Of a stretch of DNA of 49,719 nucleotides, positions 1 to 49,719 are shown piece after piece. Both the position numbers and the translations under genes were made by a program. Where the stretch lies: the IMG/VR virus record IMGVR_UViG_3300027905_000008, positions 1 through 49,719 of that record. One strand, written 5' to 3'. Within the stretch, counting starts at the first letter, position 1, and the number at the start of each line of letters is the position of its first letter. Under the pieces are notes generated by a model. That model was not told the DNA's origin, did not search any database, and saw nothing but the letters and a program-made list of their open reading frames with translations. The DNA comes from a virus.

Positions 1-521
1 AGCAGCTTCTTGAATCCCAAAACCTCGCCATAAAGATCACGAAACCGAGCATCCCGCGTAAATTTTGAAATCTGGTAACAATCCAAGGAATCCCCGTTGA
101 AAATTACGATTGAGCAATCGTGCTTTTTCCCGTCCTCCAAAGCGGCGGTGGTCGACGCCAAATTGTAGTACGGAAAATGGAGATCGCTCAGGATCAGTGC
201 CCTACTCGGCACCTCCACGTCCACCAAATGCGGCTTGTACGGGATCTCGTCCGACTCAGGAAGGCCGAGCGGATTCGACTCCTTGGACACCATCGTTCTT
301 GAGTCGTGGTCATCCCTCTTGGCGCGCATTCTCTTGCCGGCCTGACCGCGCCTGTAGCGCACGGCATACCGGGCTCCCTCGACGTCTTTGAAGACACCCG
401 GATTCTCCCGGTGCATCTTTGATGCCAACCCGTGGGTCGGCATGTTTGGCCACTTCGAAACGTACTTGTCGGCGAGCGCCGTGGCAGCAGCGTTAGCCGA
501 GTAGTTTGGGCATCTTTTCAC
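1..521 (-). CDS. Phage metallophosphoesterase (partial, runs off left edge)
   Basis: A minus-strand reading frame opens at a GTG (519-521), directly after an in-frame TGA, and stays open for 173 codons to the window edge. It encodes the start of a calcineurin-like metallophosphoesterase. The metal-binding DLH (D113, H115) follows a hydrophobic strand (RALILSDLH), and the second motif is GDSLD at 143-147. The first ~100 residues (…ENPGVFKDVEGAR…YRRGQAGK…) resemble the N-terminal region I recall from phage enzymes of this family. The later GNHD and histidine motifs would lie beyond the window. It sits 3 nt downstream of the small membrane protein. Such enzymes hydrolyse phosphodiesters with two metal ions; the substrate here is unknown. 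Confidence 0.85.
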   Translation of the reverse strand, partial: MKRCPNYSANAAATALADKYVSKWPNMPTHGLASKMHRENPGVFKDVEGARYAVRYRRGQAGKRMRAKRDDHDSRTMVSKESNPLGLPESDEIPYKPHLVDVEVPSRALILSDLHFPYYNLASTTAALEDGKKHDCSIVIFNGDSLDCYQISKFTRDARFRDLYGEVLGFKKL

Positions 522-524
522 AAA

Positions 525-749
525 TCATTTGCCGAGCCTCTTCAGTTCATACTCCTTGTCCTTCTTCTCTTGGATGCGCTTGGACTGGTGCCAGATGGCA
601 ATGAGTCCCGAGGTTATGGCGACGGCTAGGGCCATTATGCGCATCCATTGCTCAAGGCTGTCCAAGAAGGACACCGAGGCCGAGGCAACCGATATGCCTG
701 CCATCGTGTTCGAGAAGATGTGCGGGATCTTAATAAGTCGCATTGGCAT
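525..749 (-). CDS. Small membrane protein, holin candidate
   Basis: This 74-residue protein has one predicted membrane segment (about residues 37-54, MRIMALAVAITSGLIAIW) and a strongly charged tail (QSKRIQEKKDKEYELKR). The size and layout fit small single-span phage holins, but many phage membrane proteins look alike and no endolysin is visible beside it. AGG lies directly before the ATG, and a CTTGACC/TTATTT promoter-like pair lies upstream. Holin is inference; a membrane segment is what the sequence shows. Confidence 0.65.
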   Translation of the reverse strand: MPMRLIKIPHIFSNTMAGISVASASVSFLDSLEQWMRIMALAVAITSGLIAIWHQSKRIQEKKDKEYELKRLGK

Positions 750-758
750 CCTGAGATG

Positions 759-786
759 AAATAAGGCCGTGGAATGCCACGGTCAA
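759..786 (-). promoter_or_regulatory. Promoter-like CTTGACC…TTATTT, with a hairpin in the spacer
   Basis: On the minus strand TTGACC (786-781) is followed after 16 nt by TTATTT (764-759), 9 nt before the ATG at 749. The spacer holds a 6-bp inverted repeat, CCGTGG-aatg-CCACGG (767-782). The site could thus be a promoter, a weak terminator (the hairpin is followed by CCTTATTT), or both. The wider region 750-854 has no gene. Confidence 0.45.
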
Positions 787-854
787 GATGCCTCTACCTA
801 CTATCACGTAAGCAAAAATACGTAAAAAGGCGTAGCGGCTTTTAACGTATCGCC

Positions 855-1043
855 CTAGCCCAAGTTTGGGAGCCTGTGCTTTAGAAGGTCGAGGATTCCG
901 AATGCGTCCAAGGTTATCCAGACCGCGACGATGATGAGGCCGACGTTGATGATGGTCTTGAAGACGCCGGTCACGAAGCGGTTGACCAGCCATGCGAGTC
1001 CGCCGAGCAATGAAATCACAACAACGAATTGGAGAATGCTCAT
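855..1043 (-). CDS. Small two-span membrane protein (Thivi_2564-like)
   Basis: A 62-residue protein with two hydrophobic segments (about 3-20 and 30-48), separated by VNRFVTGVFKTI, and a basic C-terminal end. It resembles the widespread small Thivi_2564-type membrane proteins (…WLVNRF…ILNVV…), whose function is unknown. I chose ATG 1043 over the in-frame TTG at 1055 because a TTGACC box lies 28 nt upstream of it, matching other genes here. A role in lysis is possible but not shown. Confidence 0.65.
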   Translation of the reverse strand: MSILQFVVVISLLGGLAWLVNRFVTGVFKTIINVGLIIVAVWITLDAFGILDLLKHRLPNLG

Positions 1044-1049
1044 GGGGGA

Positions 1050-1077
1050 ATTCAATCGTGCCGTCCCCTTGGGTCAA
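1050..1077 (-). promoter_or_regulatory. Promoter-like TTGACC-N16-TTGAAT
   Basis: Minus-strand TTGACC (1077-1072), a 16-nt spacer and TTGAAT (1055-1050) end 6 nt before ATG 1043. Spacing and -35 sequence match the recurring CTTGAC boxes of this window. Confidence 0.45.
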
Positions 1078-1097
1078 GTTGCTCTGGTGTGGGGTAT

Positions 1098-2468
1098 TCA
1101 ACTTACCTCGTAGACCTCGACGAGGGCGTCTCCGGTGTCGCCCGAGGCCCCTTCTACCTTGGCGGTGTACGCCCCGGGCGCCAGGCTTAGAACCACGGCC
1201 GAGTCCGCGCTGCCGGCGGCCGGCCACGGGAAGGCTCCAACCTCGGCGGCCACGGCCGCGATCGTGGGATACGCCCCCCACCCCGTATTTGCCCCAATAA
1301 CGGTGCTTCCTGACAGGATCGTCAACTTTGGGTCCCCCAGTACCCCCGGGACGCCAAACTGGCTCAGGGCGGGCCCAGAAGCCCGGATTAGCACGGTTTT
1401 GCGGGTAGATCCTGTAATCACGAAGCCCGCTATCAGGATGTTGGCGCCCGTGCCCACGAATCCGCGGGTAGAGATGTTTACCAGCTTGGTCGACTGGCCC
1501 CCCAGATCGTTGTTGGCGCCGTTGTTGTCTTGGACCGCGGGCCCGGTAACGTTCGCCCGGTATTCCAGATTCACCAAGGGATCTATTGCACAACTATGGC
1601 AGTTGTTGAATATGATCTGGCTGTCGCCACCGTCCTGAAGCCCTGCACCCACTCCGATAAGCGCGGCCCTTGCGTTGTCGAAGACCATTGAGCGGTGGCC
1701 CTTGTGCAGCACGTTGCCGTTGTCGGCCATCCAGCCCTTGAAGACGAGCGTACTGAGGGTGCCCCCTGGCGTCCCGTAGGCGTGGACGCCCTCGATGCAC
1801 TCCATCATTTGCAGCACGTCAAAGTAGATTCCCTGGCAGTCCCCGGCGGCGCCGCGGCCGTCGTTGCCCATGATAACACCCTGGTTCCAGAAGTTGAATT
1901 GCAGGTCGGTGAAGCGGTTGTTGACGCCACTCAGGAGCGTCAGCGCCGGGCCCGTCTTCAGGTAATTCTCGAAGGTCCCGTAGGCCCTGATGGTTCGTGC
2001 AGAGAGGTTCCAGCACTCTTGCAGGATGATGCCCATTGTCCAACCTCCCCCGGAGATGCACAGGTCCCGCAGCTTGGACCCTGGATAGCTGCCCACCGAC
2101 CCGAGGCCCTTGGAGCCGTAGCTGATCTTCAGCGGTATGCCGGCTGACGCGCTCGAGAAGAAGCCAAGCTCGGAAATCTCCACGCTGTTTTGCTGTGGGT
2201 CGCCTGCCGACAGGTCCAGCACGAGGCCGTTGTTGCCCGCCACGGGCACCAGCCGGGAGATGGTGTCGCCCAGCCCGGCAATTACCATGGGCCCTTGGAA
2301 GCCAGCCGGCAGCAGCAGGTCCTTGGAATGCTTCAGGTCGCCCGCCGGCAGGAACAGCACTCGATCGCCGGAAGCCGCCGCGGCCAGCGCCGCCGTCAGA
2401 CCTGCCGAATTGTCGCCGAGGTTCGCGGATACATTGTACGGCGACCGATCGGCGTAAATGGCGCTCAT
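1098..2468 (-). CDS. Beta-helix tailspike with verrucomicrobial-type C-terminal domain
   Basis: This 456-residue protein has two parts. Residues 1 to ~325 look like a right-handed beta-helix of the pectate-lyase type found in tailspikes (GDRVLFLPAGDL…, GPMVIAGLGD, many N/G turns, LVFKGW, IIFNNC). Residues ~328-456 (LVNISTRGFVGTG … IAGFVITGSTRKTVLIRASGPAL … AVGAFPWP … GAYTAKVEG … ALVEVYEVS) match, from memory, a C-terminal domain common on secreted proteins of Opitutales and other Verrucomicrobiota. There is no signal peptide. The ATG overlaps the stop of the 39-residue lipoprotein (ATGA). A receptor-binding or depolymerase spike is the likely role; no catalytic residues can be assigned. Confidence 0.75.
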   Translation of the reverse strand: MSAIYADRSPYNVSANLGDNSAGLTAALAAAASGDRVLFLPAGDLKHSKDLLLPAGFQGPMVIAGLGDTISRLVPVAGNNGLVLDLSAGDPQQNSVEISELGFFSSASAGIPLKISYGSKGLGSVGSYPGSKLRDLCISGGGWTMGIILQECWNLSARTIRAYGTFENYLKTGPALTLLSGVNNRFTDLQFNFWNQGVIMGNDGRGAAGDCQGIYFDVLQMMECIEGVHAYGTPGGTLSTLVFKGWMADNGNVLHKGHRSMVFDNARAALIGVGAGLQDGGDSQIIFNNCHSCAIDPLVNLEYRANVTGPAVQDNNGANNDLGGQSTKLVNISTRGFVGTGANILIAGFVITGSTRKTVLIRASGPALSQFGVPGVLGDPKLTILSGSTVIGANTGWGAYPTIAAVAAEVGAFPWPAAGSADSAVVLSLAPGAYTAKVEGASGDTGDALVEVYEVS

Positions 2469-2584
2469 TCGTGCCAGCGGGTCTCCTGCCAGTAGGGGGC
2501 GGTATGGTCGATGACCTCGCCCTTGTGGAGCGTGACGCAGCCCCCAAGTGCTAGACAGATGATCGCTAGGGCGAGCCGTTTCAC
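2465..2584 (-). CDS. 39-residue lipoprotein
   Basis: A short gene with a GTG start (2584-2582) that overlaps the upstream TGA as GTGA. Its own TGA overlaps the tailspike ATG. The product begins VKRLALAIICLALGGC: basic n-region, hydrophobic core and a clear lipobox (LGGC). That leaves a mature lipopeptide of about 24 residues (CVTLHKGEVIDHTAPYW…). Translational coupling at both ends and the complete lipoprotein signal make it a credible gene despite its length. It could be an outer-membrane lysis lipoprotein (o-spanin or entericidin type), but this is inference. Confidence 0.7.
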   Translation of the reverse strand: MKRLALAIICLALGGCVTLHKGEVIDHTAPYWQETRWHE

Positions 2585-2850
2585 GGCGTTCGGTACGGAG
2601 AGTCCTTGATGATCGCGTAGCTGCCGGCCATATGGACGTGCGTATGATCGCAGTCGAAGTCGATGCCGCCGATCAAGTGTTGGTCGATGTGCTCGACATC
2701 ACGAAACACGGTCTCCACCTCGCCGGACGGCCCGATGACAACCACATCGGTCGTGTGCCCCAAGGAGCAGCCGGACAAGCACGAAATAAGCGACAGGAGC
2801 GCCAAGAATGCGGCCCCTGTCGCAAGAAACAGTTTCAGGTCCTTCCTCAA
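2581..2850 (-). CDS. Small lipoprotein
   Basis: This 89-residue protein uses a TTG start that overlaps the upstream stop (TTGA). It carries a lipoprotein signal: MRKDLKLFLATGAAFLALL, then a lipobox ending at LSGC (C28). The mature part is acidic and His-rich (DVEHIDQH, DFDCDHTHVHM), which might bind metal. It is the second of three consecutive lipoprotein genes joined by 4-nt overlaps. No family is recognised. An outer-membrane spanin or a superinfection-exclusion lipoprotein are possibilities. Confidence 0.7.
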   Translation of the reverse strand: MRKDLKLFLATGAAFLALLSLISCLSGCSLGHTTDVVVIGPSGEVETVFRDVEHIDQHLIGGIDFDCDHTHVHMAGSYAIIKDSPYRTP

Positions 2851-3290
2851 GCCGAGGGTGCGGGCGTGCCGTTAATCACCAGTTCTCGCGCCACGCCGTT
2901 CATTACGGTCGTTATGATGGCGCCCGCGGCGCCCTGTAGGGGAGTCGGTGCGGTGGCGTTCTGGTTCGCCAAGATTTGCTGCACGGCGCCGTCTAGGGCT
3001 GCGGCCTGGGCCGGACTGAGTTTGCCCTTGGTGGCTGCTACGATCTGTTGCAGGAGGGCCGCTTCGTCTTGGGCCGTCAGCTTGCCGCCTTGGAACTTGT
3101 TCCAGTCGACCACGAGGGCTTGGGCCACTGGCACGAGCGCCGGGTTCTTCGTGATGAGCTGCGCCGTTGCGGCCTCGGCGGCGATATACGCGCCCGATGC
3201 GGCAGCTTGGGGACCATTGCAAGCGCAGGTTAGGGAAAGGACGCCGAGGGCGACGACGAAGGCAGCGAAGAACGAGCGATTTGTTTTCAT
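2847..3290 (-). CDS. Lipoprotein, Ala-rich
   Basis: This 147-residue protein starts at MKTNRSFFAAFVVALGVLSL and has a lipobox-like LTCAC with the cysteine near residue 24. The mature region is helical and Ala/Gln-rich (AQDEAALLQQIVAATKGKLS, AQAAALDGAVQQILANQ). I prefer ATG 3290 to the in-frame GTG 3308, because the signal peptide begins cleanly there. It leads the three-gene lipoprotein chain, and a CTTGACC box lies upstream. Function unknown. Confidence 0.7.
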   Translation of the reverse strand: MKTNRSFFAAFVVALGVLSLTCACNGPQAAASGAYIAAEAATAQLITKNPALVPVAQALVVDWNKFQGGKLTAQDEAALLQQIVAATKGKLSPAQAAALDGAVQQILANQNATAPTPLQGAAGAIITTVMNGVARELVINGTPAPSA

Positions 3291-3311
3291 AGGTGGTCTC
3301 AGAGGCACGCA

Positions 3312-3339
3312 GCTAAGGGACGCCGCCGGTACTGGTCAA
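3312..3339 (-). promoter_or_regulatory. Promoter-like CTTGCTTGACC box
   Basis: Minus-strand TTGACC (3339-3334) with CTTAGC 16 nt further on (3317-3312), 21 nt before ATG 3290. The longer block ggtcaagcaagaatta at this site recurs identically at 24351-24366. Confidence 0.35.
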
Positions 3340-3349
3340 GCAAGAATTA

Positions 3350-5563
3350 TCAACCAGGACCTCCCACCGGCTGATAGGGAGACGGTCCTGGGTGAACAGT
3401 GACGCCATTAAGCGTCGGAGTAGGACTCGGTGTCGGCGTTGGCGTTGGCGTGGCCGTGGGCGTGGGCGTGGGAGAGGGGGTCGGCGTCGGGCTCGGAGTG
3501 GGAGTAGGCGTGGGCGTGGGCGTCGGGCTCGGAGTAGGAGTCGGCGTCGGCGTGGGGCTTGGTGTCGGCGTAGGCGACGGAGTAGGCGTGGCCGTAGGCG
3601 TTGGTGATGGCGTTGGGGTCGGTGACGGAGTAGGGGTAGGGCCCGCGGCGTACTCATAGACGCCTATGGACGGCGGGTTCGGTCGCGCGAGGCCGGCGCC
3701 GTCATAAGGTGCCACTGACAGAGTAGATGCCGTTCCTACCCCAACGACCGGAGCCGCGCCCGACGTAGGAATCCAAGTCGTCGCATCCAATCCGGGCGCC
3801 TGATTTCCGCCTAGCGCCGAACCGCTGAAGCTGTGTGGATCGAATGTGTCCCCTGCGACAACAAGAGACTGCCAACTCCCGGTCGGGGCCGGAGAAGTGC
3901 CGAATGTTTTTGATGACGACGAACTGCTTGCCGACCAAGACATCTGCGTGCTGGCGATGAGGCTGTACGCAAAGTTGTAATCCGACGTGAGGGTTTGCTG
4001 GGCGTTTTCGAATACGCCTATGCCCGTCACACCCTGAAAAACGTTGTTATAGGCGGTGGCCGCCGTAGCGGTCGTGTAGCCGGGGCCAGCGTTAGCCAAG
4101 CTGACGGCAATTCCATAGCCGGACCCGATGAAGTCGTTGTTGTAGATGTAAATCGCGACCGAAGAACCATAGGCATCCTGATACACGAGCCCGTCCTTCG
4201 GGTAGTCGTGGGCACCCATGAAAAACAGGTTGTTATAGATGTAGCTGGGAAGGGCGTAGCCATCGGGGCAGTATATCCCGGCCGTTGCGTTGCTTCCCCA
4301 GAACGAGCCGGATTGATCGCCCACGATGTTCTCGTGGAAATAGGTCCCCAGGGTGCTTCCGGTGTGCGTCGCGTAGGCGATTATCCCATCGTGGTGGAAT
4401 GCATTGGTTACGGTCAGATTCACATAACAGCCAGATCCGGCGACGGAATTGGTCGTTGTTGCGAGATTCGTGACGGGCGACCCATATCCACCACCCGCGC
4501 CCCAAGTCGGCGCGCTCCCATATAAGATCGACGAGAGGCCGGTGACGACTCCACCCGCTCCGATGCTAGTCACTGTGAGGATACAGCCCGAGCCATTGGT
4601 GTCAGATGTTTGTCCCGGACTCGGGACCGTGGGATAAATCTGGTCGCCAACCAGATAGAGTGTTCCGCCGCCGCTGCTGCCGACTGTAGCAGATGAGACG
4701 CCGCTATCGTCCCAGTTGGACGGGTTCCCGTAGGTGTTCCCGTGCATGTCGAAGCTGTCCAAGCTGCAATTCACGTTCGGGTCCCCGACGCCCGCGCCCC
4801 AGTTGCAGTTGTAGGTCCAACAGTTTGAGTAAACGTGCGTGTGGCAGGTCCCGCGATAGGCGACGTAAAACGCGGTGGGAGCATCGTGAAATATGCAATT
4901 GGTGACGGTGACATTCGAGGTGTTTCCCGTGTTGTTGTTCGCCTGCACGCAGTCATCCGTGCCGTAGCTAAGTGATTCGTCGTCGATTGAGAAACGTGTG
5001 TGGACGTAGAGGTTGGCGACTAGAAGGTTTTGGACAGTTATGTAGCTGGAATCACTGATCGAGACGCCCACCGAGTTAAGCTGGTTGCCGAGCGCGGATC
5101 CGTTGTTCGTATTCGAAATCACGCCGTTCGCCTTCGTGATGTCGGGCTTGACACCCCCGGTTCCGTTGCCGCCCATGCCGGGGGCCCCGCCTCCGTCGAT
5201 CACGATGTAGTTCTTGCTGTGGGCTATGATCGCCCCGGTCGATGCCCACACCGCCGTCGTCATCGAGGCGCCCGTGTCGAACAGGAGCGTGATGTAATGG
5301 CTGGTGTCCGTCCCGCCGCGCTGGAAAGTGAGCGCGGTCGTAATGTTGCCCTCCAGCATCACCGTGTCTCCGGGACTTATCTGCGTACCGGATCCGGCGG
5401 TGGCGCTCCAATTACCCAGTGTGTTAAAGGCTGCGGCCGACCAGGCGTTGCCTATGCTCGTGCCGTTCTGCGAGCCGGACCCGGCCTGATTCACGTACCA
5501 TGTGCTGGCGGCTTGAGAGGCCGAGCCCGCAAGCAGGAAGATGGCGATCAGGAGCTTCCTCAT
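3350..5563 (-). CDS. Secreted-type beta-helix tail protein with Pro-Thr repeat tail
   Basis: A 737-residue protein with a Sec signal peptide ([18 protein letters not shown], cleavage near A18-A19). A long parallel beta-helix follows (about 20-640; motifs [46 protein letters not shown]). The helix closes with a domain end typical of such proteins ([18 protein letters not shown]). Residues ~641-715 are a run of PT/PS dipeptides with PTA interruptions, then a short tail. PT linkers are usual in secreted bacterial enzymes and rare in phage fibres. Its ATG overlaps the upstream TGA (ATGA). Probably an adsorption or glycan-processing spike. The signal peptide raises the question of whether it is assembled in the cytoplasm. 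Confidence 0.7.
3415..3641 (-). repeat. Hexanucleotide-type tandem repeat coding for Pro-Thr/Pro-Ser
   Basis: About 225 bp of near-perfect 6-bp units (plus strand ggcgtN/ggagtN variants) encode the PT/PS stretch of the beta-helix protein. This kind of repeat gains and loses units by slippage. The unit is a multiple of three, so length changes keep the frame. Confidence 0.85.
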
Positions 5564-6903
5564 TTGACATATGCGCTGTCAATCTCGCCCGCCGAGCCTG
5601 GCACCTGCTGGACGGCACCGAACGAGCCGAGCTTGCCTTGGGCGCTTGAATAGTACGGAGATGCCACACCGACCGCAGGCGAGGTCGAGAGCAACCGAAG
5701 ATCGGTAAACGCCGTCGTGTAGTCCGTTGCCGACAGCACGGTGTTCACAACGCCTTGGCTCGTGGAAGCGAGCCAGTCGGTCGCGAGATCAGTGGTATTT
5801 GTCCCCCCGCTGGTGTTCTCCCGATAGCGGTTGTAGGGTGCGGCAATCGCATTTGTTCCGATCGTTCCCTCAATCGCATAGCTGGTGTAGTCGGTAATCA
5901 CGTTGTCCATAGCCAGATTCAAGGTGGTGGAACCCGTAATTACGGTGATGCCATCAGTCCAATCGGTTATCGTATTTCCTACCATCGTGGACACAGAGGT
6001 GCTCAGGGATACGTAGATTCCGTACCCGTTTCCCGAACCGACGATCTGGTTCTCGGAGGCTAACGTGACTCCCTGCATACTAATCCCCACACACGTTGCG
6101 CTGGAACTTGACTGCAAAATGTGATTCCTTATGGCGCGAGTCCCCGATGTGGTGGCAGTGATCGCCGTCGTTGCCGCGCTGGAGCCCGTCATAAACACGT
6201 CGTTGTTATAAATAAAAACATTGGTCTGTCCTGCAATACCTATGGCTCCTGAGTTATTGTATGAGTCGGTGACAACGCAGTTCTGGACAATTCCGTTTGC
6301 CGCCGACGCAATATCAGCGCCACCGGTCGCGGCCCCGGTCACGTTGAGCGAATCGACGATGGCAAAGGTCTCCGAAACCAGGGTAAGGTGTCCCGTCGTG
6401 TAGCTGAACGCTGGCATGTTGGTCGTCACGAGGAGGCCGCTGCTGTTCACTCTACCAAGATAGCCGTCTCCGGGGACGGCGTGAAACCCCCTGATCCAAA
6501 TGGGTGAAGTCGAGGTGCCGCTATTTGTGAGCGCGTCGTTGGTTGTTGTCCGCGTATATGTGGCGTCGTTCACGACGTTCACGCGGTCGCCCGCCGCCGC
6601 GCCGGCCAACGCAAGGGCCCAAGTGCAAAGCGGGGCGCAAGTGCCAGTCCCCGTCCCGGGCTGGTTAGCCATCGTGAAAATGGTTCCCGGCGCGTTGCTG
6701 CCGGCTCCAAAATTCGTCCATGTCGTCGACCCATCGGTAAGGATTATCGCCAGCACGCCGTTGCTCGTCATCGAGGTCGCCACGGTCGAGATGGCAACGG
6801 CGTAGGTTGAACCACCCACCGACGAAACGTAATGGTCGGTGATCGCGGCGAACGCGGATGAAACCAGACAAAGGAAAAGACAGAATAGCTTTTTCATGGT
6901 CAT
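5560..6903 (-). CDS. Secreted-type beta-helix tail protein
   Basis: A 447-residue protein. A Sec signal peptide ([19 protein letters not shown]) is followed by HYVSSVGG and then a short module ([16 protein letters not shown]…PGTGTGT) that echoes the phage motif GTTxFxxxGA…GTGTG seen in the gene at 8141. Residues ~120-400 form a parallel beta-helix ([39 protein letters not shown]). It ends with [17 protein letters not shown]…[10 protein letters not shown], the usual closing segment of PbH1 proteins. The ATG overlaps the stop of the upstream gene (ATGA). Likely a tailspike or host-glycan-binding protein; no catalytic residues can be assigned. Confidence 0.7.
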
Positions 6904-8129
6904 TCCCAGTATAGGTCAACGGTTGCGTATTGGGCCACACCGTCCGCAGTTAGGCTGGCCTCGAACATGTCACCAGCGGTGATTGTTGTGGAGCCCCAAC
7001 TCGTGAAACTCGTCCCGCTTCCCTCTGTGCTGCTGGAGGTATTAGGCTTGGTCCCGGACCCAGTTATTGAGGAAAGCCCCGCATAGCCCGAGCCGCTGGA
7101 GGACCTTAATATATCGACAGTCACGCTGCCGCTCGGATAGCACGTTGCCGTCCATCCGATCAGCGTGCCTCCATAGGGGGCCTTAACGAACGTACCCGCC
7201 TTTGCCCCGGTGGTAAGCACGCCGCCGCTCCCGTTGAAGTTAAAGGTGATCGACTTGACGTTGACCTGCGGGATCGTATCCCTGACCAAGACGCCCGGTG
7301 CGGCCGATTGCTCGACGCCTACCACGTCGGTCGGAAGCGGCCCTCCCGTAGCCCCAAGGTCGCTGATGGTCCTTGGGTCGCCAGCCACGTAGTATGTGCT
7401 TGTCGCGTCGTATCTCCATGTCAGGAGAACGAAGGAATTCGGCTGGATACGCACGCTGGTCGTCAGGCCACCTCCGTTGAATGACCAGGAACTCCGATAA
7501 GTCGGCGTATGAAGGACCGAACCGGTATTCTTAACCAGCACGGAGAACTGCGCAACAGGTGCCGAAGGATCGGCAGTGAACGTAAGCGCCTCGTTGGGAT
7601 GCCCCGTGTCCGAATCGGTGAGGACGACGTAGTTCCATGATTGTGTTGTGTCGATCGCCAGCGCGGGCATGTTGTACGGTTGGAACACGGGTGCCGTACC
7701 GAATCCCACCGCGCCGGCCACGTAGGTAACGGGTCCGTATAGCGTCGGATAGTTTATGGCGGCGCTATTTAAAACACTAAGGGTGTTTGAGATAAGGCCC
7801 GGCGAACTAAGGGTGCCCGCAGAATATTGCAGCCCGGCGCTTCCGGTGATGACGCCCGTGCCCGAGAAGTAGCACACCTCGCCAACAGCGCCCCCGGATT
7901 GCGTGACCGTCCCGGCACCCCCGCCCACGATGGCCGAGAGCTGGGTCATCGTGAATGGCCCCATTGCTATGAACTGATTCGGTGAACTAGGATCGGCCCG
8001 GTAGGCGTAGATCGAGTCTGAACTCAACAGGGTGTACGGCGACGGGATGGGCCCCACATAGGTCTTCTGGGCTCGGGCCGGGGCCGCCAGTCCCGCGATG
8101 AGGGCGAGGAACAGAAGAATTCTTTTCAT
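6900..8129 (-). CDS. Tail fibre/receptor-binding protein with signal peptide and shared N-terminal module
   Basis: The start is the ATG at 8129, giving 409 residues; a longer upstream reading is out-of-frame antisense-like sequence. Residues 1-20 are a Sec signal peptide ending APARAQ. The next block, KTYVGPIPSPYTLLSSDSIY…MGPFTMTQL, is nearly the same as in the protein at 18628, so the two share an N-terminal module of about 45 residues. The C-terminal ~100 residues (VKAPYGGTLIGWTATC…VTVDILRSSS…TITAGDMFEASLTADG) resemble a module I know from phage tail/fibre C-termini. The middle is beta-rich. It ends with an ATGA overlap to the beta-helix gene. Probably virion-attached, with the N-module as anchor (inference). 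Confidence 0.7.
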   Translation of the reverse strand: MKRILLFLALIAGLAAPARAQKTYVGPIPSPYTLLSSDSIYAYRADPSSPNQFIAMGPFTMTQLSAIVGGGAGTVTQSGGAVGEVCYFSGTGVITGSAGLQYSAGTLSSPGLISNTLSVLNSAAINYPTLYGPVTYVAGAVGFGTAPVFQPYNMPALAIDTTQSWNYVVLTDSDTGHPNEALTFTADPSAPVAQFSVLVKNTGSVLHTPTYRSSWSFNGGGLTTSVRIQPNSFVLLTWRYDATSTYYVAGDPRTISDLGATGGPLPTDVVGVEQSAAPGVLVRDTIPQVNVKSITFNFNGSGGVLTTGAKAGTFVKAPYGGTLIGWTATCYPSGSVTVDILRSSSGSGYAGLSSITGSGTKPNTSSSTEGSGTSFTSWGSTTITAGDMFEASLTADGVAQYATVDLYWE

Positions 8130-8140
8130 GGCAGGATTGG

Positions 8141-8620
8141 TTATCCTTGGTCGCGGTAGGCGATCAGACCGCCGCCCGAGGTGATGGTGACGCTTTGAAA
8201 GTTGCCGTAGAGGACAGATCCTACGGGAATCACGATGCCGACATATGTCTGGTGGTCCGGCGCCGCGGTCCCCGTGCCGGTGCCAGGACCCGTGGCCGTG
8301 AACTGGGTCCCGACCGTGTAATTGGCCGGGGCGCCGAAACTCGACCAGACGGTTGTGCCAAGGGAGATGATCGTGTACGTTTCGCCAAGGACAAGATTGG
8401 CGGCGCCCACGACCTGCGGCGTGCCGTTGAGCGTCTTGATCGAGGTCGTGACGACGGTCACGGTGGTCGCAGCGATAGCGAAGAGCGCATACCACGCGCC
8501 CTGGACGGCGCCGCCGGCGGAGGTCAGCCAATCGGAGAGGGCGCCTCCGCCGGGCTGCGAGATGTTGTCCACGTTGAGGGGCGCCTTGGCAAAGTTGCCG
8601 GTCGAGGGAATTCTAATCAT
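8141..8620 (-). CDS. Phage tail-associated protein with GTTxxSxxGA motif
   Basis: A 159-residue protein with GGALSDWLTSAGGAVQGAW, a hydrophobic patch (ALFAIAATTVTVVTTSI), and then a motif at ~79-118, YTIISLGTTVWSSFGAP … GTQFTATGPGTGTGTA. That motif recurs in many phage structural proteins as YTIxxxGTTDFTxIGAxxNTVGTxFTATGxGTGTGT. The C-terminal end is beta-rich (VGSVLYGNFQSVTITSGGG). It lies between the fibre gene and the adaptor genes, which suits a tail or baseplate role. Function unknown. Confidence 0.55.
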   Translation of the reverse strand: MIRIPSTGNFAKAPLNVDNISQPGGGALSDWLTSAGGAVQGAWYALFAIAATTVTVVTTSIKTLNGTPQVVGAANLVLGETYTIISLGTTVWSSFGAPANYTVGTQFTATGPGTGTGTAAPDHQTYVGIVIPVGSVLYGNFQSVTITSGGGLIAYRDQG

Positions 8621-8677
8621 GGGAATGGCGGGTTGAGCTTTTGGGTCGCATCTTGCATTTTGAGGCCGGGAGTCAAA

Positions 8678-9571
8678 TTAGTATCCGAGTGGGCAATAGG
8701 CGCGGTTGAACGGGCTCGCCAAGTCCGCGACTTGGTTCACGAGATCGACCAAAGCGGCGTCACCGTCCGAGATAACCCGCCTGTCGTCGTCCGGGCTGAC
8801 GGTCTGCCATGCCGGCAGCCCGAGGAGCGCCCGCCGGGCCATTGGGATCAGATTCTTCTCGAGGAACTGGTCGGGCACTGTGAGCGGCGTCGCAGCGGCG
8901 ATGTCGGACAAGAGCAGCCGGATCGGCCAGAAGGAGAACCGGATGTTGATCGCGTAGGCCGTGTCCGGCAGCGGCGCGAACTTCAGGACGATGAACGGGG
9001 AGAAGCCCTGCGAGTTGCCCATGTACTGCGGCCACCAGCTCTGCGGGCGGCCAATCGTGTTCTGGAACAGCCAATTCCAGCCGCCCTCGGAGCGCGCGAG
9101 CTCGCCGGGGATGATGAGAGTCGACGTCGAAGGGTTGGAGAAGGTGGGATTGCCTATCACCCGGTCGAACGGGTAGGTCGTCGTGAACAGCGAGTCGCCG
9201 TAGACGGTGCAACCCGCCTGCACGCCGCTGACGGTGCCGAGGTACGGATTCAGGAGCTCGGCCGTGCCGATCACTTGGTTCCAGTTGGCGTCGCCCGGGA
9301 TCACCACCGTTGCGCCGATCTGGCTCTGCGTGAATGTGCTTGCCGGAACCAAGTTTGATCCGACCGTGGCGTTGATGGAAAGCGTTACCGGTGCCGGGAG
9401 GGTGAATCCCTGCGTCTGCTCCCTGTAGACCACGGGCAGCGCGTTGTAGCCCTTCATCAAGGCCGAATTGAGCGCCTCCAGGCAATCCATGCGCTCGGGG
9501 AGAGAAAGCCTCGTAAAGTCGCCCGTTCGGGCGTGGCGGGCTATCCTGTGGAGTATCTGGATGGTCGTCAT
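8678..9571 (-). CDS. Head-tail adaptor-like structural protein
   Basis: A 297-residue protein. It opens with a helical segment (MTTIQILHRIARHARTGDF…SLPERMDCLEALNSALMKGY), followed by beta-rich sequence and a C-terminal helix (LEKNLIPMARRALLGLPAW). This alpha-then-beta layout and its place next to the major capsid gene match podovirus adaptor/tail tubular A-like proteins. It shares the plan (N-terminal helices, substrate-like beta core, C-terminal helices) with the next gene upstream. The family call rests on layout and context, not on a motif. Confidence 0.5.
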   Translation of the reverse strand: MTTIQILHRIARHARTGDFTRLSLPERMDCLEALNSALMKGYNALPVVYREQTQGFTLPAPVTLSINATVGSNLVPASTFTQSQIGATVVIPGDANWNQVIGTAELLNPYLGTVSGVQAGCTVYGDSLFTTTYPFDRVIGNPTFSNPSTSTLIIPGELARSEGGWNWLFQNTIGRPQSWWPQYMGNSQGFSPFIVLKFAPLPDTAYAINIRFSFWPIRLLLSDIAAATPLTVPDQFLEKNLIPMARRALLGLPAWQTVSPDDDRRVISDGDAALVDLVNQVADLASPFNRAYCPLGY

Positions 9572-9574
9572 GGC

Positions 9575-10297
9575 CTAGCCCTTGGTCCTTCGGGGTTGGG
9601 TGTCCGGAACGACGTCCGGGAAGCCCCCGGCGCTCCCGAGCTGCTGCATGGCCACGTCGGCGTCGGCCTCGATCTGCTTGAGAAGGTCCGGCCGGCTGAA
9701 TTGGCTCGACCGGGTGATGAAGCGTCGCGCGATCGGGAGAAAGATGCTCTCGGCGTAGTTGTGGGCGACCGGCAGCAGGCTCGCGGATCCGATGTTCCCG
9801 GACACGATCGTAGGAAAGAGATCAACCACCTCTAGGATGACATAACCATTCACATTCGGAACAGGCGCCAGCCACAGGTTGTACTGCTCGATGTCTCCGG
9901 CCGTCTGGCCGTTGTAGAGGCTCTCGATCCAGTAGGCGATGGGCGTTCCGGGCCCGGCCCCCACGTCCGAAAGCCCAAGGAATATCTGATCGAACAGGTC
10001 CAGCTCTCCCCGGCTCTCGAGCGCCGCCAATGGCACCGTGCCATTAAGTCTCACGGGGCCGAGAACGCCCTGCACGTTCTGCGTGATAGCATAGGCGGCG
10101 GTCCCGGCGTTGATGTAGACCTGAAGGGGGGTTCTGGTGAAGTAATCCTCGCCCGCACGCTGGAGCATCTGGCCGGCCGAATTGAGGGCGATGATGACGT
10201 CCTGCTGCGCCAAGGCGGGTGCCAGAGTGGGGTCTGTCCCCTCGATCCCGAGCTTGCTCAGGAGGTCATTGGCGGCGGCTTGGATCGTGAGCGACAT
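9575..10297 (-). CDS. Phage adaptor-like protein
   Basis: A 240-residue protein starting MSLTIQAAANDLLSKLGIEG…LAQQDVIIALNSAGQMLQRAGEDYF. The N-terminal helices with a conserved-looking ALNSAGQML and the following beta stretch (TPLQVYINAGTAAYAIT) are typical of phage head-tail adaptor proteins (gp11/DUF6682-like). C-terminal helices (YAESIFLPIARRFITRS…LKQIEADADVAMQQL) complete the pattern. Only 3 nt separate it from the gene at 8678, so the two are probably co-translated parts of the connector. Function is inferred. Confidence 0.55.
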   Translation of the reverse strand: MSLTIQAAANDLLSKLGIEGTDPTLAPALAQQDVIIALNSAGQMLQRAGEDYFTRTPLQVYINAGTAAYAITQNVQGVLGPVRLNGTVPLAALESRGELDLFDQIFLGLSDVGAGPGTPIAYWIESLYNGQTAGDIEQYNLWLAPVPNVNGYVILEVVDLFPTIVSGNIGSASLLPVAHNYAESIFLPIARRFITRSSQFSRPDLLKQIEADADVAMQQLGSAGGFPDVVPDTQPRRTKG

Positions 10298-10301
10298 CGT
10301 T

Positions 10302-10631
10302 TCATGCGGGCACTAGCTCTTCCTTCGGACCGGGTTTCTTCTTGAGGCGATGTGGCGCGTAACGCTCGACGACCCCCAGGGCCTTGTCCAGGGTGATCTC
10401 CTCCGGCGCGGGCGCGGGGGCCTGAACGGAGCCCGGGGCAATCATGACGGACGGGAACATGTTGCGGTAGATGGGCGAGTTGAACACCCGCTCGGCCGCC
10501 ACGTTGAATTCCGATGCCTCTAGTTCCCGACCCTTGAAGAGATAGAGCTTATGGGGCACGCTCCACTCGAATTCCATCCTCCGGTAGCCGTTTACGATCG
10601 GCGCTCCCTTGACGAATATGATGAGTCTCAT
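10302..10631 (-). CDS. Small capsid-proximal protein
   Basis: I chose ATG 10631 (109 residues); ATG 10637 two codons upstream is equally possible. Features: MRLIIFVKGAPIVNGYRRME…WSVPHKLYLFKGRELEASEF, then a Pro/Ala linker (SVQAPAPAPEE) and a basic tail (RLKKKPGPKEE). No family is recognised. It lies between the capsid terminator and the adaptor genes, so a virion or head-completion role is plausible. Confidence 0.6.
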   Translation of the reverse strand: MRLIIFVKGAPIVNGYRRMEFEWSVPHKLYLFKGRELEASEFNVAAERVFNSPIYRNMFPSVMIAPGSVQAPAPAPEEITLDKALGVVERYAPHRLKKKPGPKEELVPA

Positions 10632-10661
10632 TGCCATAAGCGGTAGCCAAAAGGCTTCAAA

Positions 10662-10687
10662 GGGCCATCCCAAAAGCGGGATGGCCC
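10662..10687 (-). terminator. Strong hairpin after the major capsid gene
   Basis: A perfect 10-bp stem (GGGCCATCCC/GGGATGGCCC) with a 6-nt loop lies 22 nt past the capsid stop codon. On the minus strand it is followed by TTTGAAGCCTTTT, a poor but U-containing tract. A partial terminator would raise capsid mRNA over the downstream adaptor genes. Confidence 0.7.
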
Positions 10688-10708
10688 GGGAAACCTTCAG
10701 GGCGTTGC

Positions 10709-12208
10709 TTAGGTGATGACGGGCAGGCCGAGCTCCGGGTAGGAGATCGAGTGCGTCATGTAGACGAAGCCCGGGTACTTGCTGTTCACGTTCTGCCTGA
10801 GTTGCTGTCCAAAGACGGACGTGATGTACTTGCGGGTCTCGAATCCACCGTCAACGAGCCACTGGCTGCGCTGGTTGCGCATCGAGCCGTAGCCACGCAG
10901 CATGAAGCCTGCGCCGAACATGACGGTCCCGCCGACGGGAACGCCGTTCGCGTTGCATTGGACGATCGTGGAGCCGATCGAGTGGTTCTCGTTGTGGCCG
11001 GGTCCGCCATTCGCGGTCGACCAAGCGCCGGTGTTCCACGTAACGTTGCCGACCGTGACCAGCGCGGTCGGGCCGTTCTGGACGGCCGCAAGGCGCTGGT
11101 TGATGGTGATGGCGTTGCCGTTGTTTCCTGTCGTGTAGCCATACATGCCTACGCCCGCCCCTAGCGGGTCGTTCGGGGCGTTGACGACGAGGAAGTACTT
11201 CTGCGTCGAGCCCGGCGTGTAGCTGAAGAGCGAGGTGAAGGGGAAGGCGTAGTTGTCGAAGCACTCAAAGTACTGAGTGGTCGTGTCGCCGCCCGCAGGA
11301 TAGGCGCTGCCGCCGCCCGTCACCGCGAAGGCCGCGGTGCCGGCCGTGATCGCCGTTCCTAGGAAGGCCTTCGGGTTGAACATGCTGCCCACGATCGAGC
11401 GGCCGTCCGCGTCGATCGGGTTGTACTCGCGGATCGAGTGTCCGTCCAACTCGGCGTAGCCGCCTTGGAACAGCGGATTCTCGTCCCACTTTTCGCGGGG
11501 AGCCGCCTGCTGCAGGATGAGCTGGTAGTTCGGGTCCTGCTTCAGGCTGAAGAGCCCGGGGGTTGTCCCGACGACGCAGTACTTCCTGACGGGCGTGCCG
11601 CGCACCGTGGCGACTGTGCAGGGAGATCCGCCCTTCGGCTTGAGGGCCTGCCCCATCATGAGCAGGTCGTTGTAGAGGAAGCCGTCCGCCGTCTTCAGCT
11701 TGTCGGCCGTGCTCTTGCCGTTCGAGATGAAGTAGTTGTCGGCATTGCCGAGCAGCTTGATCGTGGCGAACACGCGCTTGCTCTTCGCGCGGCCCATCCA
11801 CTTGCCGAGTTCCTCGGCCTGCCCGTTCGCCAGTTCGCCCTGCATACCGAGGTACTCGTCGGTGCGCTGGGTGATGGATGTCGCGTTACGAATGAAGTCC
11901 GCGACCAACTGGTTGTTGTTGATGACGTCCGCCTCGAAGTCGGACTGCAGGATGAACAGATTGTCACCCAGCTTGCCCGGGCCATAGTAACCGGCGCGGG
12001 ACGTTACGTTGAAAGTGAGGCCCTTACCGACGGATGTGTCGTTAATGACCCAGATCGGGGAGTGCTTGCTGGTGCCTTCGAACTGCATCCAGAAGTCTTC
12101 CTCCTGCTCGAAGATGTCTACCGTCTTCTGCCAGATGATTCGAACCGACGCCGGACTGAGCGTAGAGAGCGCCAGGCCGGTATTCGGTGTGCCGATTGAA
12201 AAGGACAT
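10709..12208 (-). CDS. Major capsid protein (DUF4043/N4 gp56-like)
   Basis: A 499-residue protein. The N-terminal region (VRIIWQKTVDIFEQEEDFWMQFEG…SVGKGLTFNVTSRAGYYGPGKLGD…DFEADVINNNQLVADFI…QRTDEYLGMQGELANGQAEELGKWM) has the pattern of the DUF4043/N4-gp56 capsid family, an HK97-fold group. A long insertion with Gly/Thr/Ala repeats (~295-330) precedes the C-terminal part (MLRGYGSMRNQRSQWLVDGGFETRKYITS). It follows the scaffold gene and precedes the adaptors, as expected. No Shine-Dalgarno sequence is visible (TTCTCTCTCACCATG), which is odd for what should be the most expressed gene. Confidence 0.88.
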   Translation of the reverse strand: MSFSIGTPNTGLALSTLSPASVRIIWQKTVDIFEQEEDFWMQFEGTSKHSPIWVINDTSVGKGLTFNVTSRAGYYGPGKLGDNLFILQSDFEADVINNNQLVADFIRNATSITQRTDEYLGMQGELANGQAEELGKWMGRAKSKRVFATIKLLGNADNYFISNGKSTADKLKTADGFLYNDLLMMGQALKPKGGSPCTVATVRGTPVRKYCVVGTTPGLFSLKQDPNYQLILQQAAPREKWDENPLFQGGYAELDGHSIREYNPIDADGRSIVGSMFNPKAFLGTAITAGTAAFAVTGGGSAYPAGGDTTTQYFECFDNYAFPFTSLFSYTPGSTQKYFLVVNAPNDPLGAGVGMYGYTTGNNGNAITINQRLAAVQNGPTALVTVGNVTWNTGAWSTANGGPGHNENHSIGSTIVQCNANGVPVGGTVMFGAGFMLRGYGSMRNQRSQWLVDGGFETRKYITSVFGQQLRQNVNSKYPGFVYMTHSISYPELGLPVIT

Positions 12209-12233
12209 GGTGAGAGAGAATTGCGACTGAAAT

Positions 12234-12250
12234 GCCGGGGGCCCCCCGGC
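12234..12250 (-). other. GC hairpin in the capsid leader
   Basis: GCCGGGG-gcc-CCCCGGC, a 7-bp stem with a 3-nt loop, sits 26 nt upstream of the capsid ATG in the 89-bp gap after the scaffold gene. It could stabilise the capsid message, act as a processing site, or be a weak terminator. Confidence 0.5.
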
Positions 12251-12297
12251 TGGGGGCTGCGGTCACGAAGGTCGCCGGACTACTCTCCCTGCCCTGA

Positions 12298-13512
12298 TCA
12301 GAACTCTCGCATTCCTAATTCCTTATGGATCGCTCTGAGATCGTGCAAAGTGCGTACTCCCGCTATCTTCGCTTCCACAGGATTGACTGCGGACGCGGGT
12401 GCTGTCCTGCTTGCGCCAGTGGGGATTACCCCCTTCTTGGGTGCGGCGGCTGCCGGAGTTGCGGGCGCCGCGGGCTTGGCCGCTGCGGCGGGCTTGGCTC
12501 CTGGCTTGCGGGGCGCGATGCTGCGCTCCGTCGCCACCATCTGCGCTATGCGAAGAGGCTTGTCCGGGCTGTCATAGAGGGGATCTCCGAGGACCCTAAG
12601 GGAGTCCTCGATCTCCACCATGCGCTTGCCAAACTCGCTGTCAGGCTTGGCTGCATCCGGGTAAAATTCGGCGGCGCGCTGTTCGGAGGAGGTGAATGCC
12701 TCGTCGTACTGCGCGGCTTGTTCCACGGCTGCATCCCTGCGTGCTTCTGCGAGGTCCGCCCTTTGGCGGTCCAGCTTGCGGATCTGGTTCTGGATCTCGG
12801 CAACCTTGCGCAGGTCCAGATCCCTTCCGGCTGCGACTGCCTCTGCCTCAAGTTGCTCGATCGCGCTGTCGACTGCTGCGACCGTCTGAGGGAGTTTAGG
12901 GTTTCCTATGGCCTCTGGCGCTGCCGGGGTGCCGGCCGGAGTAGCGGGCGTCACGCCCAACTGCTTCTCGGCTGCCTCCATGCATTGCCGGAGTGTCCAG
13001 TCCCGATTTCGGGACTTGAAGGATGCTGCGAGCCTGCCCACCTCGTCGTCCTTGGCGAACCTAAGGCGGGCCCTGTCGGCTGTGAGTGGCGTAACCTCCT
13101 CATCAAGCTCTGGGTCCGTCCCTGGCGCTGGTGCGGCCGGGTCGGCGGCTGGCTCTGCCGGGGCTGCGGGATCGGCTGCGGCGGGCTCCGCTGCAGGCTC
13201 GGCTGCGGGTTCCGCGGCTGGTTCTGCTGGCGTTGCCGGCGGCGCGGCCGGGTCGGGTTCAGGGGCCGGAGTTGCGGGGGCTGCCGGAGCGGCGGGGGGA
13301 TCCCCGGCCTGCTGCGCACTCCCATCGTCTGCTGGTCCCTTGTCCGGCGGCGGCTTTGCGGCTACCATGCTGAGTCCGGCCAGCGCCTCCTTGAGGGCGC
13401 GCGGGTCACGGGCTTCGGATACTTTCTTCGCTAGTGCTGTCTCTGGCGTTGGTAAAGAACTGGGCTCTGCCGGAGTCGGCGAGCCGGGGTTCCCCCGCGG
13501 TTCGTTGCTCAT
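12298..13512 (-). CDS. Scaffolding protein
   Basis: A 404-residue protein from MSNEPRGNPG (ATG 13512). Residues ~45-140 are a Pro/Ala/Glu-rich low-complexity arm (PAEPAAEPAAEPAAEPAA). The middle is charged coiled coil (VAAVDSAIEQLEAEAVAAG…IQNQIRKLDRQRADLAEARRDAAVEQAAQ). A second Ala/Pro/Lys linker and a short C-terminal helix (AKIAGVRTLHDLRAIHKELGM) finish it. This composition and the position directly upstream of the capsid gene are typical of podovirus scaffolds, whose C-terminal helix binds the capsid. There is no protease domain. The start is supported by a CTTGACA box 32 nt upstream. Confidence 0.8.
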   Translation of the reverse strand: MSNEPRGNPGSPTPAEPSSLPTPETALAKKVSEARDPRALKEALAGLSMVAAKPPPDKGPADDGSAQQAGDPPAAPAAPATPAPEPDPAAPPATPAEPAAEPAAEPAAEPAAADPAAPAEPAADPAAPAPGTDPELDEEVTPLTADRARLRFAKDDEVGRLAASFKSRNRDWTLRQCMEAAEKQLGVTPATPAGTPAAPEAIGNPKLPQTVAAVDSAIEQLEAEAVAAGRDLDLRKVAEIQNQIRKLDRQRADLAEARRDAAVEQAAQYDEAFTSSEQRAAEFYPDAAKPDSEFGKRMVEIEDSLRVLGDPLYDSPDKPLRIAQMVATERSIAPRKPGAKPAAAAKPAAPATPAAAAPKKGVIPTGASRTAPASAVNPVEAKIAGVRTLHDLRAIHKELGMREF

Positions 13513-13616
13513 AGGACCGCATTCGTGCATTATGCGTGATTTACTGTCAAGCGCCAAAATGGCGTTGCGATACGCACGACTTGCATTCTGCACGGCAAAG
13601 TGGCACATCGTGAATC
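13513..13616. promoter_or_regulatory. Divergent promoter region
   Basis: This 104-bp gap separates the minus-strand head genes from the plus-strand tail genes. Minus strand: CTTGACA (TTGACA 13550-13545), 32 nt from ATG 13512. Plus strand: TTGCAT (13581-13586), 30 nt from ATG 13617, a weaker copy of the same geometry. Confidence 0.5.
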
Positions 13617-15836
13617 ATGCCTGCCGTGAACTACAAAGCGCCTGACGAGCGCAACAGGTCGCCGAAGGTTGAGATACTACCGGATCTGCGCCAGCGTGTG
13701 ACGCGCACGTTCGACATCCTTAACGAGGTGACGAAGCGGCCGACAGCGAACGGCTCGCAGCCCGGCGTTAATGTGGACTTGCTCGCGTGGGGGACGGCCG
13801 ACGTTGCCTATCCCAACTGCAGGTTGGTTCACCAGGACTTTTCCGGACAATTCCAAGAGAACGGGAATGAACCCGCGGATCCGAACGTCAAGATGCCCAC
13901 CCTCACGCGGGTCTACGAGACGATCCCGGCGACGGCCGAGATCATGGTGGGCGACCCGGAGATCGACGCGGACCAAGACGGCCTCTACACGATCATAGAG
14001 AATTTCCTGCAGTTCTCGACATCCGTAGCGGGGGTCACACCAACCTACCTGGTCGTTGGAAGCGCCTCGATAACCCTAGGATCATTCTCGGCTGTCCTGA
14101 AGCTCGAGGAGCGCACGGACGACGGAACGCTGCAGCGGATCAAGCGCACGTATATCACGGCCGGCCAAATCTCGACGGACGTCCAGACGAAGTATGACGG
14201 AGCCCTCCTCATCGAGACGGACGTCTACGTCAACGAGGTGCCACCGACTCCAAGCGGCTACACGCTGATCGACAAGAAGATTGACCACGTTGCGGGCCTT
14301 CCGGTCTACACATATACCTTTGCCAAGGGCACCGGCCAGATTTCCTACCAGACGGAATACCGCCTGTCGCCAGACCAAGGGACGACGGGCGTGACCGTTG
14401 TCACGATAAAATATCTCTCGGTTCCTGGCGCATCGAACCCCATCACACCTCCCGGTGGCTACGAGGAAATCGCAATCACCGACGAGGAGCAGGACGGATA
14501 CCGGATATGGACGGGCGTCTATGCGTTCGGCCAGGGCGTCATCTCGACGGAGATCCAGTACCGCTTCCTCAGTTCCACTGGTGGCGCTCCTAACGACGCG
14601 GGCCTGGTCGAGACAACGATCACGTCGATCAACGCCGCCCCGTCTCCCCCGGCACCCGTCGTTAGCGGCACGGTCGTCCTGGTCAAGAGCGAGAAGAGAA
14701 ACGGCACACGCTTCGAAGACGGAACGATCATCTACACGTACACGTTCGCCGAGGCGGCGGGCGGCACGAACGGACAGGAGATTTCCAAGGAAATCGAATA
14801 TCTGCAGTCCGTCGATACTGGCACGAACGGCGTCACGAGGACGACACTCAAGTACATCACGTCGCCGGGTGCGAGCATCCAGCCCACGAGTTTCGGAGCG
14901 GCGATCGCGGTGCGCAACGAGTTCACCGACGGCGAGGGATACCGGATATGGACGACTGTCTGGGCCGTTGGTCAAGGCATCGTCCTCTCGGAGCAGACAG
15001 TCAGCGAGTCCGGGGCACTTGTCACCTACCGGATCGTTGGCCTGGGCTCGGCCCCTTCGGCGCCGTCTGCGACCATCGGGGGCACCGTGGTACAGTTCGA
15101 GGGAGGTTCGCCCACGCTGGCCTCATCGCCAACCCGCGTCGAGAATGGCTACAATGTTTACGACTACCGCTGGTCCGAGGGCAATGGGCAGGAGTCGATC
15201 ACGACCCGCGGGGAGCCGGACGGGGCGCTCCTCTACGAGGTTGTCACGAATACCCACACGGCAGTCACCCCTTCGTATCCCGGCAGCGGCACGGCGTACC
15301 TGATAGACACACAGACGATCCAGAAGGCCGGATACGTCATCAACCGGGCGACGTACAAGAAGCCGCCGGCAAGCGCGGCGCTCCGGCGCCAGAGGAAGTT
15401 CCCCATGCCGGGCCAGATCGAGCTCACCTCGCCCAATCCCGGCTGGACGCTCGTCCCGCCAGTGGAAATGGACATCCTTGCCACGGAGACAATCGACTAC
15501 AACACGGCACAGATCACAACGACGCCGTTCACGGTGTCCGCATGGGCCTCCCTCAACTATTCCTACGTCACGGCGTCGCCACCGGCAGCCGCCGCTCAGG
15601 CTGTCGCGGGGGAGATAGGCGCAAACAAGTACCTTTCGGCCTCGACAGGCGGATCCGGCGGCGCGGCTACGTTCAATGGTATCATGGTGTCAGCATACTC
15701 CTACACCATAGCCGCCTCAACCCCCACGGCTCCCCCGTCTGGAGCGACCACGATCGAGGTCCAGAATGACATCTACCTTATAGACGTGACAGGGGTCGTC
15801 GTCTATCGCAGGCGCGTGACGACATATTCCTTCTAG
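13617..15836 (+). CDS. Large tail/fibre protein with ~70-residue internal repeats
   Basis: A 739-residue protein. Residues 1-150 form an N-terminal domain (VEILPDLRQRVTRTFDILNEVT…VDLLAWGTADVAYPNC…TLTRVYETIPA). After that, five related beta units begin near residues 225 (LPVYTYTFAKGTGQIS), 292 (GYRIWTGVYAFGQGVIS), 368 (TIIYTYTFAEAAGG), 440 (GYRIWTTVWAVGQGIV) and 510 (GYNVYDYRWSEGNGQES), a period of about 70. Thr and Gly are abundant. The last ~150 residues are a Ser/Ala-rich end. It starts the plus-strand tail block. The N-terminal RQ…VTRTFDILNE plus repeats suggests an elongated tail fibre; no named family is recognised. Confidence 0.6.
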   Translation: MPAVNYKAPDERNRSPKVEILPDLRQRVTRTFDILNEVTKRPTANGSQPGVNVDLLAWGTADVAYPNCRLVHQDFSGQFQENGNEPADPNVKMPTLTRVYETIPATAEIMVGDPEIDADQDGLYTIIENFLQFSTSVAGVTPTYLVVGSASITLGSFSAVLKLEERTDDGTLQRIKRTYITAGQISTDVQTKYDGALLIETDVYVNEVPPTPSGYTLIDKKIDHVAGLPVYTYTFAKGTGQISYQTEYRLSPDQGTTGVTVVTIKYLSVPGASNPITPPGGYEEIAITDEEQDGYRIWTGVYAFGQGVISTEIQYRFLSSTGGAPNDAGLVETTITSINAAPSPPAPVVSGTVVLVKSEKRNGTRFEDGTIIYTYTFAEAAGGTNGQEISKEIEYLQSVDTGTNGVTRTTLKYITSPGASIQPTSFGAAIAVRNEFTDGEGYRIWTTVWAVGQGIVLSEQTVSESGALVTYRIVGLGSAPSAPSATIGGTVVQFEGGSPTLASSPTRVENGYNVYDYRWSEGNGQESITTRGEPDGALLYEVVTNTHTAVTPSYPGSGTAYLIDTQTIQKAGYVINRATYKKPPASAALRRQRKFPMPGQIELTSPNPGWTLVPPVEMDILATETIDYNTAQITTTPFTVSAWASLNYSYVTASPPAAAAQAVAGEIGANKYLSASTGGSGGAATFNGIMVSAYSYTIAASTPTAPPSGATTIEVQNDIYLIDVTGVVVYRRRVTTYSF

Positions 15837-15838
15837 CC

Positions 15839-16426
15839 ATGCAATCGCCGATGGAGATGTCCAGGCTTCAGATTGAGGCCGATTTCGCCGACGTCGTGGA
15901 CGGCCGGTTCGGAAAGTCGCGCCTGCTCGCGCGGGACGACGTGCTCCCCACCCAGTTCCAGAGGTCGCTGGACATCATCGAGACGCCCCCCGCGTCCGGA
16001 GGCGGAGGAGGACTCACGCAGGTCTTTCCCTTCGATGTCATCTCTGCCGGTACGGCCGGCTATGCGGTGCAGCCGGGCACCGTGAACGGGCTGCTGCCTA
16101 GCAATTACACGATCACGCAGGCCCTCGGCCCAAGCTCCACCTATTTCCTGACGCTCTCCTGCACCGCGAGCAACGGGCAGATCACCGGGGCCACCCTGTC
16201 CTTTGCGGGGTCCGCGCCCGCCGGGATACCAACCAACATGGGGCAGCCCCCGACGTCGTTCGATTTCCTGCTTGGCGTCGTGATAGATCAGGTATGGTTC
16301 CGCACGATCGGAGACGGGAGCGTAATCATGATCGGATCCGAGGTCTTCAGGACAGACAAATCAAGCCCCGCGCCCGGAACCCTTCCCTACGACATCTGGT
16401 TCACCTGGGTCCCTGGAGTCACCTAG
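15839..16426 (+). CDS. Virion-associated protein of unknown function
   Basis: A 195-residue protein with an N-terminal segment IEADFADVVDGRFGKSRLLARDD, a Gly hinge (SGGGGGLTQ), and a beta-rich remainder (YFLTLSCTASNGQITGATLSF…VWFRTIGDGSVIMIGSEVF). It begins 3 nt after the stop of the repeat protein and ends 3 nt before the Ser/Thr-rich gene, so the three are likely one transcription and translation unit. Probably a tail or fibre component. Confidence 0.6.
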   Translation: MQSPMEMSRLQIEADFADVVDGRFGKSRLLARDDVLPTQFQRSLDIIETPPASGGGGGLTQVFPFDVISAGTAGYAVQPGTVNGLLPSNYTITQALGPSSTYFLTLSCTASNGQITGATLSFAGSAPAGIPTNMGQPPTSFDFLLGVVIDQVWFRTIGDGSVIMIGSEVFRTDKSSPAPGTLPYDIWFTWVPGVT

Positions 16427-16428
16427 CC

Positions 16429-18615
16429 ATGTGGACATGGGAGACAACCTCTTCGGCGATCACAACGACGTCGAGTTCCAGCTTCACCTCGTCCGAGTCG
16501 GCGCAATACGGGACGAGCGTGACAAGCTATACCGCCTCCAACACGGGCGCCAACTCGACCTCCTCCAGCGGCACACAGACTGGCTCCGGCTCCCAGTCCG
16601 CGCAATCGTCCAACTCGGTTGCCTTCTACTCATGCCCGGAGTCGACGACCTACATCGACCCCACCAATTCCACGCAGACCGATTCAGCCTTCTGCCCTAC
16701 GTTCAACTTCGGATACTCAGTATCCACGGCGGGGGGCAGCTCTACGACCGTGGCGGGCGCGGTCGGAAATGTGCTATCGAGCCTCCTCACGACGCCCACG
16801 TACACTCTTACGTCTCAGAAATCCCTGGGCGTCACTCAGGGATTCACGTCCGGGACGACGACCGGAGTGACATTCGTGACCTCCTCCGGCTCGGCCGGCC
16901 TGTCCACGAGTTCCACGTCCCAATCCTTCCAGAACGTGTTCACGCAAACTCCGGGCAACACGATCGCCACGCTGAACGCGACCACGCTCTCGACCGTGAA
17001 CGGGGTCACGCATTCCTCGACCGCATCGCAGCCCTTCTATTTGGGATCAACATTCGCCTACAACTCTACCACCCTGTCGTCGACCGAGACCTACGTCGCC
17101 AGCGTCAGCACGACGTCAACACGGGAGAGCTCCTATCCGGATTCGACGACCGTTACGGCAACATCAACGACCACGCAGGTCGGGCCCCCGACATCGACCA
17201 CCACCACGACCACGGAGAACTCCTCGACCACGGCCTCGAGCGCCGACACATTCACGTCTAGTTCGTCCTCCTCATGGACGATCACGGCAACGACCTACGC
17301 TACGACGACCGCCGCGCTGACGGACAACATTGGGACGCTTGTCTTGGCCACATCCACGGACTGGCCATGGTCCGTATCGACGACCGGGACCGATGCCATG
17401 ACCAGCATAGGGGCATCATTCTCGGCGGCCACGTTCACCGCGGACATGAACGCGGGATCCGCCCCGTTCAACCTCGTGGACTTCTCGGCGCCGGCTGTCA
17501 CGGTGACGTGGTTTCCAACCAGCTTCGCCTTTGCGACGACGGCTTCGACCACCTACACGTCGAGCACCTCCACCTACCAGGTCGCCGTCCTGCCAACGGC
17601 CACGGCCTCCTATGCGACCACGGGCACGAAGACCACCGCGAGCCACACCGTGACGCTCGGGGAGACCGTTCCTCTCACCCTTTTTTCCACGGCGACGATC
17701 AGCTACACGAGTTCCCTCACGACGCAGCTCCTTTACAGTTCGTCGACCACCGTGAGCTCGACCAGCAGCGCCCAGTCCGGACCCAGCTTCACGAGTTCGG
17801 CCAGCGTGACATACACGCTTACGACGACCTGCGCCACCGGGACGACCACGAGTTCGATCAGCTTCACCTATCCGTCATTCCTCAGCCCGACCCACACGGG
17901 CACCTCGACGGCCGCCGGAACGATCACCGTCACCTTCACCGCATCCAGCTTCAAGGGCACGGCGACTTTCGTCAACCTGTCGTATTCGTCGTCGGCTACG
18001 AACGTGGCCACGCAGGCGGCCGGCGCCACTCTCACGAGCGCGACCACCTCCCTCACCTATCTGCAGCATTTGCAGACCTCGGCGCTGCCTCCTACGTATG
18101 CGGATACCACGATAGGACAGGGCTGGCAACCCACGCCAACCACCTTCGGAAGCTCCGAACCCATAGGCACCAATATCTCGGGGCCTCCCAACGTCACCTT
18201 CGGGGCAACGGGCTTCCCGGCCAGCGTCAGCGTGGCCGTCGTGCCCTCGAGCACGACGACGACGCGGGTTGGCGTTCCATCGACCACATCCACAAGCTAC
18301 GCCGCTGCCATCGTCGGTGCGGTAAACTCCACTCTTCAGAACACCATTCAGACTTCCGTCATGGGCGGATTCGACTGGAACTCGACCGCCTCCACGGTCA
18401 TTTCCAACACCGGGGGAATCGAGCGGATAACGACATGCGACAGCTTCTCGAACACGGGCACCACGCAGATCACATGGTCCGGCCCGGGCACCACTTCCAG
18501 CGTACTGCCGGGTGATGGGATGGCCGCCGAGAGCGTGCCCATGGTGGCCACCAATTCGAGCATGGACACGCCGATCAACTTTATTAACTATCCAGCCTAC
18601 CCGGTTTCCAGCTAA
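16429..18615 (+). CDS. Mucin-like Ser/Thr-rich fibre protein
   Basis: Starts at ATG 16429 (MWTWETTSSAITTTSSSSF), 728 residues. Serine and threonine make up close to half of the sequence, with runs such as TSTTTTTTENSSTTASS. I count only three lysines and three arginines in the whole protein, and few acidic residues. Aromatic residues recur at intervals. The last ~90 residues are less biased (MGGFDWNSTASTVISNTGGIERITTCDSFSNTG) and may be a folded tip. There is no signal peptide. It lies between tail genes and just upstream of a beta-helix spike and a glycosyltransferase. The composition is that of a heavily O-glycosylated or fibrous beta protein. A virion fibre is the likely role; glycosylation is inference. 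Confidence 0.65.
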   Translation: MWTWETTSSAITTTSSSSFTSSESAQYGTSVTSYTASNTGANSTSSSGTQTGSGSQSAQSSNSVAFYSCPESTTYIDPTNSTQTDSAFCPTFNFGYSVSTAGGSSTTVAGAVGNVLSSLLTTPTYTLTSQKSLGVTQGFTSGTTTGVTFVTSSGSAGLSTSSTSQSFQNVFTQTPGNTIATLNATTLSTVNGVTHSSTASQPFYLGSTFAYNSTTLSSTETYVASVSTTSTRESSYPDSTTVTATSTTTQVGPPTSTTTTTTENSSTTASSADTFTSSSSSSWTITATTYATTTAALTDNIGTLVLATSTDWPWSVSTTGTDAMTSIGASFSAATFTADMNAGSAPFNLVDFSAPAVTVTWFPTSFAFATTASTTYTSSTSTYQVAVLPTATASYATTGTKTTASHTVTLGETVPLTLFSTATISYTSSLTTQLLYSSSTTVSSTSSAQSGPSFTSSASVTYTLTTTCATGTTTSSISFTYPSFLSPTHTGTSTAAGTITVTFTASSFKGTATFVNLSYSSSATNVATQAAGATLTSATTSLTYLQHLQTSALPPTYADTTIGQGWQPTPTTFGSSEPIGTNISGPPNVTFGATGFPASVSVAVVPSSTTTTRVGVPSTTSTSYAAAIVGAVNSTLQNTIQTSVMGGFDWNSTASTVISNTGGIERITTCDSFSNTGTTQITWSGPGTTSSVLPGDGMAAESVPMVATNSSMDTPINFINYPAYPVSS

Positions 18616-18627
18616 CATCGAATTCCC

Positions 18628-20850
18628 ATGAAACGCCTTCTTCGCGCGCTTGCACTTCTCTTTTGGCCGATCGCCGGGCTCGCCCAGCAACCCTATCTCG
18701 GGCCAATTCCCTCGCCGTACACGCCCCAATCCTATGACTATGTGTACGTTTATCGGCAGGGCTTCGGGGGCAACACCTTCGGGGCGATGGGGCCTTTCAC
18801 CATTGCGCAGCTCGGGGGCGCCCTTTCTGGCGGGTCGGTCGGAAACGTTTATGCGCCAGCATCGGCGACGATAGGACACTTGGCCACGTTCGCAAACGCG
18901 GTCGGAACCATACTGGCCGACGGGGGAGCTGCGGCGCCAGCCTCCACGAACAACACGGTCTATGTCGCGCCCATTGCATCAGGGTCCGACATTTTGGTTC
19001 CGCTAACTGCAGCGTTCTCCGCGATAACCGCGTCGGGCGTGAAAACGACCCTCATCCTTCCGCCCGGTTCATATACGTGTCCGTCGATCGTCAGCGCGGG
19101 TGCCGCAACGGCGCCCAACAATTGCACGGTGCTGGCCTATGGGGTGACGGTGACATATCCAAACTCGATCGTCGGGGCGCCGAGTTATCCCACGCCCTCA
19201 TTCATAGTCGGAACCGACGTCCAGAACTTCCACTGGAAGGGCGGCAGCTTCGTGGGGAACGTATTCAATCAGAACCTTACCACGTACACGAACAACCCCT
19301 GGCTGCCGAAGGAGGGCGTCATCACGTTCAACTTCGGGGTGTCGTCCATCGGATGCTCGAATTGCGAGTGGGATGATGTGGACGGCTTGAATACCGGAGG
19401 CAGCGTCATAAAGGTAGCCGGCACCAACAGCGGCACGGCATCCAGCTACACCTATAATTTCAACAACATAACACTCGCCTGCGCGGGAATCACGATCGTC
19501 AACCCGCACTTCATAAACTGCGGGCAGTTCCTTTGGGACTACGGCTTCCTTTGGATGATCGACTCGTTTTACCAATACAGCGTGGGGGGGGCGAACACTG
19601 GGAATTATACGGATAATCAGTTCGCCATGGCCCAAGCGTACATGATTCCAAGCTCTCTTTTTCCCACGGTAGTTTTTAATACGGGGAACGCAAACATAAC
19701 TTTCGGGTCGTCCACGCTACCCTCAAATAACACCACCGTTTCCTTTTTCGTGTCGAAGGGAGGAACGTTGCCGACGGGCATAAGCCCTGGTCAGCAATAT
19801 TTCGTCGTAAACGCCTCGGGTTCGACCTTCCAGGTGTCTGCGACCTCCGGCGGAGGCGCGATTCAAGTGACAGGAGCCGGATCGGGAGTGGAGATGCTCT
19901 CCAACCTAACGAATGCCTATAGCAACATGTTCCTGCCGTATCAAGGAAGCCTGTCTGGTGACGGTGCGATCAATCTTCAAAACTGTGAGAATAACAACAT
20001 AGTCGGCGGAGAAATCACATCGCCGGGCGATGCGATGTTCCTTGGCGCGTGCGAGGATACCAGCGTAACCGGCCTGAGAATAACGAACGCGGAAATGGGA
20101 ATGCTTTGGATCTCGGGCTGTCTCCGGACGAACGTCTCCGGCGGATGCTACAACGCCGACCTCGTTTATGGGGGGTCTCGGGACTTGACCGTTGAATACG
20201 GATCGACCGATACCATCATAAGCGGAGTGGTGTTCAACGGGGGACGAAGGGGGGCGGTCCTTGATAGTCCCAGCGGTCTTCAAATAAAGAACTGCAAATT
20301 CTACGACAATAACAATGGGAGCGTGGCGAACTATGTCTACGGGCGTGTGAATCCGGCCACCGGAACATGGTATGTGTATTCTGACTTCACGCTGCTCAGT
20401 ACGGGGACGACAGTGTGGGCTAATGTTTCCTTCACCGGCAACGACATCTTTAACAACTCGGCGCTTAATGTCTTGGACATCGAGTACGGCGGTTCGGCCC
20501 TCGTTTGGGAGGACAACATCGTCGCCGGCAGCCATCAATCCCTCAAGAACGAGGGACAGACAATCAGCGGGATTTATGTCGGCAGGGGAGTCGGACTCGC
20601 GGGCTACATAAGCCAGCTCAACAACCAGTCCCTAGGCTCCAATTCAACGAGTTTCACGATAGCCAATCCCCTCGGCAGTTCCGTTCAGTCCACAACCAGC
20701 GTGACATTCCTTTTTTCAGTGTTCCCCATGAACGCAAATTCTCCACAGGCTACGTACACGAGTTGCACCAACACGACCGGAACGGCTACAATCCCGGCGA
20801 CGACCGGCGCCGTGTCCTACTACTACACTTTTCAGGAGATACCCAATTGA
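18628..20850 (+). CDS. Beta-helix tailspike with signal peptide and shared N-terminal module
   Basis: A 740-residue protein. Residues 1-19 (MKRLLRALALLFWPIAGLA) are a Sec signal peptide. Residues 20-65 (QQPYLGPIPSPYTPQSYDYVYVYRQ…GAMGPFTIAQLGG) repeat the N-terminal module of the protein at 6900. From ~120 it is a pectate-lyase-like beta-helix (TTLILPPGSYTCPSI, NFHWKGGSFVGNVF, NCENNNIVGGEIT, LQIKNCKFYDNNNG, NDIFNNSALNVLDIEYGG). The C-terminal ~80 residues (NQSLGSNSTSFTIAN…YYYTFQEIPN) form a small beta domain. The stop overlaps the TTG start of the glycosyltransferase. Likely a receptor-binding depolymerase-type spike. Confidence 0.75.
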   Translation: MKRLLRALALLFWPIAGLAQQPYLGPIPSPYTPQSYDYVYVYRQGFGGNTFGAMGPFTIAQLGGALSGGSVGNVYAPASATIGHLATFANAVGTILADGGAAAPASTNNTVYVAPIASGSDILVPLTAAFSAITASGVKTTLILPPGSYTCPSIVSAGAATAPNNCTVLAYGVTVTYPNSIVGAPSYPTPSFIVGTDVQNFHWKGGSFVGNVFNQNLTTYTNNPWLPKEGVITFNFGVSSIGCSNCEWDDVDGLNTGGSVIKVAGTNSGTASSYTYNFNNITLACAGITIVNPHFINCGQFLWDYGFLWMIDSFYQYSVGGANTGNYTDNQFAMAQAYMIPSSLFPTVVFNTGNANITFGSSTLPSNNTTVSFFVSKGGTLPTGISPGQQYFVVNASGSTFQVSATSGGGAIQVTGAGSGVEMLSNLTNAYSNMFLPYQGSLSGDGAINLQNCENNNIVGGEITSPGDAMFLGACEDTSVTGLRITNAEMGMLWISGCLRTNVSGGCYNADLVYGGSRDLTVEYGSTDTIISGVVFNGGRRGAVLDSPSGLQIKNCKFYDNNNGSVANYVYGRVNPATGTWYVYSDFTLLSTGTTVWANVSFTGNDIFNNSALNVLDIEYGGSALVWEDNIVAGSHQSLKNEGQTISGIYVGRGVGLAGYISQLNNQSLGSNSTSFTIANPLGSSVQSTTSVTFLFSVFPMNANSPQATYTSCTNTTGTATIPATTGAVSYYYTFQEIPN

Positions 20851-21887
20851 GCCTTGTCGTAACCGTCGCCGCGACCGAGAGCTATTGCTACGCGATGAAG
20901 ACGCTCGGGCGCAGGGTGGCCGCGAACGTGTTCGCCGCGGGAATCACCGAGCCGGGTGTCGCCATCATTGCCGGCGACAACTCCCGCCAGGTAAAGGACG
21001 CCGTGAAATCGTGGAAGGAATCGCTGCCCGCCAACTGGACGATCACCCATCTTAACGCCGGGGAGGAAAAGCCGGACGAGCCGAACTACAAGATAGCGGC
21101 CCAGATGTTGATTGCCACCTTGAGGGGAGCAGCCTTCACCGAGGCCCGCAGGCTCAACCCCGAGTTCTGCTGGTCGCTGGACAGCGATACCCTGCCGCCC
21201 CCAAACGCTCTGGGATGCAGCATGGACATGCTTTGCTTTGATGGCGGATATTATTCCGTATCCTCGTGCCCGTATCCCAACGAGGCGTTCCTTGGGGGGC
21301 GCGGGACGCAGTTCAACACGATCGCCCAAGACTACATCGAGGACGAGAGGATACTGACGGACGAACTCAAGGCCGAGCGCATTGCCCTCGAGGCCGAGAT
21401 CAAGCGCCTCAACGACGAAAAGGTGAAGGATCTGCCGCAGGAATTCAAGGATCGCAGGAAGAAGTATGACGAGGCGGTTAATAAATGCCCCCCCGACGGC
21501 AATGTTTTTCAAGTGATCGCCAAGCACGGCTGGAGGCGCCGGGGCTGGTTCGAGACGGCTTATCCGGGCATAGGAAAGGGGTCCGTCGTCCCGTCCGACT
21601 GGTGCGGATTCGGCTGCACGCTGATGAACCCGCAGGCCCTTTCGCTCGCCAACTTCGAGGGCTACGACGGGCAGGGCACGGAGGATCTCTACGTCGTGTG
21701 GAGGCGCTGGTGGCCGGCGGGACTTCGCATCAACTGCATCCCCCATTGCCCCTGCGACCATGTGATGTGGGCCAAGAAGAAGGGCGGATCGCCCGACGAG
21801 TACACCCTCATTCTATCTTTACACGAGACACAGGGCGAGTGTATTGGGCATCTGCGAACCATGAAACAGCCTTGGCGCGAAATCTGA
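20847..21887 (+). CDS. GT-A-like glycosyltransferase
   Basis: The start is TTG 20847, overlapping the spike TGA (TTGA) and preceded by AGGAG at 20834-20838, one of the best ribosome binding sites in the window; 346 residues. It has the core of a GT-A nucleotide-sugar transferase: SLVVTVAATESYCY, then the metal-binding motif in WSLDSDTLPPP near residue 116. The acceptor half contains SDWCGFGCTLMN and GYDGQGTEDLYVVWRRWW. A charged coiled coil (~residues 165-210, LKAERIALEAEIKRLNDEKVKDL) is inserted between the two halves and is unusual. Its place next to the Ser/Thr-rich fibre and spike suggests it acts on a tail protein or host glycan (inference). Confidence 0.75.
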   Translation: MSLVVTVAATESYCYAMKTLGRRVAANVFAAGITEPGVAIIAGDNSRQVKDAVKSWKESLPANWTITHLNAGEEKPDEPNYKIAAQMLIATLRGAAFTEARRLNPEFCWSLDSDTLPPPNALGCSMDMLCFDGGYYSVSSCPYPNEAFLGGRGTQFNTIAQDYIEDERILTDELKAERIALEAEIKRLNDEKVKDLPQEFKDRRKKYDEAVNKCPPDGNVFQVIAKHGWRRRGWFETAYPGIGKGSVVPSDWCGFGCTLMNPQALSLANFEGYDGQGTEDLYVVWRRWWPAGLRINCIPHCPCDHVMWAKKKGGSPDEYTLILSLHETQGECIGHLRTMKQPWREI

Positions 21888-22735
21888 TGCATACCAACCT
21901 GCCCGGACAACGCAGCGGCATGAGAACCCGCCCTCTTTACTCGGGGCGCCAGACGAGCGCATCGGGGATGCCCAAGGGGCCGGGACCAGTCGGCACGGCC
22001 GCCAATCCCTCCCCCGCTGTCCCAGGCGTCACGACGGGCTTGAAACGAAGCCCCCCGACCCCGAACTCGGGAGGGATCATAGACGCGGGCGCCCGCGGAC
22101 GCCGCATTCTGCCGACCGATCCCAACTACCGGGGACCGCTGGCCACCGGCTTTGGCGCCCAAGCCCCAAATACGCCTCAGGCGTGGCGCGGCGCGGTAAG
22201 GCCGACCGCGGCCCCCGGTCTGGATCCCGGGCAGGAGATGGCCCCGGCCAACAGGCCGCCCCAGACCGAAAGGGCCAATCCCCTAGCCAACGGCGGGGGC
22301 CCGCCCCAAGTAGAGGGCACATCCCGTGCCGTGCCGGCGCCCACGCTCCAGCCCGGCAAGGCCATGGGATACAGCCAGAGGGGCAACAGGACCCCGCCAG
22401 GCGACGATCTCAACCAAGGGCAGGCCGCGGCCACCCCCGCCGCCGGGCCGGGCACGGAAGAGACCTACGACGCCGCCACAGCGCCACCGGGCCCGCAGGG
22501 CGATCTCGCCGCGGCCAGGGAGGGCGTCCAGAGCGATCTCCAAGGCGGAGGCCACATGGGGGGAATCGGGCAATATGCACGAAAGTTCTCGAATCCCACG
22601 TCGGCCTCGATCTACCACGACTACACAAAGCGGCTCTTCGGAGGCGCAGCGACCCCAAAGGCCAAGACCAACCTGACGCGGACGGGCCCCCGGGACACGG
22701 GAGAGCAGGACTTCGACTACGAGGCGGCTGCCTAG
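21887..22735 (+). CDS. Disordered Pro/Gly-rich protein
   Basis: ATG 21887 shares its A with the upstream stop (TGATG), giving 282 residues. Almost all of it is predicted disorder rich in Pro, Gly, Ala and Arg (SGMPKGPGPVGTAANPS, TAAPGLDPGQEMAPANR). Only the last ~70 residues look ordered (GGIGQYARKFSNPTSASIYHDYTKRLFGG). The C-terminus could anchor to a partner while the rest extends. It ends the plus-strand operon and overlaps the convergent gene by 4 nt. Function unknown. Confidence 0.6.
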   Translation: MHTNLPGQRSGMRTRPLYSGRQTSASGMPKGPGPVGTAANPSPAVPGVTTGLKRSPPTPNSGGIIDAGARGRRILPTDPNYRGPLATGFGAQAPNTPQAWRGAVRPTAAPGLDPGQEMAPANRPPQTERANPLANGGGPPQVEGTSRAVPAPTLQPGKAMGYSQRGNRTPPGDDLNQGQAAATPAAGPGTEETYDAATAPPGPQGDLAAAREGVQSDLQGGGHMGGIGQYARKFSNPTSASIYHDYTKRLFGGAATPKAKTNLTRTGPRDTGEQDFDYEAAA

Positions 22736-23037
22736 GCCAGCCGGCCCAGCGAGAGCTTTGCTTCAGCCTCATCGGCGCTCGCAAGGTTGATGAACGTCTC
22801 GAGTTCGATCAGCACGCGACGCAGGATTTCCCTCTCCTCTTTGTCGCACTCGGTCGCTGGCTCGTTCCTAAAGCGGTTGGCTATGTAATCCCTGCGCTGC
22901 ACAAGCCGCCGCAAGAAATAGCGATTGAACGGCACGTCGTCGCGGAGTTGCCGGATGTCCTGCAAGTCCTGGCGGGCTTGGGTTTCGAACCGCGCGGCCT
23001 CGGCCAGCTCCTCCTGGGTTGGAATCGTGCTACTCAT
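22732..23037 (-). CDS. Conserved-type small helical phage protein
   Basis: A 101-residue helical, charged protein (TQEELAEAARFETQARQDLQDIRQLRDDVPFNRYFLRRLVQRRDYIANRFRNEPATECDKEEREILRRVLIELET). The pattern D-V-PFxRYFLRRLxxRRDxxAxxFRN…C recalls a family often seen near portal and packaging genes. It overlaps the start of the preceding 49-residue membrane gene's end by 8 nt. Function unknown. Confidence 0.6.
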   Translation of the reverse strand: MSSTIPTQEELAEAARFETQARQDLQDIRQLRDDVPFNRYFLRRLVQRRDYIANRFRNEPATECDKEEREILRRVLIELETFINLASADEAEAKLSLGRLA

Positions 23038-23179
23038 CCCATTTGCAGATCGCCTCCGTCACCGCGCACCAGCTTTCGTATCCCTGCATCCAGCCGCTTG
23101 CCGCTATCCCGCAGGCAAAGCCTATCAGCCAGAAAGGCCCCACGACCGCGAGCAGGAGAAAGGCAGTCAGGACCCTCAT
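23030..23179 (-). CDS. 49-residue membrane protein
   Basis: A short gene whose ATG (23179-23177) overlaps the TGA of the GT9 gene (ATGA). It ends with TAG 23032-23030 inside the start of the 101-residue gene. The product (MRVLTAFLLLAVVGPFWLIG…GIAASGWMQGYESWCAVTE) has one hydrophobic span, possibly a signal anchor. Overlaps at both ends, as in other real gene pairs here, support it. Function unknown. Confidence 0.6.
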   Translation of the reverse strand: MRVLTAFLLLAVVGPFWLIGFACGIAASGWMQGYESWCAVTEAICKWDE

Positions 23180-24321
23180 AGAGCCTGTAACTTGAGGGGA
23201 CGGGCGTGCTTCTCGATCTTCGCGATGATCGTCTTCTCTGGGATCGACGCCAGCACCTCGCAGTGATTCTTGGCCCGGCTCGGGCAGTTCTTAGGGAACG
23301 GATCGCGCGTGAGCTTCCCGAGCGACTCGTGGTAGAAGCACGGACTGCAGCGCCCTTTGCCCGAGATTGACAACACGGACGTATAATACGCCGTGCGCAA
23401 TTTCCATGGGAACGGCCCGTACAGGCCGACAGCCGGAATGTCGAGCGCCCCGGCCACGTGTATCAAGGACGAGTCATTGGCGAGCAGGCAATCGGAACCA
23501 TTGAGGATTGCGACGCTTTGGCGGAACGTCATCGGGTTCACCGTCATGTTGTGAACCAGCGGCGTCTCCTGCATCCTAATGGATTCGTGGGCGCCCAGCA
23601 GATAGATTTCCCACGTCTTTTTTGCCGCGAATGCGTCTATCACGTGCCCCATCTTCGCAAAATCGTAGACCCGGCATTGTCCAGACGCTATGGGCTGGAT
23701 GCAGAGGCGGCGCAAACCCGGCTTGCGCGGGTATTGTACGTTGGCCCATCCGATCTCCTCCTTGGTCACGACATACTCGGGTTTCTTGTGGTCGGTCCAA
23801 TCCGTCCCGAGCCAACCCATGCCGGACACTCCGATCCACGGTTGCTTAGTCAATCCGATTATCTCCGCAAACAGGTCCACCAGATGCAGCTTTTCGGCCC
23901 GCGGGTTCTTCTCGACCGCGTTCTCGAAGAACACCCATGCATCATAGGCGTGCAGCGCGTCTAGGGACACCGGGTACTCGACCCGGCCCGAGATGTAGGG
24001 CAGGTTCTCCAGGACGCACGAGTAGAGCTTCATCGAGGCGACGTGGACCTCGCAATTCGGCCAGCGACATTTGATCTCCCGGCAGGATGGCGTCAGGTTG
24101 ATGATGTCTCCGAAGCCACCCGCGCGCAGCAGGAGTATCTTCTTGCCGTTCCAGTCTTGGGACTCGTCGAACGGCCGATATTCCTGCATCGGCTCCATCT
24201 CTCCGTCGCCGCAGAGATTTATGAGCTGGGCGCAGAGCAGGTTGTCGGCCACGTATCGGCCAGCTTTGATGAATTCGCCCGGATTTGTCTCGATGGTTAC
24301 GGGCAGGGTAACGATATGCAC
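23176..24321 (-). CDS. GT9 glycosyltransferase (heptosyltransferase-like)
   Basis: I start it at GTG 24321 (381 residues, VHIVTLPVTIETNPGEF), because the longer TTG 24360 start lies inside a CTTGACC promoter box. Evidence for family 9: KILLLRAGGFGDIINLTP near the start, which is the donor-domain entry of ADP-heptose:LPS heptosyltransferases; and NDSSLIHVAGALDIPAVGLYGPFPW at about 280-305, with the conserved D-S-x-x-x-H-x-A-x-A…P-x-x-x-LFG/YG pattern. Such enzymes add heptose or related sugars to LPS core. The C-terminal third has Cys-rich CSPCFYH. It may alter host LPS to block other phages, or decorate a phage product. Confidence 0.8.
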   Translation of the reverse strand: MHIVTLPVTIETNPGEFIKAGRYVADNLLCAQLINLCGDGEMEPMQEYRPFDESQDWNGKKILLLRAGGFGDIINLTPSCREIKCRWPNCEVHVASMKLYSCVLENLPYISGRVEYPVSLDALHAYDAWVFFENAVEKNPRAEKLHLVDLFAEIIGLTKQPWIGVSGMGWLGTDWTDHKKPEYVVTKEEIGWANVQYPRKPGLRRLCIQPIASGQCRVYDFAKMGHVIDAFAAKKTWEIYLLGAHESIRMQETPLVHNMTVNPMTFRQSVAILNGSDCLLANDSSLIHVAGALDIPAVGLYGPFPWKLRTAYYTSVLSISGKGRCSPCFYHESLGKLTRDPFPKNCPSRAKNHCEVLASIPEKTIIAKIEKHARPLKLQAL

Positions 24322-24328
24322 GGCGGCA

Positions 24329-24356
24329 GGCTTAGGCCACTCGGCTATCCGGTCAA
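24329..24356 (-). promoter_or_regulatory. Promoter-like CTTGCTTGACC-N16-TAAGCC
   Basis: TTGACC (24356-24351) and TAAGCC (24334-24329) precede GTG 24321 by 7 nt. It points left, toward the GT9 gene, and sits back-to-back with a second CTTGACT box (24374-24380) that points right. Confidence 0.45.
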
Positions 24357-24374
24357 GCAAGAATTACTGGCATC

Positions 24375-24410
24375 TTGACTTGCGGTCACAACGCGGTCAA
24401 AACGCGGTCA
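24375..24410 (+). promoter_or_regulatory. Promoter-like TTGACT with three GCGGTCA repeats over the start codon
   Basis: TTGACT (24375-24380) lies 29 nt from ATG 24410. Between them GCGGTCA occurs three times at 24382-24388, 24393-24399 and 24404-24410, an exact 11-bp period (about one helical turn). The last copy ends on the A of the start codon. Tandem copies on one DNA face suggest an operator for a phage regulator that could block this promoter. Confidence 0.55.
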
Positions 24411-24628
24411 TGGCCGAAAAGTGGATCCAGAAAACAGGAGTGGACAAGCCCGGTCACAAGGGCGCACTCCATCGCGCCCTCCACGTCCCCGAGGGTAAGC
24501 CCATACCAGCGGCAAAGCTCTCAGGCGCGCTCCATTCTAGCAACCCGCACATGCAGCACATGGCGCGGTTCGCCAAGAACGTGAAGGGACTCGGCCACAA
24601 GACGAGGAAGCTCTTCAGCGGGAAATAA
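24410..24628 (+). CDS. Small conserved-type phage protein (WIQK…PGALH)
   Basis: Start ATG 24410, 72 residues. MAEKWIQKTGVDKPGHKGALHRALHVPEGKPIPAAKLSGAL… follows the pattern WIQKAIKKPGALxxxLGVPxGExIPxxKL that I recall from small proteins in many phage genomes; the function is unknown. It is basic, with a Lys/Arg-rich tail (FAKNVKGLGHKTRKLF). It is the only plus-strand gene in the 22-34 kb block and has its own promoter and repeat array, so it is probably regulated apart from the portal operon. Confidence 0.7.
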   Translation: MAEKWIQKTGVDKPGHKGALHRALHVPEGKPIPAAKLSGALHSSNPHMQHMARFAKNVKGLGHKTRKLFSGK

Positions 24629-24631
24629 AAG

Positions 24632-24661
24632 GCCCCGATTGCCTTGCGGCGACACCGGGGC
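24632..24661 (-). terminator. Minus-strand terminator
   Basis: GCCCCG and CGGGGC (24632-24637/24656-24661) form an outer stem enclosing a small GCC/GGC stem. Read on the minus strand it is followed by CTTTTATTT. It lies 33 nt past the end of the 80-residue gene and overlaps the transcript end of the plus-strand gene. Confidence 0.6.
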
Positions 24662-24694
24662 TCGCTCCTTGCGGAGGTGATTACGGGGAACTAG

Positions 24695-24937
24695 CTAGGT
24701 CTTCGGGACCGGCGTGAAGTCCACGTAGAACGTGTCTCCAGGCTGGTAGACCCCATGCAGTTCCTTGTTCGCGATCTGCAGTCGGATCGTACCGGAGGGC
24801 GTGGTCTTCGCAAACGAGTTGTCCTCGTCGTTCGTACTGCCCCCGTAGACCGCTGACATCTCGACGATCTCAGACCAGCCGCCAATCTGCTTGGCTACCG
24901 ACTGAATCTGCATCTTCGCACGCATTGGTTTACTCAT
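24695..24937 (-). CDS. Conserved-type small phage protein (RAKMxxxSV…FYVDFTP)
   Basis: Start ATG 24937 (MSKPMRAKMQIQSVAKQIG), 80 residues. The pattern RAKMxIxSV…LxAVYG…NSFAKTTPSGTIRLQIANKELHGVYQPGDTFYVDFTP matches a small beta-barrel-like protein family I recall in many phages and never seen with a firm function. It lies just downstream of the portal gene, after a dyad, and has a TTGACG box 32 nt before its start, so it may be transcribed on its own. Confidence 0.72.
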   Translation of the reverse strand: MSKPMRAKMQIQSVAKQIGGWSEIVEMSAVYGGSTNDEDNSFAKTTPSGTIRLQIANKELHGVYQPGDTFYVDFTPVPKT

Positions 24938-24969
24938 GGCGCAACGAGCGCACCACGACCTGACCGCTG

Positions 24970-24975
24970 CGTCAA
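24970..24975 (-). promoter_or_regulatory. TTGACG box
   Basis: Minus-strand TTGACG, 32 nt from ATG 24937. It has the same spacing as the other CTTGAC boxes but lacks the leading C. No convincing -10 hexamer is seen. Confidence 0.3.
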
Positions 24976-24992
24976 TTTGCAACTACTAACAA

Positions 24993-25019
24993 ATTACTGA
25001 TTCGTGACGAATTAGTAAT
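24993..25019. other. 27-bp dyad after the portal gene
   Basis: ATTACTGATTCGT-g-ACGAATTAGTAAT: two 13-bp arms with one mismatch around a single central base, touching the portal stop codon. It is AT-rich in GC-rich surroundings. On the minus strand TTTGTTAG follows. It could be a weak terminator or a protein-binding operator before the TTGACG box. Confidence 0.55.
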
Positions 25020-27259
25020 CAGGCCGCCTTCTTTGGCGTATTGACCTGGGTCATCTGGGCCCCAAAGGGTGACGACGCGGCGGCCGTGGCCCCCCCGACG
25101 GGCTCTGGCGCCTGGCCAGTTCCGCCCGGAGTTGCCCCCATCGGTGCCGGCAGACCCAGCGGCGCCGGCATGATCTTGATAACGTCGTCGGGATTGACGG
25201 CCGGAGCCAAGATGCGCAACTGGGCGCGGTACAGAGGCGCCACGAAGGCCTGAACCTGAGGCGGCGTGTTCAGGTAGTAGTCCTTGACGAGCGCAATGGC
25301 CTGGGCCGAGAGCTGAAGAATCTGCTGGTTCTTGTGCGTCGTGAGTTCGATCTGGCAGCGGAACTTTAGCCCGCGCACGTCCTCTCCGCTTATGTGGTCT
25401 ATCCCGGCCGTGTTGCCCTCCAAATAGTCGAAGGCTTCCTCGGCATCCAGGTTGGCCAGTGTCACGTCGACCTCGCGGGTCACGATGTTCCCCAACGGCT
25501 CGGCGAGGTCCTCGATGATCGGGGCGAAGAGTTCGTCGCCCGACTGCTCTATCTGCATGATCCCCGTGGCCAGCTTCGCAGACTGGAGGCCCGCCGCCTG
25601 GTTGTCGTTGGCGTTGGTGACGCCGGACTCATTCATGGCGAGCTGCATGAAGAACTGCACAAGCGTCTGGAACTGGTCGAACTTCATGTCCTCCATGCGG
25701 ACGACCTCGACAATATCCTCGGCCTTCATGCCCGGCTTCTTGGTGTACGTCTGTCCGAAGCCCATCTTCAGGTTCCCGTCACGATCGCCCTCGAGCGTGT
25801 TCTTGGGCGACCAGAGTATAACCTTGCCCGAGCGGCTGTTCTCGAAGTTCCAGCGGTTGACCATCAGGTCGGTTATCGTCTGGTAGGACTCGAAGAGTTC
25901 CATGATGCCGAGGCCGTACCAGCGGCCCTCGATCCCGTTCACGCGCACTATCTCGATGGGCCTTAGGCCATCCGTCGTGATATTCGCAACGTGGTCATAG
26001 AAGATGGGCTTCCGGCTGTTGCGGTCGCAGATCAGCATGATGTTCTCGGCCACGCCGTCCCCGTTGGCGTCGTACCACATGTAGAACTCAATGAACTCGG
26101 CGACCGGCCCGGACGACTCGCCGGCTTGGGACGGCATCGGCGTGAAGTTCTCGTTGGGACGGATGGCCATGTTGACCGCGGCCTTGGACGCCGCCGTGTT
26201 GTTGTCTAGGGCCTGAACGAGCGCGATCATCTTCTTGCCCGCCTCGTCGCGCCCCGCTTGGTTGTTGTCGACCATCCCGCGCTTCACGATCAGGTCGACG
26301 AACTCCATGACCTGCTTGTCGTAGATGTGGCAGATGCAGTCGGCCTCCTGGACGTTCGGTGCCGTCAGCGGGCACAGGAAGTCCTTGTAGAATATCGGCT
26401 CCGTCTTGGCGCCTTCAAATAGGACCTGGCGCTTGTTGAGCGGCATCTTCTGGAAAACCGGCGCCGCGGGCCTAGGCGTAATCATGTCGCGCGCCAAGTA
26501 CTCCTGATCGGTGCCCTCGTCCTCGTTGCGCTGCCACTGGTCCTCTTGGCTGATCGTGTTGCCGTCATCCCCCAGCACGGCCTTGCCCTCGACGTCCACC
26601 AAGACCTGAGCCTCTGTGTCGAATATCTGGTCGCGGACGACGTAGGCCGTCTTCATGGCCACTTCGCCCAAGATAAGGGCTTGGGAGATGCCGCGGCCAA
26701 GGTTGCCCTTTGTGTTCGCCTCGCGGGCCTTGAAGCGGCAGTACCGCTCGATCCTCTCGGCCTGATCCGCCTCGAGCTGGTCGCCGGTGCCCGGAGTGGG
26801 GTCCACCGAAAGCCACGGCTCGGACCCGAAGAAGTTCTTCTTTGCCCGCGCGATCATCTGGCGCGTTATCCGGCGCGACAGAGGGACCACGATGTTCGAC
26901 TGCATGAAGATGTTGTCGACCCCCATCGTCCACGGGCGCCACGAAACGTCGTTCATGAAGGACGCCTCGAAGCGACTCCTCTTGCCAAGGAACGTGCTGG
27001 CTTGGAGGAAGCCCTGGGCGGCCGACTGCATGTTCGGGGATGGCGCCAGATTGGCCCACCACGTCGGCTGCAACGTCTGGTCGCGCCCGAGTTCGTTGGA
27101 GATGCCGCGTTCGCGGTTGAAGGCGTGCTCGATCATCCGGTCCTCCTGCTCGCGCGTCAGCTTGAGCGGCGTCTGGAACGGGACCTGCGGGGTGGCTGGG
27201 TCTGGCGGACCCACCGCGGCTGCCGTCTCATGGATGAATTCTGCTGTCGGCGAGTCCAT
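25019..27259 (-). CDS. Portal protein
   Basis: A 746-residue protein of podovirus portal size. Recognisable portal features: an N-terminal stretch around SRRITRQMIARAKKNFFGSEPWLSVDPT, LEADQAERIERYCRFKA, then VAEFIEFYMWYDANGDGVAENIMLICDRNSRKPIFYDH. These are followed by RWYGLGIMELFESYQTITDLMVNRWNFENSRSGKVILW (the WYGxGxxEL…Q motif) and a long helix with QLAMNESGVTNANDNQAAGLQSAKLATGIMQIEQ. The last ~60 residues are Pro/Gly/Ala-rich. It forms the dodecameric ring through which DNA enters. It lies directly downstream of the giant virion gene, with a 40-nt gap. Confidence 0.88.
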   Translation of the reverse strand: MDSPTAEFIHETAAAVGPPDPATPQVPFQTPLKLTREQEDRMIEHAFNRERGISNELGRDQTLQPTWWANLAPSPNMQSAAQGFLQASTFLGKRSRFEASFMNDVSWRPWTMGVDNIFMQSNIVVPLSRRITRQMIARAKKNFFGSEPWLSVDPTPGTGDQLEADQAERIERYCRFKAREANTKGNLGRGISQALILGEVAMKTAYVVRDQIFDTEAQVLVDVEGKAVLGDDGNTISQEDQWQRNEDEGTDQEYLARDMITPRPAAPVFQKMPLNKRQVLFEGAKTEPIFYKDFLCPLTAPNVQEADCICHIYDKQVMEFVDLIVKRGMVDNNQAGRDEAGKKMIALVQALDNNTAASKAAVNMAIRPNENFTPMPSQAGESSGPVAEFIEFYMWYDANGDGVAENIMLICDRNSRKPIFYDHVANITTDGLRPIEIVRVNGIEGRWYGLGIMELFESYQTITDLMVNRWNFENSRSGKVILWSPKNTLEGDRDGNLKMGFGQTYTKKPGMKAEDIVEVVRMEDMKFDQFQTLVQFFMQLAMNESGVTNANDNQAAGLQSAKLATGIMQIEQSGDELFAPIIEDLAEPLGNIVTREVDVTLANLDAEEAFDYLEGNTAGIDHISGEDVRGLKFRCQIELTTHKNQQILQLSAQAIALVKDYYLNTPPQVQAFVAPLYRAQLRILAPAVNPDDVIKIMPAPLGLPAPMGATPGGTGQAPEPVGGATAAASSPFGAQMTQVNTPKKAA

Positions 27260-27299
27260 TGGATTTGGTCGTTATACGGCTGCGTTACCGGAAAGCGAG

Positions 27300-30200
27300 T
27301 TATCGCTGCGGGGCATTGTGGGAGGCCATTCGGGTAATTGTCTCCCGCACGGCAGCGTGGGACTGTTCCTCGATGCGCCGCACTTCCTTCTGGACGTCGG
27401 CATCCTTCATGCCGTGGAAACGCGGCAAGAGTGATTGGAGCTGAGACTTGATGCGCTGGCCGGAGACCTGCCGGTAGGTGGCGTATTCCTTGTCCGTCAT
27501 CTGCCGGTTGCCTATCTTCGTGTCCCTGGGGGGCTCGGAAATGGCGATGTTCCTGCGGTTTAGCTCCTGGCGTAGAGGATCGGCTTTCTCGGGGCTGAAG
27601 AAACGCTGCGTCGGCGTGTACGTGATTGGATCTCCGAGGGCATCCGTGCGCACTTCGCCGCCGCGCCGGACGAACGGGATCTGCTGTTTCGCAAGCTCGC
27701 CGGGAGTTGAGGCCTCCCGTTGGCGCGGGTCGAGCGCCTGGTCTATCTGGCGCACGATTCCCGGGACAACGGTGCTCGCCGTTGTAGCCATGAGGAAGCG
27801 ACCAACCTTGCCCGCGGAGGTCTTGCCCCCCGCGAAATCCGCGAGATTCGACAACCCCTCTAGCATCGGCGTATCCATGATGCCGCGCATCGAGGCACCT
27901 ACGGCATCCGCCACGCGGCTCCCCAGCAGCATCTCGTCGGGGCGTCTCTCAAATCGCAAGGCATCGGCCACGTTGCCCGCCACAGACAGCGGCACGGCAA
28001 GCGGCGTGTACATGTAGTTGTACCACTTGTCGCCTATCTTGACGGAGTGCGGCCTCCAGCCGGTCTGCTGGAGCTGCATCTTGCGGGCGTAGTCCTTGGG
28101 GCCCTCACCGGACACATCGAAGTAGTGCTTGGCCTCCTTGGAGCGGTCGGCGTGGCGCGAAACGGCCTGCTGAACCAAGCCTCCCATGAGAAGACTGCCG
28201 GCCACGCTCTTGATCGCAAGCCGCGTGCGATCGTCGGCGGTCATCGCCACAGACTCTCCGGTTGCACCGCGCGTGCCTATGGCAGCCCGCTTCAACCCGA
28301 CGGGCGTATAGTTGAGCGACTCGTTCAGGAGATTGGTAGGGATGCGGATGAACGGCAGGAACGGCTTCAGTATGGGGATTCCCGCCACCTTGACCTTGTT
28401 GTTGATGGCGTCTTGCAGGACGCGGTACACGATCCCGAGAACGCCGGTCGGCTCCTGCTTGTAGACCGCCTGCTCGCCGAATGCGTGCGCTGCGGCCTGT
28501 CCCTCAGGCATCGTGGCGGCGCGGTGTTCCTGGACAAGCTGGGCAATCCTGAGACCCGCATCCGATCCCTTGAAGCCCTCGGCCTCGGCACGGGCCTTGA
28601 ACATGGCAAACTGGTTGGCGCTCACCCCAAGCGTTTCCTTGACCTTGGAGGCCAATTCCGCGCCCTTGTACTGGCCCTCCAGAAGCTTCGTGGCCGCGAG
28701 CTTGGCGTAGGCTTCGCGGGCGGGCGCGTAAAAGAACGCCTCGAGGGCCCTGAAGGCCCGTGGCACGTACTTCATGACGGCCGGGTAAGGGGCCTTGACA
28801 GACTCGAGCGTGCTGATCTGGTACGGGGCGCCTTCGCCCTTGGTCTGACCGCCCTTGAGTGGGTTGTAGCCCACGGCGCCCTTGCCCTCGGACATGACGC
28901 CCTTGGCCCGGGTAAGACCCTCGCCGAGGCCGGACAGCCAGCCGCTCACGATGTCCCCGACGTGCGCCGGATTTGCCGCAATGGCCGTGGCCATCTGTGC
29001 ACTCCCGTTGGCTATGTCACCAAGCGTCTTAACGGGCACCGCTGTCGACAGCATGTGGGCGTACCACAGGCTGCTCCCGACGTCGATTGCCCTCTGCCAA
29101 CGGCTCGGCTCCTTGGCGCGGTGGATTGCCGTCGCCAGATCGAGCGTGGCACGGGCCTTGCCAGCCGGATCTGCGGCTGTCGAAACAGCGTCCGCCAGCT
29201 TGCCGATCTTTTCCAGCGTCTCGGGCTTGGCCTCGGGTAGATGCAACTCACGGACAACCGCGTCATGGACGTCGGCACGCGAGAGCGCCCCAAGGTTGTT
29301 CAGCGAAACGGCCTTGTCGACCGCGTTGAACACCTTCTTGGCACGCAGCGAATTGGTGAAGCGGTTCTTGAGCGCCGTCAGCGCCTTCTCGCGCTCCTCG
29401 GCGTACATCGCCTTGGCCCTGTCCGTGAGATCGCTGGCAAGTCGAGTGGCGTCGGCGCCCGTGATGCCTGCGTCTTTGACGAGCGCATCGGCAATGTCGC
29501 CTGCCGTGGAATCGCTCTTCGACAGGTGCTCTCGTGCAATTTGCACGGCGCGCACCCCCATCGCCTTGTGGGCCTCCTTGATGGCCTTTGTGAGCAGCCT
29601 GTCAGAATACGGACGAAGCCCCATATTCGCCAGTTCCGTGTCAATGAGATCGAGCGCTGGGCTGCCCTCGCCGTAGCGCTTCTCAAACTCGGCGCGCACC
29701 GTCGTCAGGACATCCGCATACTTTTCCTTGTTGTCCACGGCTTCCTTGAGCATGTCGGCGGCCGTGGGCGGCGGTGTCTCGGCGCCGGGCTTTTCGGGCA
29801 GGAGCGGCTTAATGCGGGCGCGCATCTCCGCAACGATCCTGTTCGTGAACTCCTTGAGCGGGGCCTGTTCTTTCGGCGGCTCGGCGGTTGATTCAACCAA
29901 AGCGACCATGCGATCCGTCGCGCTCTCGCGGTACTGGTCCCAGATCGTCTTGTCGACAGGCACCTCGCGCCCGAGCGCCTTGTTGAGATCGCGCGTCGCA
30001 CGGTCTATCGCCTTCTGCTTCGCTTCGTCCATGGCCTTCTGGGCGTCATCTAGGGCCTTCTGCCCGTCACCCCCGAGCTTCTTCTCCTGGGCGGCCTGGA
30101 CGTCCGAAATATGCTCGTCGACAGCCGCGGTCTTCACGTTGCGCTTGAGTTGGGCATACATGGCGATCTGCTGGCCGACCTCTGTCCCGCCTGGCGCTAT

Positions 30201-33200
30201 GCGGCTTGAGATGGCCTGACGCTCGCGGAGGGCCTTGGCCTTCTCTGGGCCAGACTTGGCATTGAAGAATTTCTCGTCAGCAGCCTCGATCGAGCGGACA
30301 TGGATCGCGCTCTTGACCGGCAGCGGAACACCGTCGTCGGCCTTGGACATCGAAATGTCCATCGCCTTCTCCGGCCCGTGTTCCTTGATGATCGCATCGG
30401 CCGCCTCTAGATCGGGCTCCTGCGGGCGTCTCTCAAAGGTCTGCCTCACGATGGCCGCATTCCTCTCACGCTCCGTGTCCGGCAGGCTGCGGAAGAAGCG
30501 TCCCTTCTGGCCGGGCACGGGCTGCGGCTTGTTCGGCACGGGTGGAGCGCCGCGCCCCTCGGCGGACTTGCTCACGCGATCCCATATGGCTTGCAAGTGG
30601 GGCTTAACCGCCTCCCCGAAATCCTTTATCATCTGGGTTGACCATGCGCCAAATTCCCGCAGGCCCCGCTCGAAATGCGCGGTGCCCTTGACGAACGCAG
30701 CCGCAAGGATCTGCGCGGCTTCGCCTGCGGCTCCCGGCTCGACCGCGCCAGCCTCGCCCTTCAGGTCCGTCCGGCCGCCCTTTCGCGCGGCGCGTTTGGC
30801 GAGCACCGCGTCCGCCCACTTCTCGGCCGTCGTACCCGAGACGACGCCGGTCTTGACCTGAGCCGAGACATCCTTGGGTAAGCCGAGTTCCATCTGTTCG
30901 GGCGGCTTGGCAGTAGCCGCAGTTTCACCAGTAGGCGCCTTTTCACTGGCGAGTGAAACTGCCTTCTCCGGTGAAATCATCTTCTCGACCGCGGCCAGCC
31001 GTTCGCGGACGCCAGCGACACGGGCGCGGCCCTTGGCCTCCGTCGCCGCATCGCCGCTCCCGGCCTGCTCGTGCGCCTGATCGAGTTGCGCCCGCAGCTT
31101 GTCCGCCACCGCCTCCAGCTTGGCGCGATGTACCGCCTCCGGCCCTACGGCTTCGGCATTACCGCCGGCTCGTTCTCCTCGGGGTGGTCCTCCCTGTACC
31201 TGCTCAGGTGCGCCTCGTGCGCCCGCATGTGGCTCTCGTGGTCCCTCATTGCCGCCTCGTGGTGCCTCATGTGGCTCTCGTGGGCCGCCATGTGCAGGTG
31301 GTGCTCCTCCTTCTCGTTGGGGACCGACGGCCCCCGGTGCAGGCTTCTCGCTACCGCTTCGTTTCCGTATGCGCTCATTTGATTTCTCTCCTGTGGCTGG
31401 TGCCTCCGTCTCAGGAGGCGTTGTGGTTGAAATTCCTTCACCCGGTACGGGAATACCCTGCTTCCGCAGTGTCTCGGCGCTCACCGTGCTGCCCTTGGGA
31501 TGGTCTGGGATGTCGTGCTTCAGGTTGTATAGGTCGATGCCCGGATCCCCCGGCTCGACGCCCTCTTGGTGGCCGATGAATGCGGCGTGCTCATTGGAGG
31601 GAAACTCCTTTCTTACCGCCCCCTCGGGCTTTGGAACAGCCGGCGCGTTTGGTGCTTCGACCCGCTCTTGCGGGCGTTCGACAGCACTACCGCGATTCTC
31701 TGCTTGTCCGCTCGGGCCTTCCCGAACTTCGCTTCCGTGTGCTGGTACGTTGGCCCCTTCCCGAACTCGCGGAAGTTCTGGGCTTGGACCTCTTTGCTCT
31801 TTCCCGGTAGTATTGGCATTGGATTTCGGTGTCTCTGCCGGCGGCGTTACCTGGCCCGCTGCTTCCGCAGCTTCGGCCGCCTGACCGGCATGGGTTTGTT
31901 TCTCGGCCTCTGTGCGTGGAATGGGTTCGTTGTGCGGCAGTTCAAGCGGCACGGCGGCGTTCGCCCCGGGCGTTCCGGGCTTGGCGACGTCGGCAGGCTT
32001 TGCCGGTTCCGCTGCCGGTTTCGCCCCGAGAATCTGCTCTCTCAGTCCAGGCGCCTCGCGGGTCTCCGGCTCTGCTTCCGCTGCCGGTTTCGCTGGGGGC
32101 GTCTCGGGCGTCTTTGGGGCCGTCTCCGGTCCCTTGGGAGGACCGCCCTTGGGGCCCTTGAGGCCCTTGGCGAGCCCGACGGTCCCGGCACCCGCGCCGG
32201 CGGTCATCGCGGCCTGTAGGACAACGCCAGCGACGGCTCGTGCGCGATCCGCCCGGGTGGATTTCGGGTCGGCCAGCACCTTCTTCGCCTCCTGATAGGC
32301 ATGGACCGTGCCCATGGCCCCTTGGGCGGTGAAGGTGCCCAGCGTCGCCGCCTGAGCGCCCCTTGCGGCGAGCGCCATCCGCGTGCCCTGAACGAGTGCG
32401 TCCTCGACTGCCCCGCCGCCTGCGGTGGCTGCCAAAAGGAGCACATTCTCGGGGGTCGAAAGCGAGGAGGCGAACTCATTGGCCGCGTCGATGATCCCGG
32501 CTGCCGTGCCCGTGCCCTGAGCCTTGGGGATCGTGAACAGGCTGCCCTTGGTCCCGGCGGCTTCGCTGCCGATCGCGGGAGGGGCCTTCTCTGGCTCGGT
32601 CGGGCCGTACCCGTGCGTGCCAAAGATCATCTTGAGGCGCTCGATCGGCGACGCCTTCTCCCAATCCCGGCCAAGGGTTGTCTGGCCCGGACGGGGCGGC
32701 GGCTGGTTCCCGGCCGGGGCACTCACCGGGATCGGCGCGACCGGCCCTGTCGGCTGCGCTGGTCGGGGAGGGGGCGGCTTGGGCGTCGTGTCCTCGTTCC
32801 CCGCAGGCACCGCGCCGGGCGCTGTGATCGGTCCCGGGGCCGCCGGCAGTGGTCGATTCTGGGCAAGGTTTTGAGCCACCTTGCCATGAAATCCGATGGC
32901 GTCGAACAACTGTTGCTTCTTGGCCAGAATGCTCTGGAGGGTCGCATCGGTATCCGGGTTCAAGGCCTGTGCCTTGATGATAGCCCGGCGTTCTGCCTCG
33001 AGGAAGGTTGTCGCATGGTATTCGGCCGTCGCCCGGTGAAGGCTCACCTCCATGTTGGCCTGCCGGTTCGCCCAATAGAGTTGGCCGCCTGGCTGCACCG
33101 AGTCCCATGCCTTGCCAGCCTGATCGTCGATCGCCTGCTTCTGCGCCTGTAACGCGGCGACCTGCGCATGAAGGCCCTGATTGGCCGGCGTGGGCTTCGC

Positions 33201-34268
33201 ACCGATGGACAAGAATCCGCCGGCTTCCTCGTTGAACTTCGGGTCGGCCGACAGCGCGTCGATCCGCGCCTGTAGCGGAGTGGTATCGAATTCGCTGCCG
33301 GGTTGCGGCACGCCGTTGCGGTCGAACTTCGCCTGCGCGGTCTCGAAATCGTCCTTGGCCTGATCGGCGTGCATCTGGATCGGGATGATCGCCTCCTTCC
33401 ATTGGGCCGAATTGCGTGCGCCGACCGCGCGGATCGCGGCACGCGCCGTCTGGATGTTCGGGCTATTGGCCAAGTCTTCGGCCCTGCCGGCCGGGACGGT
33501 CGATCCATCCTTCTTTCGCCAATACATCTGCTCGTCAGTGATGTCCGGGCTCGCCTCAAGCGGAAGCGCCTTCGTCTGCTTCTGGTGGAACCTGTCGTAC
33601 ATCTCCTGCACAGGCGTCCCCTTGGCGTCCACCGCATCCCGCCACGGAACCTCGTGGTACAGCGGCCGCCCGCTCGCCGTGTCCATCAGCGGCTCCCATG
33701 TCCCGGTCGCCTCGTTCTTATACATCTGCTGGCCGTTGCCACGCAACTGCGCCTCACGCTGGGCCTGCACGTCGCGCTGGTATTCCTGTTGGGCGCCTAT
33801 CGCATCCCGGCGCGCCTGCAATGTCTCTTGATCCGACTGGCGCTCGGCCCGCTGGTAGTGCTCGGCCGGCGTCGCCGGCATCTCGAACGACGTCTTGAAC
33901 GGGTTCTGTTCGGACCAGTCTTTTGCGAATGCCTCATCCGCCTGCTTGTGGGCGGCCGCATAACGCTCCTCCTGCGACGGCTCTTCATACGGCTCGGGCG
34001 CTACCGGGGCGGGGGCCGCGGCCGGTGCCGGCGGCTTGTAGCCTGCCGACGGAGTCCCAAATCCCTGTGCCGCAAACTGACGGGTAATATCAGCCGGCGT
34101 CTGCGTACCCGTGGGCATCACCGGGGCTGGTTGCGCCGGGGCCTCGGCTGGCTCCGCTTGGGTCTCTGGCTTTTCTGGCGCGGGCTGCGCCGGCGCCTTC
34201 TCGGGCTGCGGCGTCAGTTCCTCGCCCGGATCAACCTCGCGGTCGGCGGGATCGTTGGAAGACGGCAT
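27300..34268 (-). CDS. Giant virion protein (2322 residues), probable DNA-ejection or internal protein
   Basis: This continuous 2322-codon frame starts at MPSSNDPADREVDPGEEL. Parts in order: Pro/Glu/Ala linker (1-110); charged helices (110-560); a hydrophobic helical block (about 600-700, LLLAATAGGGAVEDALVQG…VVLQAAMTAGAGAGTVGLAKG); a low-complexity zone (~750-1060) with a short ordered island (HAAFIGHQEGVEPGDPGIDLYNLKH); long charged helices (1060-1720); and a second hydrophobic half (~1720-2050, SSLWYAHMLSTAVPVKTLGD, AGSLLMGGLVQQAV). The size, helical content and place between portal and terminase suit large internal or ejection proteins. No RNA polymerase, lysozyme or protease motif is seen. 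Two other genes lie out of frame within it. Confidence 0.75.
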   Translation of the reverse strand: MPSSNDPADREVDPGEELTPQPEKAPAQPAPEKPETQAEPAEAPAQPAPVMPTGTQTPADITRQFAAQGFGTPSAGYKPPAPAAAPAPVAPEPYEEPSQEERYAAAHKQADEAFAKDWSEQNPFKTSFEMPATPAEHYQRAERQSDQETLQARRDAIGAQQEYQRDVQAQREAQLRGNGQQMYKNEATGTWEPLMDTASGRPLYHEVPWRDAVDAKGTPVQEMYDRFHQKQTKALPLEASPDITDEQMYWRKKDGSTVPAGRAEDLANSPNIQTARAAIRAVGARNSAQWKEAIIPIQMHADQAKDDFETAQAKFDRNGVPQPGSEFDTTPLQARIDALSADPKFNEEAGGFLSIGAKPTPANQGLHAQVAALQAQKQAIDDQAGKAWDSVQPGGQLYWANRQANMEVSLHRATAEYHATTFLEAERRAIIKAQALNPDTDATLQSILAKKQQLFDAIGFHGKVAQNLAQNRPLPAAPGPITAPGAVPAGNEDTTPKPPPPRPAQPTGPVAPIPVSAPAGNQPPPRPGQTTLGRDWEKASPIERLKMIFGTHGYGPTEPEKAPPAIGSEAAGTKGSLFTIPKAQGTGTAAGIIDAANEFASSLSTPENVLLLAATAGGGAVEDALVQGTRMALAARGAQAATLGTFTAQGAMGTVHAYQEAKKVLADPKSTRADRARAVAGVVLQAAMTAGAGAGTVGLAKGLKGPKGGPPKGPETAPKTPETPPAKPAAEAEPETREAPGLREQILGAKPAAEPAKPADVAKPGTPGANAAVPLELPHNEPIPRTEAEKQTHAGQAAEAAEAAGQVTPPAETPKSNANTTGKEQRGPSPELPRVREGANVPAHGSEVREGPSGQAENRGSAVERPQERVEAPNAPAVPKPEGAVRKEFPSNEHAAFIGHQEGVEPGDPGIDLYNLKHDIPDHPKGSTVSAETLRKQGIPVPGEGISTTTPPETEAPATGEKSNERIRKRSGSEKPAPGAVGPQREGGAPPAHGGPREPHEAPRGGNEGPREPHAGARGAPEQVQGGPPRGERAGGNAEAVGPEAVHRAKLEAVADKLRAQLDQAHEQAGSGDAATEAKGRARVAGVRERLAAVEKMISPEKAVSLASEKAPTGETAATAKPPEQMELGLPKDVSAQVKTGVVSGTTAEKWADAVLAKRAARKGGRTDLKGEAGAVEPGAAGEAAQILAAAFVKGTAHFERGLREFGAWSTQMIKDFGEAVKPHLQAIWDRVSKSAEGRGAPPVPNKPQPVPGQKGRFFRSLPDTERERNAAIVRQTFERRPQEPDLEAADAIIKEHGPEKAMDISMSKADDGVPLPVKSAIHVRSIEAADEKFFNAKSGPEKAKALRERQAISSRIAPGGTEVGQQIAMYAQLKRNVKTAAVDEHISDVQAAQEKKLGGDGQKALDDAQKAMDEAKQKAIDRATRDLNKALGREVPVDKTIWDQYRESATDRMVALVESTAEPPKEQAPLKEFTNRIVAEMRARIKPLLPEKPGAETPPPTAADMLKEAVDNKEKYADVLTTVRAEFEKRYGEGSPALDLIDTELANMGLRPYSDRLLTKAIKEAHKAMGVRAVQIAREHLSKSDSTAGDIADALVKDAGITGADATRLASDLTDRAKAMYAEEREKALTALKNRFTNSLRAKKVFNAVDKAVSLNNLGALSRADVHDAVVRELHLPEAKPETLEKIGKLADAVSTAADPAGKARATLDLATAIHRAKEPSRWQRAIDVGSSLWYAHMLSTAVPVKTLGDIANGSAQMATAIAANPAHVGDIVSGWLSGLGEGLTRAKGVMSEGKGAVGYNPLKGGQTKGEGAPYQISTLESVKAPYPAVMKYVPRAFRALEAFFYAPAREAYAKLAATKLLEGQYKGAELASKVKETLGVSANQFAMFKARAEAEGFKGSDAGLRIAQLVQEHRAATMPEGQAAAHAFGEQAVYKQEPTGVLGIVYRVLQDAINNKVKVAGIPILKPFLPFIRIPTNLLNESLNYTPVGLKRAAIGTRGATGESVAMTADDRTRLAIKSVAGSLLMGGLVQQAVSRHADRSKEAKHYFDVSGEGPKDYARKMQLQQTGWRPHSVKIGDKWYNYMYTPLAVPLSVAGNVADALRFERRPDEMLLGSRVADAVGASMRGIMDTPMLEGLSNLADFAGGKTSAGKVGRFLMATTASTVVPGIVRQIDQALDPRQREASTPGELAKQQIPFVRRGGEVRTDALGDPITYTPTQRFFSPEKADPLRQELNRRNIAISEPPRDTKIGNRQMTDKEYATYRQVSGQRIKSQLQSLLPRFHGMKDADVQKEVRRIEEQSHAAVRETITRMASHNAPQR
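31145..31378 (-). CDS. Nested out-of-frame gene 2: His/Glu/Met-rich helical protein
   Basis: Lies inside the giant gene in another frame. ATG 31378 is preceded by AGGAG (31388-31392) with 9 nt spacing, a near-ideal ribosome binding site and rare here. The 77-residue product starts MSAYGNEAVARSLHRGPSVP and then repeats a helix unit (HMAAHESHMRHHEAAM, RDHESHMRAHEAHL) before an acidic tail. Counting by hand, 70 of its 77 codons end in G or C. The giant frame over the same DNA drops to about 40% and gives low-complexity GGPREPHEAPRGG. Function unknown; histidine-rich helices may bind metal. The repeat could also produce open frames by chance, which lowers certainty. Confidence 0.65.
   Translation of the reverse strand: MSAYGNEAVARSLHRGPSVPNEKEEHHLHMAAHESHMRHHEAAMRDHESHMRAHEAHLSRYREDHPEENEPAVMPKP
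31613..31819 (-). CDS. Nested out-of-frame gene 1: small phage protein (KSxE…KQRIAVxLSNARKSG)
   Basis: Lies inside the giant gene, in the same alternative frame as the gene at 31145. The 68-residue product (MPILPGKSKEVQAQNFREFG … GKARADKQRIAVVLSNARKSG) follows a pattern common in tiny phage proteins: KSKKxxxxNIxE…GxPxKQAVAIALSxARKxG. About 81% of its codons end in G or C by my count, against about 47% for the giant frame over the same bases. There the giant product is low-complexity (GPSPELPRVREGANVPAHG). No strong Shine-Dalgarno is seen. Function of the family is unknown. Confidence 0.65.
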   Translation of the reverse strand: MPILPGKSKEVQAQNFREFGKGPTYQHTEAKFGKARADKQRIAVVLSNARKSGSKHQTRRLFQSPRGR

Positions 34269-34275
34269 TTAGTCG

Positions 34276-34303
34276 TCCATACCGCCAAGTGTCCTGCTGT
34301 CAA
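34276..34303 (-). promoter_or_regulatory. Promoter TTGACA-N16-TATGGA for the giant gene
   Basis: TTGACA (34303-34298), 16-nt spacer, TATGGA (34281-34276), then 7 nt to ATG 34268. This is the best sigma-70-like match among the boxes. A start site 6-8 nt after the -10 would give a leaderless message; no Shine-Dalgarno is present. Confidence 0.55.
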
Positions 34304-34307
34304 ATTG

Positions 34308-34559
34308 CTAAACCGTGATCCAGGCCTGCCCGTTGTTCCAAATCACGTTCTCGTAGGTGCCCCCTCCGACGTAGGCTTGACCGACTCCGCTCGTCGCCGG
34401 GTGCTGGAACGTGCCGTCCGTCACGATGACGCACTTGCCGCGGCCCGCGGACGCGATGGCAGGGAGCGTGGCGAGCGCGAAGCGGTCGACCGTGGGGTAT
34501 GGGTTCACCAGCGGATTGCCGCCCTGAGGATACGGAACGTCGAAGAGTAGTTTGGCCAT
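34308..34559 (-). CDS. Small virion-type protein
   Basis: An 83-residue protein: MAKLLFDVPYPQGGNPLVNPYPTVDRFALATLP, then IASAGRGKCVIVTDGT and QAYVGGGTYENVIWNNGQAWITV. The second half resembles a short module frequent in phage structural proteins (LPxAGxxGxxAFVTDAT…VAGGGSN.VPVxxDGTxWxIG). It follows the tRNA with no clear promoter and probably rides on the tRNA transcript. Function unknown; a decoration or fibre accessory role is possible. Confidence 0.6.
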   Translation of the reverse strand: MAKLLFDVPYPQGGNPLVNPYPTVDRFALATLPAIASAGRGKCVIVTDGTFQHPATSGVGQAYVGGGTYENVIWNNGQAWITV

Positions 34560-34577
34560 AGGTGGATTGGGTTGAGT

Positions 34578-34652
34578 TGGATGCAGGGGCCGTAATCGAA
34601 ACGGCGTCCTCCGGTGTATGAAACCGGCGCGCTACCACTGCGCCACCCTGCG
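34578..34652 (-). tRNA. tRNA-Met (CAT), initiator-like
   Basis: Full cloverleaf: acceptor CGCAGGG/CCCTGCA, TG at 8-9, D stem GCGC-AGTGGTA-GCGC, anticodon arm CCGGT-TTCATAC-ACCGG with anticodon CAT, variable AGGAC, T arm GCCGT-TTCGATT-ACGGC. CCA is encoded (34580-34578). All acceptor pairs match except C1:A72, the mismatch that marks bacterial initiator tRNA. However, only two of the three G:C pairs expected at the base of the initiator anticodon stem are present (the third is T31:A39). It lies between the terminase and the small virion gene. Confidence 0.88.
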
Positions 34653-34680
34653 ACGGCCAGCCAAGCCGGGACGCCCAAAC

Positions 34681-34686
34681 TGTCAA
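34681..34686 (-). promoter_or_regulatory. CTTGACA box before the tRNA
   Basis: TTGACA on the minus strand just after the terminase stop, 28 nt from the tRNA 5' end. No good -10 is visible (TGGCTG at 17 nt). Confidence 0.35.
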
Positions 34687-34687
34687 G

Positions 34688-36517
34688 TTACGAGTATTGC
34701 GACGGCGCCGGGCCCTGAGGATGGTGGAGCGCCGCAAGGTCCGGTGGAAGCCCCTCGCCGCCGCGGTTCGGAAAGTAGGTCGTCGCGTGGTCGATGAGAA
34801 CCAGGCCGATGCCGATGAAGGAAATGTCGTCGTCGTGGAAGCCCTCGGCGGCGGCGGACGATCCATTCTCCTTGCGCGTAAAGTTCTCGCATTGGACGAT
34901 CGCGTGCTCATCCCAGATGTCCACGCCCTCCCCTGGCGTGTTCCATTCGCGAATCCCCTTGGCGACGGCCTCGACCCAAGTCTCTCGGTTTGTCGGCGTC
35001 GTCAGCCAGCCGTAGGCCTTGGTCATCTTGAACTCGCGCTGGTTGAACATCTCGCGCTGGTACAGGTCGGCCCCCTTGCCCTTTAGGTACTCGGTGATGC
35101 CGGCGTCCTTGTTCATCTCTATCGCCATCTTACAGCCGGACGAATCCCCGTAGTACCGTGCCAGCATCCATGCGTTGTAGCCGACGACATCTATGTCCCA
35201 GCGGTTCGGAATGAGCCGGGCGACCACGCCTATGCGGTTCCACTTGCCCTCACCGTCCCAGAATCCGTCCCGAAGGATGCCAACCCCATGTTCGTCCGGG
35301 TCCTCTCCGCCCACCTGGCTTGCCCCCGTCATTGGGTCGATAGAGCATAGGTAACGTTTGCCTGGAGTGGGCTTCTCGTAGATGATGACGTTTGCCTCGT
35401 TCGTGTCGGTTGGACGGAACGCAGGGCGCCCTGCGGCTTCCTCGAGCACGCCGTACAGGGCCGCGCGGTTTCCCTGCCGCTTGCGCAGATTGGCCACGCC
35501 CGCCTTGTTGAAGCGCAGATTTCCGGATTTCAGGAATGCCGTCTCCCATGAGTGCGGGAAGTCCCGGTCGAATATCTCCTTGTCCTTGTTGCACTCGGAG
35601 CGAATGGCGTAACGCCGCCAGGCAAGCTGCTCCCACACGTCGAAATCCTTGACGGCCTTTCCGAGCCTCAGCGCCCCGTCCGGCCCCTTGAATCCGTAGG
35701 TCTCGACCAGCATCTTTTCACCCTCGTATTCAGGGTCCGCATCCAGCGTGCGCTCGACCTCCTCCTTGTCGCCCGGCGTGAGCGGGATGGCCGAATCGTC
35801 GAATTCAAACCACGCCGCGAATACGCGCACCATGTCTCCCGGCCTCACCTTGACAGCGCCGGAAATAAAATCCTCGGCATCGGCGGCCCCGACGAAGGTC
35901 TCGTAGAACGAGCCGGAGTTTCCCTCGGCCGTACTCTCCTCGAAGATCGCCGTGCCCGGAAGGAGCGGCACGCATTTCATGATGTTCGTCAGGACCGTGG
36001 CCGCGTCCCGCACGCCATACTTCGACCAGCGCGCGACCTCCGTGCAGTGAAGGACCTGGAACGTGTCCGAGACGCCGGCCAGCTTGTCGTTCGCGGTCTC
36101 CTTGCGGAGCTGGCTTCCGTTCGTCCACTTGCCGGATGCCTCGTTGATCGTGCCGGTGTTGCCCCAGGCGAATCGGTCGTTGTTCTGGTAGGTCTGAAAC
36201 ATATCCCAGAGCGAGCTTGTCTGGTCATACTGGCCGCCGATCACGCAGGCCGAGACCGGGTGGCGACGAAGGAAGTGGTAGTCGAGCGCGCCGAAGTAGG
36301 TGGTCGACCCCTTCTGGCGCGGCTTGAGGCCGATTATCCTGATGGGCAGATCCAAGTCCTCGAAGCGATTAACCGTGGCCTGAATCCGGCGTTGCAGGCA
36401 GTTCTGCTTTGGCCGGATAAGGCCGAGCTTGCGGTTCTTGGGCCAGATCTTCCCGTGGTGCTCGAACCACGCGCCTGCGTCGGCCCTCACGGCCTCGTTG
36501 ATGATTGGCTCGCTCAC
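34688..36517 (-). CDS. terL: Terminase large subunit
   Basis: A 609-residue DNA-packaging motor protein. The N-terminal ATPase has the terminase Walker A variant LKPRQKGSTT (65-73), the Walker B region FQVLHCTEVARW with catalytic-type E160, and a coupling-motif candidate at IFEESTAEG (191-199). The nuclease half begins with YLCSIDPMTGAS (D394) and continues to a late acidic cluster, FHDDDISFIGIGLVL. The GTG start overlaps the acetyltransferase stop (GTGA). It closes the long minus-strand operon that holds the glycosyltransferase genes, an unusual neighbourhood for a terminase. Confidence 0.9.
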   Translation of the reverse strand: MSEPIINEAVRADAGAWFEHHGKIWPKNRKLGLIRPKQNCLQRRIQATVNRFEDLDLPIRIIGLKPRQKGSTTYFGALDYHFLRRHPVSACVIGGQYDQTSSLWDMFQTYQNNDRFAWGNTGTINEASGKWTNGSQLRKETANDKLAGVSDTFQVLHCTEVARWSKYGVRDAATVLTNIMKCVPLLPGTAIFEESTAEGNSGSFYETFVGAADAEDFISGAVKVRPGDMVRVFAAWFEFDDSAIPLTPGDKEEVERTLDADPEYEGEKMLVETYGFKGPDGALRLGKAVKDFDVWEQLAWRRYAIRSECNKDKEIFDRDFPHSWETAFLKSGNLRFNKAGVANLRKRQGNRAALYGVLEEAAGRPAFRPTDTNEANVIIYEKPTPGKRYLCSIDPMTGASQVGGEDPDEHGVGILRDGFWDGEGKWNRIGVVARLIPNRWDIDVVGYNAWMLARYYGDSSGCKMAIEMNKDAGITEYLKGKGADLYQREMFNQREFKMTKAYGWLTTPTNRETWVEAVAKGIREWNTPGEGVDIWDEHAIVQCENFTRKENGSSAAAEGFHDDDISFIGIGLVLIDHATTYFPNRGGEGLPPDLAALHHPQGPAPSQYS

Positions 36518-36966
36518 AGCGGATCGTGCTGCATCCCGTGGTAAGGCATCGGTCCAAAGCCGAGCTTTTCGTAGAAGCCGATGGCATCACGGCTGGCCAA
36601 AATGCAGACGGTCTTCTTGACGGTCGGGTGCGCGAGGATGCACCGCATGAGGAGCGTCCCGAGGCCCTGCCTGCGGTGCGCCGGGTCGATCACGACGTTA
36701 CCGAGGAGGGAGACGGACACCTCGTCCGTGAGGACGGCGGCAAAGCCGAACTGGTGCGCTGGTAATTCCTCTTTTTCAGCGTCGGGGAGCGCCATCAGGA
36801 ATTTCTCCGGCTCCGACCATCCGTACACCCCGAAGCAAAGCTGGTGGTCCACGATCTCCCTGATCTTCTCGTCCGTGAGCGCCCAGCCCCAATGCTCGGC
36901 GCGGAGGCGCTGGCAGAGCCATGCCATGTCGATCAGGCTCTTGTCGGTGGAGACGAAGGGAGTCAT
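36514..36966 (-). CDS. GNAT-family N-acetyltransferase
   Basis: Start ATG 36966 (MTPFVSTDKSLIDM), 150 residues, chosen because it overlaps the upstream TGA as ATGA. The acetyl-CoA site is VVIDPAHRRQGLGTLLMRCI (motif A, R-R-x-x-G-x-G). Motif B is AIGFYEKLGFGPMPYHGM near the C-terminus. The enzyme moves acetyl from acetyl-CoA to an amine. In this cluster an amino-sugar or a virion protein is a possible acceptor, but nothing in the sequence shows the substrate. Confidence 0.8.
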   Translation of the reverse strand: MTPFVSTDKSLIDMAWLCQRLRAEHWGWALTDEKIREIVDHQLCFGVYGWSEPEKFLMALPDAEKEELPAHQFGFAAVLTDEVSVSLLGNVVIDPAHRRQGLGTLLMRCILAHPTVKKTVCILASRDAIGFYEKLGFGPMPYHGMQHDPL

Positions 36967-37793
36967 CTCAGGCATTCAACCACTTCGGACCGCTTCTTTA
37001 CCAGCCAATCCGTGCAGTTCAGACCGACATCTCCCCCCTCGGGCCCCTCGGTAAGGGGATGATGCATCCCGCCCCAGCCGATGTGGTCTACGTAGCTCTT
37101 GCGCGACACGGCGAACCGGCCTCCCAAGAGAGCGGGTATCATCCAGTCGAAGTTGTTAAGCGCATGGAGCGCCGTCATTATGCGTCCGACATGCTCGCGG
37201 GTGAGCAGGTAGGAGATCCCGGGCGCGACCCTGCGCCAGACGATGCCCTTCGGGATGTCCTCCTCGATCGTGTTGCCGACCATACGCACGTGCGTTGCCG
37301 TGTTGTAAAGGCAGACTGGGGCGCCTCCGGCCTTCGCCTGCAGATCGAGCGCATACGAGCGCCATTCTGGATCGTGCAAGGCGTCCGGGTCGGTAAAGTA
37401 CAGATGGGAATATGCGTGCTGATAGCTCCAGTAGTATGCGAGGTGGGTTCGGCGCTGCGCCTCTATGCCGTGCGGCGTCTGGGCCGTGAACACCCTATCC
37501 GCCCCGAGCTTCGTGAGGAACTCGGCGCCATACTCGGTCGAGCCATCATTGCAGGCGACAAAATAATCGGCCGCCGTGAGCGTCTCGGCTATCGTGGGAA
37601 CGCAGAGCTCCGCCACCCGCTTCCGGTCCCGGAACGGGATGATGACCATGATGCGGGCTGCGTAGGAGGCAGGGGCAGCCTTCGTGGCGGTCTCCACGGG
37701 CGGCTCCTTGGCCTGCGGGTATAGGTCCTCGTTGGACTCGGACGCAGGATTGTTGCCCCACGCTTTCGCTGCACTTTGCTGGTCGTCGACCAT
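36963..37793 (-). CDS. GT-A glycosyltransferase (family 2-like)
   Basis: A 276-residue protein. After an ~45-residue polar arm, the GT-A fold starts with RIMVIIPFRDRKRVAELCVPTIAETLTAADYFVACNDGSTEYG. The nucleotide-sugar metal site is YFTDPDALHDPEW (DPD, about 132-134). Acceptor half: GISYLLTREHV…NNFDWMIPALLGGRFAVSRKSYVDHIGWGG. It ends in an ATGA overlap with the acetyltransferase and begins one base after the upstream stop, so it is translated from the same message. Acceptor unknown. Confidence 0.78.
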   Translation of the reverse strand: MVDDQQSAAKAWGNNPASESNEDLYPQAKEPPVETATKAAPASYAARIMVIIPFRDRKRVAELCVPTIAETLTAADYFVACNDGSTEYGAEFLTKLGADRVFTAQTPHGIEAQRRTHLAYYWSYQHAYSHLYFTDPDALHDPEWRSYALDLQAKAGGAPVCLYNTATHVRMVGNTIEEDIPKGIVWRRVAPGISYLLTREHVGRIMTALHALNNFDWMIPALLGGRFAVSRKSYVDHIGWGGMHHPLTEGPEGGDVGLNCTDWLVKKRSEVVECLR

Positions 37794-37794
37794 G

Positions 37795-38520
37795 TCACCA
37801 CCTCTTCAGCCCGTCCGTAAGCGCCCTTGGGTTCCTCTCGTTGAAAAGGCGCTGGCCGAGCGCGTAGGCAGCCGGGTCGTTTTCGTGGGCATATGTCGAG
37901 TCCCATGGCACTTCTTTCGCGTGGTAATGGTGCCTGTGCAGAAAGACAAGGCGGGGCGCACGGATGACCTTCACGCGGCCGTCGCGTTCGTCACGGTAGG
38001 CCCGATAGGAGAAATCATCATCCGAGAACACGCTCTGGTAGCCGGGATAAAGGAAAAAGCCCTCTTGGTTGATTCGCGCTCGGTTACAGATGGCAGTGCA
38101 CATGAGCAACGCCGCGTGGCCCTTTCGGTATCCGTCGCCTACAGCGATCACCAAGGGCTCGTCGTAGCCCCCGTGGAGGCGCACCAATAGGTCGAGTTTC
38201 TCGTCCCAGTTCTCCGGCGGCTCGACGTCGTCTTGTGCCTGAATGATGAGCTTACCGTGTGAGGCGATGGCCCCTACGTTCCATGCTGGAGCAGAATACT
38301 CGACATCCGCACCAATGACGGTGATGGGGCCGTGCGAAGGAATCTCATTCTTCTCCAACTCGTCCATGAGCTCTCCGTGTGTGGGATCTCCGATGTTGAG
38401 CACGAACAGATATTCCACGCGCTTTCCGTCCTCGGCCTCATCGAACCAACGCCGCATGGTCTCGACCGCCTTCTTGGGCCGTCCGAGCGTGGCGTGAATA
38501 ACCGAGATAATGGCGTTCAC
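37795..38520 (-). CDS. GT-A glycosyltransferase
   Basis: A 241-residue protein with a GTG start that overlaps the preceding stop (GTGA). It opens MNAIISVIHATLGRPKKAVETMRRWF, the usual GT2 entry. The metal motif is LIIQAQDDVEPPENWDE (QDD, near 95). The C-terminal part (GFFLYPGYQSVFSDDDFSYRAYRDERD) carries an acidic ED/DDD-like catalytic candidate. The -PGYQSVFSDDDF- motif recalls phage and O-antigen transferases. It pairs with the transferase at 36963; the two may add successive sugars. Confidence 0.75.
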   Translation of the reverse strand: MNAIISVIHATLGRPKKAVETMRRWFDEAEDGKRVEYLFVLNIGDPTHGELMDELEKNEIPSHGPITVIGADVEYSAPAWNVGAIASHGKLIIQAQDDVEPPENWDEKLDLLVRLHGGYDEPLVIAVGDGYRKGHAALLMCTAICNRARINQEGFFLYPGYQSVFSDDDFSYRAYRDERDGRVKVIRAPRLVFLHRHHYHAKEVPWDSTYAHENDPAAYALGQRLFNERNPRALTDGLKRW

Positions 38521-38723
38521 AGCGGCGGCAACTGCTTCTTGATGAAATTGCGCACCTTCTGGCGCAGTTTACCGCTCATATATGGCAATGGGACGATGGC
38601 CACTGGGAATGATTCCTGATCGTCGGCGATCCACTTGTCCGGATTCTCATAAATGATTTGTGGGTCATTATCCAACGTGTGCGCCCAGCCGAAGCGCGGG
38701 CGGTTGTCGATTTTGTGTTTCAT
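38517..38723 (-). CDS. Small hypothetical protein
   Basis: A 68-residue protein (MKHKIDNRPRFGWAHTLDNDPQIIYENPDKWIADDQESF … SGKLRQKVRNFIKKQLPPL) with a basic C-terminal helix. It overlaps the next gene by 4 nt. The composition is more AT-rich than its neighbours, as is the 38-bp leader. No family recognised. Confidence 0.6.
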   Translation of the reverse strand: MKHKIDNRPRFGWAHTLDNDPQIIYENPDKWIADDQESFPVAIVPLPYMSGKLRQKVRNFIKKQLPPL

Positions 38724-38761
38724 ATATTATAAGTTATCTTCGTTTTTGTATCATCTATGAG
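38724..38761 (-). promoter_or_regulatory. AT-rich leader with TATAAT
   Basis: An AT-rich island in GC-rich DNA, between the 54-residue membrane gene and ATG 38723. TATAAT (38731-38726) lies 2 nt before the start codon. No TTGAC-type -35 box is seen. It may be an internal promoter or simply foreign, AT-rich DNA. Confidence 0.35.
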
Positions 38762-38926
38762 TCATTTCCTAAAATAGATGAATCCGAGCCATCCGGCCAC
38801 GGCGAGCAAGCATAAGCCGGTTACGATGGACTCAGCTTGGGCGGGAAGCCACAGCATCAGGTAGGCGGCCTCCAAGATCAGGCCGACGGCGATGTAGAAC
38901 GACAGGCGGTGCCAGATGGTCGTCAT
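38762..38926 (-). CDS. 54-residue two-span membrane protein
   Basis: ATG 38926 to TGA 38764-38762. The product (MTTIWHRLSFYIAVGLILEA…YLMLWLPAQAESIVTGLCLLAVAGWLGFIYFRK) has two clear membrane segments (about 9-28 and 34-50) and a basic end. It sits 12 nt downstream of the DNA methyltransferase. It is too short for usual gene calls. Function unknown. Confidence 0.6.
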   Translation of the reverse strand: MTTIWHRLSFYIAVGLILEAAYLMLWLPAQAESIVTGLCLLAVAGWLGFIYFRK

Positions 38927-38938
38927 TCGAATTGGTGA

Positions 38939-39625
38939 TTATCCCTTCACGACAAGTAATGGGGCTTTGGTTGTGGTTAACTGTAAAACTTCCTGCTGCA
39001 TCCGCCTGGCGGCGATCTCGCAGTACCGTTCCTCGCGCTCGATCAGGACGCATTTGCGGCCTAGATCCTTACAGGCGCGGCCAGTGGTGCCGGAGCCGGC
39101 GAATGGGTCGAGGACTGTTTGTGATTCTTTCGACAAACCAAGACACCAAGCCATTAAAGCCAAAGGCTTCTGTGTTGGGTGTTCACGCACGTCCTTTTCT
39201 GCCATGTTTTCCTGCAGCATTCCCGCCCTGCGCCATTTGAATTTGCGAACGGCTGTTTCAAGGTTTGTCCACGCAAGTTCACAATCCGCAAAATCATTTT
39301 TGCCATTGTCCTTGTCCCAGACCAGCCACCCGCGACGGGGCGGCAATGCCTCAAAGTAATTTGCGCCCCAGATTATTTGAAAATCTGCCGCACAACGAAG
39401 GCACGCAATGGTCTCTGCTGACGGCGGGAGATTGTCCCACTCTGCGTGGCCGTAGTCTATCGCAGCCGCCAGCTTTGACCTGCTCGCGATTCGTTTAGCG
39501 TTTCCCTCGCCAATACCATACGGCGGATCGGTCAGCAAAAGGTCGAACCGGCCCAACGTCGGCACAATCTCGCGGCAGTCCCCGTGATAGATCGTCACCG
39601 CGTCATCTTGGTAGTAGGGTTTCAT
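38939..39625 (-). CDS. DNA methyltransferase (N4-cytosine/N6-adenine)
   Basis: A 228-residue enzyme. The catalytic motif is DLLLTDPPYGIGEG (DPPY 33-36) and the AdoMet site is VLDPFAGSGTTGRAC (172-186), after HPTQKPLALMAW (149-160). DPPY before FAGSGTT is the beta-class order, shared by many phage and type II modification enzymes. No restriction nuclease is next to it, so it is probably an orphan methylase protecting phage DNA. Its ATG overlaps the upstream transferase stop (ATGA). Confidence 0.88.
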   Translation of the reverse strand: MKPYYQDDAVTIYHGDCREIVPTLGRFDLLLTDPPYGIGEGNAKRIASRSKLAAAIDYGHAEWDNLPPSAETIACLRCAADFQIIWGANYFEALPPRRGWLVWDKDNGKNDFADCELAWTNLETAVRKFKWRRAGMLQENMAEKDVREHPTQKPLALMAWCLGLSKESQTVLDPFAGSGTTGRACKDLGRKCVLIEREERYCEIAARRMQQEVLQLTTTKAPLLVVKG

Positions 39626-40389
39626 TTACTTGGTGTCAGGGGATAGTCGCCTTCGAATTTCACTCCTGTCTGTTTCTCGGCCCACAACTCCGCGCTGCGG
39701 TCCTTGACGCCGTGTATCAGCACGGGCTTGTACGGGAGCATTGGCAGGAACGGGCTGGTCGCCATGCGGTCCTCTGGCACATTGGTTTCCCTCCAAAGGT
39801 TGACTATCATGGACGTCGGATAGGAGCGTCCCGTAAGTTGTTCGGACCATGCGCTATCCCACCCTAATCCGCGGCAGTCCATTCCGACAGCGATGGACGT
39901 GGCTAGGCGCGGCGACCAGAGGGCGTTTCCGTTCACATGGGGCACATCGACTCCGCGGTTCCTGAAGCAGCCCACGACCAAGACCGGAGACAGTTCCCTT
40001 GCGCGGTCCCACTCGGCGCGCAACTGGTCTATCCAGTCCCGCGCGCACGGCACGCAGTCAGGCTCGCATAGCAAGATCGAGTCCACGTCGGCCCAGTGGC
40101 CGGAGTCTACCCGGGCTTGGGCGTGCCGGAACAGATCCGCGGCCATCGCGTTGCAGCCGGCCGGATGCCCCTCGGCCTTGGTTGAGGAGATGCCCCATTG
40201 TACCGGGAACGTAGTGATGTACCGCATCATCTCGTGCGGCGTGATAGGCAGCGCGTCATGCCGCGCGTAGAAAAAAAGCGTCACGTCGTCCCGAAACTTG
40301 GGTTCCAAGTCGCAGATGAACTTCGCCAAGCGCATTGCTTGGGCGCGGTCCTTTTCGTAGTACGGAAACGCTATCAGGAGTCGGCGCAT
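39622..40389 (-). CDS. Glycosyltransferase-like protein
   Basis: Start ATG 40389 (MRRLLIAFPYYEKDRAQAMR), 255 residues. LLIAFPYYEKDRAQAMRLAKFICDLE starts the Rossmann-like half. The acidic site is DSILLCEPDCVPCARDWID (EPD) near residue 105. GMDCRGLGWDSAWSEQLTGR is a likely acceptor-side segment. This fits an atypical GT-A enzyme. It overlaps the small gene upstream by 16 nt and the methylase by 4 nt. Confidence is lower than for the other transferases. Confidence 0.6.
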   Translation of the reverse strand: MRRLLIAFPYYEKDRAQAMRLAKFICDLEPKFRDDVTLFFYARHDALPITPHEMMRYITTFPVQWGISSTKAEGHPAGCNAMAADLFRHAQARVDSGHWADVDSILLCEPDCVPCARDWIDQLRAEWDRARELSPVLVVGCFRNRGVDVPHVNGNALWSPRLATSIAVGMDCRGLGWDSAWSEQLTGRSYPTSMIVNLWRETNVPEDRMATSPFLPMLPYKPVLIHGVKDRSAELWAEKQTGVKFEGDYPLTPSK

Positions 40390-40571
40390 ATCTTCCTGCG
40401 AGGATGGAACGTCATTATGAATCCGGGGCACTTGTCGCCCTCGCGCAGATCGGTGAAGGGACCCCCAACCTTGAATTCGAAGCCCACCCCATAGGTGTCG
40501 CCCGTCTTCAGCGGCTCGCCCTCGACGAGCGGGCGCCAGCCCTCGGGCATCTCGAAATAGGTGGTCTTCAT
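40374..40571 (-). CDS. Small hypothetical protein
   Basis: Start ATG 40571, overlapping the tandem transferase stop (ATGA); 65 residues (MKTTYFEMPEGWRPLVEGEPLKTGDTYGVGFEFKVGG…GDKCPGFIMTFHPRRK). The GWRPLxxGExLxxGD pattern looks like small phage proteins of unknown function. Overlap at both ends supports it. Confidence 0.6.
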   Translation of the reverse strand: MKTTYFEMPEGWRPLVEGEPLKTGDTYGVGFEFKVGGPFTDLREGDKCPGFIMTFHPRRKICADS

Positions 40572-42166
40572 TTGACGTAATAGGCTGGCACTTGGCCCTG
40601 AAGCCAATTCGTCAGGTCCGCGCGATACCTTTGGATGCCGCCATGCGACCATACCTCACATCCTATATCGCGGTCGCGCTTGTAGATGTACTGAAAGGCG
40701 TCGTGGCCGATGCAGCATTCGTCCCGGTCCTTGGAATGGTCGTAATCTTGGACCGTATATAATGCGGGGTAGTGCTTGATAGCCACAGCCGCAAGTAGTG
40801 GTAACTCGGCGAACCCTTGGGGAAATTCATTGCGGCAACCGAGCACGTACTCGTCGAACTTCTTACCTGTGTGGTCCTGGACGAGCGTCCGGGCCATCTT
40901 GTAGACCTCGCGCAAGTGAATTGCCGGATGTCGTGTCATCCCTTCTCGTTCGGGACGAAATCCAACGGCGTTCTCGACCGCAGTTTGCCAATGGAGCCGG
41001 TTGGGATTCCTCTTGCCGCAGTTCTCATAGTATTCCGCCACTAAGAGCGGTTTGCCCTTGGGCGCCACGTCCTCGGGCGTGAACTTTCTCCAACAGCAGA
41101 AATCCGCGTCGATGTGCAGGATGGCATCGGCGGTCGGGCATAGCTCGTCGGCGCGGCAGACCGCGACCTCGTGACTCAGCATACCCTTGCCGGGCGCCTC
41201 GTCAAAGTACACGATCTTGCAGGATCCGCTTGTCCAGTCATACAGCCCCTTCTCGGTGCGCGGCACGGCGAGCGTTATACCCCGGAAGCCCTTGGCGTAC
41301 TTGTAGGCGGCCGGCAGCGTGTACTTCAGGAACTCCATGTCGCGCTTGAACGTCACGAACAGCAGTTCCACATTCAGTTCGCGTGCGAACACCCGGCCGC
41401 CGCTGGTGACGCCGCCGGCATACGGAGCCGGATCCCCATAGGTGGACTTCTCAAGCTGGGGCCCAGTAGGCCACTGCGGGATTTTACCGCGCGCGCACAG
41501 AGCATCTATAAGGGTGGCGTCCTTGCATTGATGGAAGAGCGCGCAGCCCTTGGGCACGATGTCGTCGATGTTGGCCGAGGTGAACACGGGTGGCCTCCAG
41601 ACTTGGCGGATGGTCACGGATTCGGCCGCATTGGGCACCGTGTCCGCCGCACATTGGGAGTCCCATCCCTTCAGGGTATCGGGCCCAGGCAGCGCGGCAA
41701 ACGTCGGATATTTTAGGCAGTCCGGCGGGTAGACCGCCGTGCCCGTAAGGTATTCGAAGCCGATTGCGTCGGTGATTTTCTGACCGAGGAATGGCTTCCC
41801 GCAGGCGGCGTACTCGGCCTCGATCTCCTGAAGCCATCCCGCGTGCATGGGCACCGTGTCGGCCTCGGCCCAGAGCATCGGGCTTCCGGGGAACTCCTTG
41901 GCCATGAGTTCCAGCGCGGCCTTGAACATCTGGTTGGGGGCGCCCCAATATCCTGTGTCGTTGATCTCGGCCAAGTTCAGCGTGAAGTCCATCGGGCGCG
42001 CGGCGTCTAGGAGCGTCGTGCATTCCTTGGCCGTCAGCCTAGGGGACACCAGCGCCGCTATCTTTCGAGTGCCGCCGAGTATCGCGGCCCACTTTAGCCA
42101 CTTTACGGCCAGGTGGAAGTCGGCCATAGAGACCGGCAGCACGACAACTATGGGCTTGTCGGTCAC
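40568..42166 (-). CDS. Tandem-domain glycosyltransferase
   Basis: GTG 42166 overlaps the upstream TGA (GTGA); 532 residues. Two GT-A-like halves follow one another. The first begins TDKPIVVVLPVSMADFHLAV and has the metal site SPMLWAEADTVPMHAGWL near 100. The second begins VELLFVTFKRDMEFLKYTLPAAYKYA near 260 and has DAILHIDADFCCWRKF near 345. Tandem transferases usually make a two-sugar unit or polymer. The C-terminal part holds FAELPLLAAVAIKHYPALYTVQDY. It lies centrally in the sugar cluster. Polymer synthesis is inference. Confidence 0.72.
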   Translation of the reverse strand: MTDKPIVVVLPVSMADFHLAVKWLKWAAILGGTRKIAALVSPRLTAKECTTLLDAARPMDFTLNLAEINDTGYWGAPNQMFKAALELMAKEFPGSPMLWAEADTVPMHAGWLQEIEAEYAACGKPFLGQKITDAIGFEYLTGTAVYPPDCLKYPTFAALPGPDTLKGWDSQCAADTVPNAAESVTIRQVWRPPVFTSANIDDIVPKGCALFHQCKDATLIDALCARGKIPQWPTGPQLEKSTYGDPAPYAGGVTSGGRVFARELNVELLFVTFKRDMEFLKYTLPAAYKYAKGFRGITLAVPRTEKGLYDWTSGSCKIVYFDEAPGKGMLSHEVAVCRADELCPTADAILHIDADFCCWRKFTPEDVAPKGKPLLVAEYYENCGKRNPNRLHWQTAVENAVGFRPEREGMTRHPAIHLREVYKMARTLVQDHTGKKFDEYVLGCRNEFPQGFAELPLLAAVAIKHYPALYTVQDYDHSKDRDECCIGHDAFQYIYKRDRDIGCEVWSHGGIQRYRADLTNWLQGQVPAYYVK

Positions 42167-42387
42167 GCTTTCTTCTTGAACAGCTTGCCGTCCGGCCCAC
42201 ACGGGCGGCCCTCTTGCCGCGCGTAGATGCAGGCGATCATGTCGGGCCCCACGGCGATCCCGGAGACCGGATCCCGGGCGGTCGCGTTCTGCGTGCAGAG
42301 CCAGCTATCTGAGGGCTTCTTGGGAAGCGAGATCACGAGATGCCCCGTTTTTTGGCAGTAGAAGCAGTCGGTGCAGAAGTTGCTCAT
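42163..42387 (-). CDS. Cys-rich small phage protein
   Basis: A 74-residue protein with cysteines at 5, 8, 11, 31, 53 and 63 (CTDCFYC, WLCTQNATARDPVSG, MIACIYARQEGRPCGPDGKLF). The pattern CxxCxxC…C…DPVxG…C…AR…GxCGPxGKLF matches a small, probably zinc-binding family I recall in many phages. Function unknown. It overlaps the transferase start by 4 nt. Confidence 0.68.
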   Translation of the reverse strand: MSNFCTDCFYCQKTGHLVISLPKKPSDSWLCTQNATARDPVSGIAVGPDMIACIYARQEGRPCGPDGKLFKKKA

Positions 42388-42391
42388 GGTA

Positions 42392-42958
42392 TCAGGACTT
42401 GATGAACCACCAAGATGAGCACCAAGTCACATGGGGTCTTGTGTCGATTCTCTCGGCAAAGTCGAGCACGGCGTTTAGCGCGTCCGAGTTGGTGTCCTTG
42501 AGGCGCGTGTAGAAATCGTGGCCCGAGAACAGGCCTCCGCTTCGGACCTTGGGATACCACGCGGCTATGTCGGCGCTCGACGCCTCGTAGCTGTGATTCC
42601 CGTCGAGCCAAACGAAGTCCAGTTCGCCGTCGCGGAAACGCGGGGCCGCATCCAGGCTGTCCATGCGCCAGAACGTAGACCGCTTATTGTAGGCGTAGAG
42701 ATTTGCCTGCGCCTCGGCGAACACCTGGTCTTGGTCGCGGTCCTGCGTGCTGTCGAAATACTCGGCCTGGGTGAATTTCCGGTACGGATCCACCAGCACG
42801 AGCCTGCGGACGGAGGTGCCTTCCAAGATCAGCTTGGCGCCCTCGCCCAGAAACACCCCGACCTCGACGCCCACGTTCGTCAGTCCGTGCCGATCGAGAA
42901 ACGCCCCGATCTCGGTGCGGTAGTCTATTTCTCGCAGGATGGGGTTGCAGGGCTTCAT
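42392..42958 (-). CDS. SAM-dependent methyltransferase (class I)
   Basis: A 188-residue protein. AdoMet motif I is VGVEVGVFLGEGAKLIL (29-45) and motif II is RLVLVDPYRKF. Post-motif LDFVWLDGNHSYEASSADIAAWYPKVRSGGLFSGHDFY is typical of the Methyltransf_24 group, often found in sugar and glycan clusters. Its ATG overlaps the stop of the FkbM gene (ATGA). The acceptor is unknown; a sugar hydroxyl is plausible given the neighbours. Confidence 0.8.
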   Translation of the reverse strand: MKPCNPILREIDYRTEIGAFLDRHGLTNVGVEVGVFLGEGAKLILEGTSVRRLVLVDPYRKFTQAEYFDSTQDRDQDQVFAEAQANLYAYNKRSTFWRMDSLDAAPRFRDGELDFVWLDGNHSYEASSADIAAWYPKVRSGGLFSGHDFYTRLKDTNSDALNAVLDFAERIDTRPHVTWCSSWWFIKS

Positions 42959-43653
42959 TTCGGCAGGCAGAGAATGTCCCTTTGGGCGTCAGCGGGCCCG
43001 CGCCCCGGCTCGAGCTCGGTGTAGCCGTACCCGATGGAGTCCAAGAGCGAGTAGACGTCGCCTTGGGTCATGCCGTAGCGCCCAAGGCAGGCGTGGTTGA
43101 TCTCGATGACCATGGCGGGCTTAAATTTCTTGATCGTCTCCGTGGCGCCCATGATCGCCCGCGGTTCGAAGCCCTCGCAGTCCAAATGGATCAAGTCGAG
43201 GCGGGTGAGGTCCTCCAAGAAGTTGTCGAGTCGCGTCACCCACACCATTATCGACCGGTCACCGGGCACGGATATGTGCGATGCCCCGGCGTTGTCTTCG
43301 ACCACGAAGAATGCAGGCTCTTGGAAGTCCGATAAGCCAAATGGCCTAGTCTCAACTTGAGGCCACATACGGGTGTTCCTAGTCAGGGCATAGTACGCTT
43401 CCGGGTATGGTTCGAAGGCCCACACTGCTCCCTCCGGCCCCACCATCTGCGCATACGTGGCCGCGTGATCGCCCAGACAGGCTCCCGCGTCGACCACGGT
43501 CCCGCCCTTGGGGATGTACTTAGCGTATAGCGAAATCGCTTGGATACCGACCTCGAGGGTCCCGTGCAGTTCGATCCAGCGGCTCAGGTGCGTGTCGTTC
43601 TTGAGCACGTACACTCCGCCGGGCGTGCGGATGATCTCCTGGGGCGGCGTCAT
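42955..43653 (-). CDS. FkbM-family methyltransferase
   Basis: Start ATG 43653 (MTPPQEIIRTPGGVYVL), overlapping the preceding stop; 232 residues. AdoMet site GGTVVDAGACLGDHAATYAQ (49-68) and GAVWAFEPYPEAYYAL. RLDNFLEDLTRLDLIHLDCEGFEPRAIMGATETI carries the KIDCEG-like FkbM signature. FkbM enzymes O-methylate sugars and polyketides, and occur in surface-glycan clusters. It is one of a tandem pair. Confidence 0.82.
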   Translation of the reverse strand: MTPPQEIIRTPGGVYVLKNDTHLSRWIELHGTLEVGIQAISLYAKYIPKGGTVVDAGACLGDHAATYAQMVGPEGAVWAFEPYPEAYYALTRNTRMWPQVETRPFGLSDFQEPAFFVVEDNAGASHISVPGDRSIMVWVTRLDNFLEDLTRLDLIHLDCEGFEPRAIMGATETIKKFKPAMVIEINHACLGRYGMTQGDVYSLLDSIGYGYTELEPGRGPADAQRDILCLPK

Positions 43654-44336
43654 AGCGGCCGGCACAGCCAGTCCCAGCGCGGCGGCTCGCCCCACATCTC
43701 GAGGCCGTAGCCGAGATCCTTGATCGTGTCCGTGAGTTGCTTGGCCGTGAAGCCGGCCTGTTCCAAGCCGCCCACGAAGTGCTCGACGTAGAGAACGGGA
43801 TGGTCGCGCCCGATGAGTCCCGTGGCGCCATTCAGCGTTGGAATCTCGAAGCCCTCGCAGTCGATCTTGATGAGCTTCACCTTGGGGATGCCCGTCCGCA
43901 GCAGCGCATCGAGCTTGAACGTGTAGATCACGTCCGCGGCCTCGGGGTTGCAGGCCGCCACGCGGCGCATCCCGTAGTTCGGGCCCGGGCACTCGTACAC
44001 CAGCTTGACCGCCTCTCCGTTGCCCACCGGCTGGTTGAACGCCTGGATCAGGCGCCCGCGGGTGTTATAGAGCATGGCCGTATAGGCGTCCAGGAACGGT
44101 TCGAACGCCACGACATGGGCCCCTCGGTCCAGCATGGGGACGGCCGTGTCCCCTATGAAGGCCCCGACGTCTATGCACACGTCGCCGATCCCGACGGCGC
44201 AGGCATCCATGAGGCGCGGCATGTCCTCGTCGACGTCGATCCGCCTGCGCTGCTCCGCAAGGACCGGGTGCGCGGTGTCGCCGACGATTCCCAGGAAGTC
44301 GCCGAAGCTATACTTTTGGAGGCTGAATTGTTTCAT
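43650..44336 (-). CDS. FkbM-family methyltransferase
   Basis: A 228-residue protein, paralogue of the next gene downstream. AdoMet motif GDVCIDVGAFIGDTAVPML (51-69) and HVVAFEPFLDAYTAMLYNTRG. FkbM signature VKLIKIDCEGFEIPTLNGATGLI. It starts inside the end of the upstream gene (29-nt overlap). The two copies may methylate different positions of one glycan. Confidence 0.82.
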   Translation of the reverse strand: MKQFSLQKYSFGDFLGIVGDTAHPVLAEQRRRIDVDEDMPRLMDACAVGIGDVCIDVGAFIGDTAVPMLDRGAHVVAFEPFLDAYTAMLYNTRGRLIQAFNQPVGNGEAVKLVYECPGPNYGMRRVAACNPEAADVIYTFKLDALLRTGIPKVKLIKIDCEGFEIPTLNGATGLIGRDHPVLYVEHFVGGLEQAGFTAKQLTDTIKDLGYGLEMWGEPPRWDWLCRPL

Positions 44337-44712
44337 CGGTTTTGGGTGGAAGGGGGGTGATGCTGATGGTTACAGGTCCGTGCTTTCCATCGTAGCTCCA
44401 GCACGTCGGGCAGCCCTCGTAGCTCGAGGCCGCCACGTAGGAGCGGTAGGCGCCGTCGCCCTCGTGGAGATGGACCTCGCACACGGTGCGCAACGTCTTG
44501 CCGAACGCCCCCTCACGGTACACGGAGACGTCGGGGATCTCCGAGGGAGACTCCGTGTCGTCGGGCTTATAGGTGCGCGTGTCGCCGAGCGGGGCCTGGC
44601 GCGTGCCGCCGTTCGGGATCGACCACGGCGGGTACGCGGGGTTGAAGGTCGTCTTGCGAGGAACGTGTTCGTTCGTCGAATCCAGCGGCGTATTTGCGGT
44701 TTGGTCGCTCAT
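44308..44712 (-). CDS. Hypothetical protein, disordered N-terminus
   Basis: Start ATG 44712 (MSDQTANTPLDSTNEHVPRK), overlapping the regulator stop (ATGA); 134 residues. The N-terminal ~70 residues are polar and probably disordered. The C-terminal part (LRTVCEVHLHEGDGAYRSYVAASSYEGCPTCWSYDGKHGPVTISI) has a CPTC pair. No family is recognised. It could be an accessory to the sugar cluster. Confidence 0.6.
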   Translation of the reverse strand: MSDQTANTPLDSTNEHVPRKTTFNPAYPPWSIPNGGTRQAPLGDTRTYKPDDTESPSEIPDVSVYREGAFGKTLRTVCEVHLHEGDGAYRSYVAASSYEGCPTCWSYDGKHGPVTISITPLPPKTDETIQPPKV

Positions 44713-44966
44713 GAGACCAGCGGGATCTTGCCTGCCTTGAGGGCCCGGCAGAGCGCAATGTAGAGCGCGAGGGAAGGAAAGTTGTGCGCGTACTCGACCA
44801 TGTTGATCGTCTTGTTCGAGACGCCGCACCTCCCGGCAAGCTGCATCTGGCTCATGCGGAGCTTGAGCCGGCGCCCACGGACGGCCGCGCCGAGTCCGGC
44901 CCGCAGGCCCGCAAGTTCCTTCGCGTGCCCGTGCGTCCATTCCCTGCAGCCTTCGGTTCTTGCCAT
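44709..44966 (-). CDS. XRE-family transcriptional regulator
   Basis: Start ATG 44966 (MARTEGCREWTHGHAKELAG), 85 residues. The helix-turn-helix is at about 33-60 (LKLRMSQMQLAGRCGVSNKTINMVEYAHNFPSLALYIAL), the Cro/CI type. It heads the minus-strand sugar operon and faces the plus-strand replication operon across a 216-bp gap, so it probably controls one or both directions. The start is supported by a CTTGACT box 29 nt upstream. Confidence 0.82.
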   Translation of the reverse strand: MARTEGCREWTHGHAKELAGLRAGLGAAVRGRRLKLRMSQMQLAGRCGVSNKTINMVEYAHNFPSLALYIALCRALKAGKIPLVS

Positions 44967-45182
44967 GCCGGACACCGTGGGCGTCTTTGGGATTCAGTCA
45001 AGCAAGATTTTAGTTTTCGAAAAAGATTGCCTTCGGGCGCGGGGCCGGTCTTTACTGCGCCCTTGTTGGCTGCGTCCCCGCGCGGGAGCCTTTCGCCGTT
45101 AGGGGTATCGGCAGGGGTGACTCGCACAGTCCTTCGCGGGGGCGCGGCCCTATCCCCCTCAAATGGCCAGATCAAATTTCCC
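44967..45182. promoter_or_regulatory. Divergent control region with TTTTCGAAAA palindrome
   Basis: This gap contains CTTGACT on the minus strand (TTGACT 45001-44996), 29 nt from the XRE start. A perfect 10-bp palindrome TTTTCGAAAA (45014-45023) lies next to it and is a natural operator candidate for the XRE protein. A GC palindrome CCCGCGCGGG lies near 45076-45085. No clear promoter for the plus-strand gene at 45183 is seen. Confidence 0.5.
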
Positions 45183-45401
45183 ATGACCGACGAGCTCAGG
45201 GCTGCGGTCGACGCCATGTTCGCCCAGGAGGGGTTCTACTTGGTCACGGACTCAACCAAAACCCCGTTTGAGGCGATGGTGGTCGCGGTGCCCCGGCCCG
45301 GCAGCGCCTACGCAATGAAGATAGGCGAGCCCCTCAAGCCGGAGCTTTTCCACGACGCGGCCTCGATCACGGGGCCGTTCATGCCAAGATTCAAGCCGTG
45401 A
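45183..45401 (+). CDS. Small hypothetical protein
   Basis: Start ATG 45183 (MTDELRAAVDAMFAQEGFYLV), 72 residues, an alpha/beta pattern (YLVTDSTKTPFEAMVVAVPRPG). Its stop overlaps the next GTG (GTGA). First gene of the plus-strand helicase operon. No family recognised. Confidence 0.6.
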   Translation: MTDELRAAVDAMFAQEGFYLVTDSTKTPFEAMVVAVPRPGSAYAMKIGEPLKPELFHDAASITGPFMPRFKP

Positions 45402-45532
45402 AAGAGCCCCTTATCCATAGCCATGTGACCGACGTGCTCCCTGACGAGCATCCGCTTGCCAACGAGGACGTCCTGTGCGCTGAATGCCTCCGGCTCGTGC
45501 GGTTGTCGCGGGGGCGGGAGTTATCCTTGTGA
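45398..45532 (+). CDS. 44-residue protein with CxxC
   Basis: GTG 45398 overlaps the upstream stop, and its TGA (45530-45532) overlaps the helicase GTG start, so it is coupled at both ends. The product (VKEPLIHSHVTDVLPDEHPL…VLCAECLRLVRLSRGR) has a CAEC pair and may bind zinc. It is short but well supported by the double GTGA overlap. Confidence 0.6.
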   Translation: MKEPLIHSHVTDVLPDEHPLANEDVLCAECLRLVRLSRGRELSL

Positions 45533-47160
45533 GCGTCGACCTTGGAATTGACGAGCCGGGGGAGGCGCCGGAATCCACAAAGCCCTTTTTTGGGCCGGGG
45601 CTGCGGGGCGATGACAAACTGTCGCCGGAACACGAGCGCCTGATAGCCATAGCGATCCCGTCGCAGCCGGAACACGAGGCCTGTCTCGTGTCGTGCTGCA
45701 TGTGGGACATGGAGGGGATCCACCGGCCCGCCGCGGCGCACATCCCGTCGACAGCGTTCTCGCCGCGGCTGCAAAAGCTCTGGGGCGTCATCCAGAGCGG
45801 GCTGCCATGGAACAGGGACAACGAGGCCGAGTACTCCAAACAGTCGGGCTTGTCGGTCAACGAACTGTTGCGCATCGAGGTGGCGGCGGCGACCGGCGCG
45901 GGCTTTGGCGACTATCTCAGGGCGGTTGAATCAACTTGGCGGGGCCGCGAGTACCAGGCGATCGCCCTGTCATTACAGGCCCCCGAGGTGCACCTGCCGA
46001 CGGTATTGCGCCGGCTCGAGGCCCTCTCCCCGCGCAAGGTTGACCCGCTTAATCCGCACCCCTTCTGCGATTTCATGATACCCAAACCCGACTCCCCGGA
46101 GATTCTGCTCGGAAACCGCTACCTGTCCCGCGGCGACGGCTGCATACTGACGGGGCCCTCTGGAATGGGCAAGAGCTCGATGGTGCTCCAGGCCGCGTGC
46201 ACATGGGCCTTGGGCAAGGACTTCTTCGGCATCAAGCCGAACGGGCCGCTCAAGTCCCTGATCATCCAGTCCGAGGACTCCGACGGGGACATAGCCGAGG
46301 TGTGGCTGTCCATTCGGACCCTCATGAACCTTGGGCCCGCCTCAATAGAGGCCATCAACTCCCGCGTCCTCATCGTGACCGACCGCATCCACCGCGGGCA
46401 GAACTTCATCGACTCCGCGCGGCTCCTGGTCGGGCGGCACAGGCCGGATCTCGTCTGGATCAACCCGCTTCTGGCATACTTTGACGGCGACATAAACGAC
46501 GCGGGGGACGCCGGGCGCTTTCTCCGTGGAGGCCTGAACGGGCTCAACGAGCCGCCCAAGTTCGCATACATGGCGGTCCACCACACGGCCAAGCCCCCTA
46601 CCGCCAAGGAGTCGCGCGACCGAAAGTGGTCCGAGGTGATGTACGACATGACCGGCTCGGCCGAGCTCACCAACTGGCCCCGGGCGGTCATCTCTCTCAG
46701 GCCCATGGACAATGAGGGCGAATTCAACTTGGTGTTCGCCAAGCGCGGCCGGCGGGCTGGTGCCACGTACACCACAGGCGAAGCCGATCAGTACGAGGTG
46801 GTTGGCACCACGATCCCGGTAAAGCACACGTCCGCCACCATACCAGTCGAGGGCCATGAAAAACCCATGGCCGCCATATTCTGGGAGCGGCGCAAGGCCT
46901 CCACGGACGCTTCAGACGGGTCCAGACGAGGCCCCGGTGGATCGGCGCCAAAGCACGTCTTCTCCACGTACCGAGCCATATTCCCGACGTCCCCAGACCA
47001 CGCCGAGGGACTTCGCCGACTACACGGACGCGCCAAGGAGTTACGCCCCATCGGCACAGGCGCATTTGTCCGCATCATAGACGAGGGCCTGGAGACCGGC
47101 ATCATCAAGGTCGACACGACAGATCCCCAACGCCCAAAATACTGGGTGTCTACTAAGTAG
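45529..47160 (+). CDS. RepA-like AAA ATPase (AAA_25), replicative helicase candidate
   Basis: GTG 45529 overlaps the upstream stop (GTGA); 543 residues. Residues 1-170 are an N-terminal domain. The RecA-like core has Walker A ILTGPSGMGKSSMVLQA (about 205-221), SLIIQSEDSDGDIAEV, Walker B PDLVWINPLLAYF (near 307), and MAVHHTAKPPT, which matches the HHTxKP of AAA_25/RepA helicases. MTGSAELTNWPRAVISLRP follows. These hexamers unwind DNA in plasmid and phage replication. The C-terminal ~100 residues may bind DNA or a partner. Confidence 0.82.
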   Translation: MSVDLGIDEPGEAPESTKPFFGPGLRGDDKLSPEHERLIAIAIPSQPEHEACLVSCCMWDMEGIHRPAAAHIPSTAFSPRLQKLWGVIQSGLPWNRDNEAEYSKQSGLSVNELLRIEVAAATGAGFGDYLRAVESTWRGREYQAIALSLQAPEVHLPTVLRRLEALSPRKVDPLNPHPFCDFMIPKPDSPEILLGNRYLSRGDGCILTGPSGMGKSSMVLQAACTWALGKDFFGIKPNGPLKSLIIQSEDSDGDIAEVWLSIRTLMNLGPASIEAINSRVLIVTDRIHRGQNFIDSARLLVGRHRPDLVWINPLLAYFDGDINDAGDAGRFLRGGLNGLNEPPKFAYMAVHHTAKPPTAKESRDRKWSEVMYDMTGSAELTNWPRAVISLRPMDNEGEFNLVFAKRGRRAGATYTTGEADQYEVVGTTIPVKHTSATIPVEGHEKPMAAIFWERRKASTDASDGSRRGPGGSAPKHVFSTYRAIFPTSPDHAEGLRRLHGRAKELRPIGTGAFVRIIDEGLETGIIKVDTTDPQRPKYWVSTK

Positions 47161-47374
47161 CCGGCACGTCGGCACCCCGCCACATGCGGGTCGCGGGATC
47201 AAACACGATCGCCCCGCACGCCGCAAGTTCCTCGAACATGCGGTTCTGAATTTCAGGCTGGCGAGACAACCACGCCAATACCTGGCTTCTATCATGCGCG
47301 AATTCCTGACCGGGCATTGTGTGGTAACATGCGGGCATCTTCCTCGCCGACATCCTTTCCTTGATCTTGCTCAT
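47153..47374 (-). CDS. Small hypothetical protein
   Basis: Start ATG 47374 (MSKIKERMSARKMPACYHTM), 73 residues, chosen over ATG 47458 because CTTGACA (TTGACA 47412-47407) lies 32 nt upstream and AAAGG lies just before it. The longer frame would put GTTCCG repeats in the coding region. The C-terminus (VLAWLSRQPEIQNRMFEELAACGAIVFDPATRMWRG) looks like a small winged-helix-type or DNA-associated fold. It converges on the helicase gene with an 8-nt overlap. Confidence 0.55.
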   Translation of the reverse strand: MSKIKERMSARKMPACYHTMPGQEFAHDRSQVLAWLSRQPEIQNRMFEELAACGAIVFDPATRMWRGADVPAT

Positions 47375-47406
47375 GGTGCCTTTCAGGGTTTCAGGTGAAC
47401 CATAAA

Positions 47407-47412
47407 TGTCAA
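47407..47412 (-). promoter_or_regulatory. CTTGACA box
   Basis: Minus-strand TTGACA, 32 nt from ATG 47374, next to the GTTCCGTTCA repeats. Confidence 0.4.
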
Positions 47413-47985
47413 GATCGTTCCGATGATTATTTCCGTTCCGTTCAGGCGTTCCGTTCATTATCACCGGAGCAAGGGCAAAAGTGGGGTGTTCCGTTCAATG
47501 GGGGTATACCTCTGGTATATCCCCCCATGAACCGGAACAGCCACCCCCCCCACACAACCTTTTGGCCCAAATCTGCTCTTTAGCCAGAAAATCACCGGAA
47601 CGGATGTATGGGACTCCTACAGACCAGAGCACATGGGACCCAAATACTGGCCATAGGGGTGTCTCGAGCCCCGCCGGATGGGACCCAATCGCAGGGGAGA
47701 AACACATTTGGTCATCTTTTTCGGCCCCCGTAGCACGGTCAAAAGTGGGCATACCCCCTCCCCGATCGGTGTTCGGTCGATCCCCTGGTTGGCGTTCTTT
47801 GGCTGGACCTATGGCCCTAGCCGGCCCGATCTCCCCCTAACCCATACCCAGATACCACCCGGCCCGAGATCGGCCCTAGAAACGGCCATAGTGTCGGAAT
47901 GGCCCAACTTAACAGAATGAAGATTGTGGCACGTAGCTTTTGCTGATTTGCAAGGCTTTACAAAACCCAGTACTCGGGAGCTTTT
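47413..47985. other. Repeat-rich intergenic region, origin or operator candidate
   Basis: This 573-bp stretch has no convincing gene. It holds direct repeats GTTCCGTTCA at 47435-47444, 47448-47457 and 47488-47497, and an inverted variant TGTTCCGGTTCA (47539-47528). A dyad GGGGGTATACC-tct-GGTATATCCCCC lies at 47500-47525. TGGGACCCAA occurs twice (47634-47643, 47679-47688), and AAAAGTGGG twice. Open frames here are short with poor codon use. Next to the helicase gene, such a cluster could be a replication origin (iterons plus dyad) or an operator. Confidence 0.5.
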
Positions 47986-48366
47986 CTAAGTCGTTGGTAA
48001 GCTCAGCAACTTTGCCACGCGCTCCCGCAATGCCGGGGATCGCTGCAACGCCTGGTCAAGCGGCAAATCATCGTCCGGCCGATCGCCGACCGTAACAGCA
48101 AGCGATGTCTGAACAGGCAAGCCCTCTTGGTAGCTTGCCAGAAATTTTACCGCGTCGAGTTGGGTCTTGTAGTCGGGTTCGAAAACCATTCCGCCTTCGG
48201 CCTTGTCGAAATAAAACTTGCGAGCTCCAAGGCAACGAAACGCCGTGTTAAGAATCAGGCGGCGGGCTTCCGGCATCGAATCGAGAATTTGGCGCAGGCT
48301 AGTGCCGGGCACGATGTCCGCGGGGACCGTCAGCGCCGCCGATTCATCAATGCCGAGGTCACTCAT
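47986..48366 (-). CDS. Small terminase-like or hypothetical protein
   Basis: Start ATG 48366 (MSDLGIDESAALTVPADIVPG), 126 residues. The central segment LDSMPEARRLILNTAFRCLG and YKTQLDAVKFLASYQEGLPVQ has the (K/R)xxAxKFLxxYxxGLPxQT pattern seen near the end of some phage small terminase subunits. The acidic tail is DRPDDDLPLDQALQRS. A small terminase far from terL is unusual, so this is tentative. Confidence 0.4.
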   Translation of the reverse strand: MSDLGIDESAALTVPADIVPGTSLRQILDSMPEARRLILNTAFRCLGARKFYFDKAEGGMVFEPDYKTQLDAVKFLASYQEGLPVQTSLAVTVGDRPDDDLPLDQALQRSPALRERVAKLLSLPTT

Positions 48367-48416
48367 TTTAGTTGCGCGCACGCGCGCCCGACGAGTTGCG
48401 AATAAAAAGCTACCTT

Positions 48417-48724
48417 TGTCAAGCAAGGTAGGCAGGCGGCGAGCCGATTTCTCGCTTTGAAAAAGAGGATTAAAAAGCGAATGCGGAAACGGCGAAGATT
48501 AAGGCGCAGCAAGCACAAATCGAGATAGAAACGGCGAAGATTAAGGCGGAACATGCGAAGGTCCAAGCGGAGCGTTCGAAGGGTGGAAATTGGGCTTTGC
48601 ACGCCTGCGAAGTCTAACCCCTTTGTCAAGTTACCGAAAACGCTGAAAACCTGCTCAGTGTCAATAAGAGCTAGGTATTCTCAATAGCCTTCGATTCCTA
48701 GGGCCCTGGAAGCCCCTAAGTCAA
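48417..48724 (-). promoter_or_regulatory. Cluster of four minus-strand TTGAC boxes
   Basis: TTGACT/A hexamers on the minus strand at 48724-48719, 48664-48659, 48629-48624 and 48422-48417; three of the four are preceded by C (CTTGAC). The nearest gene they could drive is the one starting at 48366, 50 nt from the last box. None has a clear -10. Confidence 0.3.
48432..48617 (+). pseudogene. Remnant of a coiled-coil gene, interrupted by TAA
   Basis: A coding-like frame reads …EPISRFEKED, stop (TAA 48471-48473), then KANAETAKIKAQQAQIEIE…AKIKAEHAKVQAERSK before ending at TAA 48615-48617. The second part is a typical Ala/Lys/Glu/Gln coiled coil, with the 20-bp unit gaaacggcgaagattaaggc repeated. 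It lacks a start codon. The likely reading is a decayed or truncated gene; readthrough or a sequencing error is possible. Confidence 0.4.
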
Positions 48725-48742
48725 GCGGCCCGGCACGTTGGT

Positions 48743-48850
48743 ATGTCTTTTCTGGAACGTAAGCGATGGAGCGTGTTTTTATCCATCCTTGCGGGAATTA
48801 TGACGCTGTATCTGTTCTCTTATGGAGCGCTACGGGATTCCCTAAAATAG
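48743..48850 (+). CDS. 35-residue membrane protein
   Basis: ATG 48743 to TAG 48848-48850. The product (MSFLERKRWSVFLSILAGIM…LYLFSYGALRDSLK) has a basic start and one membrane span. No strong ribosome binding site is seen. It is plausible as a tiny phage membrane protein but rests on composition alone. Confidence 0.4.
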   Translation: MSFLERKRWSVFLSILAGIMTLYLFSYGALRDSLK

Positions 48851-48915
48851 TTCTTGCAATGCTGGATAATGCTCTTACGCTGGCCGGCGAAGTTACGAAA
48901 CCAAACCCAACGAAA

Positions 48916-49221
48916 ATGAACACAACACAAGTTAGCACAGCACAGCAAGCGCAGCACACGCCTGGGCCGTGGAGATACGAAGCCGGAACAAAGACAATTC
49001 GCGCAGTTCCTAGCAATTACTGGCTCGCCACAATGGACAGTTGGGATGGCGCAATTAACAACGAAGCCAACGCCCGACTGATCGCCGCCGCGCCGGAGCT
49101 TTTGGCGGCGCTGACTCTAGCATGGCCGGTCGTGACTCGCGACGTGCGTAATGGCTCTTGCCCGAGCGGAGTCGAAAACGTGCTCCGCGCAGCCATTGCC
49201 AAGGCCGAGGGCCGGTCGTAA
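48916..49221 (+). CDS. Small phage protein with HTPGPW…NARLIAAAPELLAAL
   Basis: Start ATG 48916 (MNTTQVSTAQQAQHTPGPWRY), 101 residues. HTPGPW and EANARLIAAAPELLAALTLAW are the two hallmarks of a very common small phage protein family of unknown function. The C-terminal helix ends VLRAAIAKAEGRS. It begins a plus-strand set of early-type small genes. Confidence 0.75.
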   Translation: MNTTQVSTAQQAQHTPGPWRYEAGTKTIRAVPSNYWLATMDSWDGAINNEANARLIAAAPELLAALTLAWPVVTRDVRNGSCPSGVENVLRAAIAKAEGRS

Positions 49222-49258
49222 TTTTTCGGCAACTACAACCATCAGCGAAAGGACACAC

Positions 49259-49579
49259 ATGCCACGCAAGACAGACACGTTCCTAAGCCAAATCGCGGTC
49301 GGGGCCTACGGAGACCCGAGCCTCATCAATTCGGACTACGCCAAGGGATACGGGCAACTCGCGGGAAAGACCGTGCGTTACATCGAACTCGCGCGGGCCG
49401 AAGACTCGAACGAATACCAGCCGGTCATCGTGTTCACGGACGGGACTGCGGCTTTCGTCATGTGCGATGACGAGGGCAACGGCCCCGGGGCGCTGGACAT
49501 CGTTAGGCCGGTGCAGCTAAGGCCGAAATCCAAGGGGACCGAAAGCGCGGCGCATCCGTTCGCCCTGACTGTCGGTTAA
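49259..49579 (+). CDS. Small hypothetical protein
   Basis: Start ATG 49259 (MPRKTDTFLSQIAVGAYGDP), 106 residues, with GAAAGG 7 nt upstream. YAKGYGQLAGKTVRYIELARAED and PVIVFTDGTAAFVMCDDEG suggest a small beta protein. No family recognised. The leader resembles that of the next gene (GAAAGGACnCncATG-like). Confidence 0.6.
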   Translation: MPRKTDTFLSQIAVGAYGDPSLINSDYAKGYGQLAGKTVRYIELARAEDSNEYQPVIVFTDGTAAFVMCDDEGNGPGALDIVRPVQLRPKSKGTESAAHPFALTVG

Positions 49580-49654
49580 AGTTGAACATTGCGACACGGC
49601 GCTTGTGCCACGAGGAGCGAGCGCCGCACGCAGCAGTCAACCAAGAAAGGACCC

Positions 49655-49719
49655 ATGAAGACGAATGAAACCGCAGAGATTCAGGTGACGCCCTACGATG
49701 ACGTTGCCTTCCAGCAGTA
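49655..49719 (+). CDS. Partial gene at right edge
   Basis: ATG 49655, preceded by GAAAGGAC, opens a frame (MKTNETAEIQVTPYDDVAFQ) that runs off the window. It has the same type of ribosome binding site as the gene before it. Too short to assign. Confidence 0.5.
   Translation, partial: MKTNETAEIQVTPYDDVAFQQ

Follow-up and report, generated by a model that had tools for sequence, protein, structure and literature searches.

Small phage genes nested in other genes are well known from Rz1, which lies in Rz of lambda, and from B, E and K of phiX174. The gene described here resembles these in being located wholly within another gene, out of frame and with its own start. However, Rz1 and Rz form a lysis pair and the phiX174 genes belong to a tiny genome, whereas in this case the host gene encodes a virion-type protein of 2,322 aa. 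Moreover, unlike in lambda and phiX174, one of the two small genes at this locus (nested gene 1) belongs to a family that is otherwise free-standing, and the other (nested gene 2, the subject of this analysis) belongs to no known family. A second parallel is the overlap between the polymerase spacer and pre-S of hepatitis B virus (HBV), described as modular overprinting, with the shorter gene located between two domains of the long protein, and for which a fusion of neighbours across the small gene has been proposed (PMC8227390). Like the HBV spacer, the giant frame appears to cross a shorter gene as a linker that joins domains, and the codon usage of the small frame looks the older one here. 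Unlike in HBV, the setting is a dsDNA tailed phage with several unrelated small genes and no reverse transcriptase, and the small genes are fully nested, have their own Shine-Dalgarno (SD) sequence and show turnover. Two protein families complete the comparison. The likeness to the T7 gp16-like internal virion protein D concerns the C-terminal region of the giant, the best known relative of which is shorter, and the small phage proteins of DUF6496 (PF20106) are resembled by nested gene 1, as well as by the related genes of six other giants and of about 29 further loci, nested gene 2 being unmatched.

The window, i.e. the whole stretch of DNA that was analysed, is a virus record of 49,719 bases; the features discussed are listed in Table 1. 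Nested gene 2 is a complete ORF with its own start and stop, wholly within the giant ORF and in a different frame. We judge, with a probability of roughly 0.85, that ORF 31378-31145, the translation of which we infer from the sequence, is a genuine protein-coding gene lying out of frame within the gene of a giant phage protein. This judgement is based on two coding signatures, on the same heptad design in a relative and on the selection observed on the small frame of the sister gene, nested gene 1.

Table 1. Position of the nested genes and of the surrounding giant frame in the window
Feature	Position	Strand	Description
Host giant ORF	27300..34268	minus	2,322 aa; its C-terminal region is a relative of the podovirus internal virion protein D (T7 gp16-like)
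Nested gene 1	31613..31819	minus	68-aa DUF6496-like protein (MPILPGKS...NARKSGSK); same alternative frame as nested gene 2
Giant-frame island between the nested genes	31420..31612	minus	host GC3 recovers
Shine-Dalgarno AGGAG of nested gene 2	31388..31392	minus	9-nt spacing to ATG 31378
Nested gene 2 (the finding)	31145..31378	minus	77-aa protein; TAG stop; long His/Met heptad helix predicted for residues 22-64
Giant-frame low-complexity linker over nested gene 2	31119..31418	minus	host GC3 0.38-0.46, GC1 0.80-0.98

The original prediction of an ATG inside another gene, preceded by a well-spaced AGGAG, was confirmed, and the gene indeed uses the same alternative frame as the first nested gene. 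An in-frame GTG is located upstream at 31441 and would give a protein of 98 aa, but ATG 31378 is preferred as the start, since it is the ATG that the SD matches. A 5-nt SD match was found for just one of the 27 main ORFs of the window, whose starts were uncurated, and the statement that strong ribosome binding sites are few in this DNA thus holds. SD matches of at least 4 nt precede only 6 of these 27 ORFs (again with uncurated starts), which looks low.

A clear difference between the two frames was found in their codon signature. The fraction of codons ending in G/C (GC3) is 0.91 in nested gene 2, whereas the giant frame has 0.40 over the same codons versus 0.79 elsewhere in the giant, exactly the contrast of about 91% against about 40% that had been claimed. 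GC3 mostly lies between 0.65 and 0.90 along the giant ORF and dips in two patches, at ~31870-31640 and at 31418-31119, the lowest value in any 78-codon window outside these patches being 0.65. In both of them GC1 of the giant climbs to 0.74-0.98. Since the first codon position of the giant coincides with the third of the small genes, the patches correspond to the two nested ORFs.

The expectation by chance was derived from 1,000 simulated giants, in which the giant protein was kept and the codons were resampled synonymously. The probability of an open small frame at nested gene 2 was 0.95 and that of an ATG at its beginning 0.28, and one in two simulated giants contained some alternative-frame ORF of at least 60 aa with an SD. 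Because the simulation yields both so often, openness and an SD alone were dropped as evidence for nested gene 2. A small-minus-host GC3 contrast of at least 0.3, in contrast, occurred in none of the 1,000 simulated giants. These figures bear directly on the reading that the ORF is a chance open frame and that the giant linker merely has rare codons in a Pro/Arg/Gly repeat. Given the residues of the giant such openness is to be expected, and the region does contain an imperfect 42-nt tandem repeat. However, the GC3 swap is absent from all simulations, an SD is present in an SD-poor genome, the same heptad product is encoded in the nearest giant, L063, and nowhere else scanned, and the sister nested gene 1, at a distance of 235 nt, has homologues outside this locus and shows small-frame selection. 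We consider a chance frame very improbable.

The relative codon usage leads in the same direction as the GC3 swap. Its correlation with the rest of the giant is 0.65 for the frame of nested gene 2 and 0.10 for the host frame, and in L063 the values are 0.75 for the small frame and -0.03 for the host frame. Genome-like codon usage in the small and not in the long frame, as would be expected of HBV-type spacer overprinting, was thus found in the window and in L063; it was not found in several AT-rich giants. In AT-rich phages the frame +1 GC3 contrast is less diagnostic, and the codon usage of the host frame is not clearly worse than that of the small frame. With small genes encoded according to the codon usage of the respective phage, an open host frame is obtained with P=0.03 for nested gene 2, and the same calculation gives P<=1e-4 for the small genes nested in L039, L050 and L071. 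In addition, nested copies exceed the GC3 of their own genome by a mean of 0.18 versus 0.07 for free copies (P=0.02). The raised GC3 of the nested copies and the improbable openness of the host frame are consistent with a need for a stop-free giant frame.

Upstream of its ATG the small frame remains open as far as 31441, and it could in principle be reached by ribosomal frameshifting from the giant, as a programmed alternative C-terminus, instead of by internal initiation. Nevertheless, the coding signature starts near the ATG and is absent from the upstream island, the nested genes of L063, L039, L046, L053 and L054 likewise begin with an ATG behind an SD, and the free genes of the nested gene 1 family begin with MPLKxGKS, all of which makes frameshifting highly improbable. 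Least probable of all is a sequencing or assembly error by which separate genes were fused into a false giant ORF. Although the sole exact copy of the locus (IMGVR_UViG_3300032160_000006) is possibly not independent, seven further phages from other samples have a small gene nested likewise and in the same frame, and the host frame is coding again on either side.

The protein predicted from nested gene 2 has His at residues 26, 33, 40, 47 and 54, i.e. at successive heptad positions, and Met or Leu at residues 30, 37, 44, 51 and 58. The AF2 model consists of a single helix from residue 22 to 64 with a pLDDT of ~95 at the core, and the His-rich helix repeat noticed originally can accordingly be described as a His/Met heptad helix. 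Judging from this model, the product is probably a small coiled-coil-like helix with a heptad core of Met/Leu and His that belongs to no known family. Nothing credible was retrieved for the 77-aa product from annotated phages, plasmids, solved structures, Pfam, PHROGs and NCBIfam, where low-complexity masking by BLAST may hide relatives. The annotated-phage, plasmid, structure and family searches likewise did not yield the free-standing homologue that the original prediction had proposed to look for, and the product does not match DUF6496 (PF20106) at the gathering cut-off of 24. Two DNA-pattern matches to HExHMRxHE in IMG/VR were both rejected as unrelated chance matches.

A counterpart is found in L063, which is ~60% identical to the window's giant over the C-terminal 700 aa. 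A single ORF, 109 aa long, is nested in this giant; it shares the relative frame of nested gene 2 and has AAGGAG at 9 nt. A DUF6496-like gene was not seen in this giant. GC3 is 0.90 in the nested ORF versus 0.49 in the host frame, a drop in host GC3 that was never reproduced in simulation. The product has His at residues 51, 58, 65, 72 and 79, again five successive heptad positions, with a hydrophobic residue at +4 in four of the five cases. Shuffling of helix blocks gave probabilities of 1.5e-5 (window) and 1.6e-4 (L063) for a five-His heptad with hydrophobic residues at +4, and in a scan of 3.47 million six-frame residues covering all loci the pattern was limited to these two nested genes. 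The L063 ORF is also the top match to the nested gene 2 product among 5,040 ORFs. The direct alignment score was nevertheless rejected as evidence for homology, as the 27% identity is mostly compositional (block shuffle P=0.16) and the heptad test alone is specific. The putative homology of the two products is therefore derived from the combination of their design and frame with the host gene and the location, and in this sense the product of nested gene 2 is conserved despite low overall identity. Where stop codons in relatives would speak against a small gene, the closest of them, L063, encodes a His-heptad product of its own in that frame. As to function, we speculate that the His-heptad protein is a coiled-coil virion or assembly factor, made together with the giant as its partner, and that it is perhaps metal- or pH-responsive through its histidines.

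Nested gene 1 scored 23.3 bits against DUF6496 (PF20106), just under the cut-off of 24, and its L039 homologue 24.2, which suggests that it is a member or a close relative of that family. It is 47-63% identical to free-standing and nested relatives, and two IMG/VR scans gave the family consensus MPLKxGKS...KFGKxxADKQAVAxALSxAR. The DUF6496-like gene is nested in seven phages (window included), in host ORFs of 1,020-2,322 aa and always in the same relative frame, whereas the ~29 other loci have it either as a free gene or as the beginning of a longer ORF that shares its frame. Several of the nested copies have a strong SD in front of them. The frame is open in 7/7 nested versus 0/29 non-nested family members, a difference that holds partly by definition. 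The content differs between homologous giants: the window has both nested gene 1 and the His gene, L063 only the His gene, and L039 and L050 only nested gene 1. In an AT-rich phage (host GC3 0.32) a DUF6496-like gene (MPLVKAQGKSS...; L071:4629-4802) was found in an ORF of 3,324 aa, in the same relative frame, with a chance below 1e-4 of an open host frame over it. A search of one literature library returned no paper that describes DUF6496-like genes nested in giants.

The products of the window and L063 are too divergent for a codon-rate test on nested gene 2 itself, and the selection result is therefore borrowed from nested gene 1. The giants of L039 and L050, 59% identical over 1,464 aa, formed the pair for the rate test. 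Upstream of nested gene 1 the substitutions per site amount to 0.27, 0.19 and 0.62 at the first, second and third codon position of the giant, and inside it to 0.46, 0.22 and 0.11. The substitutions thus shift from the third position of the giant codons to that of the small-gene codons, so that it is the small frame of nested gene 1 that is under selection; at this sister gene, selection is not confined to the giant frame. The same two giants diverge after about residue 1,450 and have different C-termini, with an internal-virion-protein-like end in L050 only.

The C-terminal 580 aa of the window's giant match phage annotations (internal virion protein D) and phrog_6651 (E=4e-12). Its best known relative, MW202801 (1,121 aa), yielded no nested gene of this kind of signature. 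When genomes were scanned with the C-terminus, one distant Pelagibacteraceae contig was obtained; an HMM of the N-terminal part matched giants only, and no separate gene equal to the N-terminal half was found. For the giant-frame region, AF2 run on the single sequence gave mostly low confidence, which would be expected of a disordered linker. This also affects the stretch between the nested genes, which had been taken for an ordered island: the pLDDT there is only ~50-65, although a module that looks similar by eye precedes the nested genes in L063 and L039. The further idea of a linker zone that collects inserted genes was borne out in that the region appears disordered, has different small genes in different relatives and keeps the host frame open; the insertion of the genes is a putative one.

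Most likely, the overlap originated by a fusion of neighbouring genes across the small gene. The small gene would formerly have been located between virion genes, and the upstream reading frame would then have been extended through it into the next gene. The giant frame would cross the DNA of the small gene in the form of a disordered linker, free of stops and itself little constrained, while ribosomes would start nested gene 2 at its own SD on the late mRNA. The same fusion, or an exchange of small genes at the same place, would have recurred in related and unrelated giants. MW202675 contains a free-standing DUF6496-like gene with an acetyltransferase gene and one annotated as internal virion protein D after it, and on reading the sequences a similar order was seen in L035, L037, L041 and L049. 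The giant frames of L046 and L054 encode a GNAT acetyltransferase domain downstream of the nested gene. This gene order together with the GNAT domain favours a fusion of neighbours, in particular for L046 and L054; the fusion in the window's giant is a putative one. Likewise, the codon usage in the GC-rich cases and the free-standing homologues near virion genes favour a giant frame laid over older small genes.

Alternatively, the small gene may have entered a pre-existing disordered linker of the giant as a cassette. Such an insertion would fit the varying nested content of the homologous giants (window, L063, L039 and L050) and the further nested ORFs from other families in L046. However, an inserted gene must likewise stay stop-free and in frame, which is unlikely for the AT-rich cases, and free-standing DUF6496-like genes adjoin virion and acetyltransferase genes. 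Insertion is for these reasons a possible but rather doubtful origin. Starting from the fusion of neighbours, we see an even chance for a more general proposal: giant ejection-type proteins of tailed phages would repeatedly grow by reading through intergenic small genes, always in one and the same relative frame; genes would thereby fuse with the small gene preserved, the linker would be a by-product of the small-gene code, and the place would serve as an exchange site, including for a new family of His-heptad coiled coils.

Several other overlaps were observed. L046 has two more SD-led nested ORFs of other families (L046:12037-12219 and L046 14387 onward; MSNEKSSELLVHRQ... with AGGAGG and MNKTLPKFLFVQEG... 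with AAGGAG), one in the DUF6496-bearing giant of 1,942 aa and one in a second giant ORF (1,340 aa). A 3,129-aa relative of the window's giant contains a nested ORF of 106 aa (L065:5319-5639; MIANQSNLKSLKHR...) with a GC3 swap of 0.73 vs 0.43. The GNAT acetyltransferase and HATPase domains of the 2,074-aa L054 giant are located within residues 503-571 and 934-1058, and this giant has a weak match to a polyvalent-protein ADP-ribosyltransferase. In the window itself, two minus-strand ORFs at 42955-44336 overlap by ~340 nt, where codon statistics suggest that the downstream ORF (a methyltransferase) starts later than in its longest ORF. Two top-scoring nested candidates elsewhere in the window were rejected, as the host ORF had been wrongly chosen.

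Gene finders normally assign one frame to each stretch of DNA and would therefore discard all of these nested genes; a class of small phage proteins may lie hidden within annotated giants. Read-through fusion over a small gene, the GC-rich third positions of which would hold the other frame stop-free, provides a testable route to very long, linker-rich virion proteins, and codon usage together with the position of substitutions can reveal which of the frames is under selection.
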